From positions 2,885,501-2,949,500 of the forward strand of contig NZ_AP022853.1 of NCBI RefSeq assembly GCF_011764585.1: DNA of 64,000 bases, written 5' to 3'. The notes beneath the pieces were generated by a model. The model was not told where the DNA came from, searched no databases, and saw only the letters and a list, made by a program, of their open reading frames with translations. Numbering within the stretch: the first letter of the stretch is position 1; each line of letters opens with the position of its first letter. Position numbers and translations under genes: made by a program. Shown piece after piece: positions 1-64,000 of this stretch. The stretch comes from Sulfurimicrobium lacus (GTDB taxonomy: Bacteria > Pseudomonadota > Gammaproteobacteria > Burkholderiales > Sulfuricellaceae).

Positions 1-349
1 CGGTTACTGGTTCTTCTTCCTGCTCCGGGTGAACGTGGTCCATGACGGCCAGCCGCCCTGGCGACTGGTGCGCGCGGACCTGTTCATCGTCACCCTGCTT
101 GCCAGCGTGAGCTTCGCGCTGCTGTTCGAATTGGCGGCAATGGCGGGCAACCCTGCCGCGACCGGGTTATGCGCCGGCCTCTACATCCTCTTCACCACGG
201 CGCTGTTTGTTTCCGTGCCCTGGTCCAAGTTCGCCCACATGTTCTACAAGCCCGTGGTGGCCTTCCAGAGACGGGTCGAGGAAGCCGACGGTTCGTCCGA
301 CTTGCCGAGCCCGACAGGAGGCGAGCGATGCCCACCTTCACATACATGA
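1..349 (+). CDS. aprM: AprM-type membrane protein of the APS reductase locus, 3' part only
   Basis: The frame is open from base 2, so the gene starts upstream of the window; about 115 C-terminal residues are visible. They hold two hydrophobic membrane segments, one around TLLASVSFALLF and one around AGLYILFTTALFVSV, then a short basic tail. The assignment rests on position directly ahead of aprB and aprA: in several betaproteobacterial sulfur oxidisers a membrane protein called AprM precedes aprBA and is thought to anchor or pass electrons from APS reductase to the quinone pool. Its 3' end overlaps the aprB start by 22 bases, which suggests translational coupling. A GTG at base 29 is probably internal. 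Confidence 0.7.
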   Translation, partial: GYWFFFLLRVNVVHDGQPPWRLVRADLFIVTLLASVSFALLFELAAMAGNPAATGLCAGLYILFTTALFVSVPWSKFAHMFYKPVVAFQRRVEEADGSSDLPSPTGGERCPPSHT

Positions 350-783
350 CGCGCTGCGACGGCTGCGGCGAGTGCGTGGATATCTGTCCCTCCGACATCA
401 TGCACATCGACCCGGTCTACCGCCGGTCTTACAACGTCGAGCCGAATTTCTGCTGGGAGTGCTACTCGTGCGTGAAGGCCTGCCCGCAGCACGCGATCGA
501 CGTGCGCGGGTTTGCCGACTTCGCGCCGCTGGGCCACAGCGTCAGGGTGCTGCGGGAAGAGAAAATGGGCACCATCTCGTGGAAGATCCGCTACCGCGAT
601 GGGCGGGTGAAGGAGTTCACCTTCCCGATCCGGACCACGCCCTGGGGTTCCATCAAGCCGCCATCCGATTACGCGGCGCCCGACGCAAACGCCCTGGGTT
701 CCCAGATGCTCGCGCACGAGCCCACGGCGCTCGGGGTGGAGATGCTGCCGACCCTTCCGGTTCTCGACAAGAAAGAGGTGTGA
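328..783 (+). CDS. aprB: Adenylylsulfate (APS) reductase beta subunit, ferredoxin-like
   Basis: Electron-transfer subunit of dissimilatory APS reductase, 151 residues, matching the family size. The N-terminal half carries two [4Fe-4S] binding motifs: CDGCGECVDICP near residues 9-20 and CWECYSCVKACP near residues 43-54. The rest is the family-typical tail that wraps around AprA. The ATG is preceded by a strong GGAGG. The next gene, aprA, starts four bases after the stop. In a sulfur oxidiser the enzyme runs in reverse in the cytoplasm, oxidising sulfite with AMP to APS; electrons leave through these clusters, presumably toward the membrane protein encoded just upstream. Confidence 0.95.
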   Translation: MPTFTYMTRCDGCGECVDICPSDIMHIDPVYRRSYNVEPNFCWECYSCVKACPQHAIDVRGFADFAPLGHSVRVLREEKMGTISWKIRYRDGRVKEFTFPIRTTPWGSIKPPSDYAAPDANALGSQMLAHEPTALGVEMLPTLPVLDKKEV

Positions 784-787
784 TGCC

Positions 788-2632
788 ATGAGTCAGCGAT
801 CTTCAAAAAACATCAAGTTCGTGGACGCGGACATCCTCGTCATCGGCGGCGGTTTCGGCGGCTGCGGCGCCACTTACGAATCCCGCTACTGGGGGCGTGA
901 CCTGAAGATCGTACTGGTCGAGAAGGCCAACATCGAGCGCAGCGGCGCCGTCTCGCACGGCCTCTCGGCGATCAACTGCTACATGGGTATGCAGTGGGGC
1001 GAGAACCAGCCGGCCGACTTCGTGCGTTATGCGCGCGGCGACCTGATGGGGCTGGTGCGCGAGGATTTGATCTTCGACATCGCCCGGCATGTCGACTCCA
1101 CGGTCCACAAGTTCGAGGAATGGGGCCTGCCGATCATGAAGGACCCGAAGACCGGCAGATACCTGCGGGAAGGGAAATGGCAGGTGATGATCCACGGCGA
1201 GAGCTACAAGCCGATCATCGCCGAGGCCGCCCGGAAGTCCGCCAGCGAAGTCTACAACCGCATCATGGTGACCCATCTGCTGATGGACAAGACGCGCCCC
1301 AACCGGGTGGCCGGCGCCCTCGGCTTCAACGTCCGCGACGGGCAGTTGCACGTGTTCCGCGCCAAGGCGGTGATCGTCGCCGCCGGCGGCGCCTCGCACG
1401 TGTTCCGGCCGCGCTCGGTCGGCGAAGGCGCGGGGAAGACCTGGTACGCCCCCTGGAGCAGCGCCTCGGCCTACGGCCTGGTGTTGCGCACCGGCGCCAA
1501 AATGATCCAGATGGAAAACCGCATCGTCCTCGCCCGCTTCAAGGACGGCTACGGTCCGGTCGGCGCCTGGTCGCTGCTGCTCAAGGCGCAGACCACCAAC
1601 GCTTACGGCGAGAACTACGAGGCCGCCCGGCTCGACGAAATCAAATCCCTGGTCGGCAAATACGCGGAGACCACGCCGCTGCCGACCTGTTTGCGCAATC
1701 ACGCCATGCTGCAGGAGGTCAAGGCCGGCAACGGCCCCATCTACATGCAGACCCAGCAGGTGCTCGACACCAAGGAGAAGGAAAATACCGGCTGGGAGGA
1801 TTTCCTCGACATGACGGTCGGCCAGGCGGTGGTCTGGGCGTCGCAGAACATCGACCCCAAGGAGAAACCGTCCGAGCTGACCACCTCCGAGCCTTACGTC
1901 ATGGGCTCACACGCCACCTGTTCCGGCGCCTGGGCCAGCGGACCGGAGGACTGCGCCCCGGCGGACTACCAGTGGGGCTACAACCGGATGACCACGGTCG
2001 AAGGGCTGTTCGGCGCCGGCGACACCATCGGCGGTTCCGCGCACAAGTTCTCCTCCGGCTCCTTCACCGAAGGGCGGATCGCCGGCAAGTCCGCCGTCAA
2101 ATACGTCAGGGAACTGGCCGGCAACCCGCCCCAGGTGGACGAAGCGCAGCTCACGATGCTCCAGCAGGAAATCTTCAAGCCGCTGGAAAACTTCGAAATC
2201 GGCAGGAACGAGATCGTCGCCGGCAGCGTGGCGCCGAGCTACATCTCCCCTCTTCAAGGCCTGCAGCGGCTGGAAAAAATCATGGACGAGTACGTCGGCG
2301 GCATCAGCACCTTCTACATGACCAGCGAACCGATGCTCAACCGCGGCCTGGAACTGCTGACCATGCTCAAGGAAGACCTCGACCATATCGGCGCGGAGGA
2401 CCTCCACCAGCTCCAGCGCGCCTGGGAACTCCACCACCGGGTCTGGACCGCCGAGGCGGTGCTCCGGCACACGCTGTACCGGCAGGAAACCCGGTGGCCC
2501 GGTTACTACTACCGCGGCGATTTCCCCAAGCTGGACGATGCCGACTGGCATGCCTTCACCGCGTCCCAGTACGACGTGAAGACGGGCGAATGGACCATGA
2601 GCAAGCTGCCGGTGCACCACATCATCGAGTGA
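788..2632 (+). CDS. aprA: Adenylylsulfate (APS) reductase alpha subunit, FAD-dependent
   Basis: Catalytic flavoprotein subunit, 614 residues. The dinucleotide-binding motif IGGGFGG lies at residues 19-25 and identifies the FAD domain of the fumarate reductase/APS reductase family; blocks such as SHGLSAINCYMG, GAGDTIGGSAHKFSSGSF and the C-terminal RWPGYYYRGDFP are characteristic of AprA. With AprB it interconverts APS and sulfite plus AMP. Sulfate reducers use it reductively and sulfur oxidisers oxidatively; the aprM-aprB-aprA order and the lack of neighbouring reductive genes favour the oxidising role here. Sat (ATP sulfurylase), which would finish the pathway, is not in the window. No terminator is evident before the next gene. 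Confidence 0.96.
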   Translation: MSQRSSKNIKFVDADILVIGGGFGGCGATYESRYWGRDLKIVLVEKANIERSGAVSHGLSAINCYMGMQWGENQPADFVRYARGDLMGLVREDLIFDIARHVDSTVHKFEEWGLPIMKDPKTGRYLREGKWQVMIHGESYKPIIAEAARKSASEVYNRIMVTHLLMDKTRPNRVAGALGFNVRDGQLHVFRAKAVIVAAGGASHVFRPRSVGEGAGKTWYAPWSSASAYGLVLRTGAKMIQMENRIVLARFKDGYGPVGAWSLLLKAQTTNAYGENYEAARLDEIKSLVGKYAETTPLPTCLRNHAMLQEVKAGNGPIYMQTQQVLDTKEKENTGWEDFLDMTVGQAVVWASQNIDPKEKPSELTTSEPYVMGSHATCSGAWASGPEDCAPADYQWGYNRMTTVEGLFGAGDTIGGSAHKFSSGSFTEGRIAGKSAVKYVRELAGNPPQVDEAQLTMLQQEIFKPLENFEIGRNEIVAGSVAPSYISPLQGLQRLEKIMDEYVGGISTFYMTSEPMLNRGLELLTMLKEDLDHIGAEDLHQLQRAWELHHRVWTAEAVLRHTLYRQETRWPGYYYRGDFPKLDDADWHAFTASQYDVKTGEWTMSKLPVHHIIE

Positions 2633-2690
2633 TGGGCAGCAAAGCCTGCGCAATTCCCGATGGGCTATTCAAACAACCCTGGATGGCAAA

Positions 2691-4568
2691 ATGTCGACTA
2701 AACAGGACAGCCCGTCCGCGAAGATCCATCATCACGCAACTGGGACCGGTCATCTCGACCGTCCGGTGGACGACGTCCGGGACCATGTGCTCGGGCCGAA
2801 CAACGCACCGATCACCCTGGTGGAATACGGCAGTTACGACTGCCCCCACTGCCGCGCGGCGAACGAGCGCATCACCGAAGTTCGGGGCCAGTTGGGCGAC
2901 CGCCTGCGCTATGTGTTCCGCCATCGCCCGCTGGTCGGCAACGAGCTTGCGCGGCCCGCGGCCGAACTCGCGGAATCCGCGCCGAATCACGCCCTGTTCT
3001 GGGACGCGCATGTTGCGCTGATGACACGCTCGGACAAGCTGAGCGAGGACGACTTGCACGCTGTTGCGGAGACGCTCGGCCTGCCACAGCTGGATGGCGA
3101 GACCTTGCAGGCGACGACCGAGCAAGCCAGGGAGCGCGTGGATCTCGACATCGAAAGCGCGCTGGCCAGCGGCGTGCACATGACGCCGACGTTTTTCATC
3201 AATGGGCGCCGTTACGATGGCCCCTGGGATGAAAGCTCCTTCACCGATGCGATGCTCCGCTCCCTCGGGCACCGCGTGCGCACGGCGGCGCTGACGTTTG
3301 CGAGCTGGGCGCCCTCGGCCGGGGTGTTGCTGCTGCTGGCCACGCTGCTGGCCGTCGCACTCACCAATTCAGGCTGGGGGCGCGACTTCGAGGCCTTCTG
3401 GCAGACCGAATTGAGTATTGCGTTCGACGGCTCTGAATTTCGCATGTCGCTGTTGCATTGGGTCAACGATGCCCTGCTGACGATCTTCTTCCTGGTCGTG
3501 GGCCTGGAGGTCAAACGCGAATTCACCATCGGCCATTTGTCCAGCCGACGTGCAGCGGCGTTGCCGGTCGCGGCGGCGATCGGCGGCATGACCGTGCCGG
3601 CAATACTCTATCTGAGCATCATCCCGAGCGGCCCGTGGTCCATGGGCTGGGGCGTGCCGATGGCGACCGACACGGCCTTCGCGGTAGCTCTGGTGGCCAT
3701 GATGGGCGCGCGCGTGCCGGTGGACCTGCGCATCTTTCTGACCGCAGCCGCCATCGTTGACGATATCGGCGCCATCGTCGTGGTGGCGATGTTCTATTCC
3801 GGAGATTTGCATTACAGCTACCTCGTTGGCGCAGCGGCGATCACGGCCGGGCTCATGCTGCTCAACCGCGCCGGGATATACAGCGTATCGCCCTACCTCC
3901 TGGCAGGCGTTGCGCTGTGGGCCTGCGTCCACGCCAGCGGGCTGGATGCCACCTTGGCCGGCATCATGCTTGCCGCGCTGATCCCGACGCGCCCGCCGCC
4001 GGATTTCAAAACGCTCGCGATGCAGGCCGACGCGATCCTGACGACGGAAGCCCAACACCGTGGCGAGCAGTTGCGTCGCGGACCATCGATACCGGCCCTG
4101 GAAGCGCTGGACGCCATCCATGACCGCCTGGAATCCCCGGCGGACCGCCTGCTGCGCAACGTCGCGCCGCGCTCCAGCTACCTGGTTCTGCCGATTTTCG
4201 CATTGGCCAATGCCGGCGTCGCCACCGGCACCGACATTTTCAGCGCTCACGGCATGCTGGCATTGGCGATTGCAGCAGGCCTGACCATCGGCAAGCCGCT
4301 GGGATTTATTCTGGCCTCTGTCCTGGCCGTCAAGCTGGGCATCGCACACAAGCCCAAGACCTATACCTGGCGGCAACTCGGCGGCGCAGGCGCACTGGCT
4401 GGCATCGGGTTCACCATGTCGCTTTTCATCGCCGGGCAGGCGTTTCCGGTCGCCGAAGATTTCGCTGTCGCCAAGATCGCAGTATTCGCCGCCTCGGTGT
4501 TGTCGGCCGTACTCGGGGTGACTGTGCTTTGGCGTGCGCACGCACGTAATACCGGGCATGTGGAATAA
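2691..4568 (+). CDS. nhaA: DsbA-like thioredoxin domain fused to NhaA Na+/H+ antiporter
   Basis: One 625-residue frame joins two families. Residues about 35-190 are a DsbA/thioredoxin-like domain with CPHC at 51-54 and the cis-proline region HMTPTFFING. Residues about 205-620 are a complete NhaA antiporter: LHWVNDALLTIFFLVVGLEV, the ATDTAFAVALVAMMG block, and the paired aspartates of VDDIGAI near residue 356 that bind the exchanged cation in E. coli NhaA. About a dozen membrane segments are visible. No signal peptide precedes the thioredoxin domain, so its side of the membrane is unclear. It follows aprA by 58 bases on the same strand. NhaA proteins with such an extension occur in other bacteria; the extension's function is not established. 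Confidence 0.9.
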   Translation: MSTKQDSPSAKIHHHATGTGHLDRPVDDVRDHVLGPNNAPITLVEYGSYDCPHCRAANERITEVRGQLGDRLRYVFRHRPLVGNELARPAAELAESAPNHALFWDAHVALMTRSDKLSEDDLHAVAETLGLPQLDGETLQATTEQARERVDLDIESALASGVHMTPTFFINGRRYDGPWDESSFTDAMLRSLGHRVRTAALTFASWAPSAGVLLLLATLLAVALTNSGWGRDFEAFWQTELSIAFDGSEFRMSLLHWVNDALLTIFFLVVGLEVKREFTIGHLSSRRAAALPVAAAIGGMTVPAILYLSIIPSGPWSMGWGVPMATDTAFAVALVAMMGARVPVDLRIFLTAAAIVDDIGAIVVVAMFYSGDLHYSYLVGAAAITAGLMLLNRAGIYSVSPYLLAGVALWACVHASGLDATLAGIMLAALIPTRPPPDFKTLAMQADAILTTEAQHRGEQLRRGPSIPALEALDAIHDRLESPADRLLRNVAPRSSYLVLPIFALANAGVATGTDIFSAHGMLALAIAAGLTIGKPLGFILASVLAVKLGIAHKPKTYTWRQLGGAGALAGIGFTMSLFIAGQAFPVAEDFAVAKIAVFAASVLSAVLGVTVLWRAHARNTGHVE

Positions 4569-4601
4569 GCGCTTGGCGAAACACGCGAGGTGCGAGCCAG
4601 T

Positions 4602-4607
4602 TATAAT
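4602..4607 (+). promoter_or_regulatory. Candidate -10 element ahead of the M18 aminopeptidase gene
   Basis: A perfect TATAAT lies 34 bases before the aminopeptidase ATG in the 72-base gap after the nhaA fusion. No convincing -35 hexamer sits at 16-18 bases, so this is a plausible but unproven sigma-70 promoter. Confidence 0.4.
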
Positions 4608-4640
4608 ACTTTCTCCTAACCGCAACTCACTGTACCCACC

Positions 4641-5945
4641 ATGCCTGCCATCGCCCACGCCCGAACCGCCACCCATGAGCTAATCGACTTCATCGACGCC
4701 AGCCCCAGCCCCTGGCACGCCGTGGCGAGCGCCGAGGCGCGCCTGCTGGCGCAGGGCTTCACCCGGCTTGAGGAGGGCGCGCGCTGGCAGCTTGCGGCGG
4801 GCGAGCGCTATTACGCAGTGCGCGGCGGCGCATCGCTGATTGCCTTCGTGCTGGGCAGCCGGCCGCTGGCGGAATCCGGCTTTCGCATCGTCGGTGCCCA
4901 TACCGATTCTCCGGGCCTGAGGCTCAAGCCTAAGGCGGCCCTGGCCGGCGACGGCCTGGTGCGTCTGGCGGTCGAGGTTTATGGCGGGCCGATACTGGCC
5001 ACCTTCGCCGACCGGGACTTGAGCCTGGCCGGGCGCGTCGTGCTGCGCGGGCCGGCGGGGCAGGAAACGCGGCTGCTGCGCTTCGAACAGCCGCTGGTGC
5101 GCCTGCCCAACCTGGCGATTCACATGAACCGGGAAGTGAACGAACAGGGACTGAAGTTCAACAAGCAGACGGAACTGCCGCTGATCCTCGGCCTGCTGGG
5201 CGAAGGCGAGGACGCGGAAGCAAACTTGCGCAAGCTGTTGGCCGACAAAGTGCAGGGAGAAGCGGCAGACCTGCTGAGCTGGGAACTGACGGTCCATGAC
5301 GTGCAGAAGGGTTGCCTGTGGGGCGCCAACGAGGAGTTCATCGCCAGCCGCCAGCTGGACAATCTGGCGTCCTCCTACGCTGCCCTCATCGCGCTGATCG
5401 CGACGGAGCAGCCGACGGCCACTTGCGTGGCGGCCTTCTTCGACCACGAGGAGGTCGGCAGCGAGAGCGCCAGCGGGGCCGGCGGCAGTTTCGTCGCCGA
5501 CGTGCTGACGCGCATCGGTTTTCAGGCTGAGCTGGACGAAGAGGACCGGCGCCGCGCCATGGCGCGCAGTTTCTTCATCAGCGCCGACATGGCCCATGCC
5601 TACAATCCGAATTTCCCGGCCGCCTATGAACCCGGCCACAAAGTGATGGTGAACGGCGGCCCGGTCATCAAGACCAACGTGAACCAGCGCTACACCACCA
5701 ACGCGGAGACGGCGGCCCGTTTCATGGGGCTGTGCGAGAAAGTCGGGGTGCCGTACCAGCAGTACGCCCATCGCAGCGACCTGGGTTGCGGCAGCACCAT
5801 CGGCCCCATGGTGGCGGCACAGCTGGGCGTCGCCAGCGTGGACGTCGGCTCGCCCATGTGGGCGATGCACAGCGCGCGCGAGAGCGCCGGCGTGCACGAC
5901 CACGCCTACATGATCGCGGCCCTGGTGGCGGCCTTCGGCAGTTGA
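4641..5945 (+). CDS. apeB: M18 family zinc aminopeptidase
   Basis: A 434-residue cytoplasmic dinuclear-zinc aminopeptidase of peptidase family M18 (aspartyl aminopeptidase/ApeB group). Family motifs are present in order: GAHTDSPGLRLKPK near residue 88, the metal and catalytic acid block DHEEVGSESASGAGG near 268, ISADMAHAYNPN with another metal ligand near 315, and GCGSTIGPMVAA plus the C-terminal SPMWAMHSARE. Length matches the family. It would trim acidic or neutral N-terminal residues from peptides. It stands alone between the nhaA fusion and hflX with its own probable promoter. Confidence 0.93.
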   Translation: MPAIAHARTATHELIDFIDASPSPWHAVASAEARLLAQGFTRLEEGARWQLAAGERYYAVRGGASLIAFVLGSRPLAESGFRIVGAHTDSPGLRLKPKAALAGDGLVRLAVEVYGGPILATFADRDLSLAGRVVLRGPAGQETRLLRFEQPLVRLPNLAIHMNREVNEQGLKFNKQTELPLILGLLGEGEDAEANLRKLLADKVQGEAADLLSWELTVHDVQKGCLWGANEEFIASRQLDNLASSYAALIALIATEQPTATCVAAFFDHEEVGSESASGAGGSFVADVLTRIGFQAELDEEDRRRAMARSFFISADMAHAYNPNFPAAYEPGHKVMVNGGPVIKTNVNQRYTTNAETAARFMGLCEKVGVPYQQYAHRSDLGCGSTIGPMVAAQLGVASVDVGSPMWAMHSARESAGVHDHAYMIAALVAAFGS

Positions 5946-6009
5946 AGCCAGAACGGGCATTGACAGGTCTATACTAGCCATCGCCCCATTCAAGAGAAGC
6001 CATCCCCGC

Positions 6010-7365
<1,356 letters not shown>

Positions 7366-7403
7366 ATTCGCGCTTGGCCTGAACGTGGGCCGGCCCGGTG
7401 AAA

Positions 7404-8282
7404 TCAATACCCGCGCCCCGCTTCGCGGCGGGCCAGATCGAGCTTGGCCGAGCGCTCGATTTTTTCCAGGAAGGAGGGAAAGTCCAGTCCGTACTTGGAC
7501 CGCAATTCCTTTGCCAAGGCATGCAACCGGCGCCAGTCGGGCTCGAAATCCGGATCCTTGAAGGCGAGCAGCACATAGTTGTCGTCCTCCCGCACCGGGA
7601 ACACGATAACCCGATCGTCGAAGACCCGCATGACCACCCCGATCAGGCCCGCATAGCTCAGCGAGTCTCCCGCCAGATTCACCACCAGCACGCCGCTCCC
7701 CGCCAGCTTGGCGCGGGCCTGTTCGAAGAATTCCAGGTTGGCGAGGCCGGGGGCGAAACCGGCGCTGTCGAAGGCATCCACCAGCAACACGTCGATGCCT
7801 TTTTCCGTTTGCTCCAGATACGCCGCACCGTCGGCCTCCAGCACCTTGAGATTGGGGCCATCGGGCGGCACCAGAAAAGCCTCCCGCAATGCGATCACGT
7901 CAGGATTGTTTTCCAGCACGGTCATGTGCGTAGCCGGCAGCCGATAGTGGCAGAACTTGACCAGGGAGCCGCCGCCGAGGCCGATTAGCAAGACACGCCT
8001 CGGCCTGGCGCGGAACAGCAGGAAGGACATCATCTTTTGCGTGTAGCGCAGATCCAGGTCGTTGGGCTCGGCAAGACGCATGGCGCTTTGGATCAATCGC
8101 CCATTGAAATGCAGAAAACGCCGCTCGCCGTCGTCCATGACGTAGGGCTTGGGATAAGTTTCGTCAAGCAACTGCGACCGCAACGCCTCCGCACAGGCCG
8201 AGGGCGGCTCCAGCATTAGTACCCGGCCACCGTCGGGATCGTAGGGGCTGGGCATTTCGAACCAGGGAGAAGCGGATGACAT
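7404..8282 (-). CDS. Spermidine synthase-like methyltransferase-fold protein
   Basis: A 292-residue protein with the Rossmann core of the polyamine synthase family: VLLIGLGGGSLVKF (the nucleotide-binding glycine loop), the acidic strand end MTVLENNPDVIALREAF, and DVLLVDAFDS. Many bacteria carry such SpeE-like proteins without proof that they make spermidine; no speD or decarboxylase gene is adjacent. I start at the ATG at 8282; a TTG at 8312 would add ten weakly coding residues. It converges on hflX with 38 bases between the stops. Substrate is unknown. Confidence 0.75.
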   Translation of the reverse strand: MSSASPWFEMPSPYDPDGGRVLMLEPPSACAEALRSQLLDETYPKPYVMDDGERRFLHFNGRLIQSAMRLAEPNDLDLRYTQKMMSFLLFRARPRRVLLIGLGGGSLVKFCHYRLPATHMTVLENNPDVIALREAFLVPPDGPNLKVLEADGAAYLEQTEKGIDVLLVDAFDSAGFAPGLANLEFFEQARAKLAGSGVLVVNLAGDSLSYAGLIGVVMRVFDDRVIVFPVREDDNYVLLAFKDPDFEPDWRRLHALAKELRSKYGLDFPSFLEKIERSAKLDLARREAGRGY

Positions 8283-8638
8283 GGAGGTCGATGAATAGTG
8301 AGGGGAAGACAATACTGCCTAGCTGCAAATTTTAATGCAATGGACACTGGCAGTCACGCGAGGGGGTGTTTGGCGTTCCTGACAGCTTCCGCCAGCCTCC
8401 CTCCAAAAAAGGCGGGCGGCGATGTGCCATATATGGAGGTCTGCTCCTCGGCCAATCCGGTCGTTCTGGCTCAAACCCGTTTCGGTCAGGAAACCGCTCA
8501 GATTTGCCATATCCCTAGCCTACCTGCAGTGATGGTAAACGAATAAAAACAACGAAAGCATGTTGATTAATTGCAGTTAAACATGTAGATTATTTACGGC
8601 AGAACATAGCGATTAATTTCAACTAAACATGGTGATTT
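8283..8638. other. 356-base gap with an AT-rich repeated leader before the fic gene
   Basis: Bases 8283-8520 have ordinary composition and no gene I can support. Bases 8520-8638 turn strongly AT-rich, unlike the neighbours. Two direct copies of a 21-base motif (GATTAATT at one end, TAAACATG at the other, 18 of 21 identical) lie at 8565-8585 and 8611-8631, spaced 46 bases apart; the second ends eight bases before the fic start codon. This looks like an operator pair for an autoregulated accessory gene. No clear Shine-Dalgarno is visible. Confidence 0.55.
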
Positions 8639-10201
8639 ATGGCGCGACCGCGACTCACTCCACGGCAAAAACTTGCACGCGCATTAGAAGAGTTGCACCG
8701 CGTACTCGGATCGGACCGAGGCGTTGTGCGGGGTCAGCAGCTGAACAACGCAAATCGGGTACTGCTGCTGGAATCCGGGTATCTGCGTGAGATTCTCAAG
8801 GGCTGGTACTTCGTATCCGACCCGACGGCCGAACAGGGCGACACGACCCCATTTTTCGCAAATTTTTGGGAATACCTTGCGCGTTATCTCGGCGAGCGCT
8901 TTGGCGCAGGCTATTGTCTGACAGCGGAGCATTCGCTGTTGCGGCACGCTCAGTACACCGTGATTCCCAAAACAGTGAATGTTGTGTTGGAGTCCAATCA
9001 GAGCCACGTGCAAGAGCTTGCCTTTGGACATACGGTCGCCATGTTCCCGGGTAGGTCGACTTTTCCGACGGCCGCGCAAACTGTCGATATCCATGGCTTG
9101 CGTTGCATGAACATCCCGCTCTGCCTGGTTAATCTGCCGCCCCGGCATTTCACTGCGTACGGCCGCGAAGTGCAGATCGTCATGTCACAGCTGCAGGACC
9201 CGGGTGCTCTGGCCGCGCTGGTGAACATCAATCGCGCCGGCCTCGCCCGCATCTTGTCGGCATATCGGCAAGTGAACCGAGGCGATTTCGCGGACGCGGT
9301 ACTCCAGCAGCTTGCCGGGCTTGGCATCCACCTCAAAACCGACGAAACCCCGTTTGACGCAACGCCGGTCTACGCGCTTGGGCAACCGGGGCGCTCGCCG
9401 CTCTACGCCCGCGTCCGCGCCCTGTGGGAACAGCACCGGGAGGCCGTGGCAGCCTGTCGACCGGACGGTGGACTGGTCGACGTGAGTCCGGCCGATTACC
9501 TGGCCAGGGTGCAGGCAATCCGCATGGAGGACGCCTATCACTCGCTGTCCATCGAGCGCTACCGGGTTACGCCCGAACTCATTCAAAAAGTGGCCGAGGA
9601 AGGGTGGGATCCGATCAACGATGTGGCCGATCAAAAGCAAATGGCAGCGATGGCCGCCAAGGGCTACCTGGACGCCTTCGAATTGGTGCGCGATGCCGCC
9701 GCACAGGTGTATGAGCATCGCACCGCCAACCCTGGCCTCGCGGCTCAGCTATTCGCCACTCAGCATCAGGCGTGGTACCAGAAGCTTTTCGGGCCATCTG
9801 TCGATGCTGGCATCCTCGACGTGGCCGACCTCGTAGGCTACCGTCGTCACATGGTGTTCCTGCGCGGCTCCCTGCACTCACCACCGCACTATGACTACGT
9901 GCTCGACGGCATGGATGGCCTGCGCGAATGCCTGGCAGCCGAGACGGACGCTTTCGTGCGTGCTGTCCTCGGGCATTGGCTCTTCGGCTTTGTGCACCCG
10001 TATATGGATGGGAACGGGCGTACCGCCCGGTTTGCCATGAACGTCCTGTTGGCGGTGGGGGGCTATCCGTGGACAGTCATCCGTGTCGACAACAGGGATG
10101 AGTATATGCGCGCTCTCGAGTCAGCAAGTGTGGACGACAATCTGTCCGTATTTGCCAGCTTTATTGCGACGCAAATTGTTCGGGCGGCAGACGCCGGCTA
10201 G
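8639..10201 (+). CDS. Fic-domain protein with AbiEi-like N-terminal domain
   Basis: A 520-residue protein. Residues 1-200 resemble the AbiEi-type antitoxin/winged-helix module: a helix-turn-helix-like stretch NANRVLLLESGYLREILKGWYFV, then a domain ending near residue 190. The C-terminal half is a Fic domain with the active-site loop HPYMDGNGRTAR near residue 459, which keeps the catalytic His, the Mg-binding Asp and the terminal Arg. Fic enzymes transfer AMP or another nucleotide part onto hydroxyl residues of target proteins. Just before the domain, YHSLSIERYRVT resembles the autoinhibitory (S/T)xxxE(G/N) motif but has Arg after the Glu. AT-rich leader and solitary position suggest horizontal acquisition. 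Target unknown. Confidence 0.85.
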   Translation: MARPRLTPRQKLARALEELHRVLGSDRGVVRGQQLNNANRVLLLESGYLREILKGWYFVSDPTAEQGDTTPFFANFWEYLARYLGERFGAGYCLTAEHSLLRHAQYTVIPKTVNVVLESNQSHVQELAFGHTVAMFPGRSTFPTAAQTVDIHGLRCMNIPLCLVNLPPRHFTAYGREVQIVMSQLQDPGALAALVNINRAGLARILSAYRQVNRGDFADAVLQQLAGLGIHLKTDETPFDATPVYALGQPGRSPLYARVRALWEQHREAVAACRPDGGLVDVSPADYLARVQAIRMEDAYHSLSIERYRVTPELIQKVAEEGWDPINDVADQKQMAAMAAKGYLDAFELVRDAAAQVYEHRTANPGLAAQLFATQHQAWYQKLFGPSVDAGILDVADLVGYRRHMVFLRGSLHSPPHYDYVLDGMDGLRECLAAETDAFVRAVLGHWLFGFVHPYMDGNGRTARFAMNVLLAVGGYPWTVIRVDNRDEYMRALESASVDDNLSVFASFIATQIVRAADAG

Positions 10202-10540
10202 CAATAGTGAGCTTGGCAGTTGCGCCACTACCGCCACGCGCTCATCGTGCGCAACCCGCGACACATAGCCCGACCAGCCAAGCAGCACAAGTGCAAACGC
10301 CAGCAACACCTGGACCTGGACGCCCACGGAGTAATGACGCGCTACCCATAGCCGTGCGATAAGCGCGAGCAGCGTCACCGCGGCCAGTTGCCCGGTGAAT
10401 TTGGCTACGCTTTCGAGGGCGACGTTGTCGCTCCAGGCAAACAGGGACGGCAGCGCCAGCGCGATGAGGATTAGCGCGAATGCGATTCTGCGCGTGCGGG
10501 TCGATTTATTGATGAGTTCAATGCTGCGGCGGTCATACAT
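10121..10540 (-). CDS. Small predicted membrane protein, convergent with fic
   Basis: A 139-residue frame with three hydrophobic segments (around IAFALILIALALPSLFA, LAAVTLLALIARLWV and VLLAFALVLLGWSGYV), starting at an ATG with a weak GGGG upstream. I do not recognise the family. Its last 80 bases overlap the 3' end of fic on the opposite strand, and those last 26 codons look less protein-like than the rest, so the true end may have been altered by a rearrangement at the fic boundary. Confidence 0.5.
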   Translation of the reverse strand: MYDRRSIELINKSTRTRRIAFALILIALALPSLFAWSDNVALESVAKFTGQLAAVTLLALIARLWVARHYSVGVQVQVLLAFALVLLGWSGYVSRVAHDERVAVVAQLPSSLLLAGVCRPNNLRRNKAGKYGQIVVHTC

Positions 10541-10682
10541 GACGCGGATTCCCCTGTTGATTTTGAGTAATGTGGCCGGACCAGGCGCATGCGCACCGTC
10601 CGCGGTTGCGTCTATTTTATTGGCAAATCGATATAAATGGGATGCGGCGCCGATGGCATTACCTTAAGCGATTCCATAATCG

Positions 10683-10829
10683 ATGTAGGGTGGGTTAGGC
10701 ACGCAGTTTGTGCCGCTTGTCCTCGGGTGATCTGGCCGGGGATAACCCACCTGATGTGCCGCCAGGCACTCATAAAAAGGCGTTGTGTTGCTACGCAACG
10801 CCTGGTGGGTTATTTAACCCACCCTACAT
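10683..10829. repeat. 147-bp MITE-like palindromic element upstream of katG
   Basis: The element is bounded by perfect 15-base inverted ends, ATGTAGGGTGGGTTA at 10683-10697 and its complement at 10815-10829. Its right part contains two nested hairpins: AGGCGTTG/CAACGCCT with a ten-base loop, and GGTGGGTTA/TAACCCACC. Bases 10764-10831 recur almost identically downstream of katG. No transposase frame and no obvious target-site duplication were found, so it is a non-autonomous repeat of the GTAGGGTGGGTTA type common in proteobacterial intergenic regions. Confidence 0.75.
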
Positions 10830-10890
10830 TTGAGCGCCTGTGCGCAACTCGCAAAAATCATAAAGACGGCCGGCGCGTGAGTTTGTTCGG

Positions 10891-10927
10891 ATAGCACGAC
10901 ACTATCGATCGCATTGCAAAAACCAAT
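10891..10927 (+). promoter_or_regulatory. OxyR-type operator for katG
   Basis: The sequence reads ATAG-N7-CTAT-N7-ATTG-N7-CAAT, the exact spacing of the OxyR tetramer site (ATAG-N7-CTAT repeated after seven bases); the first half is perfect and the second keeps palindromic symmetry with one change per quarter. It ends on a possible -35 TTGGAA (10927-10932), followed after 18 bases by TACATT (10951-10956), placing the operator where an activating OxyR would touch RNA polymerase. The katG ATG follows 63 bases after the operator. Confidence 0.75.
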
Positions 10928-10975
10928 TGGAATATTCGCTTCGGAAAGCATACATTGGGCCGTGCATTCAGTTAA

Positions 10976-13162
<2,187 letters not shown>

Positions 13163-13209
13163 GCCTGGAAGATAGGTCTGGGAAGGCCGATATCGCGCAG
13201 CGTACCGAC

Positions 13210-13277
13210 AGGCACTCATCAAAAAGGCGTTGTGTTGCTACGCAACGCCTGGTGGGTTATTAACCCACCCTACATTT
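13210..13277. repeat. Second copy of the katG-flanking repeat, with terminator-like hairpin
   Basis: These 68 bases match 10764-10831 except for one single-base gain in each copy. They hold the AGGCGTTG/CAACGCCT hairpin and the GGTGGGTTA/TAACCCACC hairpin. Read on the minus strand, the first hairpin is followed by five T residues, so it can act as a Rho-independent terminator for the RlmN-like gene, whose stop codon lies inside it. Confidence 0.8.
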
Positions 13278-14272
13278 TGTAGCGTCCGCGCCCGCAATTG
13301 CCCGCAGCCGCCCTCCACGTCCTGCCCCGCGGAGTGGCGCAGCTTGGTGAGGATGCCCTGGCGGTGCAGGACGCGCGCCATCTCGGCGGCGCGCGCCCAG
13401 CTGGGGCGCCGGTAATCGAAGCCGTCGACGCTGTTGTAGGGGATCAGGTTCATCACCGCGTATTTGCCGGCCAGCAGGCGGGCGATGCCTGCCAGCTCCG
13501 CGTCCGTGTCGTTGATCCCTTCGAGCAGGGTCCACTGGTACTGGATCGGGTAGGCGGTGGCGCGGGCGTAGGCTTCGCCCAGTTCGACCAGTTCGTCCGG
13601 CGCGATGTCCGGTGCCTTGGGGAGCAGGCGGCGGCGCAGCGTGGGGTCGGTGGTGTGCAAGGATAGGGCAAGGGCGGGCTTGACCGTGGCCTGGGACAGC
13701 CGCTCGAACACGCGCCGGTCGCCGACGGTGGAAAGGACCAGGTTCTTGTGGCCGATGCCGCCCTCCTTGCCGAGCAGGTCGATGGCTTCCAGCACGTTGT
13801 CGAGATTGTGGGCCGGCTCGCCCATGCCCATGAACACGACCTTTTTCACGGCCCGAAGGCTGCGCGCCAGGACCACCTGGGCGACGATCTCGGCGCTGCC
13901 CAGCTGGCGCAGCAGGCCGTCGCGGCCGGTCATGCAGAATACGCAGCCCACGGCGCAGCCGACCTGGGTCGAGACGCACAGGCCGTCGCGGGACAGCAGC
14001 ACGCTTTCCACCGTCTGGCCGTCCGCCAGCGCCACCAGCAGGCGGACCGAGCCGTCCTCGCCGGGGTGCTCGGATTGCAGGCGCGCCAGGCGCTGCAGCT
14101 CGGCGGTGAAATCGGGCATGGCGTCGCGCAGGGCCAGGGGCAGGAAGTCCTCGGCGCGCCGCCTTTTGGTGCCCAGGGGCAACCCCTGGAGCCAGGCACG
14201 CAGCACGCGCCCCTCGTGGCAAGGCACGGCGCCCAGGTCGCGCAGACGTTGTCGGATATGTTGGATACGCAT
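13238..14272 (-). CDS. RlmN-like radical SAM RNA methyltransferase
   Basis: A 344-residue radical SAM protein of the RlmN/Cfr family, which methylates C2 or C8 of an adenine in 23S rRNA (RlmN also acts on tRNA). The cluster motif CAVGCVFC follows VSTQVG; GMGEPAHNLDNV, the STVGDRR block, SLHT and YQWTLLEGIND are family hallmarks, and the acceptor cysteine region near the end reads GGCGQL. Whether it is the main rlmN or a paralogue cannot be decided here. The start at 14272 is chosen by homology; no strong Shine-Dalgarno is seen. The last fifteen or so residues are encoded by the palindromic repeat at 13210-13277, so the natural C-terminus seems replaced. Confidence 0.85.
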   Translation of the reverse strand: MRIQHIRQRLRDLGAVPCHEGRVLRAWLQGLPLGTKRRRAEDFLPLALRDAMPDFTAELQRLARLQSEHPGEDGSVRLLVALADGQTVESVLLSRDGLCVSTQVGCAVGCVFCMTGRDGLLRQLGSAEIVAQVVLARSLRAVKKVVFMGMGEPAHNLDNVLEAIDLLGKEGGIGHKNLVLSTVGDRRVFERLSQATVKPALALSLHTTDPTLRRRLLPKAPDIAPDELVELGEAYARATAYPIQYQWTLLEGINDTDAELAGIARLLAGKYAVMNLIPYNSVDGFDYRRPSWARAAEMARVLHRQGILTKLRHSAGQDVEGGCGQLRARTLQNVGWVNNPPGVA

Positions 14273-14310
14273 GATGGGTGCGGATGATAGCATCCGGTGT
14301 CAACGGCCCT

Positions 14311-14395
14311 GTCATTGCGAGCGCAGCGAAGCAATCTCGATTCTGGATAATCGATAAATTACAGATTGCTTCGTCGCTTCGCTCCTCGCAATGAC
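14311..14395. repeat. 85-bp palindromic repeat (GTCATTGCGAG family)
   Basis: Left arm starts GTCATTGCGAGCGCAGCGAA and the right arm is its near-complement ending CTCGCAATGAC, around an AT-rich centre with GATAATCGATAAATTA. Such elements are abundant in proteobacterial intergenic regions. It lies just upstream of the RlmN-like start codon, in the gap between that gene and the rhodanese fusion. Confidence 0.7.
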
Positions 14396-14441
14396 GAGCA
14401 GATGGCGCTTCCCTGATACGTGCGGCAAGCGATTGTTTTTA

Positions 14442-14466
14442 CTCTGTGATCTCTGTGATCTCTGTG
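14442..14466. repeat. Short tandem CTCTGTGAT repeat
   Basis: Two full copies and one partial copy of the nine-base unit CTCTGTGAT stand in tandem, just past the 3' end of the rhodanese fusion gene. This is a common intergenic low-complexity motif; no function is inferred. Confidence 0.6.
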
Positions 14467-14479
14467 TCTAACCGAGCTT

Positions 14480-15706
14480 TTAAGCGGTCGGATGCGCACC
14501 TGTCCCGCTGTGCGAAAGGGCGCACTGATTCCGCCCGAGCTCCAGTTCGCTGGCCTTGGCCTCGTCCACCTGGAGCAGGCCGGTGTTGACGCGCCGGATG
14601 TCGTCGTAGGTCGGCGGATGCTGCGGCAGGTGTTCCAGGATGTAGGCGATGAACGCTTCCAGTCCCTCGCCCAGCGCGCGCAAGCCCTCGTTGCTGCCGC
14701 GTAGCGCGCCGATGGGGGCGCGGTAGCAGCCCTGCTGGTCCGCCTCGCCCATGTGGCTGAAGTGGGCGGGGAGCACGACGGTGTGGTCGGGCAAGGCCAG
14801 CACCCGTTGCAGGGAACTGAACAGCAGCGGCGCCCAGGTCTTTGCCCGGCCGCCCAGGTCGGGGCGGCCGATGGTGCCGATGAACAGGGTGTCGCTGGTC
14901 AGCAGAAAGCGGTCGTCCACCAGCGGGTTGGTCATGCCGAGGGTATGGCCGGGGAGATGAAGCGCTCGCACGCTCACCTCGCCCAGCCTGAAGGTCGTTT
15001 CGTCCTCCAGGTAACGGAATGAATATGTCGCCGGGAGCTGGTCGTCGGGATGGATGCTGTCGTAGGGATGCAGCCAGTAATCCACCCCCAGCGCGCTCGC
15101 CAGGGCCATGCCGCCGCTCAGGTGGTCGGCCTGGAGATGGGTGTCGAACACGGTGGTGATGCGCCAGCCCCGCTCGGCGGCGATGCGGGTGTAGACGTCG
15201 ATGTGGCGCGCGGCGTCGACCACCATGGCCTCGCCGCCGCTGGCCAGCAGGTAGCTGAGGCAGCCGCGCGCCGGGCGGCTGATTTGCAGGAGGGTGAGGC
15301 GATCGCTCTCCTCCACGGCGCGCATTTCGTAGTGGTTGCCCCAGGCCGCCATGCCGCCTTCGAGGTTGAACGCCTGATAGCCGAGCCGCCGCAAGCCTTC
15401 CGCTACGTGGGCCGAGGTGTTGCCCTGGGCGCATACCGCCAGGATAGTCTCGTTCCGCGGCAGGCGGTCCTTCAGCCGCTCCGGGACCGCGCGGGCAACG
15501 GCCGCGGCGATTTCCTCATTTTCGTCCTCCAGGTCCAGCAGATCGAAATAGGGGGCGTTGATGGTCGGGATCGAACTCTTGCCCTCGATTTTCCAGGCAT
15601 CGAACTCGTCCTGGTTGCGTACGTCCAGGATGAAGAAGCGGCCGCCCTTCTCCAGTTGACGGTGCAGCTGCGCCGGGCTCCAGGCAGGCATCTCGCGCGT
15701 GGTCAT
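14480..15706 (-). CDS. Rhodanese - persulfide dioxygenase-like metallo-beta-lactamase fusion
   Basis: A 408-residue two-domain protein. Residues 1-130 are a rhodanese domain with the active-site loop CAQGNTSAH near residue 92. Residues about 140-370 are an MBL-fold hydrolase of the ETHE1 type: THLQADHLSGG supplies most metal ligands, with further histidines in LHLPGHTLGMT and VVLPAHFSHMG. ETHE1 enzymes oxidise glutathione persulfide to sulfite, and rhodaneses move sulfane sulfur, so a fusion would channel persulfide in sulfur oxidation or detoxification. That fits the aprBA genes, because its product, sulfite, is the AprBA substrate; the pathway link is inferred. GGGGAGG precedes the ATG. Confidence 0.88.
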   Translation of the reverse strand: MTTREMPAWSPAQLHRQLEKGGRFFILDVRNQDEFDAWKIEGKSSIPTINAPYFDLLDLEDENEEIAAAVARAVPERLKDRLPRNETILAVCAQGNTSAHVAEGLRRLGYQAFNLEGGMAAWGNHYEMRAVEESDRLTLLQISRPARGCLSYLLASGGEAMVVDAARHIDVYTRIAAERGWRITTVFDTHLQADHLSGGMALASALGVDYWLHPYDSIHPDDQLPATYSFRYLEDETTFRLGEVSVRALHLPGHTLGMTNPLVDDRFLLTSDTLFIGTIGRPDLGGRAKTWAPLLFSSLQRVLALPDHTVVLPAHFSHMGEADQQGCYRAPIGALRGSNEGLRALGEGLEAFIAYILEHLPQHPPTYDDIRRVNTGLLQVDEAKASELELGRNQCALSHSGTGAHPTA

Positions 15707-15724
15707 GTCATCCTCCCCTCCGCG

Positions 15725-16507
15725 TCAGACCTCATCGGCCATGTTCGGCTTCACTTTCTTCAGGAACGGGGCGACGAGGTCCATCGGCAGGGGGAACACG
15801 ACGGTGGTGTTCTTGTCCGCGCCGATCACGGTCAGTGTTTCCAGGTAACGGAGCAGGATTGCCTGCGGCTCTTGCGCCAGTATCGCGGCCGCCTGGAAGA
15901 GTTTTTCCGCCGCCTGCAATTCGCCTTCGGCATGGATCACCTTGGCACGCCGCTCGCGCTCCGCCTCGGCTTGCCTGGCGATCGCCCGGATCATGGACTC
16001 GGTCAGATCGACCTGTTTGATCTCGACGTTGGAGACTTTGATGCCCCAGGTGTCCGTTTGCGCGTCCAGCGCTTGCTGAATATCCAGATTAAGCCGCTCG
16101 CGCTCCGAAAGCATGTCGTCCAGCAGGTGCTTGCCCAGCACCGAGCGCAACATGGTCTGTGCCAGCTGGCTGGTGGCGTTGAGGAAATCGACCACCTGGA
16201 TGATGGCCTTTTGCGGGTCCACCACGCGGAAATAGACCACTGCGCTGACTTTTACCGACACGTTGTCGCGCGAGATGACATCCTGGGTGGGCACTTCCAG
16301 CACGACGGTGCGCAGGTCGACCCTTACCAGCTGCTGGATGGCCGGCACGATTATCACCAGCCCCGGCCCTTTCACCCCCCTGAAGCGCCCCAGCGTGAAC
16401 AGGATCCCACGTTCGTACTCGCGGAAAATCCGGACTGCGTAACCCAGGAGCAAGAAAACAGCCACAGCCAGCAACAGGGCGAAAATTGAACCTATTTCCA
16501 GAGCCAT
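15725..16507 (-). CDS. Slipin (stomatin/prohibitin-like SPFH protein)
   Basis: A 260-residue membrane-anchored SPFH protein: one N-terminal hydrophobic segment ([19 protein letters not shown]), then the stomatin domain with [33 protein letters not shown] and a coiled-coil region [14 protein letters not shown]. Slipins form oligomers in the inner membrane and are tied to membrane organisation and protein quality control. The ATG at 16507 is chosen because GGAGG precedes it at good spacing. It lies 18 bases upstream of the rhodanese-MBL gene on the same strand, so the two are probably co-transcribed. No NfeD partner gene is adjacent. Confidence 0.9.
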
Positions 16508-16813
16508 TTCGTGCCTCCTTCGCATCGCTGCCGCGCATCCTCATGCTGCTAGGACTCTTGGCAAGGCGAACAGTTCAGGGGCAATCACGGGAAGGCGGCC
16601 TCTCCACGTTACCGTCGATCCCTTCACCCGTTTGATTACGCTGCTACGTTGAGCGTTGCTCAGCTATTGCGCCAAAGGCCCGGATGGTAATGCGGAACGA
16701 AGGCTTGGACGGACTCGCCCAAGGCGGATCGCTTTGCTCGCCACACATTAAAGGATTCTTTAATACATAAATCCACAATTAAAGAATCCTTTAACAGCCG
16801 AGCAGAATACGCC
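16508..16813. other. 306-base gap between the slipin and the sigma-54 activator
   Basis: No protein frame of credible composition is present. The gap contains the promoter region for the slipin gene (not resolved) and, at its right edge, the perfect inverted repeat listed separately. Confidence 0.5.
16748..16794. repeat. Perfect 17-bp AT-rich inverted repeat
   Basis: Two 17-base arms, TTAAAGGATTCTTTAAT at 16748-16764 and its exact complement at 16778-16794, are separated by 13 bases. It begins 20 bases past the stop of the sigma-54 activator gene. It could fold as a terminator stem for that gene, though no clean U-tract follows, or be a protein-binding palindrome. Confidence 0.7.
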
Positions 16814-18133
16814 TTAAACCCCCGCATCCTTCAGCTTGCGGTACAGGGTGCGCTCGCCCAGCCCCAGCTTCTGGGCCAGCAGGCGCCGGTCGGAGCCGTG
16901 GCGCTCCAGCGCCCAGCGCAGGTAGCGCCGCTCGGCTTCTTCCAGGGGGACGATTTCTTCTTCCGCGGCTTCTTTCACGTAATCCGTAACCGGCTCCAGG
17001 TCCTCGGGCAGGTGCTCGGGCAGGATGGTGTCGCCGTCCGCCAGCAGGCAGGCGCGTTCCAGGATGTTGCGCAGCTCGCGGATATTTCCCGGGAACTTGT
17101 GTTCCAGCAAGGCCGCCAGCGCGTCCGGGTGGAGCGAGCGGCGCTGCTGGCATAGCCTCTGGAGCAGGGAATCCACCAGCAGCGGCAGGTCTTCCCTGCG
17201 TTCGCGCAAGGAAGGGACGCGGATGGGGAAGGCGCTGATGCGGTAGTAGAGGTCGCGGCGGAAGGTGCCCTCCTCCACCATGGCCTTGATGTCGCGGTGG
17301 GTCGCCAGCACCAGGCGGAAGTTGGCGCGCAGCGGCTCCAGGCCGCCCACCCGCCGGAAGGTGCCGCTTTCCAGCAGGCGCAGCAGTTTGACCTGCAGGC
17401 ACAGCGGCATGTCGCCGATCTCGTCGAAAAACAGCGTGCCGCCGGCCGCGGCTTCCACCAGGCCGGTCTTGCGGGTGCTGGCGCCGGTGAACGCGCCCTT
17501 TTCGTAGCCGAACAGTTCGCTGCCGAACAGGGTTTCGGTCACGCCGGCGCAGTCCACCGCCACGAAGGGACCGCGCGCCCGCGTGCTGGCGTCGTGCAGC
17601 GCCTGCGCCGCCAGTTCCTTGCCGGTGCCGGATTCGCCCAGCAGCAGCACCGTGGCGTCCGACGGGGCCACCCGTTCCAGCAGCGCGATCAGGCGGTTGA
17701 ATGCCGGGGAGCGCCCCACCAGGCCTTCCGCCGAGGGGCCGCTGCGCGCGCGGCGCACGGTGCGCACCGTTTCCACGTAGAACAGCACGCGCCCGGCGCG
17801 GTCGCGGATCGGCGCCACTTCCACGTCGACATGTTCCTGCCCGCGCGGCGTGTGATGGATGTGCAGGACGCGCGAGGCCTCCCCGGTATCGCGGCAGGTC
17901 TTGAGCGGGCAGCTCTCTCCGGCCTGGTCGCAGGGCACGGAAATGTGATGGGAAAGTTCGTAGCAGAAGTGGTGCGACAGGTCCTCGGGCACGCCGAATT
18001 GCTCGCGATAGGCGCGGTTGGCCGCCAGCACGCGGTAGTCCGCGCTGATGAACAGGCGCGGCTCGGGCATCGAGTCGATCAGCGCCGCCACGTCGGGCAG
18101 GAGTTCGGGTATGGGGTTTCCAGACAGGTCCAT
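16814..18133 (-). CDS. Sigma-54-dependent activator with cysteine-rich PAS sensor
   Basis: A 439-residue bacterial enhancer-binding protein. Residues about 15-125 form a PAS domain with Cys57, Cys68, Cys75 and Cys80 and the stretch HIHHTPRG. The AAA+ domain (about 138-370) has Walker A GESGTGKE at 166-173, the sigma-54 contact loop GAFTGA at 213-218 and FFDEIGDMP as Walker B. A Fis-type helix-turn-helix ends the protein ([17 protein letters not shown]). It is transcribed away from a molybdoenzyme operon with a good -24/-12 promoter, so it is very probably that operon's activator. No receiver domain is present, so the signal is sensed directly, perhaps redox or a sulfur compound through the cysteines (inference). 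Confidence 0.93.
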
Positions 18134-18190
18134 TTCGCCATCTCGTTCCGTTGATTAACCTGCCTTATCTTACATGAGCCCGAGCTAGAG

Positions 18191-18206
18191 CTGTCAGATT
18201 TGACAG
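18191..18206. promoter_or_regulatory. Candidate upstream activator site for the sigma-54 activator
   Basis: A perfect palindrome CTGTCA-N4-TGACAG lies about 100 bases upstream of the -24/-12 promoter, between the divergent activator gene and the molybdoenzyme operon. Position and symmetry fit an enhancer bound by the Fis-type domain of the adjacent activator. Confidence 0.55.
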
Positions 18207-18304
18207 CCCCGCCCTCTTCCCGGAGCCAAAACAATCTGAACAAAAAAATACTTATCGCCTCAACCTGCTGTTAACAATAATTTTTATAGGTGGCGCATTG
18301 GTCC

Positions 18305-18320
18305 TGGCACAGCGGTTGCT
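18305..18320 (+). promoter_or_regulatory. Sigma-54 (-24/-12) promoter of the molybdoenzyme operon
   Basis: TGGCACAGCGGTTGCT matches the RpoN consensus TGGCAC-N5-TTGCW with the invariant GG and GC exactly 12 bases apart. It lies about 74 bases before the molybdoenzyme ATG, leaving room for a transcription start and leader. Confidence 0.85.
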
Positions 18321-18393
18321 AACACGTCCCCCGAAGCGGCGAAGTGACATGCCGTAACAAACTAAAAATCATCTATCTGGGGGACGAGGGCTA

Positions 18394-21195
18394 ATGAACT
18401 GGAATTTTCCCACCTTAACGCGCCGCGCATTTCTGAAGACGGCTGGCGCAGGCGCGGCGGGCGTCGCCGGACTGGGCCTGCTGAAGCCGGCAGGACTGGC
18501 GGGCGTGGCCGAAGCGGCGGACGGCGAGAGCAAGGTCGTGGAGGAGCAGACCTGCAGCATCTGCAACTTCTGCTCCTCGCTGTGCAACATCCGTGTCACC
18601 ACCCGCGTCGAGGGCGGCATCAAACGCATCGTCAAGATCGACGGCAACCCCGACTCCACCCTCAACCGCGGCAAGATCTGCGCGCGCGGCCAGGCTGGAC
18701 TGCGCCAGACTTACGACACCGACCGGCTGAAAACACCGCTGATCCGGGTGGAAGGTTCAAAGCGCGGCGAGATGAAATTCCGCGCCGCCTCGTGGGAAGA
18801 AGCCTACGCCTACATCGCGAAGCGGCAGAAGGATGCCAACATCCAGCCCTGGGAATGGACCATGGTGGGGGGATGGACCTCATGCGTGTTCTACATGAAC
18901 TGGGCGGTGCCTTTCGCTCTTGCCAACAGCATCCCGAACATCATCGCCTCGCCCATGCAGGCTTGCGTTACCAACGGCCATCTGGGCACGGATACGGTGA
19001 CCGGCAACTTCAACGTTCACGACGAGATCCTGCCCGATTTCGACAACGCCAAGTACATCCTGTTCATCGCCAACAACGCCTCGATCGGCGCGGTGTCGAC
19101 CTGCCGCATGGTGCGCTTCGCCCAGGGGCGCAAGAACGGCGCCAAGGTGGTGGCCATCGATCCGCGGCAGTCCGAGACCGCGTCCAAGGCGGACGAATGG
19201 ATCTCCATCCGGCCCGGCACAGACCTGGACTTCCTGCTGGCCATGCTCAAGACCATGCTCGAAGAGGGTCTCTACGACGCCGATTTCCTGCGCCAGCATT
19301 CCAACATGCCCTTCCTGGCCTACAAGGACGAGAAGGGCCTGCTGCACCTGGCACTCGACGCCAAGGGACAACCCCGCGTGGTGCAGGAACGCAGCTCGGA
19401 AATTCGTACCGTACCGGCCTATACCAACGCCAACGGCATGGACGTGGACGGTCGCCCGTGTTACCCGGCGCTCCACGCACCCGACGGGCTGATGCTGGAC
19501 GGGCACCCGGTGATGACCGTGCTCCAGGCGCAACTCGAAGAGGTTCGGGCCTGCACCCCGGAATGGGCGGAGAACACCACCGGCATCTCCGCCGCCACCA
19601 TTCGGCGCATCGCGCGCGAGTTCGGTGGCGCGCGTCCCGCCATCATCGATCCCGGCTGGCATGGCGGCCGTTACGGCAACATCATCATGATGCGCCGGGT
19701 CCAAGCCATGATTCAGGCGCTGACGGGCGGCATAGACAAGCCCGGCGGCTGGATCATGAGCGGCGAGGTGCACAAGAAGCAGGCAAATACCATCAAGGCC
19801 AAGCAGGAAGGCAAGGAAATCGGGCCGCCGCTCACCAGCATAGTCGGCTTGCCCTTTGCCAAACTGGTCATCGATGTTTTCTCGGACGGCAAGAATTTCA
19901 GCCACGGCAAGCCCGGCTGGTCCTGGGCCTACACCGAACAGGAACGGGCTGCGGGACGACCTTATGTGATGCTGCCGGTGCTGGCGGACGTGGGTTTCAA
20001 GGAATCGGTCGAGGGCACGCTCAACTACAAGGGCGAGCCCTACAACACCCGCGCGGTACTGCTTAACGCCGCCAATCCTGTGCGCCATTACTACCCCGAC
20101 TCCCGCTGGAAGGAGATTCTTTCCCACAAGAACATGGAGCTGGTCATCGCCATCGATGTATTGCCGTGCGACAGCACCATGTATGCGGACGTGATCCTGC
20201 CCAACTCCACCTACCTGGAGCGCGGCGAACCCAATATTTACGCCAACGGGGTGAATCACGATTTGGCGTTCGCTACGCGCTATCCGGCCATCGACCCCTT
20301 GTACGATACGCGCGAGACGACCGATATCTTGTTCAAGATGACGGAAATCATCAGCGGCAAGACCGACGCCCTCATGGATACCGTTGAAAAACTGACCGGG
20401 CTGAACGCTGCCTCGGTCAAGAAGCATCTGGCCCAGAACAGCAAAAATGGGGCGAAAAACCCTATTTCCGCCGCATACCGCGATGTCGCCTTCGAACTGG
20501 CTGCCGAGGAGGCGGGCATTACCGTGAAGCAACTCGATACGGTGCTGCGGGACAAGGGGGTGCTCATCCTGGAAACCAAGGACAAGCTGCTGGAAAAATA
20601 CGCCATGCCCCGGAAACTGCCGATGCCCAGCGGAAGCGGTCGGGTTGAGTTTTACTCCAGTCTGTTCGACGGCCTGCGTGGCATGGGTGGCACGGCACCG
20701 CAATTCAACGTGCTCGCCACGCACATCCCGACGGAATGCCGGAAAGGCGCTTCTTCCGGCAGTTTGGCGGATGACGAATTTTACTTTACCTACGGCAAGG
20801 CTCCCACGGTGTCGTATGCCTCCACCAACAACAACAATCCGGTGCTGGCTGCCATCAACCAGTTCAAGAAGGACATCTACACCCATATCTGGGTGCATCC
20901 GGCGCGTGCGGCGTTTCTCGGCATCCGGGATGGGGACCCGATTTCCATCACGAACTCGAAAACCGGCCAGAGCGCGAACGGTCATGTCCACCTCACTCGG
21001 CTTATTCACCGCGAGGCAGTGTTTTCCTACTCCGGTTTCGGCGCGGAGAACCCGGCGCTGACCCGTGCCGTAGGAGTAGGCACCGCCACCAACAAGCTGG
21101 TTCCCTACGAGCTTGAACCCGTAACCGGTGGTTTTCGTACCCAGGAGTTCACCGTGCGCATCAAGAAGATTGAAGGAAAAGGAGTACAGGCATGA
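18394..21195 (+). CDS. Tat-exported molybdopterin oxidoreductase, polysulfide/thiosulfate reductase-like catalytic subunit
   Basis: A 933-residue molybdoenzyme of the DMSO reductase superfamily. A Tat signal (TRRAFLKTAGAG, residues 9-20) sends it to the periplasm. A [4Fe-4S] site follows: CNFCSSLC near 57-64 with the fourth cysteine at 96 (GKICARG). The presumed molybdenum ligand is Cys about 191 in QACVTNGHLG, which places it with the Cys-ligated polysulfide/thiosulfate/tetrathionate/arsenate reductase clade. Later blocks include HGGRYGN, ILPNSTYLERGEPN and the C-terminal pterin domain. With the ferredoxin and NrfD subunits it forms a complex iron-sulfur molybdoenzyme linked to quinone. The substrate cannot be read from sequence; a sulfur oxyanion or polysulfide is most likely. 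Confidence 0.9.
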   Translation: MNWNFPTLTRRAFLKTAGAGAAGVAGLGLLKPAGLAGVAEAADGESKVVEEQTCSICNFCSSLCNIRVTTRVEGGIKRIVKIDGNPDSTLNRGKICARGQAGLRQTYDTDRLKTPLIRVEGSKRGEMKFRAASWEEAYAYIAKRQKDANIQPWEWTMVGGWTSCVFYMNWAVPFALANSIPNIIASPMQACVTNGHLGTDTVTGNFNVHDEILPDFDNAKYILFIANNASIGAVSTCRMVRFAQGRKNGAKVVAIDPRQSETASKADEWISIRPGTDLDFLLAMLKTMLEEGLYDADFLRQHSNMPFLAYKDEKGLLHLALDAKGQPRVVQERSSEIRTVPAYTNANGMDVDGRPCYPALHAPDGLMLDGHPVMTVLQAQLEEVRACTPEWAENTTGISAATIRRIAREFGGARPAIIDPGWHGGRYGNIIMMRRVQAMIQALTGGIDKPGGWIMSGEVHKKQANTIKAKQEGKEIGPPLTSIVGLPFAKLVIDVFSDGKNFSHGKPGWSWAYTEQERAAGRPYVMLPVLADVGFKESVEGTLNYKGEPYNTRAVLLNAANPVRHYYPDSRWKEILSHKNMELVIAIDVLPCDSTMYADVILPNSTYLERGEPNIYANGVNHDLAFATRYPAIDPLYDTRETTDILFKMTEIISGKTDALMDTVEKLTGLNAASVKKHLAQNSKNGAKNPISAAYRDVAFELAAEEAGITVKQLDTVLRDKGVLILETKDKLLEKYAMPRKLPMPSGSGRVEFYSSLFDGLRGMGGTAPQFNVLATHIPTECRKGASSGSLADDEFYFTYGKAPTVSYASTNNNNPVLAAINQFKKDIYTHIWVHPARAAFLGIRDGDPISITNSKTGQSANGHVHLTRLIHREAVFSYSGFGAENPALTRAVGVGTATNKLVPYELEPVTGGFRTQEFTVRIKKIEGKGVQA

Positions 21196-21803
21196 CCCGC
21201 TACGCGATGGTGATTGATCTGAATACCTGCGTCGGCTGCAATGCGTGCATGGCGGCCTGCTCGATGGAGAACCAGACGCCGGTATGGAAAGGCGCCTGGC
21301 GCACTTATGTGCACGAAAAGGAAATCGGCGTGGCCGAGCAGGTGCGGCGGCGCTTTTTCCCGCGCCTGTGCAACCACTGCGACAACCCGCCGTGCCTCAC
21401 GGTGTGCCCCACCGGCGCCACTTACCAGCGCGACGACGGCATCGTGCTGATCGACCCGGAGCGCTGCATGGGCTGCCGCGCCTGCGCCATGGCCTGCCCC
21501 TACGACGCGCGCTACGAGGTGACCTACGACGACATCCGCGTCGGCAAGGAATTCTACGGCGAGTTGCAGCGCACCAGCCCGAGCATGGACAAATGCTCGT
21601 TCTGCGCCCACCGCGTGGACAAGGGCCAGAAGCCGGCCTGCGTCGAAACCTGCGTCGGCTCGGCGCGCCAGTTCGGCGACCTGGACAACCCCTCCGACCC
21701 GGTGGCGCAACTGGTGGCGAGCGGCGTTGCCCAGCCGCTCATGCCGCACCTCGGCACACGGCCCAACGTGTACTACATCGACGACATGAAGCGGAAAGGC
21801 TGA
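21192..21803 (+). CDS. 4Fe-4S electron transfer subunit of the molybdoenzyme
   Basis: A 203-residue subunit of the DmsB/PhsB/PsrB type. Four cysteine groups for four [4Fe-4S] clusters are visible: CVGCNACMAACSMEN, CNHCDNPPCLTVCPTGA, CMGCRACAMACPYDAR and CSFCAHRVDKGQKPACVETC. It has no signal of its own, as expected for a partner exported with the Tat-bearing catalytic subunit. Its ATG overlaps the stop of the catalytic gene (ATGA), a sign of translational coupling. It would carry electrons between the molybdenum centre and the membrane subunit. Confidence 0.94.
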   Translation: MTRYAMVIDLNTCVGCNACMAACSMENQTPVWKGAWRTYVHEKEIGVAEQVRRRFFPRLCNHCDNPPCLTVCPTGATYQRDDGIVLIDPERCMGCRACAMACPYDARYEVTYDDIRVGKEFYGELQRTSPSMDKCSFCAHRVDKGQKPACVETCVGSARQFGDLDNPSDPVAQLVASGVAQPLMPHLGTRPNVYYIDDMKRKG

Positions 21804-21806
21804 GCC

Positions 21807-22763
21807 ATGAATACCATGACCTACACGACGCAACACATCTGGACCTGGTGGATCGCCCTGTACCTGTTCTTCGGCGGCCTGGGCGCGGCGACCCTCACCA
21901 TCACCTTCCTCACCGACATGTACTGCCGCCCGCACCGCAAACTTGTTCTCTGGGGCGCGCTTTCCGGGGTGGTGCTGCTGGCGATCAGCTCTGCGGTGCT
22001 GTTCGGCCACCTGCTGCACCACACCGCGGTGATCTACGTACTCAACCCGCTGGTGTTCATCTTCAAGCCGGATTCATGGATCGCCTGGGGCACCCAGTTC
22101 ATCCTGTGGATGATGGTGTGGGGCATGCTCTACGCCCTGCCCTACATGCGCGAAACGCCGCTGTTCATGCGCATCCCGCTGGTGCGCTCCATCCTGCAGT
22201 GGCCGCTGGTGAGCTGGCTTTCCGCCTGCTGCATGAAGCGCCGCCGCATCGTGGGCTGGCTGGCGTCGATCAACGGCATCGGCACCGCGGTCTACACCGG
22301 CCTCTTGATCCAGTCCTTCCCCGCCGTGGCGCTGTGGCACAACCCCGGCGTGCCGCTGCTGTTCACGGTGTCAGCCTTCTCCACCGCCTTCGCCTACCTG
22401 CTGCTGCTCTTGAACATCTTCATCACCGACGAAAACGACCAGGACATCCGCCACCGCTACGAGCGCATGGACCTGATCCTGATCGCCACCGAGCTGGTGA
22501 TCCTGTTCAGTTTCTTCAATTACACCCTGTCAGGCTCGGAATCGGGCTACCGCTCGGCGCAACTGCTGTGGGGAGACTGGGGCTGGCTCATCGGCTTCAT
22601 CGGCTTCGGCCTGCTGGTGCCGTTCATGATCGAGCTCAGGGGCGTAACCAAAGGCTGGCGCGGCCGCTTCCCCACCGTGGCGGCGGCGGTGCTGGTGCTG
22701 ATGGGCGGCTACCTGCTGCGCCACTACTTCATGTACGCGGGGGTCTATGCCTACCCCTGGTGA
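21807..22763 (+). CDS. NrfD/PsrC-type membrane subunit of the molybdoenzyme
   Basis: A 318-residue integral membrane protein with eight to nine hydrophobic helices, beginning HIWTWWIALYLFFGGLGA, which is the typical NrfD/PsrC opening with a Gly-rich first helix. Such subunits anchor the complex and exchange electrons with quinone. It starts three bases after the iron-sulfur gene and overlaps the next gene by 17 bases. Conserved acidic residues in helices (ITDENDQD, FNYTLSGSESGY) may belong to the quinone or proton pathway; this is an inference from the family. Confidence 0.92.
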   Translation: MNTMTYTTQHIWTWWIALYLFFGGLGAATLTITFLTDMYCRPHRKLVLWGALSGVVLLAISSAVLFGHLLHHTAVIYVLNPLVFIFKPDSWIAWGTQFILWMMVWGMLYALPYMRETPLFMRIPLVRSILQWPLVSWLSACCMKRRRIVGWLASINGIGTAVYTGLLIQSFPAVALWHNPGVPLLFTVSAFSTAFAYLLLLLNIFITDENDQDIRHRYERMDLILIATELVILFSFFNYTLSGSESGYRSAQLLWGDWGWLIGFIGFGLLVPFMIELRGVTKGWRGRFPTVAAAVLVLMGGYLLRHYFMYAGVYAYPW

Positions 22764-23298
22764 ACGCCTGCGCCTGCTCGGCGCCTTGCTGGCGGCGCCG
22801 GTGGCGGAATCGCGCGAACTGCTGGAAGATTTTTCCGCCCATCACGGATGGCTGGCGGCGCCCCTCGAGGAACTCGCCGCCACCTCGCTTGAGGAATGGC
22901 AGGCGGAGCATACGCGCCTGTTCGTCAACGGCCATCCGCGCACCGTTTGCCCGCCCTTCCAATCCGCCTGGCTCGACGGCATGATGCCCGGTCCCGCGAC
23001 CGCCGCGGTGGCCGGACTGTACCGCAGGCTCGGGCTGGAGGAAGATGGCATTTCGCCCGATTTTCTCGGCACCATGCTGGAATGCGCCGCACACCTCGAA
23101 GAATCGCTGGGCGAACCAGGGCAGGGCGAGCAAGTTCAGGCCGTGCAAGTTCAGGCCGTGAAAGACGCGCTGTGGCAGGAACACCTCGGCCGCTGGCTGC
23201 CGCAATTCACCCAGGCGCTGCGCGACGAGAGCCGCCTGGCGCTCTACCGCGTGCTGGGCGGCCAGCTCGCCGCCGTGTGCGGAGAAAACTGTGCCTGA
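22747..23298 (+). CDS. TorD/DmsD-like molybdoenzyme chaperone
   Basis: A 183-residue, largely helical protein. The pattern RLRLLGALLAAPVAESRELLEDF near the start and LEEWQAEHTRLFVNG near residue 48 matches the TorD family, whose members bind Tat signals and help insert the molybdenum cofactor before export. Its place in the operon fits that role for the Tat-exported catalytic subunit. The gene contains an exact 15-base tandem duplication at 23131-23160, giving the duplicated peptide QVQAV. It overlaps both neighbours (17 bases upstream, 8 downstream). Confidence 0.85.
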   Translation: MPTPGERLRLLGALLAAPVAESRELLEDFSAHHGWLAAPLEELAATSLEEWQAEHTRLFVNGHPRTVCPPFQSAWLDGMMPGPATAAVAGLYRRLGLEEDGISPDFLGTMLECAAHLEESLGEPGQGEQVQAVQVQAVKDALWQEHLGRWLPQFTQALRDESRLALYRVLGGQLAAVCGENCA

Positions 23299-23857
23299 GC
23301 CAGCCTGGGAAGTGGGCGACGCCTTCCTGCACGACGACCAGGCCGTGGCCACGGCCGTCAGCCAGTGCTTCGAGGAAATCTACCGGCGCCAGTTCCACGA
23401 CGAATGGCTGGTGAACCACGATTTGCCCATCGAAGTACGCGCTTTCCGCCGCATGGAAGGCTGGTGCGTGTTCCTGCTGCTCACGCCGTGGATGATGTCG
23501 CGGCTGTTCATCGCCGAACGCGACCCGGGCATCGCCATACCCCCCGACTGGAGCGCCGAGCAGCGCGCCCACGCCCCCTACGAGGTCATCGGCCCGGCGC
23601 TGTCGTTCACGCTGCTCGGCAATGCCCAGCAGGCGCATCTCAACCACACCCCGATGCTGGGGCACTACCTGGTGCAGCCGCTGGTCCAGTCGATGGAGCG
23701 CTTCGCCGGCGCCGACGACGTGTTCGCGGCCTGGAACGACGTCATCCGCACCCGCAACCGCGTCATGGAAGAACAGAAGCGCGAATGCGGCTGGCAGAAG
23801 GAAGTTTCAAGGCGCGAGTTCTTCGCAAGGCTGGTGCGGGGAAAGCCGGCGACGTAG
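23291..23857 (+). CDS. HybE-family (hydrogenase chaperone-like) protein in the molybdoenzyme operon
   Basis: A 188-residue protein starting at GTG and overlapping the TorD-like gene. The core FEEIYRRQFHD, then EVRAFRRMEGWCVFLLLTPW with MMSRLFIA, and later LSFTLLGNAQQA with a helical end around VQSMERF resemble HybE, the E. coli hydrogenase-2 protein that proofreads the Tat signal of the small subunit. No hydrogenase gene is in the window, so it more likely serves as a second chaperone for this molybdoenzyme (inference). A C-terminal SRREFFARLVRG is an odd twin-arginine-like string. The TAG stop falls inside a palindromic repeat, so the end may be non-native. Confidence 0.75.
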   Translation: MPEPAWEVGDAFLHDDQAVATAVSQCFEEIYRRQFHDEWLVNHDLPIEVRAFRRMEGWCVFLLLTPWMMSRLFIAERDPGIAIPPDWSAEQRAHAPYEVIGPALSFTLLGNAQQAHLNHTPMLGHYLVQPLVQSMERFAGADDVFAAWNDVIRTRNRVMEEQKRECGWQKEVSRREFFARLVRGKPAT

Positions 23858-23990
23858 GGCGTCAATAACCGCAAGGGTCATGCCCGCCAAGAGAGTACCG
23901 CCTTGCGGTGATCTTGGCGCCATAAGCGAAGCGCATTGCGCCGGCTTCACAACACGCGGCGCAATGCCCGTTGGTTATTGCGCCCTACGT
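23852..23990. repeat. 139-bp palindromic repeat (GTAGGGCG...CGCCCTAC)
   Basis: The arms ACGTAGGGCG and CGCCCTACGT are perfect complements at the ends and extend inward as CAATAACC/GGTTATTG after one extra base. The centre holds further partial symmetry (GCGCATTGCGCC, GGCGCAATGCCC). The left arm contains the stop codon of the HybE-like gene; the right arm abuts the next gene's stop. No transposase frame. It may also act as a two-way terminator between the convergent genes. Confidence 0.75.
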
Positions 23991-23993
23991 TTG

Positions 23994-24329
23994 TTATGAC
24001 TCATCCCCGCCCGTTGTCCCGGACGATTCCTGGTAAGCATCGGCGATACGTTCGGCAAGAACGGAGCCAATGGCGTGAAGCGCATCGTGGCGAGTGAGTC
24101 CGTCCTCCAACAAGCGCTGCAAGGTGTCGCGGACAATCGCCTGATCGTCCATTGCCAACTGGTTTTCCACAACGGCATGGATGGCGGCATGCAAAGCGCG
24201 CGCGCTCTTGGGCAGGGGAATTCTCGCCTCGCGGTGAAATGCCTCGACGAGTTGAATCCGTTCACCTTCATCGAGAGCCAGCCATTCCGCTGGATCGGGT
24301 GTCACTTCAGGGTCATAACGGTCGATCAT
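23994..24329 (-). CDS. Conserved-looking hypothetical protein, helical
   Basis: A 111-residue acidic protein that I cannot name with confidence. It is predicted all-helical, with ALHAAIHAVVENQLAMDD in the middle and LTRHDALHAIGSVLAERIADAY near the end; the spaced histidines and the ENQLA pattern recall small uncharacterised proteobacterial families. The sequence has normal codon use and starts at ATG. It converges on the molybdoenzyme operon across the palindromic repeat and is divergent from prkA. Confidence 0.6.
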   Translation of the reverse strand: MIDRYDPEVTPDPAEWLALDEGERIQLVEAFHREARIPLPKSARALHAAIHAVVENQLAMDDQAIVRDTLQRLLEDGLTRHDALHAIGSVLAERIADAYQESSGTTGGDES

Positions 24330-24709
24330 TGCATTACATTCCTAAAACAGTTAACGAAGGTGGAAAAACGCGTTTCCACAGGGGTTGGCCGGTTAAAACA
24401 CTATTTCGCTCGAAGATCCATTTCCCACGCATACTGACTTCATACGATGGTTTTGTCATCTTGGGATTTGCCATGGGCAGGTTGCTTGGCCTCCAAATAA
24501 CGGCGTGGAAACGACAGACGGTTAGCTCATGCCGACGGGCGGCCTGGCCGATTTACCCGAAAAACGAGACATGGCGTATATTTCAGACTAAGTCCAGGGA
24601 ACATATTGCGTTCCCTGGCAGTCTGACTTGTTAGATTGGCCGCTGCGCCCTTCACAGGCGCAAAGCGCGCCGGTCACGCCGACGGTGACACTTATGGGGA
24701 GGAAGTGCC
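24330..24709. other. 380-base leader region upstream of prkA
   Basis: No protein frame of convincing quality is present; composition is more AT-rich than the genes. It must hold the prkA promoter and that of the divergent small gene. The striking feature is the extended hairpin at 24584-24625. No -24/-12 promoter with correct spacing was found, although E. coli yeaGH is sigma-54 dependent. Confidence 0.5.
24584..24625 (+). promoter_or_regulatory. Extended hairpin in the prkA leader
   Basis: CCAGGGAAC and GTTCCCTGG pair perfectly over nine bases around a seven-base loop (24594-24618), and an outer six-base stem CAGACT/AGTCTG encloses them with a small internal loop. The structure ends 85 bases before the prkA start codon. 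It lacks a U-tract, so a terminator is unlikely; a leader-RNA structure or a protein-binding palindrome are both possible. Confidence 0.55.
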
Positions 24710-26632
24710 ATGAACATCTTCAGCCATTACGTATCCCACTACGAGGAAAGCAAGGAAGAGGAGTACTCACTCCAGGAATACCTCGATATCTGCAGGAAAG
24801 ACCCTTCCGCCTACGCTTCGGCGGCGGAAAGGATGCTGATGGCGATCGGCGAGCCGGAACTGGTGGACACGCGGAAAAATCCGCGCCTCTCCCGCATCTT
24901 CGCCAACAAGGTGATCAAGATCTATCCCGCCTTCAAGGAATTCTACGGGATGGAGGACTCCATCGAGCAGATCGTGTCCTACTTCAGGCACGCCGCGCAG
25001 GGGCTGGAGGAGAAGAAACAGATCCTCTACCTGCTGGGGCCGGTGGGCGGCGGCAAGTCCTCTCTGGCCGAGAAGCTCAAGTACCTGATGGAGAAAGTGC
25101 CGTTCTACGCCATCAAGGGCTCCCCGGTGCACGAATCGCCCCTCGGGCTGTTCTCCATGGAGGAGGACGGCGCGATCCTGGAGGAGGATTTCGGCATTCC
25201 CCGCCGCTACCTGAACAGCATCATGTCGCCCTGGGCGATGAAGCGGCTGCGCGAGTTCAACGGCGATATCACCAAGTTCACCGTGGTCAAGCTGCACCCC
25301 TCGGTGCTGCGCCAGATCGCGGTCTCCAAAACCGAGCCCGGCGACGAGAACAACCAGGACATTTCCTCGCTGGTGGGCAAGGTCGACATCCGCAAGCTGG
25401 AGGCCTACGCCCAGGACGATCCCGATGCCTACAGCTACTCCGGCGGGCTGTGCCTGGCCAACCAGGGGCTGCTGGAATTCGTCGAGATGTTCAAGGCGCC
25501 GATCAAGGTGCTGCACCCGCTGCTCACCGCCACCCAGGAGGCCAACTACAAGGGCACCGAGGGCTTCGGCGCGATCCCCTTCAACGGCATCGTGCTGGCC
25601 CACTCCAACGAGTCGGAATGGCTGGCGTTCAAGAACAACCGCAACAACGAGGCCTTCCTCGACCGCATCTACATCGTCAAGGTGCCCTACTGCCTGCGCG
25701 TCTCCGAGGAGGTCAAGATTTACGAGAAGCTGCTCGCCAACAGCTCGCTCGCCGAGGCGCCGTGCGCGCCCGACACCCTGCAGATGATGGCCCAGTTCGC
25801 GGTGCTGTCGCGCCTCAAGGAGCCGGAGAACTCCAACATCGTGTCCAAGATGCGGGTCTACGACGGCGAAAACCTCAAGGACACCGACCCCAAGGCCAAG
25901 TCCTACCAGGAATACCGCGACTATGCCGGGGTGGACGAAGGCATGACCGGGCTTTCCACGCGCTTCGCCTTCAAGATCCTGTCCAAGGTATTCAACTTCG
26001 ACAACAGCGAGATCGCCGCCAACCCGGTGCACCTGCTCTACGTGCTGGAGCAGCAGGTGGAGCGCGAGCAGTTCGCGCCCGAGGTGGAGGAGCGCTATCT
26101 TTCCTACCTCAAGGGTTTCCTCGTCACCCAGTACGTCGAGTTCATCGGCAAGGAAGTCCAGACCGCCTACCTGGAATCCTATTCCGAATATGGCCAGAAC
26201 ATCTTCGACCGCTACGTGACCTACGCCGACTTCTGGATCCAGGACCAGGAATACCGCGACCCGGACACCGGCGAGGTGTTCAACCGCTCCTCCCTCAACG
26301 AGGAACTGGAAAAGATCGAGAAGCCGGCGGGCATCAGCAACCCCAAGGACTTCCGCAACGAGATCGTCAATTTCGTGCTGCGCGCCCGCGCCCAGAACCA
26401 CGGCAAGAACCCGTCGTGGACCAGCTACGAGAAGCTGCGTTCGGTGATCGAGAAGAAGATGTTCTCCAACACCGAGGACCTGCTGCCGGTGATTTCCTTC
26501 AACGCCAAGGCTTCCGCCGACGACCAGAAGAAACACCAGGACTTCGTCAACCGCATGGAGGAGAAAGGATACACGCCGAAACAGGTACGCCTGTTGAGCG
26601 AGTGGTACCTGCGCGTGCGCAAGTCATCGTAG
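24710..26632 (+). CDS. prkA: PrkA/YeaG serine protein kinase-AAA+ protein
   Basis: A 640-residue protein of the PrkA family (YeaG in E. coli). The N-terminal AAA+ domain has Walker A GPVGGGKSS near residues 110-118; the C-terminal part is the PrkA kinase-like domain, ending with the typical VRLLSEWYLRVRKSS. It acts in the cytoplasm in stationary phase, starvation and stress; some PrkA proteins show protease rather than kinase activity, so the biochemical role is unsettled. GGGGAGGAAG precedes the ATG. It is first in the three-gene module with YeaH and SpoVR-like genes, found together in very many bacteria. Confidence 0.95.
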   Translation: MNIFSHYVSHYEESKEEEYSLQEYLDICRKDPSAYASAAERMLMAIGEPELVDTRKNPRLSRIFANKVIKIYPAFKEFYGMEDSIEQIVSYFRHAAQGLEEKKQILYLLGPVGGGKSSLAEKLKYLMEKVPFYAIKGSPVHESPLGLFSMEEDGAILEEDFGIPRRYLNSIMSPWAMKRLREFNGDITKFTVVKLHPSVLRQIAVSKTEPGDENNQDISSLVGKVDIRKLEAYAQDDPDAYSYSGGLCLANQGLLEFVEMFKAPIKVLHPLLTATQEANYKGTEGFGAIPFNGIVLAHSNESEWLAFKNNRNNEAFLDRIYIVKVPYCLRVSEEVKIYEKLLANSSLAEAPCAPDTLQMMAQFAVLSRLKEPENSNIVSKMRVYDGENLKDTDPKAKSYQEYRDYAGVDEGMTGLSTRFAFKILSKVFNFDNSEIAANPVHLLYVLEQQVEREQFAPEVEERYLSYLKGFLVTQYVEFIGKEVQTAYLESYSEYGQNIFDRYVTYADFWIQDQEYRDPDTGEVFNRSSLNEELEKIEKPAGISNPKDFRNEIVNFVLRARAQNHGKNPSWTSYEKLRSVIEKKMFSNTEDLLPVISFNAKASADDQKKHQDFVNRMEEKGYTPKQVRLLSEWYLRVRKSS

Positions 26633-26644
26633 CGGAGGCCTCTC

Positions 26645-27907
26645 ATGCACCAGATCGTCGACAGGAGGCTCAACGGCCGGAACAAGAGCGCGGTCAACCG
26701 CGGCCGCTTCATCCGCCGTTACAGGAGCCAGATCAAGAAAGCGGTCGCGGATGCCATCGCCGGGCGGAGCATTGCCGACATCGACAACGGCGAGAAGATC
26801 TCGATCCCGGCCAAGGACATTTCCGAACCGGTATTCGGCCACGGACCCGGCGGATCGCGCGAGCTGGTGCATCCCGGCAACGTCGATTTCATCACCGGCG
26901 ACGAGCTGGACCGCCCGCCGAACGCCGGCAAGGGCAAGGGGAGCGGCGCCAGCAAAGACGGCGAAGGCACGGACGACTTCGTGTTCGAGCTGTCGCGCGA
27001 GGAATTCCTCAATTTCTTTTTCGACGATCTCGCCCTGCCCAACCTGGTCAAAACCAAGCTCACCACCCTGGCGCAGCACAAGATGGTGCGGGCGGGCTAC
27101 ACCACCGACGGCACGCCGTCCAACATCAACGTCATCCGCTCGCTGCGGGGCGCGCAGGGACGGCGCATCGCCCTTTCGGCGCCCTACCGCGCCCAACTGA
27201 AGGAAGCCGAGGAAGCGCTGGAAGCCCTGCTGAAGACTGCGCCGGACAACGACCCCCAGGTCGTCGAGCTGGAACAGGAGATCGCCCGCCTGAAGGAGAA
27301 AATCCAGTCGGTCCCCTTCATCGACACCTTCGACCTGCGCTTCAACAACCGCATCCCCCAGCCCAAGCGCACCACCCAGGCGGTGATGTTCTGCCTGATG
27401 GACGTTTCCGGCTCCATGGACCAGGTGCGCAAGGATATCGCCAAGCGCTTCTTCATCCTGCTCTACCTGTTCCTCACCCGCGCCTACGACAAAATCCAGC
27501 TGGTGTTCATCCGCCACCACACGGTTGCCATGGAAGTGGACGAGGACGATTTCTTCCACTCGCGCGAAAGCGGCGGCACGGTGGTGTCGAGCGCGCTGGA
27601 ACTGATGGACGAGATCATCCGCGAGCGCTACCCCACCTCGGACTGGAACATCTACGCGGCGCAGGCCTCTGACGGGGACAACTGGACCGACGATTCCCCC
27701 ATCTGCCGCGACCTGCTGATGAGCCGCATCATGCCCTACGTGCAGTATTTCGCTTATATCGAAATCACGGCGGACCAGCACCAGAGCCTGTGGATGGAGT
27801 ACCAGAACGTGCAGGCGGCCTACGACAATTTCGCCATGCAACAGATCGAAACCCCGGCGGACATCTACCCGGTGTTCCGCGAACTGTTCAAGAAGCGCGT
27901 CGCATGA
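26645..27907 (+). CDS. yeaH: YeaH/YhbH family protein (DUF444, von Willebrand A-like)
   Basis: A 420-residue DUF444 protein. The N-terminus is basic ([20 protein letters not shown]), followed by a low-complexity [14 protein letters not shown] linker near residue 98 and a von Willebrand-type domain whose metal site reads [10 protein letters not shown] near residue 250. It probably acts as an adaptor with PrkA, its constant genomic partner. It begins 12 bases after prkA and its stop overlaps the SpoVR-like start (ATGA), so the three genes form one operon. Confidence 0.94.
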
Positions 27908-29424
27908 AAAAACGCAGAATCCTCTCCGACACCTCGGAATGGACGTTCGAGCTGATCGAGCGCTACCACGCCGAAATCGCGCGCGTGGCGGGGCAATATT
28001 CCTTGAGCACCTACCCCAACCAGATCGAGATCATTTCCTCGGAACAGATGATGGACGCCTACTCCTCGGTGGGCTTGCCGGTGGGCTACCACCACTGGTC
28101 CTTCGGCAAGGAATTCCTCAACGTCGAGAAGCGCTACAAGCGCGGCCAGATGGGGCTGGCCTACGAAATCGTAATCAACTCCAACCCCTGCATCTCCTAT
28201 CTCATGGAAGAGAACACCATGATGATGCAGGCGCTGGTGATCGCCCATGCCGCCTACGGCCACAACTCCTTCTTCAAGAACAACTACCTGTTCAAGGCCT
28301 GGACCAGCGCCGATTCGATCATCGACTACCTGGTGTTCGCGCGGAATTACATCGAGGATTGCGAGCAGCGCTACGGCTACGAGGAAGTCGAAGCGATCCT
28401 GGATTCCTGCCACGCCCTGATGAACTACGGCGTGGACCGCTACAAGCGTCCCGCGCCGCTTTCCCTGCATCAGGAGCAAATGCGCCAGAAGGAACGCGAG
28501 GAATACCTCCAGTCGCAGATCAACGACCTGTGGCGCACGCTGCCCGGCAGGCACGCGGCGGCGGGTTCGGTGGCGGCCGCCCGCTTCCCCCCCGAGCCGC
28601 AGGAAAACCTGCTCTACTTCATCGAGAAGCACTCGCCGGCCATGGAACCGTGGCAACGGGAAATCGTGCGCATCGTGCGCAAGATCGCGCAGTATTTCTA
28701 TCCCCAGCGCCAGACCCAGGTGATGAACGAGGGCTGGGCCACCTTCTGGCACTACACCATCCTCAACACCCTGTACGACGAGGGCCGGCTCTCCGACGGC
28801 TTCATGATCGAGTTCATTCAGTCGCACAGCAACGTGCTGACCCAGCCGCCCTATTTCAGCGACTACTATTCCGGCATCAACCCCTATGCCCTGGGCTTCG
28901 CCATGATGAGCGACATCCGCCGCATGTGCGAGCGCCCGACCGACGAAGACCGTTACTGGTTCCCGCAACTGGCCGGCAGCGACTGGGTGAAATCGCTCGA
29001 CTTCGCCATGCGCAACTTCAAGGACGAAAGCTTCATCTCGCAATACCTGTCGCCCAAGCTGATCCGCGACCTGAAGCTGTTCGCCGTGCTCGACGACGAC
29101 GCCATGGAGAAACTGGAGATCACCGCCATCCACGAGGAAAAAGGCTACCGCTACATCCGCCAGGCCCTCGCCGACCAGTACAACCTCGGCAGCCGCGAAC
29201 CGGACATCCAGGTCTACGACGTCGACCACGGCGGCGACCGCACCCTGACGCTGCGCCATACCCAGTACCGGCGCCGCCCCCTGGGCGAAAGCCTGGACGA
29301 AGTCATGAAGCGCGTCAGCCATTTGTGGGGCTTCGGCGTGCGCATGGAAACCGTATTCGAGGACGGCCGGGTCGAGCTGACCCACGAAGCCAGGATGGAG
29401 AAGAGAAAGCTCGCGACACCGTGA
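27904..29424 (+). CDS. ycgB: SpoVR family protein (YcgB-like)
   Basis: A 506-residue SpoVR/YcgB protein. Family blocks include [17 protein letters not shown], the metal-like segment [14 protein letters not shown] and [15 protein letters not shown]. SpoVR was named from Bacillus cortex formation, but in non-sporulating proteobacteria it belongs to the PrkA-YeaH stress module and has no proven activity; conserved His and Glu residues in the NEGWA region suggest a metal-dependent role. The ATG is set by the 4-base overlap with yeaH. Confidence 0.93.
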
Positions 29425-29506
29425 CACGGTGATTTAACCGACATTCGCACATGCGCCGGTTAGCCTCCCTCAAGAGGAGGGACCCATCTTTCGCCGGACC
29501 AAATGT

Positions 29507-29547
29507 TGACTATTTTTCACCGTAATGCAAAATAGTCATGACTATTT
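29507..29547 (+). promoter_or_regulatory. TGACTATTT repeats overlapping the AAA_14 ATPase start
   Basis: TGACTATTTT at 29507-29516 and its complement AAAATAGTCA at 29529-29538 form a perfect palindrome with 12 bases between; a third copy TGACTATTT follows at 29539-29547. The ATG at 29525 lies between the arms. This fits an operator at which a product represses its own translation start or promoter. Confidence 0.55.
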
Positions 29548-30703
29548 AACCGGAACAGATCAATTGGACGCAAAACGCTCACTCGCGGACCGCATTCGGG
29601 CCGATCTCCCGAACAAGCTCATCATCCTCACCGGCCCCCGGCAAGCTGGCAAGACCACGCTTGCACGCCTGCTGATGGCTGACTACCCGCGAGCGCAGTA
29701 TCTGAACTGGGACGTGCCCGCCGACCGCGAAATCATTCTCTCTGGCGCCTGGTCTCCGCGTGCCGGGTTGCTCGTATTCGATGAAATCCACAAGATGCGC
29801 GACTGGAAGGCATTCCTGAAAGGCGTGTGGGACGGGCGCAGCCCTGGTCAGGCAGTGCTGGTGACGGGCAGTGCGCGCATGGAAACCTTTCGCCAGGGAG
29901 GGGAATCGCTGGCCGGACGCTATTTCGCCTGGCGGCTGCATCCCTTTTCGGTGCGCGAAGCGGTGGACATGCTTGGAATGAAGCCGGCGGAAGCGCTCGA
30001 CCGCCTGCTTGAACGGGGTGGATTCCCCGAACCTTTTCTTGCCGCCGACAATGTGGCGGCGGAGCGCTGGCGCAGGCAGTATGCCACGGACCTGATTCGC
30101 GAAGACGTGCTCGAATTCTCCCGCGTCCATGAAATCCGCAGCCTGCAATTATTCGTCGATCTGCTGCGCGAGCGGGTCGGTTCCCCGGTCAAGATTTCCG
30201 CCCTTGCACAGATGCTGCAAATATCCCCCAATACCGCCACGCGCTACCTGGAAATCCTCGAAGCGCTGTATATCGTGTTTCGTGTCACGCCGTGGCACCG
30301 CGACATATCGCGCGCGATTCTCAAGGAAAGCAAAATCTATTTTTTCGACACGGGCCTAGTCAAGGGCGATGCCGGGGCGCGACTGGAAAATGCGGTGGCG
30401 GCAATGCTGCTCAGGCACGCACATTACCGCCATGACGCCGAGGGAAAAACGGTAAGCTTGCACACCATTCGCGACAAGGAACAGCATGAAATCGACTTCG
30501 CGCTGGCGGAGGAAGGCGCCATCACCGACCTGATCGAGGTCAAGCATGCCGATGCAGCGGTATCGCCCTATTTTCACCGCATGGCGGAGCACCTGCCACA
30601 GGCCGCAGCGGTTCAGATTGTGGCGGAACTGCGCCAGGAAACGCGGCGCGGGCGGGTAGACGTGGTTGCGGCGGCGGAATGGCTTGCAGGCTTGCGGGCA
30701 TAA
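29525..30703 (+). CDS. AAA_14/DUF4143 ATPase
   Basis: A 392-residue P-loop ATPase. Walker A GPRQAGKTT lies near residues 37-45 and Walker B GLLVFDEIHK near 79-88; DRLLERGGFPEPF and the C-terminal DUF4143 part with a winged-helix (KISALAQMLQISPNTATRYLEIL) and a nuclease-like EIDFALAEEGAITDLIEVKHAD are typical. This widespread accessory family has no settled function; antitoxin-like, restriction-like and DNA-binding roles have been suggested. It sits alone between the prkA module and the Sec island, behind repeated sequence, and looks like a recent insertion. Confidence 0.88.
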   Translation: MQNSHDYLTGTDQLDAKRSLADRIRADLPNKLIILTGPRQAGKTTLARLLMADYPRAQYLNWDVPADREIILSGAWSPRAGLLVFDEIHKMRDWKAFLKGVWDGRSPGQAVLVTGSARMETFRQGGESLAGRYFAWRLHPFSVREAVDMLGMKPAEALDRLLERGGFPEPFLAADNVAAERWRRQYATDLIREDVLEFSRVHEIRSLQLFVDLLRERVGSPVKISALAQMLQISPNTATRYLEILEALYIVFRVTPWHRDISRAILKESKIYFFDTGLVKGDAGARLENAVAAMLLRHAHYRHDAEGKTVSLHTIRDKEQHEIDFALAEEGAITDLIEVKHADAAVSPYFHRMAEHLPQAAAVQIVAELRQETRRGRVDVVAAAEWLAGLRA

Positions 30704-30755
30704 GGTTAGCCCGGCGGGCGGGGTGCAAGCAGTGCGCCCCTCCCTCACAGAATAT

Positions 30756-30851
30756 TGGCGGAAAGGAGTGGGAGTCGAACCCACCCAAGCGCGCTGGCGC
30801 GCTTAACCTGATTTGAAGTCAGGCCGTCCCACCGGGGAACGATTCCCTTCC
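30756..30851 (-). tRNA. selC: tRNA-Sec (anticodon UCA)
   Basis: A 96-base tRNA with selenocysteine hallmarks: an 8-bp acceptor stem (GGAAGGGA pairing with TCCTTTCC, one G-U), a long variable arm (AAGCGCGCCAGCGCGCTT), the TUC arm GGGTGGGTTCGACTCCCAC, anticodon TCA at 30814-30816 in loop CTTCAAA, discriminator G and an encoded CCA. It starts 23 bases after the selB stop on the same strand, so it is probably released from the selA-selB transcript. It is used at the UGA codon of fdnG a few kilobases upstream. Confidence 0.97.
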
Positions 30852-30874
30852 ATTTTGCAGCAATCGTACTTTAT

Positions 30875-32782
30875 TCAGAGCGTCAGGTCCGACTGGCGCA
30901 GATGGTGCGCGTTGCCGGCACGCCGGGTGTAACCGATGCGGTCGAAAAATTCCAGTATCTGAATCGCCAGTTTCCTGCCCGTCCCGATGCAGTCGCGAAA
31001 CGCCGAAGCGCTGGCTTTGCCGCGCGCCAGCGCCAACTCCTGCACCAGGTCCGCAAGCTTCTGCACCGCCTCGCGCATGAAATAATGGTCGTGCGCCACC
31101 ATGTAAATCTCGCCGCTGCGCGCGACGCGCTTGAGCAGGCGGCGCACGCTGGCCTCGTCGCTGCCGACGTTGCGCGCGATGTCTCTCACGCGCGGCGGCT
31201 GGAACGGCTGCTGTGCGAGCAGCGGGCGGATAGCCGCCCACGCTTTTTCCTCGTCCGGCGCCAGGCTGACCTTGTGCCCAGGCAAATGCAGCCAGGGCCC
31301 GCTCTGCGCAACCCGGCCTTCGCCCAGCAGTTGCGCGACCAGTTCGCCGAACACGGCTTTTTCCAGCGCAGGCAATGTCATGCGCTGCAGGCGCGCGCGG
31401 TCAGGGCCAAGCGATTCCGCTTCCTGCTCGTGCAGCGCGGCCAGCCGTTCCAGCACGGTCAGCTTGTATGCCTGCCAGCGCGGCACGGGGAAGCCCCAGC
31501 TGCCGCCCGGCGTGGCGACGACGCTCATGGGAATGGCCGAGCGGATATCTTCCAGCTCGTCCTGGCGCAGATTCCGCGCCAACGCGAAACGCTCCAGGTT
31601 GACGCCGTCGCCGCCGAACTCCAGGGCCGAGTTCAACGCCGCCGCGGCGTCCTGCGCCTCCAGCGAATGCAGTACCGTCAGCCGTTCGCGCGTGCGACGC
31701 TGGCGCACCGGCGGGAAAATATCGAGCACGCTGCCGCCGCCGATGGTGCGCGTGGCCGACTGGTCGCGCAGGATGAAGCGGTCTCCGTGCAGGGCGCACA
31801 CCGGCTTGTCCGTCACGATCTGTGCAAGGGCTGTCGCGCCCGCCGCGACGCTCTCGCCTTCGAGCAGCGCGACGCGGGCCGGCACGTCCAGGGTGCCGAT
31901 GTGGAAGTGCACCGGCGTCCAGTGGCCGAAGGCCCGGGGCTCGCTGCCCAGCACCCGGATGCGCGCGTCGAGGCGCTGGGTCGGCGCGTGGACGGGGGCG
32001 GCCAGCACCCAGTCGCCGCGCCGCACATCCTCGCGGGCGAAGCCCGCACCGGCGAGGTTGAGCGCACAGCGCTGCCCGACACGGCCGCTTTCGGCGGGGC
32101 GGTTCTGGGCGTGGATGCTGCGCACCCGCGCCGGCACGCCGCGGGGGGAAACCATCACCTGCTCGCCGACGCGGATTTCGCCCGACATCACCGAGCCGGT
32201 CACCACCGTCCCGTTGCCGTTGAGCGTAAACACGCGGTCCACGGCCAGGCGAAAATGGCCGCGACTGGCTGCGGGCGGCGTGTCCGCGGCGATTTCGTCG
32301 AGAAATGTCCGCAAGTGCCCGACACCGTCGCCCGACAGCGAAGACACAGGGAAGATCGGACAATCGTGCAGGGCCGTGCCATAAAGCAGGGAGCGGATCT
32401 CATCGCTGGCGGCGGCACGGCGCTGCGGCGTGACCCGGTCGATCTTGGTCAGCGCCACCGCCCCGCGCCCGAGCCTGAGCAGTTCGAGGATGGCGAGGTG
32501 TTCCCGCGTCTGCGGCATCGGCCCGTCGTCCGCGGCGACCGCCAGCAGCACGTAATCGATGCCGGTCGCGCCGGCGAGCATGTTGTGGACCAGTTTCTCG
32601 TGGCCCGGCACGTCGACGAAGCCGAGCACGGAGCCGTCGGGCAAGGGCGCGTAGGCGTAGCCCAGGTCGACCGTGATGCCGCGCGCCTTTTCCTCCTTGA
32701 GGCGGTCGGTGTCGACCCCGGTCAGCGCCTTGACCAGTGATGTCTTGCCGTGGTCGATGTGTCCTGCCGTGCCAATGATCAT
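30875..32782 (-). CDS. selB: Selenocysteine-specific elongation factor SelB
   Basis: A 635-residue GTPase that brings Sec-tRNA to UGA codons marked by a SECIS hairpin. The G domain begins [16 protein letters not shown] with G1 at residues 6-13, then [12 protein letters not shown] as G3 and LTKIDRV as G4; EF-Tu-like domains follow, and the C-terminal third is the winged-helix array that binds SECIS RNA. The ATG at 32782 overlaps the selA stop (ATGA); an open frame continues 23 codons further upstream but lies inside selA. The following tRNA gene is 23 bases away. Confidence 0.97.
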
Positions 32783-34218
32783 GTCGGGTTCAGGCGGGAA
32801 AGTTGTGCGACGAACCCCACCTCGTCCTCCAGGCAGCGCATGTCCAGGCAAAAGGCGCCGTCCGCGATACGGCCGATCACCGGCACGGGCAGCGTGCGGA
32901 AGGCCTGCTCGATTTTACCGAGCGCCGTACCCGCGCCTTTGCCCTTCACCAGCGGCTCGATCGCGAGCGCGAAGCTGGGCTGCAGATCGACTGGCAACGA
33001 GCCGCTGCCGATCTGGCTGGCGCAGGTTTTCAGGGAAACTTGCGCCCTTCCCGCCCACGCGGCTTGCAGGACGGGAAGAAGGCGCCGGGCCACGGCCTCG
33101 ATTTCGCCTGCCGGTCGCGTCAACTGCCGTAGCGCGGGAAGGCGCTGCGCCAGGCGCTGGGGATCGCGATAGAGGCGCAGCACCGCTTCCAGCGCCGCGT
33201 AAGTCATCTTGTCCACGCGCAGGGCGCGCTTGAGCGGATTTTTCTTGATGCGCGCGATGAGCGCTTTCTTGCCGACCAGGATGCCGGCCTGCGGGCCGCC
33301 CAGCAGCTTGTCGCCGCTGAAGGTCACCAGGTCTGCGCCGTTGGCCAGCGCTTCCTGCGGCGTCGGTTCGTGCGGCAGGCCGTATTGCGCCAAGTCCACC
33401 AGCGTGCCGCTGCCCAGGTCGATCATGAAGGGCAGGTCGTGCTCGTGGGCAATGGCCGCCACCTCGTCTTCCGGCACCGCGGCGGTGAAGCCGACGATGG
33501 CGTAGTTGCTGGCGTGCACTTTGAGCAGCAGGCCGGTTTTCGGCCCGATAGCCTCGCGGAAGTCGCGCGCGTGGGTGCGGTTGGTGGTGCCGACCTCGTG
33601 CAGGCGTCCGCCCGAACGGCTCATGATGTCGGGCACGCGAAATGCGCCGCCGATTTCCACCAGTTCGCCGCGCGACACGATCACCTCCTTGCGGTTGGCG
33701 AGCGTGTTGAGGGCGAGGAAAACCGCGGCTGCGTTGTTGTTGACCACCGTCGCGGCCTCGGCCCCGGTCAGCTCGCACAGCAGGTGCTCCACCAGGCTGT
33801 CGCGGTCACCGCGGGCGCCGCCGCCGAGATCGAATTCCAGGTTGCAAGGCCGAGACATGGCTTGGGCCACGGCGGCGACCGCCTCTTCGGGCATCATGGC
33901 GCGCCCCAGGTTAGTATGCAGCACGGTTCCGGTGAGGTTGAAAACCGGTCGCAGGGACGGCAACGCATCCGCTTCCAGCCGGGCGTGCAATGCCTGGGTC
34001 AAATTCGGCTCGGCCAGCGCATCGCCGGACAGTTCATCGCCCTGCGCCAGCGCTTCGCGCAGCCCTAACAGCAGCGCGCGCGTAGCGGAGAGCACGGCTT
34101 CGCGGCCATATTCCAGCACCAGCGCAGCGACGCCGGGCAGGTTGAGCACCCGGTCGACCGAAGGAATGGCCGCGAACGCCGAGGCGGGGCGGGATATCAG
34201 TACCGGGCGAGCCGTCAT
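32779..34218 (-). CDS. selA: L-seryl-tRNA(Sec) selenium transferase
   Basis: A 479-residue PLP enzyme that converts Ser-tRNA(Sec) to Sec-tRNA(Sec) with selenophosphate. The PLP-binding lysine is in [14 protein letters not shown], Lys304. Other blocks are [36 protein letters not shown] and [16 protein letters not shown]. Size equals E. coli SelA. Its ATG overlaps the fdhE stop and its stop overlaps the selB start, giving tight coupling. The selenophosphate synthetase gene (selD) needed for its substrate is not in this window. Confidence 0.97.
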
Positions 34219-35141
34219 AAATCCAGGCCCGCGCTGAACAGCATCAGGTTAGGACCGCTGCGCGGCTTGCCGGTTTCGTTCATCAGCACGTCGAGGGCGA
34301 GCGTGGCGATGTCGTCCGCGACCGGTTCCACGTGCGGGTCCTTTTCCATGTAGACGATCTTGAGATAGGAGCCGCAGTCGTCACAGGCCTCTGCCTTGAC
34401 CGTTTCGGGTGCGCCTTCGACACCGAAATAGGCGAGCCCTTTGGACTCCTCGCAGTTGCTGCACTTGACGCGCACCATGTGCCACTCCGTGCCGCACAAG
34501 GAACAATGGAGGTAGCGCAGCCCCTGCTCGCTCCCGCCGATGCGGACCACGCTGGCGACCGGCGGAGAAGCGCACACCGGGCACAGGTTGGCGATGTCGC
34601 CCCGCCCGAAAGCCTGCGCGCCGAGCGTGGTCGCCATGTGCGTCCAGTACACCTGTAGCGCGGCGGCCACCAGCGGCGCGAGCGCCAGGTCGAGCGATTG
34701 CTGCTGCTCGGAAAGAATATTGTCGGCAAAAGCTTCGAGTTCGGCCGGCGTCATGGCGTACAGGCGCACCATCGCGTCCCGCGCCTGCGGCGTGGCTTCG
34801 GCGACCAGTGCGGCGATCATGCGCTTCAATCCGCGACGCCACGCGGGGTTGCGCAGCCAGGAGCGCGCCGGCAGCGGCGGCATGCCGTGTTCGCGGCACA
34901 AATCGAGCATCGGCGCGTCGGGCAGAAAGACCTCGGGAAAGCTGTCGATCGCGCCCTGCTGGACATCCGCCAGCTGCGCCATGAAATTCAGGAAATCGGC
35001 TATCGTGTGCCCTTCGGCCAGCCCTCTCAGGCGGTTTGCCCGCTGTCGGAACAGGGTTTTGCGTTCGGGCAGCCTGATAAAAGGGATTTCACCGTGTGGC
35101 TGTTCGATTTGTCCCGGTTCCAGTATCTTCGATGTCATCAT
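34215..35141 (-). CDS. fdhE: Formate dehydrogenase accessory protein FdhE
   Basis: A 308-residue cytoplasmic protein required for formate dehydrogenase activity in E. coli, where it acts as a redox-active rubredoxin-like chaperone of the catalytic subunit. Paired cysteines typical of FdhE are present: [27 protein letters not shown] and CDDCGS in the second half. The first of two consecutive ATG codons overlaps the fdnI stop; the gene's own stop overlaps selA. A longer open frame upstream is a shadow of fdnI and fdnH. Confidence 0.95.
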
Positions 35142-35770
35142 TTTCCTTCCCCTGTCACTTCCTTGAACCAGCGCGGATGATGCTGTTTGGCCCAGGCACG
35201 GCTGACTGTGCCGTACAACATGGCGCGGATGGTGCCCTTGGTCCAGATGGCGGCATAGGCGTGCACGATGACCAGGGCGATCATCACCGCGGCCGAAGCG
35301 GCATGGACCACCGCGGCAAGGCGCACCACCACGACCGGGAAAGTCGCCGAAAAGTAGACGCGCCAGATGACGATACCGGACACGAAAAGCAGTGCCATGC
35401 AGCCGACCAGCAGCCAGAACAGCAGCTTCTGGCCGCCGTTGTACTTTCCTGCTTCCGGCATGTTGTGGTCGTCGCCGTTGAGCATTTCGCGCACGCGACG
35501 CAGCCACGCCCAGTCGCTCGGCGTCATCAGGTTCAGCCACCAGAAGCGAAACAGCATGGCGACGAAGGACACCGCCATCACCACTCCGAAGAAGGGGTGC
35601 AGGATGCGCGCCCAGGTCCCGCCGCCGAAAAGCTGGGTGAGCGGGAAGAACAGCGGATGAAAGAAAGCCAGCCCGGAGAGGGCCAGCAGGATGAAAATCA
35701 TGGCCACCACCCAGTGGTTGAAGCGCTCGGCGGCGGAATAGCGGACCAGGTCCTTGGGATCGCGTTTCAT
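35138..35770 (-). CDS. fdnI: Formate dehydrogenase gamma subunit, cytochrome b556
   Basis: A 210-residue membrane subunit with four hydrophobic helices. Histidines that can bind the two haems are visible in [16 protein letters not shown] near residue 19, in [13 protein letters not shown], and in [19 protein letters not shown]. It takes electrons from FdnH and reduces quinone at the inner membrane. The ATG overlaps the fdnH stop and the stop overlaps fdhE. Confidence 0.95.
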
Positions 35771-36654
35771 TCTTCGAACTCCTTTTCGAACTCCTTCTCG
35801 ATGTCCTTAGAGACTTCGTTGGGTCCCTTGGTGACATAGTGGAAAAAGCTGCCGATGGCGACCAGGCCGATGGCGAGGGAGGCCAGCGGCTTGCTGACGC
35901 CCTTCCACAGGCTGACCAGCGGGCTGATCGACGGGTCGTTAGGCAGGCCGCTGTAAAGTCCCGGCTTGTCGGCGTGTTGCAGCACGTACATGACGTGCGT
36001 GCCGCCCACCCCCGCCGGGTCATACAGCCCGGCATTGACGTAGCCGCGCGCCTGGAGATCGACGATGCGCTCCTCGGCGTGCTGGATCATGTCCTCCTTG
36101 CTGCCGAACACGATGGCGCCGGTCGGACAGGTCTTGACGCAGGCCGGTTCCAGCCCAACCGCCACGCGGTCGGAACACAGCGTGCACTTGTAGACCTTGC
36201 TGTCCTTCTTGGAGAGGCGGGGAACGTTGAACGGGCAGCCGGCGATGCAGTAGCCGCAGCCGATACAGTTCTCTTCCTGGAAGTCGACGATGCCGTTGCT
36301 GTACTGCACGATGGCGCCCGGTGCCGGGCAGGCCTTGAGGCAGCCGGGGTCGGCGCAGTGCATGCAGCCGTCCTTGCGGATCAGCCACTCCAGGCCGCGG
36401 TCGGTTTCCACCTCGGCGTAGCGCATCACGGTCCACGAGTTCTCGGTGAGGTCGGTCGGGTTGTCGTACACGCCGGTGTTGACGCCGATCGCGTCGCGCG
36501 TGTCGTTCCACTCCATGCACGCGACCTGGCAGGCCTTGCAGCCGATGCATTTGGAAACGTCGATGAGCTTGGCCACCTCGACCGTCTCGCGCTGGCTGGG
36601 CGAGGGCGTGGTGGTGGCGGAACGGCGCTGAATATCAAGGGATTGAAGTGCCAT
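35767..36654 (-). CDS. fdnH: Formate dehydrogenase beta subunit, 4Fe-4S
   Basis: A 295-residue electron-transfer subunit. Four cysteine groups are visible: [49 protein letters not shown], and [21 protein letters not shown] single C-terminal membrane helix ([20 protein letters not shown]) anchors it, as in E. coli FDH-N. It lies 9 bases after fdnG and overlaps fdnI. The C-terminus is notably rich in Glu and Lys. Confidence 0.95.
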
Positions 36655-36663
36655 GACCGCCTC

Positions 36664-39600
36664 CTATGCTTTCTCGATGTCCACCAGGAACGACTTGAAC
36701 TCCGGCGTCTGCACGTTGGCGTCGCCGACGAAGGGGGTCAGGGTGTTGGCGATGTAGCCGTTCTTGGCTATCCCCTTGAAGCCCCAGTGGATCGGGATGC
36801 CGACGTGATGGACGGTCTTGCCGTTGACCTGGAGCGCCTTGATGCGCTTGGTCACCACCACCACCGCCTTGATGTAGCCCCGGTTGGAGCGCACCTTGAC
36901 CTTGTCGCCGGCCTTGATGCCTTTCTCCTTGGCCAGTTCCTCGCCGATTTCCACGAACTGCTCCGGCTGCAGGATGGCCGAGAGCCGGGTGTGCTTGGTC
37001 CAGTAGTGGAAGTGCTCGGTGAGGCGGTAGGTGGTGCCGGCATAGGGGAATTCCTTGGCCTTGCCGAATGTCTCCAGATCGTTCTTGAACACGCGCGCCG
37101 CCGGATTGCTGATCACCTTGGGATGCAGCGGGTTGGTGTCGATGGGCGTCTCGAACGGCTCGTAATGCTCGGGGAACGGCCCTTCCGCCATCTTGTCCAC
37201 GGCGAACAGGCGCGCCACGCCTTCCGGGTTCATGATGAAGGGACTCATGCCGTCTGCCGGCGCGGAATCCGGCTTGAAGTCGGGCACGTCCACCCCCGCC
37301 CACTTGGCGCCATCCCAGCCGATGAGCTTGCGATTTGGGTCCCACGGCTTGCCCGCGGGATCGGCCGAAGCGCGGTTGTAGAGAATGCGACGGTTGGCCG
37401 GCCAGGAAAAGGCCCAGTTGACGGTATTGCCCAAGCCGCTGGGGTCGGAATTGTCGCGCCGCGCCATGGCGTTGCCTTTCTCCGTCCAGGCACCGGAAAA
37501 AATCCAGCAGCCGCAGGCGGTGCTGCCGTCGTCCTTGAGCTGGGCGAAGCCGTCTAGCTGTTGGCCGGCCTTGAGGATCACCTTGCTCGGGTCCTTGGGA
37601 TCGGTCAGGTCGGCCAGGGCCTTGCCGTTGTACTCCTTCGCCAGTTCCTCGGCGGAGGGCGAAAGCGGAATCTTGTAGCCCCAGGTCAGGTTGACGATGG
37701 GGTCGGGAAAAGCGCCGCCCTCCTTCTTGTACAGCTCGCGCAGCTTGAGGAAGATGCCGGCGATGATCTCCGCGTCGCCCTTGGCCTCGCCCGGCGGCTC
37801 GGCGCCCTTGTAGTGCCATTGCAGCCAGCGCCCGGAATTGGTGAGCGAGCCGTCCTCCTCGGCGAAGCAGGTGGAGGGCAGGCGGAAAACCTCGGTCTGG
37901 ATTTTCGTCGTGTCGACGTTGTTGAACTCGCCGTGGTTCTCCCAGAAACAGGAAGTGTCCGTGGCCAGCGGGTCGATCACCACCAGGAACTTGAGCCTGG
38001 CCAGCGCCCCGCCGATCTTGGCCTTGTTGGGGAAGGCGGCGAGGGGGTTGAAGCCCTGGCAGAAATAGCCGTTCATCTTGCCTTGGTGCATCAGCTCGAA
38101 CACCTGCAGCACGTCGTAGATCTTGTCCAGCTTGGGCAGCCAGTCGAAACACCAGTTGTTTTCCGACGTCGCCGCATCGCCGAACCAGGACTTCATCAGA
38201 CTGACGTGGAACTTGGGGTAGTTCTGCCAGTAGGACAGCTGTCCCGGCCGCAGCGGCTTGAAGGCGCGCTTGTCGATGTAGGCCTGGTAATCGGTTTCCT
38301 TTTCGCCGGGCAGGGTCATGTAGCCCGGCAGCAGGTTGGACAGCAGGCCCAGGTCGGTCAGGCCCTGGATGTTGGAGTGGCCGCGCAGCGCGTTGACGCC
38401 CCCGCCCGCCATGCCGACGTTGCCCAGCAGCAGTTGCAGCATGGCCGCGGTACGGATCATCTGCGAGCCGGTGGAATGCTGGGTCCAGCCCAGGGCGTAG
38501 AGGATAGTGAGCGTCCGGTCCGGCACCGCCGTGGTGGCGATGGTCTCGCACACCTTGAGGAAGGCGTCTCTGGGCGTGCCGGTGATGTTGCTCACCGCTT
38601 CCGGGGTGTAGCGCGAATAGTGCTGCTTCAGCAGATTGAACACGCAGCGCGGGTGCTGCAGCGTGGGGTCCACTGCCGCGTAGCCGTCCGGCCCGATCTC
38701 GTACATCCAGCTGGCCTTGTCGTAGCTGCGCTTGTCGGCGTTGTAGCCCGAGAACAGGCCGTCCTCGTACTTGTAGTCCTCGCGCACGATGAAGCTGGCG
38801 TCGGTATACGCCTTGACGTATTCGTGCTGGATCTGGTCGCGCGACAGCAGGTAATGGATCACCCCGCCGAGGAAGGCGATGTCCGTCCCGGTACGGATCG
38901 GCGCATAGAAATCGGCAACCGCTGCCGAGCGCGTGAAGCGCGGGTCCACCACGATGAACTTGGCGTGGTTGTGCGCCTTGGCCTCGGTCACCCATTTGAA
39001 GCCGCAGGGGTGCGCCTCGGCGGCGTTGCCGCCCATCACCAAAATCACATTCGCGTTCTTGATGTCGACCCAGTGATTGGTCATCGCGCCGCGGCCGAAC
39101 GTAGGGGCAAGACTTGCCACCGTAGGTCCGTGTCAGACACGCGCCTGGTTGTCGAACGCCAGCATCCCGGTACTGCGCACCGTCTTGTGGGTGATGTAGC
39201 CGGTCTCGTTGCTGGATGCGGATGCCGCCAGGAAGCCGGTGGAGAGCCAGCGGTTGACCGTGGCGCCGTCAGCGTTGGTGGCGATGAAATTCTTGTCGCG
39301 GTCGTCTTTCATCAGCCGCGCGATACGGCTGAACGCCTCGTCCCAGGAAATGCGCTTCCATTCGCTGGAACCAGCTGCGCGGTATTCCGGATACTTGAGC
39401 CGGCTGGGGCTATGGATGAAGTCCACCAGCGCCGCGCCCTTGGGGCACAAGGTGCCGCGGTTGACCGGGTGGTCGGGGTCGCCTTCGATGTGGATGATTT
39501 CCGATGCGGCGTTTTTCGCCTTGTCGCCCATGCTGTGCATGATGATGCCGCAGCTGACCGAACAGTAGGGGCAGGTGTTGCGCGTCTCGGTGGTGCGGGC

Positions 39601-39720
39601 CAGCTTGAACTGGCGCACTTCCGCCAGCGCCTCTGCCGGGGAAAAGCCCAGCATCGCCAGGCTCGAACTTCCCAGGCCTGCAGCACCCAGCTTGAAGAAC
39701 TGCCGTCTCGTGATATGCAT
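36664..39720 (-). CDS. fdnG: Selenocysteine-containing formate dehydrogenase, catalytic alpha subunit (FDH-N/O type)
   Basis: One 1018-residue selenoprotein interrupted by an in-frame UGA at 39133-39135, read as selenocysteine 196, the same number as in E. coli FDH-N. The context NQARV-U-HGPTVASLAPTFGRGA is the family active site, where Sec binds molybdenum. Upstream lie a Tat signal (MHITRRQFFKLGAAGLG) and the [4Fe-4S] motif CPYCSVSCG with RGTLCPKG. The rest carries two molybdopterin guanine dinucleotides. It oxidises formate in the periplasm and passes electrons to FdnH. A SECIS hairpin follows the UGA, and selA, selB and selC are in the same gene run. Naive gene callers will split it into two genes. 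Confidence 0.97.
39104..39135 (-). promoter_or_regulatory. SECIS element directing Sec insertion in fdnG
   Basis: After the UGA (39135-39133) come 11 bases and then a hairpin at 39121-39104 on the mRNA: GG, a bulged U, GGCA pairing with UGCC, and a small loop containing GUC, closed by CC. The bulged U and the G-U in the apical loop are the features SelB recognises in E. coli fdhF and fdnG, and the 11-base spacing matches the bacterial rule. It is part of the coding sequence. Confidence 0.88.
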
Positions 39721-39796
39721 ACGGTTCCCCTTCCATTTTCATCGGTGATGATAGGAGCATCTACGTGGGAGCAATATTGCATACCGTGGATTACCC

Positions 39797-39819
39797 GGTA
39801 AATACGGGGTTTACCGTAT
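39797..39819. promoter_or_regulatory. Nested palindromes upstream of fdnG
   Basis: GGTAAA-N7-TTTACC (39797-39815) overlaps ATACGG-N6-CCGTAT (39802-39819). The pair stands about 80-100 bases before the fdnG start on the minus strand and just before a 40-codon frame on the plus strand. It looks like an operator shared by divergent genes; the regulator is not known. Confidence 0.45.
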
Positions 39820-39826
39820 TTTTCGC

Positions 39827-39949
39827 ATGGGTATCATCGATAAGGAAGACGGATCGAAAATTGAGAAGGAGCCCTCCTCCCATGACCGGGAGAAGAGCTG
39901 TGACTCAGACACGAAACGGACAGGGAAACCCGTGGACAATCAGCTGTAG
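39827..39949 (+). CDS. Possible 40-residue small protein divergent from fdnG
   Basis: ATG to TAG gives 40 residues beginning MGIIDKEDGSKIEKE and ending GKPVDNQL: very hydrophilic, rich in Lys, Asp, Glu and Ser, unlike typical shadow translations of this GC-rich genome, which are Arg/Pro/Ala-rich. It has no clear Shine-Dalgarno and runs ten bases into the trpS 3' end on the other strand. Palindromes lie just upstream. I do not recognise a family. It may be a real small gene or chance. Confidence 0.3.
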   Translation: MGIIDKEDGSKIEKEPSSHDREKSCDSDTKRTGKPVDNQL

Positions 39950-41142
39950 CTCAGCCCCATCGCCTCGCGCACGTCGCGCATGGTTTCGTTGGCCAGCTTG
40001 CGGGCTTTTTCGCAGCCGTCGGCGATGATGTTGCGCACCAGGGTCGGGTCGTCCTGGTACATCTGCGCCCGCTCGCGCATCGGCTCCTGCTCCCGCAGCA
40101 CGGCTTCGATCACCGGCTGCTTGCACTCGAGGCAGCCGATGCCGGCGCTCTTGCAGCCCAACTGTACCCATTCCTGCGTGGCAGTGTTGGAATACACCAG
40201 GTGGAACGACCACACCGGGCACTTGGCCGGATCGCCCGGATCGGTGCGGCGCACGCGGGCAGGGTCGGTGGGCATGGTGCGGATTTTCCTGGTCACGCTG
40301 TCGGCGTCTTCGCGCAGGGTGATGGTGTTGTTGTAGGACTTGGACATCTTCAGTCCGTCCAGCCCCGGCATGCGGGAAGCCGCGGTGAGCAGCGCGTCCG
40401 GTTCTACCAGGATCATCTTGCCGCCGCCTTCGAGATAGCCGAACAGGCGTTCCCGGTCGCCCAGGGACAGGTTCTGCTGCTCGTTGAGCAAGGCGTGCGC
40501 GGCTTCCAGCGCCTCGTCGTCGCCCTGTTCCTGGTAGCGCTTGCGCAATTCCTCGTAGAGCTTGGCGCGCTTGCTGCCGAGTTTTTTCACCGCCGCCTCG
40601 GCGCGTTCCTCGAAGCCCGGCTCGCGGCCGTAAAGATGGTTGAAGCGGCGTGCGATTTCGCGCGTGAACTCGATATGCGGCACCTGGTCCTCGCCCACCG
40701 GCACCTTGTTGGCGCGATAGATCAGGATGTCTGCGCTTTGCAGCAGCGGGTAGCCAAGGAAGCCGTAGGTGCTCAGGTCCTTTTCCGACAGTTTTTCCTG
40801 CTGGTCCTTGTAGGTCGGCACGCGCTCCAGCCAGCCCAGTGGCGTCATCATGGAGAGCAACAGGTGCAATTCGGCATGCTCCGGCACGCGCGACTGGATG
40901 AACAGCGTGGCATTGGCCGGATCGACGCCGGCGGCGAGCCAGTCGATCACCATGTCCCAGACGTTTTTCTCGATCACTTCCGGAGTGTCGTAATGGGTCG
41001 TGAGGGCGTGCCAGTCGGCGACGAAGAACAGGCATTCGAATTCATGCTGCAGTTCCACCCAGTTTTTCAGCACGCCATGGTAATGGCCGAGATGCAAGCC
41101 GCCGGTGGGGCGCATGCCGGATAAGACGCGTTCCTGGTACAT
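39940..41142 (-). CDS. trpS: Tryptophanyl-tRNA synthetase
   Basis: A 400-residue class I synthetase. The HIGH-type motif is in GGLHLGHYHGVLKNW near residue 15, and KMSKS is present as LDGLKMSKSYNNTI. Length and the internal insert are typical of the longer TrpRS group common in betaproteobacteria. The ATG at 41142 fits the family start (MYQERVLSGMRPTG); a TTG three codons earlier is possible. It is the last gene of a run with the M50 protease, YciO and PHP genes, an order seen in many betaproteobacteria. Confidence 0.95.
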   Translation of the reverse strand: MYQERVLSGMRPTGGLHLGHYHGVLKNWVELQHEFECLFFVADWHALTTHYDTPEVIEKNVWDMVIDWLAAGVDPANATLFIQSRVPEHAELHLLLSMMTPLGWLERVPTYKDQQEKLSEKDLSTYGFLGYPLLQSADILIYRANKVPVGEDQVPHIEFTREIARRFNHLYGREPGFEERAEAAVKKLGSKRAKLYEELRKRYQEQGDDEALEAAHALLNEQQNLSLGDRERLFGYLEGGGKMILVEPDALLTAASRMPGLDGLKMSKSYNNTITLREDADSVTRKIRTMPTDPARVRRTDPGDPAKCPVWSFHLVYSNTATQEWVQLGCKSAGIGCLECKQPVIEAVLREQEPMRERAQMYQDDPTLVRNIIADGCEKARKLANETMRDVREAMGLSYS

Positions 41143-41163
41143 GTTGATCAATCGTCCTTGAGT

Positions 41164-41808
41164 TTATAAACCGAAAAGAGAGGAAACCAGCCCCATGGTG
41201 CCGTTGACCAGCGGCCACAGGACGAAATTCAGCACGCCGGAGAACAGCAGGGCGATGAGGATGATCATGCCGTAGGGTTCGATGCGCGCATAGGAATAGG
41301 CCAGGCGCGACGGCAGCAGGCTCACCGCGATGCGCCCGCCGTCGAGCGGCGGCAGCGGCAGGAGGTTCAGCACCATGAGCACGGTATTGATGGTAATGCC
41401 GGCCTTGCCCATCAGCGCCATCGGCAGCGCCAGGCTGCCTTCGGGCATGGTCAGGCCGATTTTCATCACCAGACCCCAGAATAGCGCCATGAAGAGATTG
41501 GCGCCCGGACCGGCCGCCGCCACCCACAGCATATCTTTCTTGGGATTGCGCAGATGGCCGAAATTCACCGGCACCGGCTTGGCCCAGCCGAACAGGATGC
41601 CGCCCAGCGCCAGCGTCACCAGCGGCACCAGCACGGTGCCGACCGGGTCGATATGGCGCAATGGATTGAGGCTGACACGCCCCAGCATGTAGGCCGTGGT
41701 GTCGCCGAAATGCTTGGCGGCGTAGCCATGCGCGGCTTCGTGCAGGGTGATGGCGAAAATCACCGGCAAGGCGTAAACCGCGATTTGTTGAATCAATGTC
41801 AATTCCAT
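41164..41808 (-). CDS. Site-2 protease-like M50 zinc metallopeptidase
   Basis: A 214-residue integral membrane protein with about five hydrophobic segments. The metalloprotease site is intact: HEAAHGYAA (HExxH) near residue 21 and the third ligand block LNLLPLPPLDGGRI. It is a short M50B peptidase without a PDZ domain; substrates are unknown. Its ATG overlaps the YciO stop by one base (TGATG). Confidence 0.9.
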   Translation of the reverse strand: MELTLIQQIAVYALPVIFAITLHEAAHGYAAKHFGDTTAYMLGRVSLNPLRHIDPVGTVLVPLVTLALGGILFGWAKPVPVNFGHLRNPKKDMLWVAAAGPGANLFMALFWGLVMKIGLTMPEGSLALPMALMGKAGITINTVLMVLNLLPLPPLDGGRIAVSLLPSRLAYSYARIEPYGMIILIALLFSGVLNFVLWPLVNGTMGLVSSLFGL

Positions 41809-42437
41809 CAGGCTTCCAGTCCAAAAGGTTCGAGGCTGCCCTTGCCGGCGCGGATCAGCACCGGTTCGCTGCCGGTCAGGTCGATCACCGTGGACATGCC
41901 GATGCAGCAACTGCCGCTGTCGACGATCAGGTCCACCTGCTTTTCCAGACGATCGCGGATTTCTTCGCCGTCGCTGAGGGGATCTTCATCCCCCGGCAGC
42001 ATCAGGGTGGAACTGAGCAGCGGCTCGTCGAGTTCTTCCAGCAGAGCCAGTGCGACCGCGTGATCCGGCACCCGGAGGCCGATGGTGGCGCGCTTGGGGT
42101 GCTGCAATCGACGCGGCACTTCCTTGGTGGCCTGCAGGATGAAGGTGTAGCTGCCCGGCGTGTTGGACTTGAGCAGGCGGTATTGCTGGTTGTCGACCCG
42201 TGCGTAATGCGAAAGTTCCGACAGGTCGCGGCACACCAGGGTGAAGTGGTGGCGCTCGTCCACGCCGCGGATATCGCGGATGCGCTGCATCGCGTCCTTG
42301 TCCCCGATCCTGCAGCCGAGGGCGTAGCAGGAATCCGTGGGATATACCACCACGCCGCCGTTCTTGATGACTTCCACGGCCTGGTGGATCAGGCGGGGCT
42401 GCGGATTATCGGGATGAACGCTGAAGAATTGGGCCAT
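41808..42437 (-). CDS. yciO: YciO/Sua5 family L-threonylcarbamoyladenylate synthase-like protein
   Basis: A 209-residue member of the Sua5/YrdC/YwlC family, YciO branch: VIKNGGVVVYPTDSCYALGC near residue 23, the KRATIGLRVPDH block and the C-terminal IDLTGSEPVLIRAGKG are diagnostic. TsaC/Sua5 enzymes make threonylcarbamoyl-AMP for t6A37 in tRNA; YciO itself is much less active in E. coli, so the main role may differ. Co-oriented with the M50 protease and trpS. Confidence 0.9.
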   Translation of the reverse strand: MAQFFSVHPDNPQPRLIHQAVEVIKNGGVVVYPTDSCYALGCRIGDKDAMQRIRDIRGVDERHHFTLVCRDLSELSHYARVDNQQYRLLKSNTPGSYTFILQATKEVPRRLQHPKRATIGLRVPDHAVALALLEELDEPLLSSTLMLPGDEDPLSDGEEIRDRLEKQVDLIVDSGSCCIGMSTVIDLTGSEPVLIRAGKGSLEPFGLEA

Positions 42438-42492
42438 TTGACTCGTAGATCTGCATGATGGTTGGGGGATTTTAAGTGAGAGTTGTTACAAG

Positions 42493-43326
42493 TTAAAACT
42501 CAAAATGCTCCCACACCGGCTCGCAACCGGCCGGCAGGGGCGGCAATCTGCCCATGTCGAAATAGTTGTGGGCCGGGCCATGATAATCGGAACCGGCGGA
42601 AGACAGCAGCCCGTATTGTTTGGCGAACTCGGCAAAGAGCCGGTACTGGTCGGGCGTATGGCTGCCCGACACCACCTCCACCGCCTCGCCCCCGGCTTCC
42701 TTGAAGGCGGCGAACAGCGCGTGCAAGGTCATCTTGCCGATATCGTAGCGACCCGGGTGGGCGAGCACGGCGATGCCGCCGCTCGACTTGATCCAGCCGA
42801 TCGCTTCCGCCATGTCCGCCCAACGGTGGGAAACGTGACCCGGCTTGCCTTTGACGAGAAACTTCTTGAATACCGTCTTCACGTCCTTGGCATGACCGTT
42901 GGCCACCAGGAAGCGCGCGAAATGGGTGCGGCTGAGGATACGTTCATGCGCATAGGCACGCGCGCCTTCCAGACTGCCACTGATGCCGACCTTGTCCAGT
43001 TCGGCCGCAATGGCGACAGCACGGGTCAGGCGCCCGGCCCGGATATTTTCCAGCCCGGCCTGCAGTTCCGCATGAGCTGGATCGACGTGCAGGCCGACGA
43101 TGTGGATGGTGCGCCCATTCCAGCTGACGGAAATCTCGACGCCGTTGACCAGGCGGATACCCTGTTCCTCCGCAGCGACGCGCGCCTCGTCCAGGCCGCC
43201 CAGATCGTCGTGATCGGTCAGTGCCATGACCTCAACGCCCTGGGCAGCGGCGTAGCGGACCAGTTCGGTAGGTGTATAGGTGCCGTCTGAAACAGTGGAA
43301 TGACTGTGCAAGTCAATCTTTGGCAT
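42493..43326 (-). CDS. rnm: PHP-domain phosphoesterase (RNase AM/YciV-like)
   Basis: A 277-residue PHP-family metallo-phosphoesterase. Metal-binding motifs are DLHSHSTVSDG near residue 5, LTDHDDLGG near 36, the HxD-like HIVGLHVDP, IAVLAHPGRYD near 189, and SAGSDYHGP near 242. It matches E. coli YciV (Rnm), which removes short 5' oligonucleotides from rRNA and degrades pAp. The gene is divergent from yciB. Confidence 0.9.
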   Translation of the reverse strand: MPKIDLHSHSTVSDGTYTPTELVRYAAAQGVEVMALTDHDDLGGLDEARVAAEEQGIRLVNGVEISVSWNGRTIHIVGLHVDPAHAELQAGLENIRAGRLTRAVAIAAELDKVGISGSLEGARAYAHERILSRTHFARFLVANGHAKDVKTVFKKFLVKGKPGHVSHRWADMAEAIGWIKSSGGIAVLAHPGRYDIGKMTLHALFAAFKEAGGEAVEVVSGSHTPDQYRLFAEFAKQYGLLSSAGSDYHGPAHNYFDMGRLPPLPAGCEPVWEHFEF

Positions 43327-43402
43327 GCAATGGGGAACTTGTAAGAAGGGACCTAATCATAGCAAAATGCTCAGTCTATTGAAATGAAGCCATAACATCT
43401 AC

Positions 43403-43936
43403 ATGAAATTCCTCTTCGATTTTTTCCCCATCATCCTTTTCTTCGTTGCCTACAAGTTTTACGGCATATACGCCGCCACCGGGGTCGCCATCATCGCCAC
43501 CTTCGCCCAGATCGGCTGGGTGTGGGTGCGCCACCGCAAGGTGGATACCATGCTGTGGGTGAGCCTGGCGATCATTACCCTGTTCGGCGGCGCAACGCTG
43601 TTCCTGCACGACGAGACCTTCATCAAGTGGAAACCCACCGTGCTCTACTGGCTGTTCGCCGTGGTGCTGACGGTGAGCGCAAGCTTGTTCCGCAAGAACC
43701 TCATCCGCACCATGATGGAGAAGCAGTTCTCCGCACCGGATTTCGTGTGGCGCAACCTTAACCTGAGCTGGGTGATATTCTTTCTCGTCATGGGCGGCGT
43801 CAACCTTTACATCGCCTTTCACTACTCCACCGATACCTGGGTCAATTTCAAACTGTTTGGCAGCATGGGGATGATGTTCGTGTTCGTCATTCTGCAGGGC
43901 TTGATGCTGTCGAAATACATCGAAGAAGACAAGTAG
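43403..43936 (+). CDS. yciB: Inner membrane septation protein A (YciB/IspZ)
   Basis: A 177-residue membrane protein with five helices; opening [18 protein letters not shown] and the [11 protein letters not shown] and [19 protein letters not shown] blocks are characteristic of YciB. The family affects cell-envelope integrity and division. It heads the yciB-yciI-bolA-ppiC gene run typical of betaproteobacteria. Confidence 0.94.
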
Positions 43937-43944
43937 GAAAACCG

Positions 43945-44247
43945 ATGCTTTATGCCATTTACGGCGAGGATGTGCCGAACAGCCTCGACCAGCGCCTTGC
44001 CGCGCGCCCGGCCCACCTGGCGCGTCTGAACGAGCTGCAGAGCAATGGCAGGCTGATTCTGGCCGGGCCGTTCCCCTCGATCGACTCCCCCGACCCTGGT
44101 CCGGCGGGCTTCAGCGGCAGCCTGATCGTCGCCGAATTCGAATCGCTGCCGGCGGCCCAAGCCTGGGCCGCAGCGGACCCTTATGTCGCTGCCGGCGTTT
44201 ATGCCAGCGTCAGCGTCAAACCTTTCAAGAGAGTACTGCCCACATGA
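43945..44247 (+). CDS. yciI: YciI family protein
   Basis: A 100-residue ferredoxin-fold protein; [22 protein letters not shown] and the conserved [12 protein letters not shown] include the His and Asp residues of the YciI putative active site. Family function is not settled. It starts eight bases after yciB and its stop overlaps the bolA start (ATGA). Confidence 0.92.
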
Positions 44248-44507
44248 GCACAATTGAACTAATGCAGGAAAGGCTTGCCTCACTCCAGCCGGAAGTTCTG
44301 GAAATCGGCGACGACAGCGCCAAGCATGCCGGCCACGAAGGCGCCAAGGGTGGTGGCGGCCATTACGACCTGACCATCGTTTCGCCGCTGTTTGATGGAA
44401 AGTTGACCATTGCGCGTCATCGCATGATATATAATTCCCTCGGCGATCTGATGCAGACCAGGATACATGCCCTCAGCATAAGAGCATTTGCGCCGGGCGA
44501 ATTATAA
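44244..44507 (+). CDS. bolA: BolA family protein
   Basis: An 87-residue BolA/IbaG-type protein with the conserved [24 protein letters not shown] core and the C-terminal [11 protein letters not shown]. BolA-like proteins pair with monothiol glutaredoxins in iron-sulfur handling. A histidine-containing loop ([13 protein letters not shown]) is present. It lies upstream of the parvulin foldase. Confidence 0.92.
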
Positions 44508-44570
44508 TAAAGAAACACCCTTTTCCAAGCGTTCTACTTTTATTTCTCTAACCTGATTAAGGAACTGTAA

Positions 44571-45449
44571 ATGATGACGATCAAGTCCCGCATTCTGTTG
44601 GTAAGTGCAGCTTCCCTGCTGACCCTGAGCGCCTGCAACGCCGACGAAAGCAGCAAGACCGCTGCCGCCCCCGCAGCGGGCAACGTCGCGGCCACTGTCA
44701 ACGGCACCGCCATCAGCAAGGCACGCGTCGATCTGCTGGTCAAGCAGCGCGCGGGCATGGGCCAGCCTGACAGCCCGGAAATGCGCAAATCCATTATCGA
44801 CCAGCTGGCCATGCAGATGCTCGTCTCCCAGGAAGCGACCAAGAAAGGCCTGGACAAGAGCCCCGAAGTGGTCGACCAGATCGAGCTGACCAAGCAGTCC
44901 ATCCTGGCCAACGCCTTCGTTCAGGACTATATCAAGAGCCACCCGGTCACCGACGACATGCTGAAAGCCGAGTACGACAAGGTCAAGGCCGAGATGACCG
45001 GCACCGAATACAAGGCCCGTCACATCCTGGTGGGTAGCGAAGCTGAGGGCAAGGACATCATCGCCAAGCTGAAAAAGAACCCCAAGGCTTTCGATGCGCT
45101 GGCCAAGGAAAAGTCCAAGGACCCCGGCTCCAAGGATAAGGGCGGCGAACTGGGCTGGTTCGACCCGCGCGGTATGGTGCCGGAATTCGGCGCTGCGGTT
45201 GCCAAGCTGGGCAAGGGAAAAATGACGGACGAGCCGGTCAAGACCCAGTTCGGCTACCACGTGATCGTGATGGAAGACAGCCGTCCGATGCAGATCCCGC
45301 CGCTTGATCAAGTCAAACCCCAACTGACCCAGAAAGTGCAGCAGGAACAGCTGAAGAGTCTGATCGACGACATGAAGGCCAAGGCCAAGATCGAAATCAC
45401 CGCCGCACCTGCTGAGGCACCTGCAGCTCCTGCAGCACCTGCCAAGTAA
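44571..45449 (+). CDS. PpiC-type (parvulin) peptidyl-prolyl isomerase lipoprotein
   Basis: A 292-residue periplasmic foldase. The N-terminus has a signal with a lipobox (TLSAC, Cys at about 19), so it is probably lipid-anchored. A SurA-like N-terminal helical part precedes the parvulin domain (KARHILVGSEAEGKDI to TQFGYHVIVMEDSRP), and the tail is Ala/Pro-rich (a string of PAEAPAAPAAPA). It assists folding of exported proteins. A strong terminator follows. Confidence 0.93.
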   Translation: MMTIKSRILLVSAASLLTLSACNADESSKTAAAPAAGNVAATVNGTAISKARVDLLVKQRAGMGQPDSPEMRKSIIDQLAMQMLVSQEATKKGLDKSPEVVDQIELTKQSILANAFVQDYIKSHPVTDDMLKAEYDKVKAEMTGTEYKARHILVGSEAEGKDIIAKLKKNPKAFDALAKEKSKDPGSKDKGGELGWFDPRGMVPEFGAAVAKLGKGKMTDEPVKTQFGYHVIVMEDSRPMQIPPLDQVKPQLTQKVQQEQLKSLIDDMKAKAKIEITAAPAEAPAAPAAPAK

Positions 45450-45472
45450 AACCGACACCGGTTACGGCACAC

Positions 45473-45503
45473 AAAAAGGCGGCTCTTGAGCCGCCTTTTT
45501 TAT
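45473..45503 (+). terminator. Rho-independent terminator after the parvulin gene
   Basis: GGCGGCTC and GAGCCGCC pair perfectly over eight bases around a two-base TT loop and are followed by six T residues, with an A-run on the other side, so it may work in both directions. Confidence 0.93.
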
Positions 45504-45581
45504 TACCCGCCAGCCCGGCTTATTGCTATCCTCATGCCATAGACGTATGGTTAACTTTCCGATAGCACTACCGAGTCCAGC

Positions 45582-46793
45582 ATGTTCAAAAAAATCGCCA
45601 TCGAACAACTCCAACCAGGCATGTATATCCACGACCTGAATTGCGGCTGGATGGATCACCCCTTCGTGTCCAACCGTTTTACCGTCAAGGATGAAACCGT
45701 TGCACTGGAACTGCGCGCGATCGGAGTGCATGAGCTGTACATCGACACTGACAAGGGCCTGGACATAGCAGAAGCGAAGACAGAAGAAGAAGTCAGCCAC
45801 GAAATCGACAAGCAGATGTTGCACATTGCAGAGGAAAAGCCGGCGCCGATCGTCGCCGTCTCCCTGGCCGAAGAAGCGCCCCGCGCGCGCAAGCTGCACG
45901 GCGAGGCCAACCGCATCGTCAAGGGCATCATTGCCGATGTCCGCCTGGGCCAGCAGATCGAACTGGAAAAGGTGGAGCCGCTGGTGGAAAGCATGGTGGA
46001 CTCGATTTTCCGCCACCAGGATGCGCTGATTCCGCTGGCGCGCCTGAAAACCCACGACGAATACACCTTCCAGCACTCGGTTTCGGTCTGCGCGCTGATG
46101 GTCGCTTTTGCCCGCGGTTTGAAGCTATCCCGCGACATCATCAAGGAAATCGCCATCGGTGCCCTGCTGCATGATGTCGGCAAGGCCAGGGTGCCTGATG
46201 AGATTCTCAACAAGCCGGCCAAACTGACCGACGCCGAATTCGCCAAGATGAAATCTCACGTGGTACAGAGCATCGTCATTCTGCAGAACACGCCCGGCAT
46301 CAGCCAGATCGCCCTCGATGTCGCAGGCCAGCACCATGAGCGCTACGACGGTACCGGCTACCCCAACAGGCTGAAGGACGATGAGATTTCGATCTACGGA
46401 CAGATGGGCGCCATCGTCGACGTATACGACGCCATCACCTCGGAACGCGTCTATCACAAGGGCATGCCCCCCACCGAAGCGCTCAAGAAGCTGCTGGAAT
46501 GGAGCAAGTTTCACTTCAACCCGGAAATGGTGCAGGCCTTTATCCGCGCCCTCGGGATTTACCCCAGCGGGTCACTGGTACGGTTGGAAAGCGGGCGCCT
46601 CGGAGTGGTGCAGGAGCAGCATGCGGAAAAGCTCCTGCAGCCGAAGGTGAAGGTGTTTTACCACGCAGCCAAGCTATGTTACCTGCCGCCGGAAGACCTC
46701 GATCTGGCGAAACCTGTGTGCCAGGACAAGATTATCAGTCACGAATCGTTCGAGAAATGGGGCATCGACCCAGCCAAGTGGCTACCGGCGTAG
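45582..46793 (+). CDS. HD-GYP domain protein (cyclic-di-GMP phosphodiesterase-like) with DUF3391
   Basis: A 403-residue protein. The N-terminal DUF3391-type domain begins KIAIEQLQPGMYIHDLNCGW; the HD-GYP domain has HDVGKARVP near residue 197, KSHV, HHERYDGTGYP and DVYDAITSERVYH, so metal ligands and the GYP-type loop (here GTGYP) are intact. It probably hydrolyses cyclic di-GMP in the cytoplasm. It has no receiver domain. It converges on smpB with six bases between the stops. Confidence 0.92.
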   Translation: MFKKIAIEQLQPGMYIHDLNCGWMDHPFVSNRFTVKDETVALELRAIGVHELYIDTDKGLDIAEAKTEEEVSHEIDKQMLHIAEEKPAPIVAVSLAEEAPRARKLHGEANRIVKGIIADVRLGQQIELEKVEPLVESMVDSIFRHQDALIPLARLKTHDEYTFQHSVSVCALMVAFARGLKLSRDIIKEIAIGALLHDVGKARVPDEILNKPAKLTDAEFAKMKSHVVQSIVILQNTPGISQIALDVAGQHHERYDGTGYPNRLKDDEISIYGQMGAIVDVYDAITSERVYHKGMPPTEALKKLLEWSKFHFNPEMVQAFIRALGIYPSGSLVRLESGRLGVVQEQHAEKLLQPKVKVFYHAAKLCYLPPEDLDLAKPVCQDKIISHESFEKWGIDPAKWLPA

Positions 46794-46799
46794 TGTTTA

Positions 46800-47252
46800 T
46801 CAGCCGCGCTTGAGGTTCTTCATGACCTGATCCTTCTCGCGTTTCCATTCGCGTTCCTTCTCGGCCTCGCGCTTGTCGTGCTGACGCTTGCCCTTGGCGA
46901 GGCCGATTTCCAGCTTGATCCGCCCCTTGGAATAATGCATGTCGAGCGGCACCAGGGTGTAGCCCGCCCGCTCCACCTTGCCGATCAGCTTGACGATCTC
47001 CTCGTTGTGCAGCAGCAGCTTGCGCGTGCGCACCGGATCGGGATTGATGTGCGTGGAAGCGGTCGACAACGGGCTGATATGGCAGCCGATCAGAAACATC
47101 TCGCCGCTGCGGATGATGACGTAGGCCTCCTTGAGATTGGTCCGTCCGGCGCGTATGGCCTTGACTTCCCAGCCTTCCAGCACCATGCCGGCTTCATATT
47201 TCTCCTCGATGAAGAAATCGTGGAAGGCTTTCTTGTTCTGTGCGATGCTCAT
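46800..47252 (-). CDS. smpB: SsrA-binding protein SmpB
   Basis: A 150-residue tmRNA-binding protein of trans-translation; [30 protein letters not shown] and the basic C-terminal tail [16 protein letters not shown] are typical. It is divergent from ratA, as in many proteobacteria. The tmRNA gene itself is not in the window. Confidence 0.97.
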
Positions 47253-47316
47253 GGGGGCGTGAATTTATGCGGTAAATAGGGTATTTTAGCGGTTTTATTA
47301 AAGCAATTGCATCACA

Positions 47317-47751
47317 ATGGCGCAAGTTGAAAAATCCGTGCTGGTCCTGTACTCCGCCCAGCAAATGTACAACCTGGTGGACGGGGTGGAAAATTACCCG
47401 CAATTCCTGCCCTGGTGCGGCGGAACCGACCTGAAATGGCGCGACGAGACGACTACGCTCGCCACCATCATGATCGACTACCACGGGATCAAGCAAAGCT
47501 TCACCACCGAGAACACCAACCAGATTCCCGCGCTGATCGAAATCAAGCTGCAGGATGGGCCATTCCGCCACCTGGATGGGAGCTGGCGCTTCATCGCTCT
47601 CGACGAGAACGCATGCAAGGTCGAATTCCGTCTTCACTACGAGTTCTCCAGCAAACTGCTGGAATCGCTGTTCGGGCCGGTGTTCAATCACATCACCAAC
47701 AATTTTGTCGATGCGTTCGTACAACGCGCCGAGAAGGTCTACGGATCATGA
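47317..47751 (+). CDS. ratA: RatA/COQ10 family START-domain protein
   Basis: A 144-residue START-like protein: QMYNLVDGVENYPQFLPWCGG, FRHLDGSWRFIAL and VDAFVQRAEKVYG match RatA/Coq10. Coq10 homologues bind ubiquinone; E. coli RatA was reported to block 70S formation. The gene is divergent from smpB and overlaps ratB by four bases. Confidence 0.92.
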   Translation: MAQVEKSVLVLYSAQQMYNLVDGVENYPQFLPWCGGTDLKWRDETTTLATIMIDYHGIKQSFTTENTNQIPALIEIKLQDGPFRHLDGSWRFIALDENACKVEFRLHYEFSSKLLESLFGPVFNHITNNFVDAFVQRAEKVYGS

Positions 47752-48077
47752 CAGAAACCATTCGCGTCGAAGTGGCCTATGCCCACCCCCACGAGCAATT
47801 CCTGAAAGCACTGCAGGCCGCGCCGGGGATCACCGCGGAACAGGCCATCCGGCAATCCGGCATCCTGGAAAAACATGCGGAAATCGATCTGGCGAAAAAC
47901 AAGATCGGCATTTTCGGCAAGCTCGCCAAGCTCGACACGGCGCTGCGCGACAAGGACCGGGTCGAGATCTACCGCCCGCTCATCGCCGACCCCAAGGAGG
48001 TGCGCAAGAAGCGCGCCGAGGAAGGCAAGGTCATGAAAAAAGGCGGCGGCGATGCGGCCGCGCCGGACGCGGAATAG
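47748..48077 (+). CDS. ratB: RnfH/RatB family ubiquitin-like protein
   Basis: A 109-residue beta-grasp protein (RnfH/UPF0125): IRVEVAYAHPHEQFLKALQ at the start and DRVEIYRPLIADPKEVRKKR near the end are diagnostic. Function is uncertain. ATGA overlap with ratA gives translational coupling. The C-terminal tail is Lys/Gly-rich. Confidence 0.92.
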   Translation: MTETIRVEVAYAHPHEQFLKALQAAPGITAEQAIRQSGILEKHAEIDLAKNKIGIFGKLAKLDTALRDKDRVEIYRPLIADPKEVRKKRAEEGKVMKKGGGDAAAPDAE

Positions 48078-48132
48078 AGCGGCCTGCACCAATCGGGTAG
48101 AATACCCTTCTCACGAAGAGCTTGGATCTCAA

Positions 48133-48690
48133 ATGCGTATCGACGTACATGTACACGGCAGCCTTTACCTGCACAAAGGCGTCACCCTGGCGCAACTGGA
48201 AGCGGGCTTGCGGCAATGGCTGGAATATCTCGACGTGGAAAACGTCAACGAGATCCGCAGCGCAGAACCCAGCGAGCCCGGCGTAATCTACGACCAGTCG
48301 GCGCGCGTGCTCGACATCTGCTGGACCGGCGAGGTCGGGCGCAGCTTCCAGCGCACCCTGCAGCAAACGCTACAATCTATCGGGCCGTTGCTGGAGCACG
48401 CCTCCGAAATCGAGCTCACCTACTATCACGAAGACGGCCGCGACGAGTTCCAGCTGCTGTTCGCCGGACCAACCGCGGAATCCATTCACCAGGCGCAGCG
48501 GCGCTTGATGCTGGAGGATGTTGCCGGTTTGCTGTCACGCCATTTCGCCCCCGCCGAAGTCGGCCGGGTGACGACGCTGGTCAACGAATTGTTCGACCGC
48601 GACTGGGAGCAGAGGGCGGCGGAGCCGGAAGCGGAATTCCAGCCCTCAGGAAGCCTGGTGCATTTCCGCGGCAAGAAACACCTGCACTAA
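48133..48690 (+). CDS. Conserved hypothetical protein starting MRIDVHVHG
   Basis: A 185-residue cytoplasmic protein with no recognised catalytic motif. It opens MRIDVHVHGSLYLHKGVTLA, contains DICWTGEVGRSFQRTLQQTL and ends VTTLVNELFDRDWEQR followed by a polar tail. It recalls small betaproteobacterial DUF families with the same VHVHG opening. The start at 48133 is chosen over an in-frame upstream ATG that overlaps ratB. A TAGAAT at 48098 could be its -10 element. Confidence 0.7.
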   Translation: MRIDVHVHGSLYLHKGVTLAQLEAGLRQWLEYLDVENVNEIRSAEPSEPGVIYDQSARVLDICWTGEVGRSFQRTLQQTLQSIGPLLEHASEIELTYYHEDGRDEFQLLFAGPTAESIHQAQRRLMLEDVAGLLSRHFAPAEVGRVTTLVNELFDRDWEQRAAEPEAEFQPSGSLVHFRGKKHLH

Positions 48691-48699
48691 ATACCCGCA

Positions 48700-49737
48700 C
48701 TATGTAACTGGTGCAAGCAGCCCCAGTTCACGCTCGATGGCAGCTTCGTCGAGCCGTTCGTAATCCTCCCGGTTGAACGTCACCATCCCGCCCGCCAGCT
48801 CATGCCAGGTGAAACCGCTGGTCCAGGCGGGCTGCGCGCAGGTTCCCTGCTTGCGGCGCGGAAACACGTGCAGCTTGCCGGCGGTGTACAGCAGGTTGTA
48901 GGGCGTTTCCCGTTCATGCAGGTGATGGATATACGCCCAGGCGGAACGCGCGTCGTCGAAGGCCGCGCACGCGGCCGGATAGGGCAGCGCTCCGCCGTTG
49001 TGGCGCCACTCCGGACGCATCACGGGAAAGCCCTGCGGCTTGAGGAACATCTGGAAATGCAGGTGGTTGACCGAGGCGAACGCACCCAGCGAGTTGTAGC
49101 CGAAGCCCACGCCATCCAGCGTGCGCGCCAGTTCCAGGGTCGCTTCCCAGACATAGAAGTGGTGCGCTTCGGTCAGGTACTGGGACAGGCAGCTGTCGCG
49201 CTCCGGCACCAGCAGGCCGTGAAAATCGACGAAGGGATATTTGTTGTAGTACAGGGTCGCGTGCCGGCCGCACAATTCCCCCGCCCAGAACGCCTCTTTC
49301 TGCATGAAACCCTTGTTAAAATGGAAGCCGGCCTCGTCGAAGGGCGCGTGCAGATGCTCGGGTATGCGCGTCGTGATGCGCTTGGGGCGGAAGGAGCGCA
49401 GATGGTTGAACTGCACTTCCCACGGCCCGGCCCGGCGCTGCTCGGTCAGCCGGAGATTTTCCATGCCGACCGCGTGGATCTTGAGGAACACCAGCAGGTC
49501 TTCCTCCACGGCCTGGATGTCGCGTCCTTCCTGCAGGGCGCCGACGAAATCCTCGTGCAGCCTTTGGTACTGTTCGACCAGCCGGGCGGCCATGCCTTCG
49601 TGCAGCCGGTGATCGAAAGTCGCGTTGGCGCAGACCAGGATGAAAGGCCCCAGGCCGCCTTTTTGCAGCAGTTCGGAGAGGCCGCTTTCGAACGCCTGGC
49701 AAAAGTTGGGACCGGAGGAAAACAGGGTGTCGTTCAT
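48700..49737 (-). CDS. HIT-like sugar-nucleotide phosphorylase/transferase family protein
   Basis: A 345-residue protein. The key motif VNHLHFQMFLKP near residue 220 is the HxHxQ-type histidine triad of the GalT/Ap4A phosphorylase branch, in the form also found in GDP-hexose phosphorylases; a preceding YYNKYPFVDFHGLLVPE and FHFNKGFMQ support the fold. It may cleave a nucleotide sugar or dinucleoside phosphate; the substrate cannot be told. Its ATG overlaps the stop of the M20 amidohydrolase gene, so both are likely co-expressed. Confidence 0.7.
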   Translation of the reverse strand: MNDTLFSSGPNFCQAFESGLSELLQKGGLGPFILVCANATFDHRLHEGMAARLVEQYQRLHEDFVGALQEGRDIQAVEEDLLVFLKIHAVGMENLRLTEQRRAGPWEVQFNHLRSFRPKRITTRIPEHLHAPFDEAGFHFNKGFMQKEAFWAGELCGRHATLYYNKYPFVDFHGLLVPERDSCLSQYLTEAHHFYVWEATLELARTLDGVGFGYNSLGAFASVNHLHFQMFLKPQGFPVMRPEWRHNGGALPYPAACAAFDDARSAWAYIHHLHERETPYNLLYTAGKLHVFPRRKQGTCAQPAWTSGFTWHELAGGMVTFNREDYERLDEAAIERELGLLAPVT

Positions 49738-50897
49738 TGTCGCGCCAGCAGGTGCTCCGCAAGCCTTGCCCAGTAGCTTGCGCCGATGGGCAGGACCTCG
49801 TCGTTGAAGTCGTAGTGCGGGTTGTGCAGCATGCAGCCGCCTTCGCCCAGCCCGTTGCCCAGCCACACGTAGCAACCGGGCTTGAGCTGCAACATGTAGG
49901 AGAAGTCTTCCGCGCCCATGGAAGGCCGCAGGTCGCCGCGCACCATCTCGTCCCCTACCAGCGCGGCAGCGACGCTGCGGCATGCTTCCGCTTCCGCAGC
50001 GGTATTGATGGTGGCCGGGTAGCCGCGCCGGTATTCCAGGTTCACCTGCACGCCGTAGCCCGTGGCGATGCCGTTGCAGATGCGCTCCATGGCGGCCTCC
50101 ACCTGGTCCTGCACTTCGGGCCGGAACGCGCGCACCGTGCCGCCCAGCACGGCATGGTCGGGGATGACGTTGTAGGCATCGCCGGCATGGAAGCGGGTCA
50201 CGCTCAACACCGCTGCGTCGAGCGGATCGAGGGTGCGGCTGGGGATGGTCTGCAGGGCCTGCAGCAGGGCGCTGCCGGCCACCAGCGGGTCGGCCCCCTG
50301 GTGCGGCATGGCCGCGTGCGCGCCGTGGCCCCTGACGGTGATGTCGAACTGGTCCGCCGAGGCCATCATCGGCCCGGGCATGATAGCGAACTGTCCCGCC
50401 GGCAGGCCCGGCCAGTTGTGCATGCCGAACACCGCCTGCACCGGACAAAGATCGAACAACCCCTGCTCGATCATCACCCGCGCCCCGCCCTCGCCTTCTT
50501 CGGCGGGCTGGAAGATGAACGCCACCGTGCCGTCGAAATTGCGCGTCGCCGCCAGGTATTCCGCCGCGCCCAGCAGCATGGCGGTATGCCCGTCGTGTCC
50601 GCAGGCGTGCATGCGCCCGTCAAAGCGGGAACGGTGGGGGAAAATGTTCTGTTCCATGATCGGCAAGGCGTCCATGTCGGCGCGCAAACCGATGGCCTTG
50701 TCGCTGCTGCCGGCACGCAGCACCCCGACCACCCCGGTGCCCGCCAGGCCGCGATGCACCTCGATCCCAGCGGCAGCAAGAAAATCGGCCACGATGTCGC
50801 TGGTGCGCTGCTCCTCGAAAGCGGTTTCCGGATGGGCGTGGATGTCGCGCCGCAGGGCGGCAAGACGCGGCTGGCTGGAGAGAATGGCGGGAATCAT
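49734..50897 (-). CDS. M20 family amidohydrolase (hippurate hydrolase/IAA-amino acid hydrolase type)
   Basis: A 387-residue metal-dependent amidohydrolase. LRADMDALPI, the metal site HACGHDGHTAMLLGAA near residue 97 and FQPAEEGEGGA near 132 are typical; so is the C-terminal MGAEDFSYMLQLKPGCY. Such enzymes cleave N-acyl amino acids. I use the ATG at 50897; a TTG two codons earlier is also possible. It ends overlapping the HIT-like gene. Confidence 0.9.
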   Translation of the reverse strand: MIPAILSSQPRLAALRRDIHAHPETAFEEQRTSDIVADFLAAAGIEVHRGLAGTGVVGVLRAGSSDKAIGLRADMDALPIMEQNIFPHRSRFDGRMHACGHDGHTAMLLGAAEYLAATRNFDGTVAFIFQPAEEGEGGARVMIEQGLFDLCPVQAVFGMHNWPGLPAGQFAIMPGPMMASADQFDITVRGHGAHAAMPHQGADPLVAGSALLQALQTIPSRTLDPLDAAVLSVTRFHAGDAYNVIPDHAVLGGTVRAFRPEVQDQVEAAMERICNGIATGYGVQVNLEYRRGYPATINTAAEAEACRSVAAALVGDEMVRGDLRPSMGAEDFSYMLQLKPGCYVWLGNGLGEGGCMLHNPHYDFNDEVLPIGASYWARLAEHLLARQ

Positions 50898-50903
50898 AGG
50901 CAA

Positions 50904-51233
50904 CTAAAAATCAAGGGAGAGATAGAAAAACACGAAGCGGCCGTCCTCGATATCGACCATCAGCTTGGCACCGTGGCTCAGTCCGTAATCCACGTAGCCC
51001 GGCACCGCGCTGTCGAGATGGCATTCGCTGGCGTGTTGCGGCGACTCGAAGTCCCGGTCGCGGTCATACCAGGAAAGCAGCATGAATTCGCCCAGGCGCA
51101 CCGCCGCTTCCGCATCGGCGAGACGCATGGCAGCGCGGTAATCCGCGAGGGGCGGCTGGGGTGCAAGACACGCCACCGATACGCCGGACAAGTCCGCCGC
51201 CGTGCGCAGGGCGCAACCTTGTGGCGCATCCAT
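50904..51233 (-). CDS. Hypothetical protein, acidic
   Basis: A 109-residue protein I do not recognise. After a cysteine-containing N-terminus (GCALRTAADLSGVSVACLAP) it has a helical LADAEAAVRLGEFMLL and ends with beta-rich KLMVDIEDGRFVFFYLSLDF. It lies between the GcvR-like and M20 genes on the same strand and abuts the latter, so it is likely part of the same transcript. Confidence 0.6.
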   Translation of the reverse strand: MDAPQGCALRTAADLSGVSVACLAPQPPLADYRAAMRLADAEAAVRLGEFMLLSWYDRDRDFESPQHASECHLDSAVPGYVDYGLSHGAKLMVDIEDGRFVFFYLSLDF

Positions 51234-51248
51234 GCTTGCTGCCTCTCC

Positions 51249-51791
51249 CTAGCTGCGCGCCGGCTCGAGCACGGCGTCGAGATTGAGGTCGTCGCAATAG
51301 GCGAAGAAATTGTCGCGCAGGGTGGAAATCTGCATCTTGGCCGGCACGCCTACCGTCATGTGTACCGAGAACATCTGCGTGCCGGTGTGCGGGGCATGGT
51401 AGGTGTCGGTTTCGAGCTCTTCGATGTTGATGCCGCTGCGCGAGAAAAACTGCGCCAGGCTGTGGACGATACCGGGATGGTCTAGGGCGACGACTTCTAC
51501 CTGGTACGGGATGAGCGCCTCGCCCTTCTCACGTGCCTGGGTACGTTTGTGAATTATTGTGAGCCCCAGTTCCTCGCCGGTTGCGGGAAGCTGGCTTTCG
51601 AGCTTGGACAAGGCATTCCACGGGCCGGACACCAGCATGATCAGGGCGAACTGCCCGCCCAGCACGCCCATGCGGCTCTGCTCGATGTTGCATCCGGATG
51701 AGGTGATCTGGTTGGAAAGCTGCTCCACCAGGCCGACCCTGTCCTCGCCCGAGGCGGTAATGGCCAGATATTCTTTAGTGTTTGCGTTCAT
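51249..51791 (-). CDS. GcvR-like double ACT-domain regulatory protein
   Basis: A 180-residue protein with two ACT domains: ITASGEDRVGLVEQLSNQIT at the start and VVALDHPGIVHSLAQFFSRSGINIEELET near residue 100. This matches the glycine cleavage system regulator GcvR family. No gcv operon is adjacent. The ATG at 51791 is used; codons further upstream lie outside the family alignment. Confidence 0.85.
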   Translation of the reverse strand: MNANTKEYLAITASGEDRVGLVEQLSNQITSSGCNIEQSRMGVLGGQFALIMLVSGPWNALSKLESQLPATGEELGLTIIHKRTQAREKGEALIPYQVEVVALDHPGIVHSLAQFFSRSGINIEELETDTYHAPHTGTQMFSVHMTVGVPAKMQISTLRDNFFAYCDDLNLDAVLEPARS

Positions 51792-51816
51792 CAGATGTAC
51801 TCTTGATAGCGGAGGA

Positions 51817-52755
51817 TCAGCCGTCCGCATTGATTTTGGCAGTCAGTTCCTGCAGCACCTGTACCGCCTTGTCATTGTCCACCTGGCAGGTACCGGCATT
51901 CAGGTGCCCACCGCCGCCGTATTGCAGCATCAGGTCGCCGATATTGGTTTTGGAACTGCGGTTGATGATGGACTTGCCGGTGGCGAACACGGTGTTCTGG
52001 TTCTTCAGGCCCCACAGTACGTGGATGGAAATATTGGTCTCGGGGAACAGCGCGTAGATCATGAAGCGGTTGCCCGCGTAAATGGTTTCTTCATTGCGCA
52101 GGTCCAGCACCACCAGGTTCTTGTGCACCGTGGCACAGCGCTTGATCTGGTCCTTGAACTTGTCCTCATGCTCGAAATACAAGTCCACCCGTTCCTTCAC
52201 ATCGGGCAAGGCCATGATCTGGTCGATAACGTGGTTCTTGCAGTAATCGATCAGGTCCATCATCAGGTTGTAGTTGGAAATGCGGAAATCGCGGAAGCGC
52301 CCCAGACCGGTACGCGCATCCATGAGGAAATTCAGCAGCACCCAGCCGGAAGGATGGAGGATTTCCTCGCGGCTGAACTGCGCCGCGTCGCCCTTGTCCA
52401 CGGCCAGCATCATTTCGTCCCACGCGGCGGGGAAAACCGTCCTGCCGCCGAAGTGGTCATACACCACGCGCGCAGCCGAAGGCGCGTCGGGGTGGATGAT
52501 GTGATTGGGGCGCTCGCCGGTGTTGCGCACCGTCTCGGACAAATGGTGGTCGAGCACCAGGTGCGCGCCGGCTACGTACGGCAGGTTGGTGGTGATATCG
52601 TTTGCGGTGATTTCGATCTTGCCGTCCTGCATGTCCTTGGGATGAACGAACTTGATGTCGTCGATCAGGTCCAGGTGTTTCAACAGCACTGCGCACACCA
52701 GACCATCGAAGTCGCTGCGCGTCACCAAACGGTATTTTTTTGTTTCTGCGGACAT
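51817..52755 (-). CDS. DHH-family phosphoesterase
   Basis: A 312-residue DHH/DHHA1 phosphoesterase. Motif I is SDFDGLVCA near residue 14, the DHH triad is in HLVLDHHLS near 66-72, motif IV includes VDKGDAAQF, and the DHHA1 end has GGGGHLNAGTCQV. Relatives cleave nanoRNA, pAp, cyclic di-AMP or polyphosphate; this branch, with a Phe after the first Asp, is uncharacterised. Gene order downstream is GcvR-like, then the M20 group. Confidence 0.85.
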   Translation of the reverse strand: MSAETKKYRLVTRSDFDGLVCAVLLKHLDLIDDIKFVHPKDMQDGKIEITANDITTNLPYVAGAHLVLDHHLSETVRNTGERPNHIIHPDAPSAARVVYDHFGGRTVFPAAWDEMMLAVDKGDAAQFSREEILHPSGWVLLNFLMDARTGLGRFRDFRISNYNLMMDLIDYCKNHVIDQIMALPDVKERVDLYFEHEDKFKDQIKRCATVHKNLVVLDLRNEETIYAGNRFMIYALFPETNISIHVLWGLKNQNTVFATGKSIINRSSKTNIGDLMLQYGGGGHLNAGTCQVDNDKAVQVLQELTAKINADG

Positions 52756-52820
52756 CTAGACCACCTCTCGTCAAAATTAAGGTTTACGACTCGCCGAGGG
52801 CACCAGGCGAGTTTTTATAA

Positions 52821-53738
52821 CTATGCATCCTCCAGAAGTTTCTGGTAAATCATATTTTGCATGAGCAGGGAAACATCTGTCGGGACATCGGTGAACTGCA
52901 CGCCGTAACGTAGCGTATCGGCGGCCGCACCGACTTCCGGCTCGCTGCTGACAGAACGCACGACACAGCACACCGTGATCGCCACGCTGGTGTCCGTTTC
53001 ATTGAGTTTGACACGAAATACCAGGCTGAGGCCGTCGCCTTTCCCCCCGATGCTCCCATCCACCGAGAAGGAAGCGCCGGATACGCTCAGATCGGATATC
53101 CGCATCGGCCTGTTTGCCGCCAGGTCCGGATTGGTGGTGTTCGTCACCGTGCCGATGAGGTTGAATTCAGCTCGCGCCGTTTTCCTGACAGTAACGCTCT
53201 GGACCGTTTTGGGGTAAGCCAGGTGCAGGTAAGGCAGCGGGGAGTTGCACACGCGCAGAATGCTGGATGAAAACGCGTAGGCGTCCTTGCCGGAAAACGA
53301 TCTCACCACCACCGGCTGCCCCTCGCGCAGGAGGATCACGCCGCCGTTGACCACCGGCGACGAAACCATGATGGTGACGCCTTTTGCATACCCCATGAGC
53401 TTCACCGGGTAACGTTCGTCCATGACCTGGATCTGAACGGCATCGCCTACCCGCGGTTTCAGCTCTTCGAAACTGTAACTCTTCGCCTCGACTGTCTCCT
53501 CCGCCTGCTTTTGTTTTGGCTCCTGAGGTGCGCCTTTGCCCCGCAACACGGAGCCCCCCCACGTGTGGCTGCGATACACCCCGTCCTTGACCAGCACCTC
53601 GAGCTGGCGCTGCGTTTCGATGACGAAACCCTCGCGCAGCAGCAACTTGTGGTTGGGCCCATAGACCGGCCACGGCAAGGGCTTGCCCACGGCGATGTCG
53701 CCAATCCTGAGCGGAACAAGGCTATCTTTCGTAGACAT
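52821..53738 (-). CDS. PilZ-domain protein with YcgR-like N-terminus
   Basis: A 305-residue two-domain protein. Residues 1-200 resemble the N-terminal domain of flagellar brake-like PilZ proteins, and residues about 200-300 are a PilZ domain with the cyclic di-GMP pattern NRPMRISDLSVSGASFSVDG (the DxSxxG core) but the usual RxxxR is not clearly seen before it. It may sense cyclic di-GMP. The start is at a normal ATG with little Shine-Dalgarno. Confidence 0.78.
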   Translation of the reverse strand: MSTKDSLVPLRIGDIAVGKPLPWPVYGPNHKLLLREGFVIETQRQLEVLVKDGVYRSHTWGGSVLRGKGAPQEPKQKQAEETVEAKSYSFEELKPRVGDAVQIQVMDERYPVKLMGYAKGVTIMVSSPVVNGGVILLREGQPVVVRSFSGKDAYAFSSSILRVCNSPLPYLHLAYPKTVQSVTVRKTARAEFNLIGTVTNTTNPDLAANRPMRISDLSVSGASFSVDGSIGGKGDGLSLVFRVKLNETDTSVAITVCCVVRSVSSEPEVGAAADTLRYGVQFTDVPTDVSLLMQNMIYQKLLEDA

Positions 53739-53845
53739 GGCTAAAATTTGGTACCCCGGCTTATTGAACTCCGATCCTCACACCCCCTGAGCGGGGCAGA
53801 ATCATGCGGCATTTCAGCACCGATCATGAATTGGCGCAAGCATAA

Positions 53846-55553
<1,708 letters not shown>

Positions 55554-55555
<2 letters not shown>

Positions 55556-55620
55556 TAGCTATCAGCTAATCAGCCATCAGCCATCAGCCATCAGCTGGCT
55601 GCTGACGGCTGATGGCTGAA
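55554..55620. repeat. CAGCCAT tandem/palindromic repeat between pgm and the EamA gene
   Basis: Three tandem CAGCCAT units begin at 55571, followed by an inverted arm around GCTGACGGCTGATGGCTGA. The run starts at the pgm stop and covers the 3' end of the EamA gene, whose final codons and TGA (55584-55586) lie within it. It could fold as a two-way terminator. Confidence 0.7.
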
Positions 55621-56474
55621 AACCCCCAGCGGTGCAAACCCAGCCCGAGCAGGATCAGCGCCGTGCCGGCCCAGACCTGGGGCAGCACGACCTCGTTGTT
55701 CAGGCCATGACCCAGTAGCAGCGCCATCACCGGGGTGATGAGCGTGATCAGCGCTACGTGCCCCGCCTCCATGTGCTTGATCATGTAGAAATACAGCATG
55801 AAGCCCAGCACCGAACCGAACACCCCGAGGTACACCGTGGCGATCAGCGCGCGCTGCGGCAGCGCCGCTGGGAAGCTTCCATCCGCCCACCACCAGGCGA
55901 TGAAGAACAGCGGCAAGCCCACCGCCAGCGTGCCCAGCGTCATCGCCAGCGGGTGGCTGTCGTCCCCGATGCGCTTGATCCATACCAGCCCGAGCGACTG
56001 CGTCGCCACCGCCGCCACCAGCGCGAGGATGCCTGCCAGCGCGCCCGGCCCCAGCGCCAGGCCGCCCCGGAACACCAACCCCAGCCCGGCCAGGCCGAGC
56101 ACCATGCCGAGTATCTTGTTGACGCTCAGCGCTTCCTCTTCCAGCCACAACACCGCTCCTAGGCTGGTGATCAGCGGCGACAAGCCGAACAGCACCGATA
56201 TCAGGCCGGAAGAGACGTATTGCGCCGACCAGTAGGTGAGCGACATGGCGCCGAACAGGCTCAGCCCGCTGGCCAGATAGGCCAGCCGCGCCTTGCGGTG
56301 CAGCGGGACGCGGATGCGCAGGGCTGCCAGCAGGACCACGCACAGCAGCGTGCCGATCGCCATGCGCGAAAACACCGCGAAGCTGAACCCCACCCCCAGC
56401 GCGCTCCACTTGATGGCGAGCGGCGTGGTTGACCAGATCAGGATGACCGAAACGAACGCGAGCGGCAGCGACAT
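55584..56474 (-). CDS. EamA/DMT family transporter
   Basis: A 296-residue membrane protein with ten hydrophobic helices in two EamA repeats; the start SLPLAFVSVILIWSTTPLAI and later GAVLWLEEEALSVNKILGMV are typical. Substrate unknown. The ATG at 56474 is the first at the family start. Its C-terminal residues come from the palindromic repeat beyond position 55620. Confidence 0.88.
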   Translation of the reverse strand: MSLPLAFVSVILIWSTTPLAIKWSALGVGFSFAVFSRMAIGTLLCVVLLAALRIRVPLHRKARLAYLASGLSLFGAMSLTYWSAQYVSSGLISVLFGLSPLITSLGAVLWLEEEALSVNKILGMVLGLAGLGLVFRGGLALGPGALAGILALVAAVATQSLGLVWIKRIGDDSHPLAMTLGTLAVGLPLFFIAWWWADGSFPAALPQRALIATVYLGVFGSVLGFMLYFYMIKHMEAGHVALITLITPVMALLLGHGLNNEVVLPQVWAGTALILLGLGLHRWGFSAISRQQPADG

Positions 56475-56500
56475 ATCAAATGCTCCAACGGAAACGAACG

Positions 56501-56540
56501 ACAAAAAACAAAAAGGCCACGGAGATTGTCCGTGGCCTTT
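56501..56540 (-). terminator. Rho-independent terminator upstream of the EamA gene
   Basis: A perfect 12-bp stem (AAAGGCCACGGA with its complement, five-base loop) is followed on the minus strand by a T-rich tract. It ends the transcript from the double-thioredoxin gene and separates it from the EamA gene. Confidence 0.85.
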
Positions 56541-56566
56541 GGGAAAACTGCTGAAACTAAATCTGT

Positions 56567-56668
56567 TTAACGCTGGCTCTCCCGGCCACGGCACGCCATA
56601 GCCCACGCCTTGCGCAGGCAGGCGACTGGGCGGACGCGGAAGAGATGGATGAGGGGCAGCGAATTCAT
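56567..56668 (-). CDS. Possible 33-residue basic peptide between the thioredoxin gene and its terminator
   Basis: An ATG-started frame of 33 codons begins MNSLPLIHLFRVRPVACLR and ends RGRESQR; it has a hydrophobic start and a basic tail. It lies between the double-thioredoxin gene and the terminator, so it would be transcribed. There is no convincing Shine-Dalgarno and I know no family, so it may be chance. Confidence 0.2.
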   Translation of the reverse strand: MNSLPLIHLFRVRPVACLRKAWAMACRGRESQR

Positions 56669-56733
56669 GACCCGATTATCGCGGGACGAGCGGAGAAGTG
56701 TCAACCCCGAAAATGACAAAACCATGTTCCGGC

Positions 56734-57783
56734 CTATTTCATCAGGTCCACAGCAATACCTTTTGCGCGCATGGCGTCGCCGCGCGCCTCGACGAAGCGC
56801 TGGAACTCCGGGTATTGCCGGTAGGCGGCGCTGGCCACGTAGTCCAGCGCCGACTGCACGTGGAAAGCCTTGAGATAGGCCTCGGCGCGGAACAGCTCGC
56901 GGCCCTCGCCATCGAAGAAAATCATCGTGGGCGCGTAATTCACCTTCAGCGCTCTGGCCCAGTCCCGCGCGGTGCTTGCCTTGCCGTCCGGCGTGACCAG
57001 TTCGGTCGCGGCCCACTGGTCGAATTGCGCGATATTGAACTTGTCCAGCAGGGCGACGCTTTCCTGGCGCTTGAAGATATCGAGGTGCAGTTCGTCGCAG
57101 GGCAGGCACTGCTTCTGCTCGAACAACACCAGCAGCGGCTTGCCGGCCTGCTTCGCCGCCCGGTCGAGGCGGTAAGGCGGCGCGAGGTAGCGCGCGTCGC
57201 CATGCAGTTTCCCCTGTGCCGCGGCCGGCGCCACTTGAGCAAGGTATTCCTTGAACGAAAGTTCGTGCTCCTTGCGCAGCCCGACGTAGTCCAGCGCCGC
57301 GTCGAACTGGTGCGGTGCGTAATAACCGTTGATGCGCAATGCCTGGCCACCCTTTTCGTCGAGCGCGACCAGGGTCGGCGTGAACATGACCTTCATCTGT
57401 TTGGCAAAGTCCTTTTCCGTTGTCGCCGCGCCGTTCAGGTCGGTCACCTCGCGGTCGCCCCACATGTTGATGGCGATCACGTCGAAATATTTGCGGGTCT
57501 TGTCGGCGATGGTCCGCTGGCCGAGGTTGTCCTGCAGCAGTTTCTTGCAGTAGGGGCAGCCGTCCTGGTAGAAGTACAGCAGCACGCGCTTGCCGTGCTT
57601 CGCCGCCTCGGCCACGTCCTCGCGCAGGTCGAGAAAGGAATTCTTGAACCAGGCCGGCTGCTCCTCGTAGCCCGGATGGACCAGGCCCGGCGCGAGAGGC
57701 GCTTCGCTGGCGGCATGGGCAAATGGGACCAGGCCGAGGAGGACGGCGGCGAGCAGCAGGGATTTGCGTAATGTGGTCAACAT
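56734..57783 (-). CDS. Exported protein with two thioredoxin-fold domains (SoxW/DsbD-gamma-like)
   Basis: A 349-residue exported protein. A signal peptide (SLLLAAVLLGLVPFAHA) ends near residue 24. Two thioredoxin-fold domains follow: the first with FYQDGCPYCKKL near residue 80, the second with LFEQKQCLPCDELH near residue 230. Both keep a CxxC pair. It is probably a periplasmic thiol reductant, related to SoxW-type proteins. The ATG at 57783 has GGAGA upstream; an upstream ATG at 57813 is less likely. It follows the Ca2+/H+ antiporter gene by 52 bases. Confidence 0.85.
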   Translation of the reverse strand: MLTTLRKSLLLAAVLLGLVPFAHAASEAPLAPGLVHPGYEEQPAWFKNSFLDLREDVAEAAKHGKRVLLYFYQDGCPYCKKLLQDNLGQRTIADKTRKYFDVIAINMWGDREVTDLNGAATTEKDFAKQMKVMFTPTLVALDEKGGQALRINGYYAPHQFDAALDYVGLRKEHELSFKEYLAQVAPAAAQGKLHGDARYLAPPYRLDRAAKQAGKPLLVLFEQKQCLPCDELHLDIFKRQESVALLDKFNIAQFDQWAATELVTPDGKASTARDWARALKVNYAPTMIFFDGEGRELFRAEAYLKAFHVQSALDYVASAAYRQYPEFQRFVEARGDAMRAKGIAVDLMK

Positions 57784-57835
57784 GATCGTCTCCATTTCTT
57801 TCCGGAAAAACACGAAAAAATTCTTGCAGCCGCAA

Positions 57836-58900
57836 TCAGGCCAGGAACACCAGCGCCACGAATGTCATGAACAGGGCGAAATGCACCATGCCCTCGAGCA
57901 CGTTGGTCTGGCCGTCGTGCAGGTTGATCAGGGCGGTCAGCAGGGTCAGAACCGTCATCGCCGTCTGGAGCGGCGTCAGCGCCATCTCGATGCGCTGGCC
58001 GGTGAGCAGCGCGACGCCCTCGATGACCGGGATGGTGAGCAGCACCGTGGCCAGCGAGGCCCCCAGGGCGATGTTGATGACGGTCTGCATGCGGTCCGCC
58101 AGCGCCGCCCGCAGCGCGGTGAGTATCTCCGGGCTGGCCGAAACCACCGCCACCATTACCGCGGGAATGGCCAGCGGCAGGTTGCTGCCGCGCATCCCGG
58201 CCTCGAGGAACGCGGCCAGGAACTCGGCCAATATGCCGATCATGACGACGCTGAAAACCAGCGCCACGACGTGGTACAGGGTGGAGCGCCCGCCGTGTTC
58301 CTCGTCCGCCTCCTCGTCTTCGTAGCGATATTCGAAGAAGCCCCGGTGCTCGACCGTCTGGATGCGCAGGAACGCGGCGTAGAGTATGAAAACGATCAGC
58401 ACGGTGAACACCGAATACGCTTTCCACGACTGGGCCGGGATGAATTCCGGCACGAACATGGCGATGCCGATCGCCACGAACAGCATGGCGATATAGGCGT
58501 TGGAGCTGTCCAGGTTGTATTTCTGCTCGCCGTGGCGGATGCCGCCGATCAGCGCCGCCAGGCCGAGTATGCCGTTGATGTCGATCATCACCGCCGCATA
58601 CACGGTATCGCGCGCCAGCGTGGGCGCATCCGAATTCATCATGATGATGACCAGCATGAGCACTTCCACCACCACCGCCGAGAACGTCAGGATCATGGTG
58701 CCGTAAGGCTCGCCGAGCCGGTGGGCGAGCACTTCGGCGTGCGCCGCCACGCGCATCGATGTCGCCACGATGACCGCGAACAACACCGCGAACGCCAGCC
58801 AGGATGCCCCCTGCCCGGCGTGGAGCACGGCGTGCTCGATGAAGTAAAAGAGCGCAGCCAGCAAAACTGCGAGCAGCAAGGTTTTTTCTTTGGCGATCAT
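57836..58900 (-). CDS. chaA: Calcium/proton (or Na+/H+) antiporter, ChaA/CaCA family
   Basis: A 354-residue membrane antiporter with eleven helices. The alpha-1 repeat GEPYGTMILTFSAVVVEV near residue 63 and the alpha-2 repeat MVAVVSASPEILTALRAALA near residue 250 are the CaCA hallmarks with the glutamates that bind cation. An acidic loop (YRYEDEEADEEHGG) stands between the halves. The family exchanges Ca2+ or Na+ for protons. It is on the same strand as the DUF6164-like gene upstream. Confidence 0.88.
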   Translation of the reverse strand: MIAKEKTLLLAVLLAALFYFIEHAVLHAGQGASWLAFAVLFAVIVATSMRVAAHAEVLAHRLGEPYGTMILTFSAVVVEVLMLVIIMMNSDAPTLARDTVYAAVMIDINGILGLAALIGGIRHGEQKYNLDSSNAYIAMLFVAIGIAMFVPEFIPAQSWKAYSVFTVLIVFILYAAFLRIQTVEHRGFFEYRYEDEEADEEHGGRSTLYHVVALVFSVVMIGILAEFLAAFLEAGMRGSNLPLAIPAVMVAVVSASPEILTALRAALADRMQTVINIALGASLATVLLTIPVIEGVALLTGQRIEMALTPLQTAMTVLTLLTALINLHDGQTNVLEGMVHFALFMTFVALVFLA

Positions 58901-58925
58901 GTTCTATTCCGCTTAGTGGATGACG

Positions 58926-59291
58926 CTATTTTCCGATATCCAGGAACGGCTTGATGGAAAAATAAACGATAACAAAGATCACCGCCAGATAGCCAAAAAA
59001 CCGCAAGGGATTTTCCCGGATCACGTCGATGATGGTCCGGTTGCGGCCCTCTTTTTGCTGCTGCGCGTATTCCGCCCTCACCCTGAGAACACGCTCGCGC
59101 TGGTACTCGGCGATAAGCGCCCGCGCTTGCGCGAACTGGCTTTCGTCGTCGAGCCAGATCGCCGGCGCCGAGATGCCCCAGTTTCCCGCCGGGGTTTCGT
59201 AAAAATCGATTCCGCCGGCTGCCAACAAGGCACGCACGTCTTCAGCCTCGTCATCGGGCACACCGTTCAGGGGAAATAATTTAGCCGACAT
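58926..59291 (-). CDS. Small membrane-anchored protein (DUF6164-like)
   Basis: A 121-residue protein with a soluble N-terminus (LNGVPDDEAEDVRALLAAGG, FYETPAGNWGISAPAIWL) and one C-terminal helix (FFGYLAVIFVIVYFSIKPF). The opening matches a conserved proteobacterial family of unknown function. The internal ATG at 59291 is preferred because the family begins at MSxxLF. Confidence 0.7.
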   Translation of the reverse strand: MSAKLFPLNGVPDDEAEDVRALLAAGGIDFYETPAGNWGISAPAIWLDDESQFAQARALIAEYQRERVLRVRAEYAQQQKEGRNRTIIDVIRENPLRFFGYLAVIFVIVYFSIKPFLDIGK

Positions 59292-59426
59292 TGGGGTGGA
59301 TAGCTCCATTCGAGATTGCAGCTATTATATTGCCTGTCATGCTGCACACCGAGCCTTTACAAGGCTGATCATCCATGCGACTCTTTGACGCAATACGACA
59401 AGCGCGTAGGAAAGGGAGCGATTATC

Positions 59427-59846
59427 ATGTCATTTATCAACTGGTCGGATATCTACAGTGTTGGCGACCCGACCCTGGACGGCCATCATCAAAAGCTCTT
59501 CGACATCGTCAATCAATTACACGACGAACTGCTCGGTCACCATCGCGAAGAAGCTGTCGCCAACACCATCAAGGCGCTGCTCGACTACTCTCACTACCAC
59601 TTCGCTGAAGAGGAGCGGGTCATGAAAGCCGTCGGCTTTCCCGAATATGAAGGGCACAAGGCCGTTCACGAGATGATCATCCGCAAACTGCAGGATTACG
59701 AGCACAACAAGGCCGCGGGTGACAGGGAATCGACAGGGGAACTTTATACGTTTCTGCTCAGCGACTGGTTGTGGAAACATATTCTCGAGATGGACAAGAA
59801 AATGGCCCCCTACATCCTCGGTCACTCACACAAGCCAGGGAATTAG
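59427..59846 (+). CDS. Bacteriohemerythrin
   Basis: A 139-residue diiron oxygen-binding protein. Ligands occur in order: DGHHQKLFD, LDYSHYHFAEEE, HKAVHE and WLWKHILEMDKK. It carries or senses O2 in the cytoplasm and fits a microaerobic lifestyle. GGGAG precedes the ATG; a 37-codon upstream extension is not part of the family. Confidence 0.93.
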   Translation: MSFINWSDIYSVGDPTLDGHHQKLFDIVNQLHDELLGHHREEAVANTIKALLDYSHYHFAEEERVMKAVGFPEYEGHKAVHEMIIRKLQDYEHNKAAGDRESTGELYTFLLSDWLWKHILEMDKKMAPYILGHSHKPGN

Positions 59847-60073
59847 GGCTTTTCCGCTGGTCCAAGCACACTGATCTGCACGTCGCCCAGCGTGACTACC
59901 TGACCTGCACGAATCTTGCAGGTCTTGCGCAACTCCAGCTTGCCGTCCACCGACACTTCACCGCTAGCCACCAGCGTTTTCCCCATGCCTCCGCTATCGC
60001 AGGCGCCGGTCAATTTAAGCAGATTGTCCAGTTCGACAAACTCGCGGGTCAGGATAAATTCAATTTGTTGCAT
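59843..60073 (-). CDS. S4 RNA-binding domain protein (YbcJ-like)
   Basis: A 76-residue S4-domain protein: EFVELDNLLKLTGACDSGGMGKTLV, with the RNA-binding loop GEVSVDGKLELRKTCKIRAGQVV. E. coli YbcJ is a homologue. The ATG at 60073 has AAAGG five bases upstream; an ATG six codons earlier lacks one. Its stop overlaps the bacteriohemerythrin stop on the other strand. Confidence 0.9.
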   Translation of the reverse strand: MQQIEFILTREFVELDNLLKLTGACDSGGMGKTLVASGEVSVDGKLELRKTCKIRAGQVVTLGDVQISVLGPAEKP

Positions 60074-60228
60074 GTATGCCTTTTGAGTCATTAATTTTCA
60101 GGGTGCACCAGCGCGCATCTTATCATTCCCGGGGCAACCGATAGCCCCAGGCGCGCCCTCATCTCTCCTTCCGTTAAGGAACCGCATCCCATAGAATGCA
60201 AACCTCACCATGAACGCAAGGTTTTCCA

Positions 60229-60426
60229 ATGAACGAATTCAAGCATGGCACACGTTTCTGGATCGGCAACGTCACGCTGGCACTGGCCCTCATTTCCCTG
60301 TTCTACATGGGCCCCTTGTCGGAACGCCTCGGCATATGGGCCATGGTCCTGTGGATGATGCTCGCCGCGGTGGGGATGTATTTCCTGATGACGGACAAGA
60401 GCGGGGAGCCGGGGCAGCCTGATTGA
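60229..60426 (+). CDS. Small two-helix membrane protein
   Basis: A 65-residue protein with two hydrophobic helices (NVTLALALISLFYMGPLSE and IWAMVLWMMLAAVGMYFLM) and a polar end. It has normal start context and codon use. I know no function; its neighbours give no hint. Confidence 0.65.
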   Translation: MNEFKHGTRFWIGNVTLALALISLFYMGPLSERLGIWAMVLWMMLAAVGMYFLMTDKSGEPGQPD

Positions 60427-60477
60427 CAAACCGCCTGTCGCGGAAACCGGCGGCACCAGCGGCCGCCCACAGCCCTT

Positions 60478-61290
60478 CTATTCTTTCAGGTAGGCCAGCA
60501 GGTCCATGTAATCCTTCTGGCTGCCGGCCACGAAACTGCTGACACCCATTCCCTTGAGAATTTTCTCGCCCTCCGGCGTATCGTTAAGCTTGAGCAGTGC
60601 CTCGCGCACTTTGGACACCGTATCGGGGCTGAGCCTGGGTGAGGCGATGACGCTCCAGTAAGGCAGCGGCTTGCTCTTCCACAAGACGCGATGGCCCTTT
60701 CCTTCCCATTCCCTGGCAACCTTGGAATACGAAATCACCACGCCCACGTCCACCAGTTTCTGCTCCACCGAATACCCCACCGCCTCCTGGGTGCGGAAGA
60801 AGCGAATATTCTGTGTCTCCGGCTTGATTCCCGCTTCCTTGAGCATGGCCAAGGCTATATGGGTTGGATAGGCGTCCTCGTCCGGCATGGCAATGGATTT
60901 GCCGGCGAGGTCGGCGGGCCCCTTGAAGGCAGAGTCCTTGTTGACGATGAACGAGCTGATCGCTTCGCCCTTGGCGGCCGCCACCAGCACGTACTTCTGG
61001 TCCCGCATGGCCGCAGCGGAAATGTGCGACGGGCGCACCATCAGGAGGTCGAAATGGCCGGAATGCAGGTTCGTTTTGAGGCTTCTCAGGTCCTGGGCCG
61101 ATTCCAGCTTGACCGGTTTTTTTACCACACCGCTGACATAGTCGGCGAGGGATCGATACTTACCCTGACGTTGCAGGAAATCCGCACTGCCCGAACTGCC
61201 TTCGTTCACCCCAAACAGCAGGCTGCCTTCGCTTGCCACCGCTCCATGAGCGGAAAAAAACAGCAGGGACACCAGTAACCAGCGCAACAT
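60478..61290 (-). CDS. Phosphonate/phosphite ABC transporter-type substrate-binding protein (PhnD-like)
   Basis: A 270-residue exported binding protein. The signal peptide is LRWLLVSLLFFSAHGAVAS; the PhnD-like fold is shown by LESAQDLRSLKTNLHSGHFD, RPSHISAAAM, LAGKSIAMPDEDAYPTHIAL and DVGVVISYSKVARE. No permease or ATPase gene is adjacent, so it may deliver to a distant transporter or feed a sensor. Ligand unknown. Confidence 0.83.
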   Translation of the reverse strand: MLRWLLVSLLFFSAHGAVASEGSLLFGVNEGSSGSADFLQRQGKYRSLADYVSGVVKKPVKLESAQDLRSLKTNLHSGHFDLLMVRPSHISAAAMRDQKYVLVAAAKGEAISSFIVNKDSAFKGPADLAGKSIAMPDEDAYPTHIALAMLKEAGIKPETQNIRFFRTQEAVGYSVEQKLVDVGVVISYSKVAREWEGKGHRVLWKSKPLPYWSVIASPRLSPDTVSKVREALLKLNDTPEGEKILKGMGVSSFVAGSQKDYMDLLAYLKE

Positions 61291-61387
61291 CGCATCTCCT
61301 CGAATAAGCCATTGTAATAACGCGCTCCCGCCTTCACGCGGCGGGCGCCAGATATTACATGATGACGGGATGCTGCGCCAAGCAAAC

Positions 61388-61414
61388 GAAAAAGGCGCAG
61401 TCTGCTGCGCCTTT
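61388..61414 (-). terminator. Rho-independent terminator of the nrd transcript
   Basis: AGGCGCAG pairs with CTGCGCCT over eight or more bases with a four-base loop; on the minus strand it is followed by TTTTTCG. It lies just after the 65-residue gene downstream of nrdB. Confidence 0.9.
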
Positions 61415-61417
61415 CCC

Positions 61418-61615
61418 CTACCCGCTACAACATTCTCCCAACCCCTGGTTCTTCAGCCTCGCCACTGCCTCCGCCGGCGAAACGCCCAGGCTGAAACATT
61501 CCTCGATCAACTCATGGGGCGGTCCTTCACCCAGCATGCCGATGTTGAAAATATGTCGATACCAATGATCGAATATTTTTCCCCACTGCTCACGAGACAT
61601 TGATTCAAGGCTCAT
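61418..61615 (-). CDS. 65-residue protein downstream of nrdB, vicinal Cys near C-terminus
   Basis: A 65-residue soluble protein starting MSLESMSREQWGKIFDHWYR, with a helical middle (HELIEECFSLGVSPAEAVARL) and ending GLGECCSG. It follows nrdB by 48 bases and precedes the terminator, so it is likely co-transcribed with the ribonucleotide reductase genes. I do not know the family; the Cys-Cys pair and an internal Cys could be redox-active or metal-binding (inference). Confidence 0.65.
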   Translation of the reverse strand: MSLESMSREQWGKIFDHWYRHIFNIGMLGEGPPHELIEECFSLGVSPAEAVARLKNQGLGECCSG

Positions 61616-61663
61616 CTCAACTCCCTTTACTGGTTGGAAAATACGTTGCAGAAAAATCCGAAG

Positions 61664-62815
61664 TCAATCCCAGGACAGGGCGCCGCCGGTCTGGTACTCG
61701 GTGACGCGAGTCTCGAAGAAGTTCTTCTCCTTCTTCAGATCGATCATCTCGCTCATCCACGGGAACGGGTTGGTCGAATTCGGGTACAACTCGTCGAGGC
61801 CGATCTGCTGGCAGCGGCGGTTGGCGATGAAGCGCAGGTATTCCTTGAACTGCGCGGCATTCAGGCCCAGCACGCCGCGCGGCATGGTGTCCTCGGCGTA
61901 GCGGTATTCCAGCTCCACGCCCTTCTTGATCAGCCCGCTGATTTCCTCTCGGAAAGCTGCGGTCCACAGGCCGGGATTTTCCATCTTGATGGTGTTGATC
62001 AGGTCGACGCCGAAGTTGAGGTGCATGGATTCGTCGCGCAGGATGTACTGGTACTGCTCGGCAGCGCCGGTCATCTTGTTCTGGCGGCCGAGGGCGAGGA
62101 TCTGCACGAAGCCGACGTAGAAGAAAATCCCTTCCATGATGCAGGCGAACACGATCAGCGAGCGCAGCAGCTTCTGGTCGTTTTCCGGCGTGCCGGTCCT
62201 GAATTCCGGGTTGGTCAGGGTGTCGATGAAGGGGATGAGGAACTCGTCCTTGTCGCGGATGGACGGGATCTCGTGGTACATGTTGAACACTTCGCCCTCG
62301 TCCAGCCCCAGGCTTTCCACGATGTACTGGTAGGCGTGGGTGTGGATGGCTTCCTCGAAGGCCTGGCGCAGCAGGTACTGGCGGCATTCCGGCGCGGTGA
62401 TGTGGCGGTAGGTGCCGAGCACAATGTTGTTGGCCGCCAGCGAATCTGCGGTGGTGAAGAAACCCAGGTTGCGCATGACGATGCGGCGCTCGTCCTCGGT
62501 CAGACCGTTGGGGTCCTTCCAGGTGGCGATGTCGCGGCTCATGTTCACTTCCTGCGGCATCCAGTGGTTGGCGCAGCCGGCGAGGTACTTTTCCCACGCC
62601 CACTTGTACTTGAACGGCACCAGCTGGTTGACGTCGACGGTGCCGTTGATCACGCGCTTGTCCTCGGCGCGCACGCGGCGCGTATCGTGGATGCCGGTCA
62701 GCGCCGAGGAATGAATCGGCTCCTGATTCACCGCTTGTGCCGGCGCCATGGCATCGAAACCGCCCAGCGGAGGCTGGGACATGGCCGGGGTCAGGTCATC
62801 TTCAAAATTCAGCAT
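61664..62815 (-). CDS. nrdB: Class Ia ribonucleotide reductase beta subunit
   Basis: A 383-residue R2 protein. Diiron ligands and the radical Tyr are in [27 protein letters not shown] (Glu, His and Tyr with E. coli spacing) and [11 protein letters not shown]. The Tyr radical it generates drives NrdA. It follows nrdA by 26 bases on the same strand. Confidence 0.96.
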
Positions 62816-62841
62816 TATTTATTCTCCACGTCCGACTGTTG

Positions 62842-64000
62842 CTACTGGCAAGCTTCGCATTCTTCAAAACCTTCATCGCCCGGGCGCAGCGTGCACGCCT
62901 TGCCGACGACTTCCGGTTCCGGCAGGTTCATCGCGCCCGCTGCGCCGCCCAGGCCGCCGCTGACCGGCACGGCATTAAGCTCGCCGCCCTTGCCGGTGGA
63001 TTTCTCCGCGCTGGTGGCACCCAGCGTGCGCAGGTAATAGGTGGTCTTGAGGCCGCGCAGCCAGGCCAGCTTGTAGGTCTCATCCAGCTTCTTGCCGGAG
63101 GCGCCAGCCATGTAGATGTTGAGGCTCTGCGCCTGGTCGATCCACTTCTGGCGCCGCGAGGCTGCTTCCACCAGCCACTTCGGCTCCACTTCGAAGGCGG
63201 TGGCGTAGAGCTGGCGCAGTTCTGCCGGCACCCGGTCAATCTTGGACAGCGAACCGTCGAAATATTTCAGGTCGCCGATCATCACTTCGTCCCACATGCC
63301 CAGCTGCTTGAGGTCGCGCACCAGGTACTGGTTGGCCACGGTGAACTCGCCCGACAGGTTGGATTTGACGTAAATGTTTTGGTAGGTCGGCTCGATCGAG
63401 GCCGACACGCCGACGATGTTGGCGATGGTGGCCGTCGGCGCGATCGCCAGGCAGTTGGAGTTGCGCATGCCGTATTGGCGGATGCGGGCGCGCAGCGCGT
63501 CCCAGTCCATGCTCGTGGACTCGTCCACTTCCAGATAGCCGCCCCGCTGCTCCGCCAGCAGCTTGTTGCTGTCGTGCGGCAGGATGCCCTTGTCCCACAG
63601 GCTGCCGGTGAAGCTGCTGTAGCGACCGCGTTCCTGCGCCAGCTCGCTGGATGCCCAGTAGGCGTAATAGGCCACGGCTTCCATGGAGCGGTCGGCGAAC
63701 TCCACCGCGCTCTCGGAGCTGTAAGGAATGCGCAGGTTCAGCAGGCAATCCTGGAAGCCCATGATGCCCATGCCGACAGGACGGTGCTTGAGATTGGAGT
63801 TGCGCGCCTTGCCCACGGCGTAGAAATTGACGTCCACCACGTTGTCCAGCATGCGCATGGCGGTAGCGATGGTGCGCTTGAGCTTGTCGTGATCCAGTTG
63901 GCCATCCTTGAGATGGTTAACCAGGTTCACCGAACCCAGGTTGCACACCGCGATTTCGTGCTCGTTGGTGTTGAGGGTAATCTCGGTGCACAGGTTGGAA
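62842..64000 (-). CDS. nrdA: Class Ia ribonucleotide reductase alpha subunit, C-terminal part
   Basis: The frame runs off the right edge; 385 C-terminal residues are visible. Active-site blocks SNLCTEI and VCNLGSVNL hold two catalytic cysteines, [12 protein letters not shown] is conserved, and the tail ends FEECEACQ with the redox cysteine pair that thioredoxin or glutaredoxin reduces. It converts ribonucleoside diphosphates to deoxy forms together with NrdB. Confidence 0.97.

Follow-up and report, generated by a model that had tools for sequence, protein, structure and literature searches.

Our analysis of a 64,000-nucleotide stretch of the Sulfurimicrobium lacus genome (the window) reveals a HybE-family protein encoded at the end of an operon for a Tat-exported molybdoenzyme. 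The HybE-like protein very probably takes part in maturing this molybdoenzyme, and we propose that it would act as a dedicated second maturation chaperone for the exported enzyme of its own operon, beside a TorD-like partner.

A HybE-family protein in a molybdoenzyme operon

The HybE-like gene (Table 1) starts with GTG and encodes 188 residues, and its product is a HybE-family protein. In particular, the product matches PF11939 (NiFe-hyd_HybE) at 75.1 bits, against a gathering cut-off of 25 (E 7.2e-21), with residues 20–179 aligned to profile positions 3–146 of 147, and PF11939 is the sole Pfam family matched. The protein scores below the cut-off of the hydrogenase-specific profile TIGR03993 (45.5 vs 78.5 bits) and likewise below the curated cut-off of NF007776 (25.9 vs 188). 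In a Foldseek search with an AlphaFold2 model of the protein (mean pLDDT 86.3), the sole solved structure with E < 0.001 is E. coli HybE, 2kc5 (E 1.2e-4, TM 0.48/0.54); VIA-align aligns 125 residues with 2kc5 (Z 8.3, rmsd 4.2), followed by a next row at Z 5.0. The rows under 2kc5, at Z 5.0 and less, were dismissed as common arrangements.

The HybE-like gene is the last in a packed five-gene operon, all on the forward strand, in the order Tat-signal PsrA/PhsA-like molybdoenzyme, 4Fe-4S subunit, NrfD anchor, TorD-like chaperone, and HybE, with the HybE-like GTG start overlapping the TorD-like stop by 8 bases. Neither in the window nor at the related loci does this operon include hydrogenase genes. 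The catalytic subunit is of the PsrA/PhsA type by domain content, subunit order, and a Cys that, from its place, we take to be the Mo ligand; its best solved relative, and the only one with E < 1e-30, is 2vpw (E 1.3e-75), and it misses the PhsA equivalog cut-off (343 vs 694). No signal peptide is seen in the 4Fe-4S subunit in the N-termini of 8 loci. Despite the Psr-like operon, this subunit lies barely over the NCBI DsrO cut-off (202.5 vs 200), and automatic annotation may label it DsrO. The TorD-like protein misses the equivalog cut-offs of both TorD (25 vs 132) and DmsD (18.4 vs 162), and is, as judged by profile, a NarJ-family protein of a kind other than TorD or DmsD.

An earlier note on this DNA had proposed a HybE-like protein here, its overlap with a TorD-like gene behind a Tat-exported molybdoenzyme, and two dissimilar chaperones for one enzyme. 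The first proposal is borne out by the profile search and the 2kc5 fold match; the second agrees with the 8-base overlap, the PF02613 match, and the twin-arginine signal of the enzyme; and, of the third, two unrelated chaperone families (PF11939 and PF02613) do stand behind one Tat-exported enzyme.

Table 1. Features of the operon and its surroundings, in window coordinates
Feature	Position	Strand	Basis
Rhodanese + metallo-beta-lactamase fusion	14480–15706	-	
Divergent sigma-54 activator (PAS, AAA+, Fis-type HTH)	16814–18133	-	Pfam
-24/-12 (sigma-54 type) promoter-like site	18305–18320	+	Pattern TGGCACNNNNNTTGCW; 89 bases upstream of molybdoenzyme start
PsrA/PhsA-like molybdoenzyme catalytic subunit with Tat signal	18394–21195	+	PF00384, PF04879, PF01568
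n-region of the molybdoenzyme Tat signal	18394–18435	+	Comparison of relatives
4Fe-4S electron-transfer subunit	21192–21803	+	Fer4_11, 90 bits
NrfD-type membrane anchor	21807–22763	+	PF03916, 89.8 bits
TorD/NarJ-family chaperone	22747–23298	+	PF02613, 78 bits, cut-off 22.2
HybE-family protein	23291–23857	+	PF11939, 75.1 bits; fold; tree branch
Tat-like motif S-R-R-E-F-F, residues 173–178 of the HybE-like protein	23807–23824	+	Comparison of C-termini
Inverted repeat	23853–23990		By eye

With its sigma-54 type site and the adjoining divergent activator gene, the operon is, by prediction, a regulated one. The pattern TGGCACNNNNNTTGCW has a single match in the window (0.13 expected; at least one match in 11 of 100 shuffles). 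Some relatives (L003/L049, L052, L053, L115-L125) encode a homologue of the activator divergently next to the operon; others have none in that place. Similar -24/-12 sites were found by script in 7 of 28 upstream regions; because the site at L008 is unconvincing and L049 is the same contig as L003, such a site is not general across these operons.

Two further observations concern the flanks. Right after the HybE stop lies an inverted repeat, GTAGGGCG(T)CAATAACC ... GGTTATTGCGCCCTAC, perhaps a REP-like element. Near the operon, the rhodanese/metallo-beta-lactamase fusion is a possible sulfur-handling gene, with weak matches in just two of the compared loci.

Recurrence of the operon and a separate branch of HybE proteins

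The same operon is present in 28 other genomes of Pseudomonadota (9 of the order, 5 of the class, and 14 of the phylum), with genes missing only at contig ends. Within the order, PF11939 is present in 57 of 399 genomes, and its low-scoring form (75 bits or less) occurs in nine, including S. lacus, with all other rows at 96 bits or more. At the eight other low-scoring loci, NrfD and TorD genes directly precede HybE in every case, and the 4Fe-4S and molybdoenzyme genes are also present at seven, the eighth being cut by a contig end; in one of the eight, the HybE gene runs off the end of its contig. A further genome of the order, G395, has all five genes in order, with a HybE missed by the Pfam search and found with a local profile. 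Among 12 high-scoring loci of the order that were examined, 10 lie by hyp genes and 2 do not.

A profile of the branch to which the window protein belongs has matches in 16 of 369 genomes of the class: S. lacus itself, five strong matches, all in the full operon, two weaker matches without the operon, and eight weak matches on the hydrogenase side of the tree. In the phylum the same profile has matches in 19 of 398 genomes: S. lacus, 14 operon genomes, and four with weak matches, of which three fall on the hydrogenase side and the other is an orphan. All 15 loci in the 14 phylum genomes are in the operon as far as their contigs reach; the contig starts inside the 4Fe-4S gene in two and inside the enzyme gene in one. 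No strong branch member was seen outside the molybdoenzyme operon among the loci examined in order, class, and phylum. A separate scan named Sulfuricella, Hydrogenophilales, and Sideroxydans assemblies as relatives. Neither the HybE-like protein (E 0.001) nor the molybdoenzyme (E 1e-60) had a match in a plasmid collection.

We built a tree of 86 HybE proteins, unrooted and with a bootstrap that is not settled. One branch of it (support 100/99) separates the 35 proteins most like the window protein from all the rest; 32 of the 35 are encoded in the operon and 3 have no such operon nearby. In this tree, the operon HybE proteins group together, separate from hydrogenase HybE. The three others (L090:10446-10919, L091:10101-10586, and L126:104-631) are orphan HybE-like genes with long branches on the molybdo side and with no molybdoenzyme operon in the stretch examined; they are a third context for HybE.

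The Tat signal of the catalytic subunit and the proposed division of labor

Comparison of the catalytic subunits reveals an n-region, W-x-F-P-x-L-T-RR-x-F-L, that is fixed across relatives. Signals are readable at 28 of 30 enzyme loci (two are cut, and one locus repeats the contig of another), and W at residue 3, P at residue 6, and RR at residues 10–11 are each present in 28/28, with the place of RR checked in 26/26. Identity along the signal is 0.65 at residues 2–14, 0.47 at residues 15–27, and 0.33 at residues 28–42; the whole molybdoenzyme averages 0.61, and four tested mature stretches 0.63–0.78. The high identity of the n-region is partly the Tat motif itself, since any Tat signal should contain RR, F, and L; the fixed positions beyond that motif are W, F/Y, P, and L/M.

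At the place where E. coli TorD and DmsD have DH, which we take to be part of the EPxDH motif, all 32 TorD partners read D[YFW]LG (D-F-L-G in the window protein). The missing DH counts as weak evidence, because a second S. lacus NarJ-family protein (L017) is also without DH and has no HybE beside it.

The available text of published work on other chaperones reports that HybE binds the Tat signal of HybO (PMC4273604), that the epitope of TorD is located at the C-terminal end of its signal and that of NapD overlaps the RR motif (PMC3712460), and that E. coli REMPs rely mostly on the H- and C-regions, with the RR part of the n-region still involved (PMC3316669). From the fixed n-region, these published epitopes, and the TorD-like partner without DH, we infer that TorD works on the cofactor and HybE on the n-region. 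Specifically, the TorD-like partner would help load the catalytic subunit with its molybdenum cofactor, while the HybE-like protein would bind and mask the n-region of the Tat signal of that subunit and perhaps also the neighbouring N-terminal 4Fe-4S site. In the order of events that we envisage, masking would last until the catalytic and iron-sulfur subunits are assembled, after which the HybE-like protein would release and the pair would be exported. We consider this explanation as a whole, a HybE that masks the n-region beside a TorD that inserts the cofactor, to be moderately probable; that the n-region in particular is the target of the HybE-like protein we favor by a slight balance.

The HybE-like protein could instead act on the iron-sulfur side, holding either the separate 4Fe-4S subunit or the N-terminal 4Fe-4S domain of the catalytic subunit while clusters are loaded or subunits assembled, without reading the Tat signal, an arrangement that we judge unlikely. 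In its favor, the known client of HybE is an Fe-S protein, the hydrogenase small subunit HybO. That HybE binds the signal of HybO is reported in the available text of PMC4273604. The distances among HybE proteins track those of the four partners (r 0.72–0.85, with 0 of 1000 permutations as high; 26 of 32 loci), in keeping with the role that we propose in maturing the enzyme; that they follow FeS (0.83) and TorD (0.85) no less closely than MopB (0.72) is a point for the iron-sulfur arrangement. These correlations, however, reflect mostly shared descent, and the fixed n-region suggests a reader of that segment.

Retention of HybE with the enzyme

Searches for the molybdoenzyme (E 1e-100 in 398 phylum genomes and E 1e-70 in 399 order genomes) identified it, outside S. 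lacus, in 14 and 8 genomes, respectively, 22 in all. This HybE is present in 21 of the 22 (13 of the phylum, 7 of the order, and G395), on the contig of the enzyme in 20 of these 21; in G901 the enzyme and HybE are on different short contigs. In the remaining genome, G895, which has the molybdoenzyme, no HybE was found, and the contig ends 941 bases after the enzyme gene.

This retention bears on the idea that the HybE-like protein is co-transcribed with the operon and has its main role elsewhere, as a general Tat/redox-enzyme helper or as a passenger that regulation has kept in place. It evolves faster in sequence than its neighbors, HybE being the least conserved of the five operon proteins (mean identity 0.36), and orphan HybE genes occur in other contexts, both of which fit a role elsewhere; but its presence in 21 of 22 other enzyme genomes, and the absence of strong branch members outside the operon among the loci seen, make such a role improbable, and we favor a role in the maturation of the molybdoenzyme.

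Hydrogenases of the host and of related genomes

The S. lacus genome, a single contig of 3.83 Mb, has two PF11939 genes: the window gene (74.9 bits in this search) and a gene at 3565313 (160 bits), whose cluster includes hyp genes and a hydrogenase large subunit. The two hydrogenase large subunits of the genome, at 3556125 and 3562803, are both near the HybE at 3565313. Because the hydrogenase cluster holds its own, higher-scoring HybE, the window gene is not the hydrogenase HybE of S. lacus and was ruled out for that role. Since PF11939 matches only two places in the genome, neither of two further NarJ/TorD-family genes of S. lacus has a HybE beside it.

The earlier note had described the molybdoenzyme operon as one without hydrogenase, a description that stands for the operon, which has no hydrogenase genes, but not for the genome, which has the two large subunits. 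It had also named as counter-evidence a hydrogenase small-subunit gene elsewhere with the window gene as its only HybE, and the stronger HybE beside the hydrogenases speaks against this; the recurrence of the HybE–TorD pairing, which it had suggested checking, is seen in the 28 other genomes, in many of which no hydrogenase was found.

Specifically, with PF00374 at E 1e-20 as the test for a hydrogenase large subunit, no large subunit was found in 14 of 27 other operon genomes, some of which are incomplete assemblies (12 of 19 in class and phylum, and 2 of 8 in the order). In the good-quality subset from class and phylum, 7 of 12 have no match at that threshold. Two operon genomes of the order, one of them rated 100% complete, show only PF00374 matches of 37–64 bits, which we take to be the related complex I subunit. 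In some operon genomes with a hydrogenase (G106, G196, and G302 among them), no second HybE was found at E 1e-5. In G182, G014, G213, and G243, a hydrogenase large subunit is present and HybE was not found at E 1e-5. Two hydrogenase-side HybE genes, L058:9281-9781 and L059:9755-10258, have no hyp genes in the stretch examined, and both genomes have another HybE; the protein adjoining the L058 gene presumably resembles SelO.

That the HybE-like protein serves the [NiFe]-hydrogenases of the same cells and is encoded here by chance, as its membership of PF11939 and the operon genomes with hydrogenases and without other HybE might suggest, is very improbable and already largely refuted by the 14 of 27 operon genomes without a large subunit at E 1e-20, by the separate HybE of the S. 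lacus hydrogenase cluster, and by G182, whose large subunit is by score of the same class as that of G106 and which yet has no HybE at E 1e-5.

A Tat-like motif in the HybE C-terminal tail

Comparison of HybE C-termini reveals a twin-arginine motif, [RK]R-x-[FLMIVY]-[LFIM], within the last 40 residues of 86/86 unique complete sequences, from both branches of the tree. Among 280 sequences in 12 control sets taken from these loci, one has the motif (NrfD 1/33; the FeS and HybA sets overlap), as do 3.2% of shuffled HybE tails. A core-only HybE profile, itself built from these 86 proteins, recovers the same 86, all with the motif; because most loci were gathered with PF11939 or with profiles covering the motif, family members that lack it may have escaped detection.

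The position before the motif holds S or T in 82 of 86 tails. Of the two basic residues, the first is R in 74 tails and K in 12, and the second is R in all 86; after one residue, F or L follows in 76, and then L or F in 85. The motif is followed by 6 to 20 residues. E. coli HybE, with the C-terminal end GRRALLFGRRSGENA, has it as well, as GRRALL. In the molybdo branch (32 sequences) eight columns are invariant, two of them being the arginines of the motif and one the start residue. The motif resembles the Tat consensus S/TRRxFLK (as quoted in the available text of PMC3316669). The best 12-residue hydropathy averages -0.25 (highest 1.2) in 42 scorable HybE tails and 1.41 (lowest 0.75) in 28 MopB signals, clearly lower in the tails on average, with overlapping ranges. 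In the models of both the HybE-like protein and a hydrogenase HybE, the motif sits in a low-confidence tail: residues 168–173 and 184–188 are below 50 in the former, and blocks near 60 occur in the latter.

We read the motif as a putative short linear motif that imitates a Tat n-region. Our tentative and somewhat doubtful extension is that a pseudo Tat signal on a floppy C-terminal tail is common to all HybE proteins. This tail might fill the signal pocket of HybE itself until a real signal displaces it, or might dock on TatC so that HybE hands its client to the translocase; the molybdoenzyme branch would then be evidence that such a device works beyond hydrogenases.

Relation to known systems and implications

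The window protein shares with E. coli HybE and the HybE of hydrogenase clusters the PF11939 family, the 2kc5 alpha-beta fold, and the C-terminal [RK]R-x-[FL]-[LF] motif, and, like E. coli HybE, the hydrogenase-2 chaperone, it is small and cytoplasmic, and its gene accompanies that of a Tat-exported redox enzyme. It differs from hydrogenase HybE in its separate branch (100/99), in its score under the TIGR03993 cut-off, in having no surrounding hydrogenase genes, and in its neighbor enzyme, a molybdoenzyme that also has a TorD-type chaperone. It resembles the small non-TorD chaperone described in the available text of PMC3712460 in its proposed action on the n-region of a molybdoenzyme Tat signal, and differs from it in matching only PF11939 in Pfam and in the presence of a TorD-family protein as well.

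The operon resembles PsrABC/PhsABC and the nrfD-hybA-bisC operons with TorD/DmsD (available text of PMC4464133) in its molybdoenzyme, 4Fe-4S protein, NrfD, and NarJ-family chaperone, and differs from them in having HybE as a fifth gene. In its available text, PMC4464133, a survey of NarJ-family operons, names HybE once, in the introduction. In the literature searched, which covered few subscription journals, we found neither a HybE in a molybdoenzyme operon nor the C-terminal HybE motif.

If the proposed role is correct, HybE would move from a hydrogenase-specific family to a wider export-proofreading family, and the operon would be a natural example of two unrelated chaperones on one molybdoenzyme. 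HybE annotation by itself is no evidence for hydrogenase. A family-wide signal-like tail would make a hand-over from chaperone to Tat translocase testable.
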